Source of the DNA: a virus
Length of the DNA: 20,211 bases
Reading direction: 5' to 3' (one strand)
Virus record (IMG/VR): IMGVR_UViG_3300040976_000054
Span: 1-20,211 of that record
Shown piece after piece: positions 1 to 20,211 of the stretch. The notes under the pieces are model-generated. The model saw nothing but the letters and a program-made list of their open reading frames with translations. It had not been told where the DNA came from and did not search any database. The position numbers and the translations under genes were made by a program. The stretch's first letter is position 1; the number at the start of each line of letters is the position of its first letter.

Positions 1-17
1 GTTTCCCAGTCACGATC
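1..17 (+). other. Random-PCR primer tag (library artefact)
   Basis: The first 17 bases read GTTTCCCAGTCACGATC, identical to the fixed 5' part of the tagged random primer widely used for sequence-independent amplification of viral nucleic acid. The next nine bases (18-26, almost all G) may be the random 3' part of the primer and should not be trusted either. The last residues of the primase reading frame at this end are therefore artificial. Confidence 0.85.
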
Positions 18-1477
18 GAGGGGGGGCTAAACAAAACAGTTTCTGCATTTATCTCCTTATCCCCTAAAATAAATTTTGTGTCGTTATCTGCCCATCCAAA
101 TTGTGATCTCATAATCTCTGCCTTTTTTATTACTTGTAAATTTTTAAACGATCTAATTATGTAATTAATTATCTCAGCCATTTGTTTTTTACCACCTACC
201 ACCCCGTTATGTGCAAGCTTCTTTTTTGCTTCATCAACCGACAATATGTCTTGAGCAGAAATAACTAACATTTTTTCGCCATCCAAAGGCAATATGTGCT
301 TTATAACAGCTACCTCTCCATCTATAGGATCTATCATTCGTTTCATCAAATATAGATCGTGCTCATAAATAAGTTCTGGTGGGCTGTCCTCTATTCTGGT
401 ATACACCCCACCCGTGGCACCTAATTCAAAAGGATAAGGAAGTGGTGGTCTTTCCTCTTCAACTACATCATCTTCTTTTTCCTTTTCTTTATCAATACTG
501 TTTTGTGCTAACGCTAAATCACCTAAAGCCAGAGGGTTTGTAATCTTCCCTTTGTGCGAACAATCTATACATCCGTCTGGATTTAATCCCTCAAACGTTT
601 TACACGCATATGGTTTGTCTATCGTTTTGCTTGCTGCATCTTCCGTATCACTATGGTCATATTTAGATGACCCTTTTGATATAAGATGTATAGCCTCTTT
701 ACTGTCGGCGCAGTTAGCTGCTATAGAAAGTCCTGCCCTCCACAACGGGTACTCAATACTTTCTTGGTTATTTTTAATATGTTCTAGCTGTTTACACCCC
801 TTTATGCTTTTAAATATAGTTTGTGTATTTTTTACCACCCTAGAAGTTAAAGCATCTATTTGTTTTCTATCAGGGGTTAGTTCAATGTGCCCTACAATAT
901 CTTTAAATTGAAAAAAATTTACTGGTTTACTAAAACAGATTATTTTACATTCTGTCGGAGGGTTGGACTTATGATTAAAAGTATTTGGTAAACGTAATAT
1001 CCTACCCTCGTCATCAGTTACAGCCGGGTCGGCATAAAACTTATGTTTTACACATAAAGCCTTAAGTGATTTAGCAACAGTTTTCCATTCTTTAGAGTCT
1101 ATGTAATTCTCAAGAACCCAATAAACGTGCATCCCGTTACCAGAATTAATTATGGTTGGTTTAGGAAGTTTTAAAACATCACAAAACTGACGTAGAGCTG
1201 CAGCCCCCTCTCCCTGATCTTTATACTCTTTGAGAGGGCCACAGTCTATGTCTAAATAAAAAGTTTTACAATATTCAGCGGTTGCTTGAGACCTTTTATC
1301 GGTGTTATATCGGTTACACCCAAAATAAATATTTCGGTTCTCAGCTTTCCATTTATCTGCTAATTTATATGCCTCTTCAAATGTTTGAACGCACTTTTGA
1401 GGTATATCCCTTTCGCCTTTAAACCCACCTACCCAAATCCAACCTTTATCAGCTAAAACATGCTCTAAAAAATTCAT
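1..1477 (-). CDS. AEP primase with DUF927-like helicase region, 3' end missing
   Basis: The frame runs open from ATG at 1477 to the window edge (492 codons, no stop), so the C-terminus is missing. The N-terminal half looks like an archaeo-eukaryotic primase (AEP) domain: DxD metal ligands D76/D78, SGNGMH with H117, and RLPNTFNHK at 162-170. A Cys cluster follows (C292, C303, C306), as in phage primases of this type. From about residue 370 the sequence resembles DUF927, the start of a helicase half (FGW at 460-462). It would synthesise primers and probably unwind DNA at the phage fork. Its ATG overlaps the stop of the upstream gene (ATGA). The last few residues come from primer sequence. Primase identity rests on the motifs; the DUF927 call is less certain. 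Confidence 0.85.
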   Translation of the reverse strand, partial: MNFLEHVLADKGWIWVGGFKGERDIPQKCVQTFEEAYKLADKWKAENRNIYFGCNRYNTDKRSQATAEYCKTFYLDIDCGPLKEYKDQGEGAAALRQFCDVLKLPKPTIINSGNGMHVYWVLENYIDSKEWKTVAKSLKALCVKHKFYADPAVTDDEGRILRLPNTFNHKSNPPTECKIICFSKPVNFFQFKDIVGHIELTPDRKQIDALTSRVVKNTQTIFKSIKGCKQLEHIKNNQESIEYPLWRAGLSIAANCADSKEAIHLISKGSSKYDHSDTEDAASKTIDKPYACKTFEGLNPDGCIDCSHKGKITNPLALGDLALAQNSIDKEKEKEDDVVEEERPPLPYPFELGATGGVYTRIEDSPPELIYEHDLYLMKRMIDPIDGEVAVIKHILPLDGEKMLVISAQDILSVDEAKKKLAHNGVVGGKKQMAEIINYIIRSFKNLQVIKKAEIMRSQFGWADNDTKFILGDKEINAETVLFSPPSIVTGK

Positions 1478-2430
1478 GCGGCATCATCAGAATCAGTCCA
1501 AGCACTCATCACAGACTCTAAATCTTTAGGCTTTTTTGAAGTGATTGACTCAACTTTTTTAGTTTCTTTCTTTTTTGGTTCGACATCAATAACATTTTCT
1601 GCAGGGGCTTCTGCTTGTTTAGATGTAGATGAACCAGAAGTTTTATCGTGCTGATTCATAACGCTTTCATTATAGCTGCCAACCCATTTAACAAAATCTT
1701 GAAAGGTCTTCTGATCTTCAGCAGTAAGCTTAACTTCACCGTCCACTAAGCCTAATTTAGGGACGTGGTATATGTTGCCGCTTTTATTCTCTCTACTATC
1801 AGTATCAAACTGAATAGTAATTTGTGGTAATAATTTATCCTTTGCTGCAATTTCTTTAATTACAGCTTCAAATAATTTAAACCCTTCTTTTTTAAAATCA
1901 GCAACAAACGGAACCCCTTTGGATTTAGAACAATCCAATGCTTCACCAGATTCATCTAAAGCTTTATCAAAATACACCTCACCAAGAACAGTTCTTACTC
2001 TATCTACATCTTTTTGTTCTTGTGGCAAAGAGGCATAATCCTCAACATAACCTGCTTGTCTACCACAATTAAACCCGCCATCAGTATCAGGCAAATTGCT
2101 TTTTAAATTAGTAGCCAATGTGGTTTTTATATAACGATTGTCGTCAACCACATAACGTTGATACATGAACCTTTGTAAAAACAAACGCACTTTAGGGTTC
2201 TTCTGATATATTTTAACGCCGTTTGGCAAAGTAAGTTCATAAACACCTGCTTCAACAGCTATATACTCGGTGCTTTTGCCCTTTATTTCCGTCGTGCCTT
2301 TTACGCCCTCGTGTAATATCTTTAGTCTAGCTAAAGTGCTAGCCTTTGCTTTTGATTCCATATCTTGAGACATACCCATAGCCTCAGCTAAAGCCCCAAA
2401 ATCTCCGTTAGTAAGTGTCAAATCTGACAT
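1474..2430 (-). CDS. Possible phage ssDNA-binding protein
   Basis: 318 residues, preceded by a good ribosome-binding site (ACGGAGG, 7 bases before ATG). The middle, with the GGFNCGR stretch near residue 118, resembles a family annotated as single-stranded DNA-binding in marine phages; this is from memory of the pattern, not a search. The last 60 residues are low-complexity and charged, with many Lys, and end in a short acidic tail (TDSDDAA), as in SSB proteins that recruit partners. It lies directly upstream of the primase, with a 4-base stop/start overlap, and after two other likely replication-associated genes. That supports a role at the fork. Otherwise it is a protein of unknown function. 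Confidence 0.6.
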   Translation of the reverse strand: MSDLTLTNGDFGALAEAMGMSQDMESKAKASTLARLKILHEGVKGTTEIKGKSTEYIAVEAGVYELTLPNGVKIYQKNPKVRLFLQRFMYQRYVVDDNRYIKTTLATNLKSNLPDTDGGFNCGRQAGYVEDYASLPQEQKDVDRVRTVLGEVYFDKALDESGEALDCSKSKGVPFVADFKKEGFKLFEAVIKEIAAKDKLLPQITIQFDTDSRENKSGNIYHVPKLGLVDGEVKLTAEDQKTFQDFVKWVGSYNESVMNQHDKTSGSSTSKQAEAPAENVIDVEPKKKETKKVESITSKKPKDLESVMSAWTDSDDAA

Positions 2431-2454
2431 AATAAATCCTCCGTAAAATTAAAA

Positions 2455-3084
2455 TTAAACTTCTACTTCCATACCCATTTTTCCCATTACCTCAAAAAAA
2501 TGTTTTTTGTCTAATAAATCTGTTGTTTGCGTAAAAGATAAACACTCATCAACTTCTTCAGACATACTTCTTTGTCTAACATAATCGAGTTGTTCTCTAT
2601 CTAAATGCAACACAGGTTTAAAAGAAATCCTTTCGTACTGACCTTCTTCAACAACTTTCACTTCCGTCACTAGGCTGTTTATACTTTGCCCTTGTTGTAA
2701 TAATCTTTTTGTATACTGTAAAAACCCCATCTCTTCAAAAATATTCGATTTTTTAAATAACGACGTGCTAGATATAATCATTTGATAAACTGGACCAGAT
2801 AGAGAATCATGTAAAAGCACAGCGGTTTTTTGATGGAACTTACATGCTCTCGATTCACCGTTACCACTACCTTGTATATTGTTTGGGCACATCGCACAGA
2901 ATTTAGATTGTGGCTGAGGTGCTTTAACATCTGGTTTTCTTGAATCAGAAGAAAAACACACAGGAGCTTTTCTTACCCCTTCTTCAAAAGGTGTGTCATA
3001 GTATTGTCGATGGATGTTAGGTGCTGCTGCTATAACAACAAACCGTTTAGCCGCAGCTACATCTTTGGTAGTAAACCGCTTCAT
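2455..3084 (-). CDS. Cysteine-rich phage protein, probably zinc-binding
   Basis: 209 residues. Residues 63-82 contain CAMCPNN followed by ACKFH, a C-x2-C...C-x2-H arrangement that could bind zinc. The preceding stretch (SSDSRKPDVKAPQPQSKFC) is typical of a protein family seen in phage replication regions, whose function I cannot name. The gene starts in a 4-base overlap with the gene before it and is followed by 24 bases carrying the ribosome-binding site of the possible ssDNA-binding protein. The neighbours suggest a DNA-replication or recombination role, but that is inference only. Confidence 0.6.
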   Translation of the reverse strand: MKRFTTKDVAAAKRFVVIAAAPNIHRQYYDTPFEEGVRKAPVCFSSDSRKPDVKAPQPQSKFCAMCPNNIQGSGNGESRACKFHQKTAVLLHDSLSGPVYQMIISSTSLFKKSNIFEEMGFLQYTKRLLQQGQSINSLVTEVKVVEEGQYERISFKPVLHLDREQLDYVRQRSMSEEVDECLSFTQTTDLLDKKHFFEVMGKMGMEVEV

Positions 3085-3473
3085 TTTCGGCGCACTATTA
3101 CCGAGTGTTTACTATCAACATTTAATCCTTCTGGCAATAGATCAGGGTTCTCTTCTAAAAAAGATTTCATGTTTGATTGATGAAGTCTGCGCTCTAATAA
3201 ATCAAAAGCCTCATGCTCTTGAATAAAATTATACATAGAGTCCCAGTTGTCAGTCCAAAACCTAGATTTTAAAGTTGTATACGCAGTTCCATGTGGAGTC
3301 TTAACGCTAGTAGCCCCAGTGTTTTGTAGAAAAGTATTAAGGTGCTGAGATATTACATCTAAATCTACATTTAAATCTGCTATACGTTGGTCAGCTTCTT
3401 TTTTTATTCGATCCCGTATTGTTCTAATTTTCACATACGTAGATACCAAGTCGTTGGCATTTATCGGTTCCAT
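3081..3473 (-). CDS. Conserved-type phage protein of unknown function
   Basis: 130 residues. The N-terminal 50 residues are predicted to be helical and coiled, with alternating Lys/Arg/Asp/Glu and Leu/Ile. Then come a turn (TPHGTAYTT, about 59-67), a conserved-looking DNW, and a Leu/Arg-rich segment (LLERRLHQSNMKSFLEE). This layout recurs in small proteins encoded beside phage primase and ssDNA-binding genes, but I know no activity for it. It is the first gene after the promoter at 3531-3559 and is read from AAAAGGAAACA three bases or so before ATG. It shares a 4-base overlap with the next gene. Confidence 0.65.
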   Translation of the reverse strand: MEPINANDLVSTYVKIRTIRDRIKKEADQRIADLNVDLDVISQHLNTFLQNTGATSVKTPHGTAYTTLKSRFWTDNWDSMYNFIQEHEAFDLLERRLHQSNMKSFLEENPDLLPEGLNVDSKHSVIVRRK

Positions 3474-3530
3474 TTGTTTCCTTTTGTAATCAAGATTGTT
3501 ATTGTTCGTTAAACAAATTGCTACATTTTT

Positions 3531-3559
3531 ATACTACCACCCTAAAAATTTTATTTCAA
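3531..3559 (-). promoter_or_regulatory. Sigma70-like promoter ahead of the primase cluster
   Basis: On the minus strand TTGAAA (3554-3559) is followed after exactly 17 bases by TAGTAT (3531-3536), with TGG just before the -10 box (extended -10). The -35 box overlaps the stop codon of the helicase gene. It lies in one of the few non-coding gaps (3474-3555), 60 bases or so from the next ATG. The -10 hexamer is the same as that of the promoter at 12553. Confidence 0.6.
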
Positions 3560-5112
3560 CCGTTTTCTACCTCCTTTTTATATAAATCTACTAGCCTTGT
3601 GTGCGTTTTAAGTTTATTTTGTAACATACTATATAAACGTTTTTCCACAGGGCTTCCAAAAACATTCACGATAGTCATATTACTTGTTTGTCCCGGTCTA
3701 TCTATTCTTGCGTTTGCTTGTAAATAAGTTTCCAAAGATGTAACAGGCGCATACCAAACTATAGTGTCAGCCGCAGTTAATGTAACTCCATGTGATGCTG
3801 CTTGTGGTTGAACTATTAAGACATGTGGGTCTGTGGCCTCTTGAAAGTTTTTAAATATCTCTGTTCGTTTACCAACAGAAACAGACCCATTTATAATCTC
3901 ATTAGATATTTTATTTTTCTCTAAATACTCTTGGAGTAATTGTATTGTGTGACGAAATGGGACAAACACTATTACCTTGTTGCTCGCTTCGTCAATAACT
4001 TCTTTAACAACCCTCAACCTGTTCGATACATCAAACTCTATTACTTCCTTAGTGTCGGTATAAACGGCACCTCCAGATATTTGAAGTAGTTTGTTTAAAT
4101 TTACAGCAGCATTAACAGAACTTATTTCTTCCCCGGCGGCTGTAATAAACATGTCTTTCTTTAGTTGTCTGTAATACTTATCTTGTTGAGCAGTTAAAGG
4201 TGCTTCTCTATCTACATGAGTAACTGGTGGGAGATCTAAACATTCGCTCTTTGTAAATCGCACAGCAGGCTGCAAAAGTTTAAAAACTGTGTCTTCGGCT
4301 GTAGTTCGTGGAATCCATTTAAATCTTCCAACATTTAACATAACCATATCTCTAAACCTACCAAAAAACTGCGGGCATCTATCTGGCACACACATTTTTC
4401 CAAGCCCAAAAGCATCTACTGGAGATTGTGCAGCAGGAGTTCCCGTCATCATCCATAGCCAAACATTAGGTGTAGCCAATCTTTTCATGGCTTTCCACCG
4501 TTTAGTAGATACAGATTTGTAAGCATTAGCTTCATCAATAATTATTAAGTCAAACCCTGCTTTGCTTATATCTTTTTCAACAATCTCTACACCGTCGTAG
4601 TTGATTATTATGAACTCTGCGTTAGAGTTAATTACATCTTTACGTTTTTCTCGTGCACCATATGCTACATTAACTGTCCTATGGACCGCAAACTTAAAGA
4701 AATCGGCTTGCCAAGCAGAGTGCATAATTGATAGAGGGCAAACAACCAAAACTTTTTTCACCTTCCCAATACTCATTAAATAGTCTGCAGCCCATATAGC
4801 AGATGCAGTTTTACCCGTGCCTTGTTCATTAAAGCAAAACCCACGTTTGGTTATGGATAAAAATGATGCTGTTGTTTTTTGATGGTCCATCGGTTTAAAC
4901 TGACCGCCCCATTTATAATCTCTTTCCATAGGAGATGGTACATTCTTGAATCGAAGTTCTTTTAGAGCTTTTGCCTCTTCAAACCCCCAATTTACAAGAA
5001 CTCTAGCAAGCTCCGAACTATTAGCGATTATTTTACTTTTGTTAATCGAATTAGTTATACGGTCTGGGTATTTAGTATTAACTAATAAAGCTTTGTTATC
5101 TATAACTTCCAT
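3556..5112 (-). CDS. SNF2-like superfamily II DNA helicase
   Basis: 518 residues forming a two-lobe superfamily II ATPase. Lobe 1 has Walker A EQGTGKT (96-102), the Walker B box DEAN (193-196, in place of DEAH/DEAD), and motif III TGTP (223-226). Lobe 2 ends with motif VI, ANARIDRPGQT (about 466-476), the SNF2-type arginine finger signature. Such phage enzymes translocate on double-stranded DNA and are thought to remodel forks or branched intermediates. No DnaB-type replicative helicase is seen in the window. In the fused primase, the DUF927 part may supply that activity. The start overlaps the stop of the HNH-like gene (TAATG), so translation is probably coupled. Confidence 0.9.
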   Translation of the reverse strand: MEVIDNKALLVNTKYPDRITNSINKSKIIANSSELARVLVNWGFEEAKALKELRFKNVPSPMERDYKWGGQFKPMDHQKTTASFLSITKRGFCFNEQGTGKTASAIWAADYLMSIGKVKKVLVVCPLSIMHSAWQADFFKFAVHRTVNVAYGAREKRKDVINSNAEFIIINYDGVEIVEKDISKAGFDLIIIDEANAYKSVSTKRWKAMKRLATPNVWLWMMTGTPAAQSPVDAFGLGKMCVPDRCPQFFGRFRDMVMLNVGRFKWIPRTTAEDTVFKLLQPAVRFTKSECLDLPPVTHVDREAPLTAQQDKYYRQLKKDMFITAAGEEISSVNAAVNLNKLLQISGGAVYTDTKEVIEFDVSNRLRVVKEVIDEASNKVIVFVPFRHTIQLLQEYLEKNKISNEIINGSVSVGKRTEIFKNFQEATDPHVLIVQPQAASHGVTLTAADTIVWYAPVTSLETYLQANARIDRPGQTSNMTIVNVFGSPVEKRLYSMLQNKLKTHTRLVDLYKKEVENG

Positions 5113-5405
5113 TAAGCGTTCTTCTTTACTGATCTATCTGAGTTACGTTTGAATGATCTGTTCGTGCTAGCCTTAACCACTCTAAGATTTTTCTTTTTAT
5201 TAGTGCCGCCTTTAGATAAAGGTTTTTTATGGTCAATATCTTTACCCTCTCTTTTGTCGGCCTTACCGTTCTTGTTTTTATCTACGCCTGTTTTATCCAT
5301 GGCGTATCTAGCACGTTCACGAGCATTACGTCTTTCTTGTTCTTTACGGTTTTTTTGCTGCACATACTCTTTCTTGTACGGTCTCGGTTTATTTATGTAT
5401 GCCAT
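5112..5405 (-). CDS. Small basic HNH-like protein
   Basis: 97 residues, very rich in Lys and Arg. Residues 56-83 carry the core DIDHKKPLSKGG...N...NLRVV...NRS, which matches the beta-beta-alpha metal core of HNH nucleases (Asp-His, then two Asn). There are no flanking Cys pairs, as in the shortest HNH proteins found in phages. It may nick or cut DNA, or only bind it. A strong ribosome-binding site (AAGGAG) lies inside the end of the preceding gene, with which it overlaps by 17 bases. Confidence 0.7.
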   Translation of the reverse strand: MAYINKPRPYKKEYVQQKNRKEQERRNARERARYAMDKTGVDKNKNGKADKREGKDIDHKKPLSKGGTNKKKNLRVVKASTNRSFKRNSDRSVKKNA

Positions 5406-5793
5406 TTCTTTCTCCTTTTAATTTTTCAATTTCTACTCCACTACGTATTTCGTCGAATGTTTTTTCAAAAGTGTAAGGCACTGTAGTTATCCTTAAATTG
5501 TTTTTATACTGCTGCATTTGAACAAAAAAGGGCTTGTCTATCCCACACTGAAAACACCATACTTTTATATGCAAAATGTCGTATGCTTGTGGGCCCACCC
5601 CCCAACTTACAGTATCTTTTTTAGTAGACTCTAATTTACCCCAAGATAAATGTCCGAAATTTAACGTTGTCCCACCGCAGTGATGACAACACATTTCATT
5701 CCAAGTAATTGACTTGTTGCTATATTTTATTGTCTCTCCATCATGGTGGCCGATTGCTTCACCGTTAGTATACGTATCGCTAAATTTTTTCAT
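5389..5793 (-). CDS. Zinc-ribbon-like protein of unknown function
   Basis: 134 residues. CCHHCGG (35-41) and CFQCG (about 80-84) form two Cys-x2-Cys-type knuckles about 40 residues apart, as in zinc ribbons. The rest has many aromatic residues and no motif I recognise. It follows the ribonucleotide reductase with a 4-base overlap (ATGA), so the two are probably translated together. A glutaredoxin or thioredoxin role, often expected beside a reductase, is not supported: there is no CxxC in a thioredoxin-like setting. Confidence 0.55.
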   Translation of the reverse strand: MKKFSDTYTNGEAIGHHDGETIKYSNKSITWNEMCCHHCGGTTLNFGHLSWGKLESTKKDTVSWGVGPQAYDILHIKVWCFQCGIDKPFFVQMQQYKNNLRITTVPYTFEKTFDEIRSGVEIEKLKGERNGIHK

Positions 5794-7724
5794 ATCTCAC
5801 ATCCTCCTGCAGTGCACGCAAGTTCTTGAGTGCCTTGTACATTATCTACTTCTTCAATTAATCGGTCCCAAAAAATCTCTTCGGGCATTTTTGCTAACAT
5901 ATCTTCGTAAAGTTCTTTGGTACATTCTTCGTATGGTGCTTGTCTATACGTTCCGCCATCGTAAGGTAAAAAAGATATTCCTGATATATCATCAAAATTC
6001 TTCCAAACCCATGCCCCGACAGCCATCCAATCTTCGTCTTTAACTGAAATAGTTACAGATGGTTTATGCTCACACCAACACTGTTGGTACATTAACCATA
6101 ACTCTAAATGCTGTGTTGCTGTAAGATCTTCTCTAACTCTAGCGCCCTCTGGAGCTTTTATAGGAAAAGAAAAAACTGATGTTGAATCTGGCTTCATTAC
6201 ACAATCTTCTGTAGGAACTCTTGCCTCTTTTAAAAAAGCAGTTAGGGGGTCTTTCTTATCTCCCCGAACACGCCTAATATAAAAATTACTATGTCTCGGA
6301 TGAATACCACTGGCAGAATTAACAAGCTGACTAACAGTGCCAGAAGGTTTGACGCAAGTAATAGCGGTAGATTGATTAATACCAAGAGAAGTGGCAAGGT
6401 CCAAGTTTGTTGTAACAGCAACCTCCCTAAGAATCTTAAGTTTATCTTTGGTCTCATCTGAAGTCTCCGACATCCATTTATTATCAAGTATACCCGTTAG
6501 GCTTACCCCTAACAATCGCTCTTCTTCTGTATTTTTTTGCCACACCTTTCTCAAGTATGGAAACTTAGTTAAAGTAGCCTGCCATGTTCCAAGAATAGTA
6601 GCAATTTCTACTTTTTCTTTTAGCGTTTCTAACGTATCACTCTCACGAACCACTACCTCTGAGAGGTTACAAAACTGCCCGCCAGAACCTGTTATTGATC
6701 CCCCAGTTTTTTCGTCAATCTTAGGTCCTCTCAATATTATCTCACTGCACGGATTAGTACCCCAGTCATAATTAGGATCTCGTCTACCGTTTTTAGCCAC
6801 CTGACGTTTAGAAGCATCTCTACTAAATATCCCACGCTCGCCAGATTTAGAATCATACAAACTTCTCCACTCTGCCATAAACTGACCCATATCAGGTTTT
6901 TCTTCATATACTGCTGAGTTATTAGCTAGGGCACGGTGTCCATTACCATTCCACCAAGCACCAGATTTACACTCACGCATTTTAGAGTCTTCCAATTGAC
7001 TCAGACTTATCATTGCACTTCTTCTTACACCACCTACTACTACAACTTCTCCAACTTTACACATAATGTCGTGGCAATCTATGGAACTCAGCTTTCTACC
7101 TTTGGCTTGTTTGAATTTAAAAATAGTGAACTCAAACAATTCTTTCAATGGCTCTGGTCCACTTGCCCTACCCCCAAAAGTTTTTAATCTTGCCCCAGCC
7201 GGGCGAATTTTTTTAAGGTCGTACTTCGGTACTTCGCCAGAATATAATAACGCTATAAGTTGTCTAAGGGCTTTTGCCCAACCTTCTTTACTATCTGATA
7301 CAACAATTGTTGTTTCGCTTTCAAAAATCTTTTCTGGTATCTCAGGAAGTTTGTCGATATATTTGTGCTCTACACTAAACCCTACGCCTGTGCCACATAA
7401 CAGAATATACATCGCCTCATCAAAACTTTTTGGGTCATCAATTGGGAGATAAGAACAGTTGTATCCTGCTGTGTTATCACGTTCTAACGCTTTACCTGCG
7501 GTCATTATTGCTCGCATACTAGGCATTACATCTAGGTTTTTAATAGCTGATTCTACTTTTGTTAAAGTAATTGGGTCTACAACATGTCCAAAATCTTTTT
7601 CTAAATGTTCTACCATAAATTTAAGGTATCTATCTACAGACTCATCCCAACTTTCTCGTCTTTTTTCATCTGACAAATACCTTGCGTATCTACTTTTCGC
7701 AATAAATTGACTGTAACTGTCCAT
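5790..7724 (-). CDS. nrdJ: Monomeric class II (B12-dependent) ribonucleotide reductase
   Basis: 644 residues from the ATG at 7724, which has AGAGGAAAA just upstream; an in-frame TTG at 7742 is the alternative. It makes deoxynucleotides from ribonucleotides using adenosylcobalamin. Visible hallmarks are the redox Cys in YNCSY (C90), the active-site NPCSE (C326, E328), and the C-terminal shuttle pair in CTAGGCEI (C637, C642). Length and the AGGCEI tail fit the single-chain RTPR type, not the two-subunit class I. No NrdB-like partner is present. The gene follows the glycosyltransferase and precedes a zinc-ribbon-like protein. Dependence on host cobalamin is an inference from the enzyme class. 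Confidence 0.93.
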   Translation of the reverse strand: MDSYSQFIAKSRYARYLSDEKRRESWDESVDRYLKFMVEHLEKDFGHVVDPITLTKVESAIKNLDVMPSMRAIMTAGKALERDNTAGYNCSYLPIDDPKSFDEAMYILLCGTGVGFSVEHKYIDKLPEIPEKIFESETTIVVSDSKEGWAKALRQLIALLYSGEVPKYDLKKIRPAGARLKTFGGRASGPEPLKELFEFTIFKFKQAKGRKLSSIDCHDIMCKVGEVVVVGGVRRSAMISLSQLEDSKMRECKSGAWWNGNGHRALANNSAVYEEKPDMGQFMAEWRSLYDSKSGERGIFSRDASKRQVAKNGRRDPNYDWGTNPCSEIILRGPKIDEKTGGSITGSGGQFCNLSEVVVRESDTLETLKEKVEIATILGTWQATLTKFPYLRKVWQKNTEEERLLGVSLTGILDNKWMSETSDETKDKLKILREVAVTTNLDLATSLGINQSTAITCVKPSGTVSQLVNSASGIHPRHSNFYIRRVRGDKKDPLTAFLKEARVPTEDCVMKPDSTSVFSFPIKAPEGARVREDLTATQHLELWLMYQQCWCEHKPSVTISVKDEDWMAVGAWVWKNFDDISGISFLPYDGGTYRQAPYEECTKELYEDMLAKMPEEIFWDRLIEEVDNVQGTQELACTAGGCEI

Positions 7725-7738
7725 TATTTTCCTCTCTA

Positions 7739-8551
7739 TCAAAAATTAAAATCAGCTATGTTGCCTTCAAATACATGAGTACCAACATGTTTTAATTCAA
7801 CATCTAAATCTACAAAAACTTCTCCACCATGTTTGCTCCAGAGATCACAAAAATGATAGTCTTCAGACAACAATGCCCCCGTCTCATCAATACTTGTATC
7901 AAAGAACTGTTTAGTCAACGGCTTTAAGAAATCCCCTTTGCTATCTTTTTTAGTAGATGTACGGTAGGTAGGTACATGATTAGAAAGTCTCTCAAACACT
8001 TTCCTTTTTACTAACATAAACCCAGTGCCTGCGTGCCGAACTTTTACCAAACCTTTACTGTTCTTCTGAATGGTGTTAACACCATGTGGGAAGTTAATCA
8101 CGTAATCCCCTGCAAAACTTTTTATATTTTCAATACCGTTATTAGCTGCAGTTTGTAATGCTTTCCAATTAATAACTTTCTTAGGGTACAGCCCTGCTAC
8201 AACATCTTCATCATGCTCTACTAATTTATATACTGCTTCTGCAGGAAACTGCATATCTGCATCAATAAACATGATGTGTGTGCATTTTGAATCGTCTAAG
8301 AACATACGTACAAGTTCGTTTCTCGCTCTAGTGATTAATGACTCATTTGTGATGTTCGCTAAATAAGTTTCGCAATTGTTAACACTTAAGTCATTAATCG
8401 TATTAATAATAGAGATTGTATATTGTCCTGTGCATTGTCCACTATACATGGGTGTAGCAACAAGTACAGATGGAGGTGTCGTAGGTTTGGATATATTTAG
8501 TGTTTCATCGCTTAAAAAGTTACCCGATTTAATTTGATATGTGTCTTTCAT
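7739..8551 (-). CDS. GT-A fold glycosyltransferase
   Basis: 270 residues. An early LVATPMYSG strand (about 30-38), then FIDADMQ with the DxD metal/nucleotide-sugar ligands D97 and D99, then SEDYHFCDLW (about 229-238, the acidic catalytic region), and a final LKHVGTH. This order is that of GT2-like or Anp1-like transferases found in phages. No membrane segment is seen, so it should act in the cytoplasm of the infected cell. The acceptor is unknown: phage DNA, phage protein or host glycan are all possible. It sits among nucleotide and DNA genes, with 4-base overlap to the upstream gene and 14 bases before the reductase. Confidence 0.8.
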   Translation of the reverse strand: MKDTYQIKSGNFLSDETLNISKPTTPPSVLVATPMYSGQCTGQYTISIINTINDLSVNNCETYLANITNESLITRARNELVRMFLDDSKCTHIMFIDADMQFPAEAVYKLVEHDEDVVAGLYPKKVINWKALQTAANNGIENIKSFAGDYVINFPHGVNTIQKNSKGLVKVRHAGTGFMLVKRKVFERLSNHVPTYRTSTKKDSKGDFLKPLTKQFFDTSIDETGALLSEDYHFCDLWSKHGGEVFVDLDVELKHVGTHVFEGNIADFNF

Positions 8552-8784
8552 TTTTTATCCCTCTTTTTAACATCGTCATATAAAAACATACATTTGCTCT
8601 CTAACCATTCATGAGTTTGTGTATAAGAAAACTCGTGCTTACCAAGCATGTAACCGTCATCTTTCCCTATTTGGTAAGCTTGTTTCCAAACATCAGCTAA
8701 CTGAATTGTTGTTTCACGTTCTGTAAACCCTGTCACAAACCAGTAAAGTACTACTCCCAATATAAACGTAAACAAATGTGTCAT
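8548..8784 (-). CDS. Small single-helix membrane protein
   Basis: 78 residues. Residues 4-20 are hydrophobic (LFTFILGVVLYWFVTGF), forming one likely membrane segment or uncleaved signal anchor. The rest is polar, with several Lys/Asp/Glu and HEFSYTQTHEW. No Cys lipobox is seen. It overlaps its neighbours by 4 bases on both sides (ATGA), so it belongs in the operon, but I recognise no family or activity. Confidence 0.6.
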   Translation of the reverse strand: MTHLFTFILGVVLYWFVTGFTERETTIQLADVWKQAYQIGKDDGYMLGKHEFSYTQTHEWLESKCMFLYDDVKKRDKK

Positions 8785-9011
8785 GATCTACCCTCTTCTT
8801 CTTTGATAAGTTTATTTAAATACCACTGTGCTTTTTTTAAATCCTCTAATTTGTTACCTTTTGTATCCGCCCTACTTATATACTTAACCACATTACCTAA
8901 TAAATATGCTCTAAAACCATAACCCGTAAATTTAGCTTTAATAAAGTCTATAGTTTCAACACCGCCTTTTGTGTAGTGTGCAGGGTGATTTACCATATCT
9001 TTTTCAACCAT
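8781..9011 (-). CDS. DUF3310 protein (T7 gp1.7-like family)
   Basis: 76 residues. NHPAHYTKGGVETIDFI at 8-24, then LLGNVVKYISRADTKGN and LEDLKKAQWYLNKLI match the DUF3310 consensus closely. T7 gp1.7, which belongs to this family, has been shown to be a nucleotide kinase for dTMP and dGMP; whether this short homologue keeps the activity is not known. The window's reductase and polymerase make a role in nucleotide supply reasonable. It overlaps the preceding gene by 8 bases. Confidence 0.85.
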   Translation of the reverse strand: MVEKDMVNHPAHYTKGGVETIDFIKAKFTGYGFRAYLLGNVVKYISRADTKGNKLEDLKKAQWYLNKLIKEEEGRS

Positions 9012-9363
9012 TTTTTACTCTATGCCAAGACATTATCGACGGGTCAATGTCATTGTTAAAACGAACATCAACGGCTTTCGTAAAATGTTTTTCAATTCTT
9101 CTATAACAAGTTTGTTTACTGCCCCAAGTTCTTAAACAATAATAAAATTGGTTACTGTTAACTTTTATAATATGTAGTTTTTTTTCCTCAGCCAATTCAG
9201 TTAACAGTCTTCTAACATGCACCTCATTAGCTTTATATTTTTCAGCAAAATTTTGAGTCGTGTAAGCAAGCTTAGTTGGACAATTAATAAAAGTTTGTAA
9301 AATATCTTCTTTAATTTCTTGGGTCTTTTGTTTATTACCGAATTTTTCCCACTTAACAGTCAT
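9004..9363 (-). CDS. Possible winged-helix DNA-binding protein
   Basis: 119 residues. Residues 20-76 could form a helix-turn-helix with wing: ILQTFINCP, then TTQNFAEKYKANEVHVRRLLTELAEEKKLHIIKVNSNQFYYC. The C-terminal part is basic with two Cys. It would be a DNA-binding regulator if real, but this is a weak match judged by eye. It is read from a G-rich ribosome-binding site (TAGGGGGTAACA), two bases after the end of the Cas4-like gene. Confidence 0.5.
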   Translation of the reverse strand: MTVKWEKFGNKQKTQEIKEDILQTFINCPTKLAYTTQNFAEKYKANEVHVRRLLTELAEEKKLHIIKVNSNQFYYCLRTWGSKQTCYRRIEKHFTKAVDVRFNNDIDPSIMSWHRVKNG

Positions 9364-9365
9364 TG

Positions 9366-10025
9366 TTACCCCCTACCGTTGTGTTCACAATCTGTGACTG
9401 GACAATAATTTTTACATGTAAAGTTTTGCTTGGGGTTCCAAACATCAAACTTATAAGCTTTTTCTAAACGCTCGGTTTCTGTAGAAAACTTACCCCATAT
9501 TTCTGAAATTTGTGGTCTAGTGTAGTTTTTTTTAATTAAATTTTTTGCTACCACAAACAACAAACCCGCCTTTATTTTTTGTATTTTTGGAAAATGCTTA
9601 AACGTAGCTAAACTTAATAAATCTAATTGTTTAGTATCAGCGTAACGTGCATTTTTCCCAGTTTTATAATCCACCACATATGCACTACTTTTATTGTTTA
9701 CAATCAAATCTGCAATGCCCCGCCACCAAACATATTTATCTTTAAAACTACAAGGCTCTAATTCTTTTGTTAACCCCATTTCATATTCACAAAGTTTTTC
9801 TCCCTCTAATTTTTTTAAAACATTTAGATAAGGTTCTAAATAACTAAACTGAGGAGGAATAGCTGCATCTTCTCGTATATAATTCTCTGCTGCCTTGTGC
9901 GCTTCTTTCCCATAAAACATTGCTTGACTTTCTTCTTGCGGTATGTCTTTCTTTACTCGCAACCTATAATATTTCCTAGGGCATTGTTGGAACAAAGAAA
10001 GAGAAGAATAAGACCACCTAACCAT
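9366..10025 (-). CDS. Cas4-like PD-(D/E)XK nuclease, probable Fe-S protein
   Basis: 219 residues when read from ATG at 10025 (an 8-base overlap with the polymerase gene, the same as at four other junctions here); a GTG at 10049 is an alternative start. The N-terminal YSSLSLFQQCPRKYY has Cys15, the core GIADLIV...AYVVDYKTGK supplies the Asp and D-x-K metal-binding residues, and the C-terminus has C204, C208 and C213. One early plus three late Cys is the Cas4/AddB iron-sulfur pattern. Members act as exonucleases that resect or process DNA ends. There is no CRISPR array or other cas gene here, so it is more likely a phage replication or recombination nuclease. Confidence 0.82.
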   Translation of the reverse strand: MVRWSYSSLSLFQQCPRKYYRLRVKKDIPQEESQAMFYGKEAHKAAENYIREDAAIPPQFSYLEPYLNVLKKLEGEKLCEYEMGLTKELEPCSFKDKYVWWRGIADLIVNNKSSAYVVDYKTGKNARYADTKQLDLLSLATFKHFPKIQKIKAGLLFVVAKNLIKKNYTRPQISEIWGKFSTETERLEKAYKFDVWNPKQNFTCKNYCPVTDCEHNGRG

Positions 10026-11826
10026 AGGTATCACCAACTTCTGTTTCACAATTTAAAGGTAAGTCTGAACACCAACTTGGTCTCCAAGTCATACACTTTG
10101 TTACGTATTCTTTAGCTGCTTCTGCTTCTTCTCTTTTTGCAATACAAGCCACTGCGTCATGCACCGTTAAAACAACCTTATATTTTTTAGCAATTCTTAA
10201 CATCTGCTCTCCAATAACACACCTTGCCACTGCTTGACAAATATTCTCAACCACTTTGCCACCGTAGATGTTTATTCGGTCTTTTCTGCTCTTGTAAGAA
10301 AAAAAAGTCTGTCCTGCAACATCTTGTTGTTTTTTCAAGTCGGGGTACTTTAGCAGTAATCCATTAGGTAAATAAAACCCTAAATTTGGTATAATGCTTA
10401 AAGCCTGAGTTTGCTTTGATACTTCTATATATTTACCTTTAATTATAGCTTCTAACCCTAGCTGCGCCTGTTTCCAAAATTTTGGGATGTGTGGGTACAC
10501 TTTTCTATAAGTGTGTATTATTTTTTTACATTCTTCAGCACCTAAATTTTTCCCGAAAGTTTTTAATTGGATACTAAATTTCATTGCCCCCATCGAATAA
10601 CCACAACCCAATATTGTTGTTTTGCCTACGAAACGTTGCTCACTTGTTATATCCTCCACTGGCCTGTTATATATCGCAGAAGCCATTATCTTATATACAT
10701 CATCCCCATTACGAAATGCTTCTACCAAATCATGTTGTCCAGATAGCCAAGCCAACACTCTAGCTTCTATTTGTGAAGAGTCAGAATTTACTAGCACATA
10801 ACCTTTAGGAGCCCATATTGATTGCTTTAACACAGACTTTCTTGGAATATTTTGTAGATTTACGTTGTCGGATCCCCCCCACCTTCCTGTGTGCGCCGCA
10901 TAATATTTTAAAGGGACTGGAAGGCTACCACGATTACCTATATCAATAAAACGTTGGGTTCTTGTTTCTTCTAAAGTTGACTTTGTTCCAAGACGAGCCG
11001 CCACCAAATTTTGGACTTTCTCGTCGGGGTGCTCTTGTAGTTTTTTAAACCCCTCATCAGTTTTAGAAAAAGCGAATGTTTGTTTGCCTGTGCGAGGGCT
11101 AATTTTCATAGGAGGTTCGACACCAAGAGAAATAAGTTTATCAGCAAACTTTGGGTTTGACATCAACGTGTCTTTATCAGCTACACAATCTGCTAAAAGT
11201 TTTTCTTTCTCAGCTACCACATTCTTTAAGTGGTTCTCAAGAATTGTTAGGTCTAAATCAAGCACAGGTTGGGCAAACATGTTTATCGTTAAATCAATGA
11301 GCCTAAATTCTATCGCAGGGAACCCCTCGCTCATAATCTCAAATAGTTTTTTAGTTAACCTAACATCTTGTTTACAATATTCTCCGTAAGCCTGTAATTC
11401 AGTATCACTAAAGTCGGATCTGCGTTTACCAATAGCATCTAAGACTTCGGTTCCTTTTTTTCCAATGTTGTAGTATTCGGATAAGACTTTGAGACTTCCT
11501 CCCACTTCCGTACCATGCAAAGACCTTGCCATGCTAAGAGTGTCAAGCCACCCGATAGGCTGAATACCAAATTTCCAATTAAGGATAGCGGCATCAAACA
11601 AAGTGTTGTGAGCGAGACAATAACTTTCTGTCCAGTTATATGACATGAGGTCTCTTTTAATATCTTCAAATCTTCCTGAGAACCATCTACCTTCTTCTTC
11701 TCCTTGCTTGACACAAACCCCAATGACTTCAAATCTTTCATCACGTATGTACTCCTCAATTGTTAATTTTGATAGTGAAAATTTTTTATCGTAATAAGTC
11801 TCAAAATCTATCGTTAATATCTGCAT
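10018..11826 (-). CDS. polA: Family A DNA polymerase with 3'-5' exonuclease
   Basis: 602 residues, no 5'-3' exonuclease domain, as in phage replicative polymerases. The proofreading domain is intact: exo I DFE (D7, E9), exo II AHNTLFD (D78), exo III YCKQD (D154). In the polymerase domain TGRW lies at 313-316, motif A DSSQIE at 349-354, the fingers helix R398...K402...Y410, and motif C VHDA at 555-558. Leu406 stands where E. coli Pol I has Phe762. In motif C an Ala replaces the common Glu after HD. It would copy the phage genome. The start is preceded by AAAAGGAAACA and by the gap with a TATAAT box. Confidence 0.95.
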   Translation of the reverse strand: MQILTIDFETYYDKKFSLSKLTIEEYIRDERFEVIGVCVKQGEEEGRWFSGRFEDIKRDLMSYNWTESYCLAHNTLFDAAILNWKFGIQPIGWLDTLSMARSLHGTEVGGSLKVLSEYYNIGKKGTEVLDAIGKRRSDFSDTELQAYGEYCKQDVRLTKKLFEIMSEGFPAIEFRLIDLTINMFAQPVLDLDLTILENHLKNVVAEKEKLLADCVADKDTLMSNPKFADKLISLGVEPPMKISPRTGKQTFAFSKTDEGFKKLQEHPDEKVQNLVAARLGTKSTLEETRTQRFIDIGNRGSLPVPLKYYAAHTGRWGGSDNVNLQNIPRKSVLKQSIWAPKGYVLVNSDSSQIEARVLAWLSGQHDLVEAFRNGDDVYKIMASAIYNRPVEDITSEQRFVGKTTILGCGYSMGAMKFSIQLKTFGKNLGAEECKKIIHTYRKVYPHIPKFWKQAQLGLEAIIKGKYIEVSKQTQALSIIPNLGFYLPNGLLLKYPDLKKQQDVAGQTFFSYKSRKDRINIYGGKVVENICQAVARCVIGEQMLRIAKKYKVVLTVHDAVACIAKREEAEAAKEYVTKCMTWRPSWCSDLPLNCETEVGDTYG

Positions 11827-11847
11827 TGTTTCCTTTTTGTTTTTATT

Positions 11848-11871
11848 ATTATAGAACTGGTCAGAACTGGT
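11848..11871 (-). promoter_or_regulatory. TATAAT box with tandem 9-bp repeat ahead of the polymerase
   Basis: On the minus strand a consensus TATAAT (11848-11853) lies 22 bases before the polymerase ATG. No usual -35 box is seen at the right distance. Instead ACCAGTTCT occurs twice in a row (11863-11871 and 11853-11861), spaced 10 bp, one helical turn. This arrangement resembles promoters that need an activator bound at -35, and would let the polymerase gene be switched on separately. Function is inferred. Confidence 0.45.
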
Positions 11872-11877
11872 TGGGCA

Positions 11878-12186
11878 CTACAACGATCTACCCCCCAAAA
11901 TTTGACAGGTCGTTAGCATCGTCTCAACCATATTTATATTTTTTTCATTAATTATTAAAGTAAGCCCTTGGTTACTATCAATCTCTCTAAGGTTTTTTTC
12001 TTGCAGAGGTGTGGGTTTGTTGCCCCCTGCTTTACATTCAATACCAAAAAATTGTCCTTTGTAACAACCAATAATATCAGGCACACCACTTTTACCATAA
12101 CCCCCTGTTTGAGGAAATAAATAATATACCCCATGTTTTTTTAGTATTGCTACGACTTTGTTTTTAACTTTCTTCTCAGGTGTCAT
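11878..12186 (-). CDS. VRR-NUC domain nuclease
   Basis: 102 residues. GYGKSGVPDIIGCYKG followed by FFGIECKAGGNKPTPLQ gives the PD...ExK core of the VRR-NUC branch of PD-(D/E)XK nucleases: D36, E50 and K52, with the usual downstream Gln. Stand-alone VRR-NUC proteins of about 100 residues are common in phages and probably cut branched or structured DNA in replication or recombination. The start overlaps the stop of the gene before by 4 bases (ATGA). Its first residues MTPEKK repeat those of that gene. Confidence 0.88.
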   Translation of the reverse strand: MTPEKKVKNKVVAILKKHGVYYLFPQTGGYGKSGVPDIIGCYKGQFFGIECKAGGNKPTPLQEKNLREIDSNQGLTLIINEKNINMVETMLTTCQILGGRSL

Positions 12187-12518
12187 TGAGTAGTGTTTTC
12201 TAAATTTGATTGCATATGACTAATTATATCTTGTATATTTTTAATATCATCAAGAATTAAGAGTGTAGATTTCCTATGATTATCATATAGTTTTCCGTTG
12301 TCTGGAGAAGCTATATGCAGACAATCTAAAAATTGATTAGACGTACCTTCTAAAATATCTAACTGTTCTCCTAAAATAGTAATATCTTCTTTTACAAACT
12401 CCATACCTTGCGAAACCAACTTGTCATATGTGGGAAAAGTAAAAATAGTTTTTTCTGGTGTTGGTAACGTAGTAGGAGGTGTCCAATCACATTTTTTACT
12501 CTTTTTCTCTGGTGTCAT
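12183..12518 (-). CDS. Small protein of unknown function
   Basis: 111 residues, no motif recognised. A Lys/Pro-rich N-terminus (to about residue 25) is followed by mostly helical sequence with many Asp, Glu, Leu and Ile. It is the first gene after the promoter at 12553-12581, with GAGGTAAACAT before ATG, so it should be expressed early with the nuclease and polymerase. Its first six residues, MTPEKK, are the same as in the next gene, and the DNA coding for them is closely similar. Confidence 0.6.
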   Translation of the reverse strand: MTPEKKSKKCDWTPPTTLPTPEKTIFTFPTYDKLVSQGMEFVKEDITILGEQLDILEGTSNQFLDCLHIASPDNGKLYDNHRKSTLLILDDIKNIQDIISHMQSNLENTTQ

Positions 12519-12552
12519 ATGTTTACCTCACAATAGTAACATTAGTTTTACC

Positions 12553-12581
12553 ATACTATCTTTAAAGAAATATAATTGCAA
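12553..12581 (-). promoter_or_regulatory. Sigma70-like promoter of the polymerase-reductase operon
   Basis: On the minus strand TTGCAA (12576-12581) and TAGTAT (12553-12558) are separated by 17 bases. It lies directly downstream of the terminator at 12640-12669 and about 35 bases before the next ATG. The block ACCCCTTGCAAT is nearly the same as that of the promoter at 19945-19975 (ACCCTTGCAAT), which suggests a shared early promoter class. Confidence 0.65.
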
Positions 12582-12603
12582 GGGGTAAATGTAAAACACA
12601 AAA

Positions 12604-12633
12604 AGAAAAGTGACAGTGCTTCGTCATGTTTCC
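12604..12633. repeat. 30-bp palindromic element, copy 1
   Basis: Core TGAC-N-GTGCT-NN-GTCA on the plus strand with A-rich left and T-rich right flanks that can pair. It matches the copy at 18173-18202 at 25 of 30 positions. It lies between the terminator and the promoter of the second operon, 22 bases upstream of the -35 box, where an operator or activator site would be expected. Confidence 0.7.
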
Positions 12634-12639
12634 ACACAT

Positions 12640-12669
12640 AAAAAAGGGCACACCCCGAAAGATGTGCCC
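12640..12669 (-). terminator. Intrinsic terminator with UUCG loop
   Basis: On the minus strand GGGCACATCT pairs with GGGTGTGCCC (10 bp including two or three G-U pairs) around a TTCG loop, and six T follow at once (12640-12645). It lies about 40 bases after the stop of the gene ending at 12711 and before the next promoter, so it marks the end of the first transcription unit. Confidence 0.85.
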
Positions 12670-12710
12670 CATGTCAAGAAATAAAGTCGGCAAACGCTAT
12701 TTTAATTTAG

Positions 12711-13565
12711 TTAAAGTTGTGCTTCTGAGATATAATATAAAGAACATTTTCTTACCATATATCCTCCCATAAAACGATTATACAAACCATCACTATCAAA
12801 AAGTTTTACACCCATATTTCTTAAACATTCTCTTTGCTCTAAAAGTTTTAACGGTGTAATTTTTTGTTGCACAATCTCTGGCAGTTTACTAAAGTCTTTT
12901 GTTTCTGTGATAAAACGAGACTCTTCTGTGGGCTTGCTAAGGTCAGCAACCACATACGTTTCATCCTCTGTGATTACAACAGCATACCCTTTTCGTTTAT
13001 CCTGTTCTTCTTGCAAAGCCTTAGCAATCATATAATTAGATAAACTCCCCTTTAAAATCTCTTTATCCTCTTCAGATTTAAAATCTAAACTAACATTTTG
13101 CAGTGCATCTGGTTCTCCTATTAAGAATCGTAATAACCCATGTTGGATTTCGTTACCGTTACTAAACTTTTGTAGAACATTACCCATACTGATACTTGCT
13201 CTATGGCTGTCCACAATCTTAGACAAGTTACTAGCAATAGCTTCTTGTGCAATTTGAACCTCTCTAGCAGTTTCTTTAGGAGTGTTACCTGCAAAACATC
13301 TCACACACTCTAATAGCACAGGTCTCATGTGTACAGAGGTTTTTTCATGATATGGCGCTTTTTGGTTTAAAATCTTACTTTGTGACTCAACTGAATATAG
13401 TTCTTTGTCTTGTCTTTTGTGCTTACCAAAAGCTATCGCACCTACCTCTCGCCAACCAACAAAAACCCTTAACTGAAATTCGCTAATATAAGTAAACCAC
13501 ACGTTTGGAATATACTTGCGTATTTCTTTTTGTAGTTGTTCAAGTTTATCAAATGTTGTTTCCAT
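12711..13565 (-). CDS. Protein of unknown function
   Basis: 284 residues, soluble, no domain recognised. The N-terminal part (to about 65) is mixed strand and helix with aromatic residues (VWFTYISEFQLRVFVGWREVGAIAFG). The middle is helical and the end has Arg, Tyr and Cys residues. It is the last gene before the terminator at 12640-12669. A ribosome-binding site (AAGGAG) lies within the end of the membrane-protein gene, with which it overlaps by 17 bases. Being last in the unit that holds the MoxR/VWA module, it might act with it, but nothing in the sequence proves this. Confidence 0.6.
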   Translation of the reverse strand: METTFDKLEQLQKEIRKYIPNVWFTYISEFQLRVFVGWREVGAIAFGKHKRQDKELYSVESQSKILNQKAPYHEKTSVHMRPVLLECVRCFAGNTPKETAREVQIAQEAIASNLSKIVDSHRASISMGNVLQKFSNGNEIQHGLLRFLIGEPDALQNVSLDFKSEEDKEILKGSLSNYMIAKALQEEQDKRKGYAVVITEDETYVVADLSKPTEESRFITETKDFSKLPEIVQQKITPLKLLEQRECLRNMGVKLFDSDGLYNRFMGGYMVRKCSLYYISEAQL

Positions 13566-13830
13566 CGCTATCTCCTTTTTTATTTCTTATGTCTTTTACA
13601 ATACTCTCTAAGAGTAAAACGTATTTAATAAAATATGCGTTCTCGTAAATGTTAGCTACAGCAATTGCAGTCGCAACAACCACACATGGTATCAAGAAAT
13701 ATATCCCTTGATCTAAAGTCGTTTTTGCACTAGCCACAGCTTCAAAAATTACTCCACATATAAACCCAACTATAACCCAACCAAACGATTGAGCCAGTAC
13801 ACGTAAAATAGTCATTAAGCTTTGTTTCAT
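13549..13830 (-). CDS. Two-helix membrane protein
   Basis: 93 residues with two hydrophobic stretches, about 13-35 (FAQSFGWV to IFEAVA region) and about 43-62 (IYFLIPCVVVATAIAVANIY), followed by a charged C-terminus (KDIRNKKGDSDGNN). Size and two-segment layout recall class II holins, but the gene stands among early genes, not lysis genes, and no endolysin is near, so I do not call it a holin. The ribosome-binding site is G-rich (AAGGGGGTGGGAA). The next gene begins before this one ends. Confidence 0.6.
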   Translation of the reverse strand: MKQSLMTILRVLAQSFGWVIVGFICGVIFEAVASAKTTLDQGIYFLIPCVVVATAIAVANIYENAYFIKYVLLLESIVKDIRNKKGDSDGNNI

Positions 13831-13841
13831 TTCCCACCCCC

Positions 13842-14705
13842 TTAAAAGTTAAACTTCGATAAAATATCATCTACACCCTGCTTTACTTGTATTCGTGCAG
13901 GTCTAAAATCACGTAGGTCTTGTGCTTCATCTACAGTAGTAATTGTCAACTCCAAAGCTTTTCTTGCTTCTTCTAGCTTTGGGTCATTGCTAATATTGAG
14001 ATGCTTAAGCGAATCTACGAGTGATACAGCATTATCTAACAGAGAATCACGAAAGACTTTCTTATCGCCTTTAGTGTTGTCTGCTAACTTATCGCTCATA
14101 TTCTCAAGGTGCTTGTGCAGTCTGTCCCAAGCTGTTTGCATAGCTCTGCTAGTCTTTTCTTGTGCATCAACTTCATACTGCTTTTGCAACTCAACCTTAG
14201 CTTGTTCTTCCACATCAATGCGAAAGTCTCCCGATGTTGGCACAGGACTGAACACTAACTTAAAAGAAAACCTTGACTTTATATCTTCAACATCAGGGTA
14301 ATCAGAAGCATCATATGATGCACCAAGATTGTAGGCAGCCTCGGTTTTGAGGTCTACATAATTCCCAAGAAAGCCGTCCACATACCCCTGCCATTCCGTT
14401 TCCAAATGAGACATTGCACTTTTGTACTCCATGAAAGCAGATGAGGGCAACAACCTCACTCCGTTGTCGGTCCAAGGTAAAGTCCATTCATTGTGAGTCG
14501 CACGTACTCTCGCACTAAACTTAACAATGTCGTCTAACAACTGAGTTCCTGCAAATAATTTCTTATGCACAGTATTAGCTGCAGTCTTAGTGCCCTTTGC
14601 TTCATCTACTTCTTGTGAAGCACGTCTGTCAATCTTAACACCCGTCCAATTAGATATACTTAACTCGACTAGCATTGCACTTGTGTGTATTCCGATATCA
14701 CTCAT
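13842..14705 (-). CDS. DUF3150-like protein
   Basis: 287 residues from ATG at 14705, which is preceded by AAAGGGGAAACAA and overlaps the previous gene by 8 bases; the frame is open further upstream but lies inside that gene. The block KKLFAGTQLLDDIVKFSARVR, then HNEWTLPWTDNGVRLLP (about 71-87) and AFMEYK looks like DUF3150, a family of unknown function often coded near MoxR-type ATPases in phages and bacteria. The second half is helical, rich in Gln, Glu and Lys. Family assignment is from memory of the pattern. Here it lies six genes after a MoxR ATPase, so it is a possible third partner of the ATPase and VWA protein. Confidence 0.6.
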   Translation of the reverse strand: MSDIGIHTSAMLVELSISNWTGVKIDRRASQEVDEAKGTKTAANTVHKKLFAGTQLLDDIVKFSARVRATHNEWTLPWTDNGVRLLPSSAFMEYKSAMSHLETEWQGYVDGFLGNYVDLKTEAAYNLGASYDASDYPDVEDIKSRFSFKLVFSPVPTSGDFRIDVEEQAKVELQKQYEVDAQEKTSRAMQTAWDRLHKHLENMSDKLADNTKGDKKVFRDSLLDNAVSLVDSLKHLNISNDPKLEEARKALELTITTVDEAQDLRDFRPARIQVKQGVDDILSKFNF

Positions 14706-14934
14706 TTGTTTCCCCTTTAGTTTGTGTAGCAACTGCCAATAAATAAAGTTTTTGAAAATCTCTTTCATCAAAGGCTGATTCAGAAACCTCGCTCCATTCC
14801 TCATCATCTTTTAAATGATCTGTCGAGCCATCAGCTAAAGCTGGGGCAGATAGCAAAACACCATTTTCAAACTTCAACCAATTGCTACCATACTTAACCC
14901 AATATTTTTTTTGTAATTGAAAAGCTTCACTCAT
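14698..14934 (-). CDS. Small acidic protein of unknown function
   Basis: 78 residues, taken from ATG at 14934 because GGGGGGAG lies 6 bases upstream; a start at 14967 would lengthen it by 11 residues inside the previous gene. Sequence is acidic in the middle (HLKDDEEWSEVSESAFDERD) with several Trp and Tyr early on. No motif is recognised. It overlaps both neighbours by 8 bases, so it is read as part of the same operon. Confidence 0.55.
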   Translation of the reverse strand: MSEAFQLQKKYWVKYGSNWLKFENGVLLSAPALADGSTDHLKDDEEWSEVSESAFDERDFQKLYLLAVATQTKGETNE

Positions 14935-15130
14935 CTTTATCTCCCCCCACGTCAGGTAAACTGTCAAACTTCTGTTCTGCCTTTGCTATGATGTACCCAT
15001 CAATTTGTTGTTGGGTCTCTGAATGAATGTTAATAACAGACTTAAGTTGCTTTAGCGTCATGTTATCAACTTCCTCAATGGCTTCGGCATAACATATTTC
15101 TTGTAAAACCACGTTAGCTTCATTACTCAT
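14927..15130 (-). CDS. Small acidic protein of unknown function
   Basis: 67 residues, acidic, mostly helical, no motif recognised. Its ATG overlaps the stop of the gene before (TAATG), with AAAGGGGGCAG upstream, and its end overlaps the next gene by 8 bases. It is one of four small, unnamed proteins in a row between the VWA-like protein and the DUF3150-like protein. Confidence 0.55.
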   Translation of the reverse strand: MSNEANVVLQEICYAEAIEEVDNMTLKQLKSVINIHSETQQQIDGYIIAKAEQKFDSLPDVGGDKDE

Positions 15131-15468
15131 TACTGCCCCCTTTCTATTTCTCTTAGTCTTTGGTTATGTATTTCTTGATAGTCGTAGTCGTCCTTATTTT
15201 CTTCGCTCACTACAAACGGTTCATTGTTGTTTGACATGGTAAGAATATATATACTGTCCTCTAACTTAAATGACTTACCAGAATCCAACTGCTTTATAAC
15301 ATCTGCAAACTCGCTTTCGGTAAACCAGTAGAACAATTTACTATCTAATACTGCATGTTCATCAAAAAACCAATGTCCTAGTTCCTTGTTATCAGAATGT
15401 ACTCCCACGTCTACATTCAAACGTGCTCCGTCTACAAGTACTTCTGCAGCTTCAGTTCTTACTTCCAT
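15130..15468 (-). CDS. Small acidic protein of unknown function
   Basis: 112 residues, acidic, with an N-terminal half of alternating hydrophobic and polar residues (VLVDGARLNVDVGVH) that may form beta strands, followed by FDEHAVLDSKLFYWFTESEF and a charged end. No family recognised. It is read from AGAGGGGGGTAATC directly before ATG and overlaps the preceding gene by 17 bases. Confidence 0.6.
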   Translation of the reverse strand: MEVRTEAAEVLVDGARLNVDVGVHSDNKELGHWFFDEHAVLDSKLFYWFTESEFADVIKQLDSGKSFKLEDSIYILTMSNNNEPFVVSEENKDDYDYQEIHNQRLREIERGQ

Positions 15469-15655
15469 GATTACCCCCCTCTAGTTTTTGTTTAATAACT
15501 TCCCATGATACTTTTACATCCACATCTTCGTGGTTCTTGAGAACTGCTTCTATAGTGTTAATCGAGTCAAGTAAAATAAAATACTCTCTCGTAATCACAT
15601 TATTTAGATTCAGTTGTTTTCTCTCATCTCGGTTTAAGATTGGTTTAACTCTCAT
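15452..15655 (-). CDS. Small protein of unknown function
   Basis: 67 residues, charged and helical (LNRDERKQLNLNNVI, then a Leu/Ile/Val-rich centre). No motif recognised. The start overlaps the stop of the VWA-like gene by one base (TAATG), which suggests it is translated by the same ribosomes, so it may be linked to that protein's function. Confidence 0.55.
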   Translation of the reverse strand: MRVKPILNRDERKQLNLNNVITREYFILLDSINTIEAVLKNHEDVDVKVSWEVIKQKLEGGNHGSKN

Positions 15656-16902
15656 TACATATCTCCTGTATCAATATGAATTGTTTTACCGATAGGTGCA
15701 GTAAACCTATTATTGTTCACTACACACCAGATAACTGGACAAGTAACTTGCGACCATCGACTAACATCACAACTTAAGTAACCATCAGTCAGCATAATAA
15801 TTATTTCTGGCTTCAAGTTTTTCTCGCCAAGATAATCAGGTACACAATCAGGGTCAGTTCCCCCACCACCTATCGGTTTTGTAAAGTCGGCATAGGTAGA
15901 CAACTCATCGTCTTTATACACCTCGTGATTCTCGACAACGGTATCCCAATATAGAAGGTGTGTTTCTCTAGGGTTCACTTCCTGTCCGATTAACTGAATC
16001 TCTCCACGAAACTGTCCACTTTCTCTAGGTCCAATAGAACCAGAGGTGTCTTCAGCAGTAAGTAATGCCCCCACTCGTTCAGAAAAAATAGATGGCATCA
16101 TGACATCTATGGCTAGATATTTCTTGTTGGGTTTTCGCCACGTAGAATCATCTTGCCCAGACATCACTTCTTTTACTTCATCTCGCAAAGCATCTCGCCA
16201 ATTTACTTTTGGTGTCAACGCTTCTTCGATACCCACAGACATTTTGCCTGCACGTTTGCCGACTAACTGAGAACCCTCACGCAATGCTTGTTCTATCTCC
16301 TCTTGAAGAACTTCTTTCTCTTCATCAGATAATTCTTGAGCGCCGTCCCAGTCATGGTCGTCATGAGATTGTGGGATATCGTTACTGCTTTCTCCACCTT
16401 CTCCTCTAGTTGGAGTTCCACCCGTAGGTTGTTCTGGTATCTCCTTCTTGAGAATATTAAATACTCGTGTAGTATCCACATTGCGAAACCTCTCATCAAT
16501 CAACCCAATGACGTTGCCATCTTCATCTTGTGGCATACATGGGGAATGATTGCCCTTGACATGTTTACCATAATCCTTAATCTCAAGGTTGATAACATAG
16601 TCCGTAGCAAGATTGACAAGATCAGGTCTTTCTTTTCGCAGATGTTTGTACACCGACAGATGCCTGTATGCTTTGTGCATTGCTTCATGTAACACAATAA
16701 ACATTACCTCAGCATCAGAAAGAGATTCAATAAATGCTCTACCATAAATAACATCTCGACCGTTGGTACATGCTGTCGGTACTTTGTCGGAGATTTTTAC
16801 ATCCCCAATCATAATGACACCAGAATACAAACACAGACTTGGGTCTTGCATAATCCTCATGTGTGCTCTTTCAATCTTTTGTTCAGCCGTTAATTTAGCC
16901 AT
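15655..16902 (-). CDS. Predicted metallopeptidase with VWA-like domain (DUF2201-like)
   Basis: 415 residues. The N-terminal domain has LHEAMHKAYRHL (71-82): an HExxH zinc site, H72-E73-H76, followed by ATDYVIN (99-105), the second conserved block of this family. A Gly/Glu/Asp-rich linker spans about 155-210. The C-terminal domain has the metal-site pattern of von Willebrand A domains: DTSGS (285-289), GGGGTD (345-350) and LTDG (371-374). Such proteins are usually encoded beside MoxR ATPases, as here, with a 51-residue gene between. Work by the pair is thought to be chaperone-like or peptide-cleaving, but targets in phages are unknown. Ribosome-binding site GAGGAG fits the start at 16902. Confidence 0.88.
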   Translation of the reverse strand: MAKLTAEQKIERAHMRIMQDPSLCLYSGVIMIGDVKISDKVPTACTNGRDVIYGRAFIESLSDAEVMFIVLHEAMHKAYRHLSVYKHLRKERPDLVNLATDYVINLEIKDYGKHVKGNHSPCMPQDEDGNVIGLIDERFRNVDTTRVFNILKKEIPEQPTGGTPTRGEGGESSNDIPQSHDDHDWDGAQELSDEEKEVLQEEIEQALREGSQLVGKRAGKMSVGIEEALTPKVNWRDALRDEVKEVMSGQDDSTWRKPNKKYLAIDVMMPSIFSERVGALLTAEDTSGSIGPRESGQFRGEIQLIGQEVNPRETHLLYWDTVVENHEVYKDDELSTYADFTKPIGGGGTDPDCVPDYLGEKNLKPEIIIMLTDGYLSCDVSRWSQVTCPVIWCVVNNNRFTAPIGKTIHIDTGDM

Positions 16903-17050
16903 ATCTTTTTCTCCTCAACTTGTGAAAGAAATCATTTGAAATTTGTTTTGTTTGAAACGTTTTCTTTGTAGGTGTTGCCACCTTACGTCTTTCAATAACC
17001 GTTCCATTCCGTACATGACGGATCTTCATTGTTTTAACGCAACCTCTCAT
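16895..17050 (-). CDS. Very small basic protein
   Basis: 51 residues, about a third Lys and Arg, ending HKLRRKRYG. ATG at 17050 is chosen because AAGGGGGGTGGT lies just before it; an ORF start at 17095 would run back into the MoxR gene. It lies between the MoxR ATPase (10 bases after its stop) and the VWA-like peptidase (overlap 8 bases). It may bind nucleic acid or serve as a small partner of the module; neither is shown. Confidence 0.55.
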   Translation of the reverse strand: MRGCVKTMKIRHVRNGTVIERRKVATPTKKTFQTKQISNDFFHKLRRKRYG

Positions 17051-17060
17051 ACCACCCCCC

Positions 17061-18143
17061 TTAAAATAAGTATTGGTTATCTTTTGCCCACTCAATAAAT
17101 GGCATTGATGAAAACATTACTTCCTTTGCTTTCTTATGATCTTTAGCAGAAAGACAGAACAACGCTTGTACTTCTTTCGGTAATCTCTTGAGATACTTAA
17201 ACCAATTACCTATGTTTGATCTATCTACCTTACCTAATGAAGAATAAGTTAAGATACAACGTGCCGCAGGGGAATCAGGTATTGAAGCACTATCAGGATT
17301 CGCAATGATGTCCTTCCACAATGGCAACGAATCAGCAACTCTAATGAATGATAAGAACTTGGCTGTTGCGGCTCTACCAATTGTGCCGTCCAACGCAGTA
17401 CGTAAAACCTGCTCAGAAAACTTATCCCTTTGCCAGAATATATTAGATGCTTTGTGGGCAGATCGTGGAGAGAAAAATGCTTTCTGTGGTTTCTTAGGAT
17501 TAAACACAATCTCTAGTAACTCAGCATCTTCGGTAGTAAGATAAGAGGACTCAATAACCTCTGGATTCTCTTTAACAAATGCAAGCATCAATGGGTGTAT
17601 CTTATCAATTCCCCATGCACACCATTCTTCAGCAAGAGGGTTTCTAATAAGCACCTCAGTAATTCTATTCCTAGTATGTGCCGCCATTGCATCTCCCACA
17701 CCCATACTTGAATTGTTACCTGCCATAACTACCACACTATCTTTGTGCAACTTATATGGACCAAACCGTCTTTCGTTAATTAAAGGGTGAAGCATATTCT
17801 GTACGGCACGTGGTCCTTTCGTGAACTCGTCTAAAAATATAAAGATTGGTTCTCCTGTATGCAATTTCCAAGATTCGTTTGGATAAAACGTAGTGGTCTC
17901 GGTCTCATGATTCGGCATGGGGATACCACCCTCGCCTAACTCTAAATTTGGGCAGTCTAGGTAAATATAATGTGTGAACCCGAATACCTCTTTACCTTTT
18001 TCGTAAATAGAATCTGATATCGAGGTCTTACCAATGCCTGCTGGTCCAACCATGTAAAGAGTAGTTTGGTTGCCGACGGCTAATGCCAAAGTCTCAAAGT
18101 CGTTCAAAGAGATTGGTGCTGTTGTGTTTACTATTGTTGACAT
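17061..18143 (-). CDS. MoxR-type AAA+ ATPase
   Basis: 360 residues from ATG at 18143, preceded by AAAGGAAACATT; the open frame goes on to 18248 but that part overlaps the previous gene and the palindromic element. Walker A GPAGIGKT (33-40), Walker B FIFLDEF (101-107), sensor 1 region MAGNNSS (140-146) and the ARNR-like HTRNR (156-160) place it in the MoxR/dynein-related group. These ATPases act as rings with a VWA-domain partner, which is the second gene downstream. A CobS-like annotation is possible because CobS is in the same group, but the VWA partner is not CobT-like. Confidence 0.9.
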   Translation of the reverse strand: MSTIVNTTAPISLNDFETLALAVGNQTTLYMVGPAGIGKTSISDSIYEKGKEVFGFTHYIYLDCPNLELGEGGIPMPNHETETTTFYPNESWKLHTGEPIFIFLDEFTKGPRAVQNMLHPLINERRFGPYKLHKDSVVVMAGNNSSMGVGDAMAAHTRNRITEVLIRNPLAEEWCAWGIDKIHPLMLAFVKENPEVIESSYLTTEDAELLEIVFNPKKPQKAFFSPRSAHKASNIFWQRDKFSEQVLRTALDGTIGRAATAKFLSFIRVADSLPLWKDIIANPDSASIPDSPAARCILTYSSLGKVDRSNIGNWFKYLKRLPKEVQALFCLSAKDHKKAKEVMFSSMPFIEWAKDNQYLF

Positions 18144-18172
18144 AATGTTTCCTTTATTTTTAGTTATGTTAT

Positions 18173-18202
18173 GGAAAAGTGACGGTGCTCTGTCATTTTT
18201 CC
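18173..18202. repeat. 30-bp palindromic element, copy 2
   Basis: The most symmetrical copy: two 11-base arms that pair throughout with one G-T wobble, enclosing an 8-base centre. It begins at the stop codon of the previous gene and ends 29 bases before the start of the MoxR gene, in a gap of under 60 bases. No clear promoter lies in that gap. It may be an operator, an RNA processing hairpin or an attenuator. Confidence 0.75.
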
Positions 18203-19194
18203 TATTTACTACCCCACTTACTGTAACCAAGCTGTGCATCTTTATCATGCACGAGCAATCCTATTTCAATTGGGGTGTAATTAAATACTTCTTTGAAATA
18301 GAATATCTTTAGCATCAAGTCAAACTGCTCCTTTACTTGTTTGTACCCAATGCGTGTAAACTTCCTACTAGATTTACGTAATTGATGCGTGCTCCAATGA
18401 CGACCCAAATACTCCATGTAATATCCCGAAGTACATCTCACTAACACCTCTTTCATAACCTCTGGGTCATCAACAGGATTTCGTAAAAAGATTTCAAATT
18501 CTTCAACGTTCACAGGAGTCTCAAACTCACAATCTCTTCGCCAATCTTTGTCATAACCCAAACCAAACTCAGGGTCAACAGAAAGAACTGCTTTCATGTA
18601 CTCGTAAAATGGGTTGAACTTCTTTCGTATCTCACGCATACACTTCTTGTCCATCACGTGTTTATACTCTTGGATAGGAGATTCGGGAATCCACTTATCG
18701 TCCTTTTTTATAATCCTGTAGGTTTCCCTCAAGTTAGATTTGACGTATCTTTGTTTGAGGGGGTCAAAATTACAAAAGGATTCATGTTGTCGCTTATTCC
18801 CTGCAAGTCTAGGTAGAAACCAACGATCACCAGATGATGCCATCTGATACTCTCCCCAGTAAAGTTTTCCATGATGTGTAAAAAAATGTACACCATGTAT
18901 AGTCTTGCCTAGAAACTCAGCGAATCTCCAATCATAATAGCTATTACCACTTAGTATTTCGATAGAGTTATCTTCATACCAACGGAATACAGGCAAACTA
19001 GATTCACAAAACATCTCGATACAACCAGAACCTGTAGTACGACACCAATATTGACCTGTATATCTTCTTTCGCCTAATGGTATCTTTCCTTTATTGACAC
19101 TACCCATGTTTGGTTTTGTAGTGCTCACGTAGTGTGCAAGGTCTTCATAAGAATGGTATGAAGATAATCCGTTCATGCTGTTTCCGTCACTCAT
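18202..19194 (-). CDS. Protein of unknown function
   Basis: 330 residues from ATG at 19194, which has GGGGGT 7 bases upstream; a start at 19209 would add 5 residues and overlap the previous gene. Rich in Tyr, Trp, Phe, His and Arg, with strand-like blocks such as YTGQYWCRTTGSGCIEMFCE and GKTIHGVHFFTHHGKLYWGEY (about 90-118). No signal peptide, membrane segment or catalytic motif I know. The gene lies between the first small genes and the MoxR ATPase. Its stop TAG overlaps the palindromic element. Confidence 0.7.
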   Translation of the reverse strand: MSDGNSMNGLSSYHSYEDLAHYVSTTKPNMGSVNKGKIPLGERRYTGQYWCRTTGSGCIEMFCESSLPVFRWYEDNSIEILSGNSYYDWRFAEFLGKTIHGVHFFTHHGKLYWGEYQMASSGDRWFLPRLAGNKRQHESFCNFDPLKQRYVKSNLRETYRIIKKDDKWIPESPIQEYKHVMDKKCMREIRKKFNPFYEYMKAVLSVDPEFGLGYDKDWRRDCEFETPVNVEEFEIFLRNPVDDPEVMKEVLVRCTSGYYMEYLGRHWSTHQLRKSSRKFTRIGYKQVKEQFDLMLKIFYFKEVFNYTPIEIGLLVHDKDAQLGYSKWGSK

Positions 19195-19196
19195 TT

Positions 19197-19589
19197 TTAA
19201 TACCCCCATTTCTTTGCGTTAAAGTTACTAGGTAAATACTTACGCTCACACCAATCACAAAACTCATTAATAAATTCTTCAGAAGAAGACTCTGCATCAG
19301 TTAATTCTCTGCCCAATCTCTTTTCCCATTCATCTATCAATGCGAACCCTATCTTGGTTTCTAACTCAGCTTCTTGCTCTTCCTCCTCTTCCATACGTTG
19401 CTTGTCAGCATCTGTTAGCTTGGCTTGTTGTAATAACTCGTCTACACCATCAACTAACTTGACCTTGCCGTTTCCTATATCGGCTTGTAAGGTATCCCAT
19501 GTTTGCGTTTCTTTTAGCATGAGTTCATCTGTCATTTCTCTTGCTTCATCTTGTTCAGCCGTAGTGGTTACTCTTTTCCAGTTACTCAT
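19197..19589 (-). CDS. Acidic protein of unknown function
   Basis: 130 residues from ATG at 19589, which overlaps the stop of the zinc-finger gene (ATGA) and has GGGAGGG upstream. The frame is open to 19730 but that is inside the zinc-finger gene. Residues 55-90 are very acidic (EEEEEQEAELE) and probably helical; the end is mixed with Cys and Trp (FCDWCERKYLP). No family recognised. CDWC is a Cys pair but has no partner pair. Confidence 0.65.
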   Translation of the reverse strand: MSNWKRVTTTAEQDEAREMTDELMLKETQTWDTLQADIGNGKVKLVDGVDELLQQAKLTDADKQRMEEEEEQEAELETKIGFALIDEWEKRLGRELTDAESSSEEFINEFCDWCERKYLPSNFNAKKWGY

Positions 19590-19882
19590 TTTACTAACCC
19601 TCCCTTGTTGTTGATTCCTTTGATAATCTCTCGCCCCTGTGCTGTCGGTGTGACATATACAAAGTTGCTCTTGTGCATTGGTACAACACAATGCCTTACA
19701 GGGTTTAGTTTCTCGTAGTCCTCTTGGCACTCGATACAGCGAGAGGTGTTGATTCCATTCTTGTTTAGATCAACTCGACGTGGATCAATAGTTTCTCCAC
19801 AGTCGGTGCAAGGTTTAGGTTCTGATGTTGCTGTGGAATAATGACGGTGCTTCGTCACTTTTCCAGTAGGTGTTGATTTCAT
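19586..19882 (-). CDS. DksA/TraR-like zinc-finger protein
   Basis: 98 residues from ATG at 19882 (AAAGGAAACAATC upstream). An in-frame ATG at 19939 lies where transcription should begin from the promoter at 19945-19975 and so is unlikely. CTDCGETIDPRR (24-35) and RCIECQE (48-54) are the two Cys-x2-Cys knuckles of the DksA/TraR family finger. Phage members can bind the RNA polymerase secondary channel and alter promoter choice. This one is short and lacks the long coiled coil seen in DksA, so the role is less sure. As the first gene after the right-hand promoter it is well placed for an early regulator. Confidence 0.7.
   Translation of the reverse strand: MKSTPTGKVTKHRHYSTATSEPKPCTDCGETIDPRRVDLNKNGINTSRCIECQEDYEKLNPVRHCVVPMHKSNFVYVTPTAQGREIIKGINNKGGLVK
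19835..19864. repeat. 30-bp palindromic element, copy 3 (inside a gene)
   Basis: Shares the TGAC-N-GTGCT-NN-GTCA core and both flanks with the copies at 12604 and 18173 (24 or 25 of 30 positions). Here it codes in frame for residues GKVTKHRHYS of the zinc-finger protein, about 80 bases downstream of the promoter at 19945-19975. Being kept inside a gene suggests selection on the DNA or RNA itself. Confidence 0.7.
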
Positions 19883-19944
19883 GATTGTTTCCTTTATGTT
19901 GTTGTCATTGTTGTTATAAAACAGGCGTAATTCGCCCATTCTCT

Positions 19945-19990
19945 ATAGTATGACATATTCTCAAGCATATTGCAAGGGTTTTTTAAAAAA
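19945..19990 (-). promoter_or_regulatory. Sigma70-like promoter of the right-hand operon, with A+T-rich upstream element
   Basis: On the minus strand TTGCAA (19970-19975) is followed by CATACT (17-base gap) or TACTAT (19945-19950, 19-base gap). Directly upstream lies a perfect T6A6 palindrome (19979-19990), like an UP element for RNA polymerase. All genes to the left down to 12711 could be read from here. Which -10 hexamer is used is not settled. Confidence 0.55.
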
Positions 19991-20041
19991 TCGTTCTTTT
20001 ATTTTCTAGACAGAGTTCCAGATAAATGGTGGTGGTTTTTG

Positions 20042-20153
20042 TAATGTTATCGTCTAAGTCATTGATTTTGCAGTAATGTTATCGAAACGTTGTAATGTTA
20101 TTTATAATGTTATCGTCTAAGTCATTGATTTTGCAGTAATGTTATAATGTTAT
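20042..20153. repeat. Iteron-like array of six TAATGTTAT 9-mers in a 41-bp direct repeat
   Basis: TAATGTTAT starts at 20042, 20074, 20093, 20105, 20137 and 20145, all in one orientation. A perfect 41-bp repeat covers 20042-20082 and 20105-20145 (period 63 bp), with one 9-mer at each end. An A+T-rich stretch follows at 20152-20173. The non-coding stretch of over 300 bases from 19883 to 20211 holds this array, the promoter, and a small hairpin at 20187-20202, and no gene. It could be a replication origin or a multi-site operator. Confidence 0.8.
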
Positions 20154-20186
20154 TAAAATATATAAATATATGAGTAGAGAGTAAAT

Positions 20187-20202
20187 AGGGTGCAGAGACC
20201 CT
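20187..20202 (+). terminator. Short hairpin, possible weak terminator
   Basis: AGGGT and ACCCT enclose a 6-base loop and are followed by a T-rich end (TTCTTTCCT) on the plus strand. The stem is only 5 bp, so a terminator for transcripts entering from the left, or a chance hairpin, are both possible. No plus-strand gene that would need it is seen. Confidence 0.25.
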
Positions 20203-20211
20203 TTCTTTCCT

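Follow-up and report, generated by a model that had tools for sequence, protein, structure and literature searches.

The MoxR-type ATPase, the zincin-VWA protein and the DUF3150-like protein encoded together in this viral DNA belong to a three-gene module that is common to phages, plasmids and integrating elements. We put at about even the reading that this trio is an ATP-driven remodelling machine of mobile DNA, likely acting on some nucleoprotein that takes part in replicating or recombining the element itself. A constant DUF3150 partner of the MoxR-VWA pair appears to be unreported, DUF3150 not having been found in the searched literature; the pair itself is already known from N4 (gp24/gp25), jumbo phages and pCAR1.

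Results

The window (the whole analysed stretch, 20,211 nucleotides of a virus record) carries the trio and replication genes in one operon, which also encodes a ribonucleotide reductase. The positions of the three ORFs given in the earlier note were borne out, all on the minus strand, as was its set of smaller genes: one basic and four others (one near-neutral, three acidic with pI 4.2-4.5), then a hydrophobic protein. The features are as follows.

17061..18143 (-): MoxR-type AAA+ ATPase, 360 aa, with AAA_5 and phrog_1297 profile matches
18024-18047 (-): Walker A motif of the ATPase, GPAGIGKT
near 17826-17849 (-): Walker B motif of the ATPase, IFIFLDE
16895..17050 (-): small basic gene, probably about 51 aa (pI 11.6 and net charge +16 for the longer ORF)
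15655..16902 (-): DUF2201 protein, 415 aa, N-terminal HExxH zincin-like domain and C-terminal VWA domain with MIDAS
16660..16689 (-): HExxHxxxxH motif, HEAMHKAYRH, residues 72-81
16036..16050 (-): MIDAS DxSxS motif, DTSGS, residues 285-289
15856-15858 (-): third MIDAS ligand, T349
15784-15786 (-): fourth MIDAS ligand, D373
15452..15655 (-): small near-neutral gene, 67 aa, pI 8.1, lineage-specific
15130..15468 (-): small acidic gene, 112 aa, pI 4.5, lineage-specific
14927..15130 (-): small acidic gene, 67 aa, pI 4.2, lineage-specific
14698..14934 (-): small acidic gene, 78 aa from the ATG at 14934, pI 4.5, lineage-specific
13842..14705 (-): DUF3150-family protein, 287 aa, mixed alpha/beta N-terminal part and long helical C-terminal part
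13549..13830 (-): small hydrophobic (membrane) protein, 93 aa, gravy 0.73, next gene of the operon
10018-11826 (-): family A DNA polymerase, farther down the same operon (phrog_17, E 1e-84)
9366-10049 (-): PD-(D/E)XK nuclease, farther down the same operon (PDDEXK_1, E 9e-15)

Shine-Dalgarno-like stretches back the previously proposed starts of the MoxR, VWA and DUF3150 genes and of the four small genes. The best start of the small basic gene lies near 17050; the ORF extends upstream to a TTG at 17095 that lacks a good ribosome site. Searches of the fetched loci gave this gene no match better than E 0.29, which is not convincing. The near-neutral protein has none in the fetched loci, the nearest relative L011 included, none was found there for the three acidic genes, and the hydrophobic protein was not found in L011. 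Because the intervening small genes have no match in L011, where the VWA and DUF3150 genes abut (6551/6555), they are not parts of the system, and the acidic ones were rejected as machine components.

Two of the three families, called earlier from motifs, were recovered directly by profiles. The ATPase matches AAA_5 (E 1.1e-6, above the Pfam cut-off) and phrog_1297 (E 4.9e-52), and it possesses the GPAGIGKT and FLDE signatures of a MoxR AAA+ ATPase. G36, G38, K39, D105 and E106 are invariant in an alignment of its phage relatives, and the top PDB match of the MoxR profile is Midasin (E 1e-27). Its gene and that of the VWA protein are adjacent on one strand, which is the gene arrangement of a MoxR-VWA chaperone pair.

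The VWA protein, proposed to be a two-domain zinc peptidase with a VWA-like metal site, has both DUF2201_N (PF13203, E 1.4e-25) and DUF2201 (PF09967, E 1.4e-14) above the Pfam cut-offs, together with HEAMHKAYRH and DTSGS. Its fold, which the earlier note had wished to see checked, is confirmed by an AlphaFold model (pLDDT 86.5) that Foldseek matches to Ro60 (E 1e-6), the Midasin MIDAS domain (1e-4) and the VWA domain of NorD in complex with NorQ (3e-3). The 'HNH endonuclease' label attached to this protein in PHROG and RefSeq is rejected, Pfam and structure evidence speaking against it.

Among the VWA family members, D285, S287 and S289 of the MIDAS are kept in 59/59, T349 and D373 in 58/59 each. 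The HExxH zinc site is intact in 54/59; it is lost in one 100%-supported clade, in plasmid L115 and in L123 (E to A). The predicted zinc site consists of HEAMH and the conserved N97, D101 and N105, which are lost together in degenerate copies. Judged from these residues, the window protein may be an active metallopeptidase. Cleavage nevertheless looks dispensable, since at least two or three lineages have given up the zinc site and kept the MIDAS. One candidate family member, pVa5 gene 62, aligned as unrelated and was dropped.

The DUF3150-like call on 13842-14705 turned out to be right only through relatives, because the window protein itself has no direct match to Pfam PF11348. Its best relatives score 15-22 bits (cut-off 24.9 bits), the sub-threshold matches in three of them falling exactly at the homologous ORF. 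In tblastn, the window protein finds the 'DUF3150' of MinM2 with E 2e-25, and a plasmid homologue was found with E 1.1e-4. Single-sequence hhalign of the family with DUF3150 of pRA1 was weak (10%) and was replaced by a family-to-family comparison, in which the window family and true PF11348 proteins align colinearly over 147 N-terminal columns (92.7%, E 4.2e-7); two unrelated controls gave 0.2-0.3%. By this comparison the window protein is homologous to true PF11348 proteins, and on sequence grounds it is a divergent DUF3150 relative, not a strict member. Its structure model (pLDDT 90.8, pTM 0.84) matches a 'DUF3150 domain-containing protein' in a viral-model library (TM 0.84, E 1e-19), and Foldseek against the PDB returned no fold match at E < 0.5. 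CRP-7 gp16, tried as a further DUF3150 member, aligned as unrelated and was dropped.

The gene-order survey suggested earlier showed that the trio is widespread and not unique to this contig. When loci were found through DUF3150 alone, all three genes were present in 55 of 61 (19/22 viral and 36/39 bacterial). The contig end cuts five of the six incomplete loci on a relevant side; the remaining one, L154, lacks MoxR on a contig of 4.9 kb, so that co-occurrence is near-obligate. In complete trios the genes share a strand in 100/100 loci, in three gene orders, and gene-tree distances among them are congruent (rho 0.70-0.82 versus at most 0.28 in permutations). Carriers include phages, Burkholderiales plasmids, IncA/IncC, IncP-7 and other conjugative plasmids, and chromosomal elements; more than 1,000 plasmids carry DUF3150, and some symbiont chromosomes hold several copies of the trio. 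DUF3150 is not universal, because N4-type and several other phages have the MoxR-VWA pair with no detectable DUF3150. When the CobS/CobT-like subtype of plasmids is compared with the DUF2201 subtype of phages, DUF3150 and MoxR are clearly related and VWA is so only weakly.

The copies sit mostly in DNA-processing neighbourhoods. On plasmids they adjoin genes for SSB, RecT/Bet and lambda-type exonuclease; in one-cluster versions (pRA1, Methylomonas, Providencia, E. coli pT267A, Vibrio) Bet or RecT, lambda-exonuclease, MoxR, DUF3150 and VWA genes lie together, and in pCAR1 ssb-recT is about 10 kb distant from the trio. Bacterial and chromosomal copies neighbour genes for RadC, ParB, SSB, RecT, Toprim primase and integrase. 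Phage copies sit among replication genes (DNA polymerase, endonuclease, nucleotide kinase), and terminase genes are also found near them. The question why a phage carries such genes is thereby narrowed to a module common to mobile elements.

Discussion

On plasmids and integrating elements the trio is fixed and usually lies near DNA-recombination genes, which points to a common function in handling DNA more than to one in building virus particles. If it works as NorQ-NorD, RavA-ViaA and Midasin do, the MoxR ring (17061-18143) would dock on the VWA protein (15655-16902), and the metal site (MIDAS) of the latter would hold the client by a carboxylate. DUF3150 (13842-14705) would serve as a dedicated third subunit or client adaptor, and ATP hydrolysis would pull or loosen the client, which the HExxH domain may also clip in most copies. 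The client would most likely be a nucleoprotein part of the element's replication or recombination, such as an annealing recombinase, SSB or the replisome. Many functions that have nothing to do with one another gather near the replication genes of mobile elements, and a neighbourhood hints at a client without proving it. More tentatively, MoxR-DUF3150-VWA may possibly be a new class of recombination/replication mediator, a three-subunit AAA+ machine loading, clearing or recycling annealing recombinases and SSB (RecT, Bet, Sak4) on the DNA of phages, conjugative plasmids and integrating elements.

Like the trio, RavA-ViaA, NorQ-NorD, CbbQ-CbbO and CoxD-CoxE combine a MoxR ring with a MIDAS VWA adaptor, and the VWA model structurally matches that of NorD. 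The clients of these four systems belong to cellular enzyme maturation, and they lack a DUF3150 third subunit. In ORF101-103 of pCAR1 and the related IncA/IncC and SXT/R391 genes, MoxR, DUF3150 (ORF102) and VWA form one operon, as in the window; the plasmid version differs in an ATPase with a CbbQ_C domain, a VWA protein that is CobT-like rather than DUF2201, and linkage to bet/exo or recT. DUF3150 is not discussed for these genes in the relevant passages of the reports (PMC2642839, PMC2791158). In SXT, the bet/exo operon is switched on by SetCD (PMC4344509), and deletions of bet, exo, s067, s068 and s070 reduce transfer 10-fold or less (PMC2791158), so any role of the region there is mild under laboratory conditions. 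From gene order, s067 and s068 would be the DUF3150 and VWA genes.

N4 gp24/gp25 resemble the trio in having an adjacent ATPase and DUF2201-type VWA protein (HExxH, DxSxS) upstream of replication genes, and differ from it in that a profile search of the N4 genome found no DUF3150. In N4-like phages, the genes lying between MoxR and VWA were tried as a hidden DUF3150 and scored 7.3 bits at best, which is unconvincing. Annotations call the pair unknown, vWFA or, mistakenly, HNH endonuclease. According to the passages concerned, its homologues are core genes of N4-like phages (PMC4193335, PMC7650795), of the middle rather than late phase, with helicase and polymerase genes downstream (PMC4193335).

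It is rather unlikely that the trio is a host-takeover or anti-defence machine that captures a host protein (a nuclease or a factor of defence or stress) and unfolds or cleaves it soon after infection begins or when a plasmid enters. Anti-defence genes are often, like the trio, common to phages, plasmids and integrating elements; the HExxH domain is intact in most copies, and the window trio lies in an operon with replication genes, which runs divergently to the terminase genes seen in L032. Against it stand the dispensability of cleavage, the lack of any PADLOC-type partner found, and the N4-like pair, which the source passages describe as core in the whole phage group, unlike patchy anti-defence genes (PMC4193335).

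Virion assembly with processing of structural proteins was proposed for the MoxR and metallopeptidase-VWA pair of group 2.2 jumbo phages, with Acidianus two-tailed virus as precedent (Iyer et al. 2021, PMC7824862). That pair shares the ATPase type and fused peptidase-VWA architecture, and large-subunit terminase genes lie near two phage loci. The passages on the jumbo-phage pair describe no DUF3150 partner (PMC7824862), whereas the window-type trio has a constant third gene also on plasmids and integrating elements, which build no virion. Neighbours of the N4 pair homologues, and not these homologues themselves, appear in the listed portion of a roseophage virion proteome (PMC4193335). Together with their middle-phase expression and the trio's presence on elements that make no particles, this makes an assembly chaperone unlikely.

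A defence module that resembles the ternary MoxR-VWA conflict systems (Kaur et al. 2020, PMC7159879) and acts on rival elements is quite improbable. Those systems have three components including MoxR and VWA, sometimes with a peptidase, and the trio resembles their ternary architecture with variable third partner and peptidase-like domain; its several copies in some symbiont chromosomes would also fit. Unlike them, the window trio lacks effector domains: PADLOC, NCBIfam and Pfam searches found no effector or VMAP-type family, PADLOC and NCBIfam gave no match for the VWA or DUF3150 protein, and the bpMoxR model reached 16.9 of the 27 bits of its cut-off. The trio is moreover conserved within phage replication operons. 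The earlier idea of a MoxR-VWA chaperone-like machine holds, and its link to conflict systems is one of analogy only, a text search of PMC7159879 finding neither DUF3150 nor DUF2201 named.

That the trio matures a carried metalloenzyme such as ribonucleotide reductase, in a cobaltochelatase- or NorQD-like manner, is highly improbable: MoxR-VWA pairs such as NorQD and CoxDE do activate metalloenzymes, NorD is sometimes the name given to plasmid VWA proteins, which also show a weak CobT match, and the window operon includes the reductase, but neither CobN nor nitric oxide reductase nor any constant metalloenzyme partner was seen near plasmid or chromosomal copies.

A conserved, predicted three-gene machine spans phages, clinically important conjugative plasmid groups and integrating elements. 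Its gene set links the unexplained N4 core genes gp24/gp25 with the unexplained plasmid genes next to bet/exo, so that one hypothesis, remodelling of the element's own nucleoprotein, may cover both.

Gene organization of the replication arm

All main genes of the 20,211-base virus record lie on the minus strand. The genes of the operon overlap or almost abut, most of them with a Shine-Dalgarno-like stretch at the start. Listed in order of transcription, they are:

18202-19209, minus: gene without assigned function, first of the operon
17061-18143, minus: MoxR ATPase, followed by a small basic gene
15655-16902, minus: DUF2201 peptidase-VWA protein, followed by four small genes
13842-14705, minus: DUF3150-like protein, followed by a small membrane protein
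12711-13565, minus: gene without assigned function
11878-12186, minus: Hjc-like protein (weak Holliday-junction resolvase match, E 0.0015, below cut-off), between trio and DNA polymerase
Remainder, in order: family A DNA polymerase, PD-(D/E)XK nuclease, DUF3310, ribonucleotide reductase, SNF2-type helicase, primase-like protein

Contig L032, from the same phage (8.3 kb shared at 99.94% identity), reaches beyond the window's right end, where a terminase large-subunit-like gene, called from reading its translation, lies on the opposite strand. The trio thus heads the replication arm, divergent from packaging. Within the replication operon, 7739-8551 encodes a glycosyltransferase family 2-like protein (E 2e-4, slightly under cut-off; phrog_1574); the stand-alone SNF2-type helicase (3556-5112) matches the middle of far longer phage helicase families (phrog_62).

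Identity of the three proteins

The MoxR ATPase and zinc-peptidase/VWA protein proposed in the earlier note are clearly borne out by Pfam and PHROGs, the peptidase/VWA protein as DUF2201. The solved structure closest to the MoxR profile is Midasin. The VWA fold is supported by a confident structure model, which matches Ro60, the MIDAS of Midasin and the VWA domain of NorD as solved together with NorQ. The label 'HNH endonuclease', given to this protein in phrog_1314, N4 gp25 (YP_950503.1) and many Schitoviridae RefSeq records, is contradicted by the Pfam domains and structure model.

The DUF3150-like assignment lacks a direct match to PF11348, the Pfam model of DUF3150, but holds by homology through relatives. 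The MinM2 homologue carries the GenBank name DUF3150, three phage relatives have sub-threshold PF11348 matches precisely at the homologous ORF, and a Cupriavidus plasmid homologue matches at E 1e-4. Alignment of the window-type family (n=43) with six true PF11348 proteins reached 92.7% (E 4e-7), against 0.2-0.3% for two unrelated plasmid families. The predicted structure is confident (pLDDT 90.8) and resembles models of DUF3150 proteins from other phages; structure search found no PDB counterpart.

Conservation of the trio

Two scans with DUF3150 as their only seed yielded 61 loci, 55 of which also contain MoxR and VWA genes; these counts and the gene-order counts below are pattern-based, take in near-duplicates and are therefore not unbiased frequencies. 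The exceptions are L014, L018, L031, L124 and L157, whose contigs end on the relevant side, and L154, a 4.9-kb contig with VWA and DUF3150 and without MoxR. The three genes share one strand in all 100 complete loci. Their order is MoxR-DUF3150-VWA in 82, DUF3150-MoxR-VWA in 3 and, as in the window, MoxR-VWA-DUF3150 in 15, some of these last reflecting over-long ORFs in GC-rich contigs whose real order is MoxR-DUF3150-VWA.

The three gene trees agree in their distances, with correlations of 0.70-0.82 compared with at most 0.28 in 200 permutations. The concatenated tree, where long branches affect some deep placements, requires four changes between phage and plasmid or chromosomal carriers, at least three forced by supported branches; for one of them (L125), a phage contig may have been binned with an actinobacterium.

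Carriers and subtypes

Phage carriers are metagenomic phages and MinM2. On Burkholderiales plasmids, PRTRC and type IV secretion genes lie close to the trio; in Cupriavidus and Paraburkholderia plasmids (L113, L114) the PRTRC cassette of ThiF-related plasmid genes lies a few kilobases upstream. Chromosomal carriers include Cloacimonadota, Armatimonadota, Bacteroidota, Pseudomonadota, Thermodesulfobacteriota and others, with RadC, ParB, integrase, SSB, RecT, Toprim primase and conjugative-transposon genes as neighbours.

In a second subtype the ATPase is of CbbQ type, the DUF3150 protein is a true PF11348 member and the VWA protein is CobT-like, likewise with HExxH at its start. This subtype occurs in IncA pRA1, pCAR1, Methylomonas, Pseudomonas, Providencia, E. 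coli pT267A and Vibrio plasmids, generally adjoining Bet/RecT, lambda-exonuclease or SSB on plasmids; its DUF3150 was found on 1,103 plasmids, 970 of them typed conjugative. Between subtypes the MoxR parts align at 96.6% (E 6e-10) and the VWA parts weakly (40%).

In SXT, SetCD activates the bet/exo operon (PMC4344509), and deletions in this region lower transfer 10-fold or less (PMC2791158). The paper on pCAR1 describes strong, host-dependent transcription of the trio operon, a transfer role suspected by its authors, and the MoxR and VWA gene pair (PMC2642839). This pair is already noted in N4-like phages and in jumbo phages (PMC7824862). A literature search, with subscription papers mostly outside its reach, found no report of a constant DUF3150 partner, none equating phage and plasmid modules, and no paper naming DUF3150.

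Pairs without DUF3150

Profile searches of whole genomes, in which MinM2 served as the positive control, detected no DUF3150 in Schitoviridae and some other phages having MoxR and DUF2201; the ATPase and VWA protein can therefore work without it. The N4 pair is gp24 and gp25, which belong to the 14 core genes and are transcribed in the middle phase (PMC4193335). Existence of the pair alone suggests that DUF3150 acts as an adaptor or in a client-specific way. In phages CRP-810, RHph_N1_10, ICP2 and GMA3 (L161-L164), 'CobS/CobT' cobalamin-biosynthesis genes form a MoxR and HExxH-VWA pair with DUF3150 absent, which makes the cobalamin auxiliary-metabolism label doubtful.

Metal sites and possible mode of action

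All 59 VWA proteins compared keep the MIDAS aspartate and serines unchanged, and 54 of them have an intact zinc site. The zinc-site residues (HExxH with N97/D101/N105) have degenerated together on plasmid L115 and in one clade, made up mainly of alpha- and gammaproteobacterial genomes; in L123 only the catalytic E is gone. Natural loss of zinc-site residues was seen in L132, L135, L137, L139, L140, L144, L146, L149-L152, L115 and L123, MIDAS being kept where the aligned stretch covers it; some genomes with such loss have several trio copies per chromosome.

With MIDAS invariant while the zinc site is lost in some sequences, the core activity appears, from these residue patterns, to be grip-and-pull, with cleavage accessory. 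The DNA-processing context is constant and suggests that the client is a nucleoprotein.
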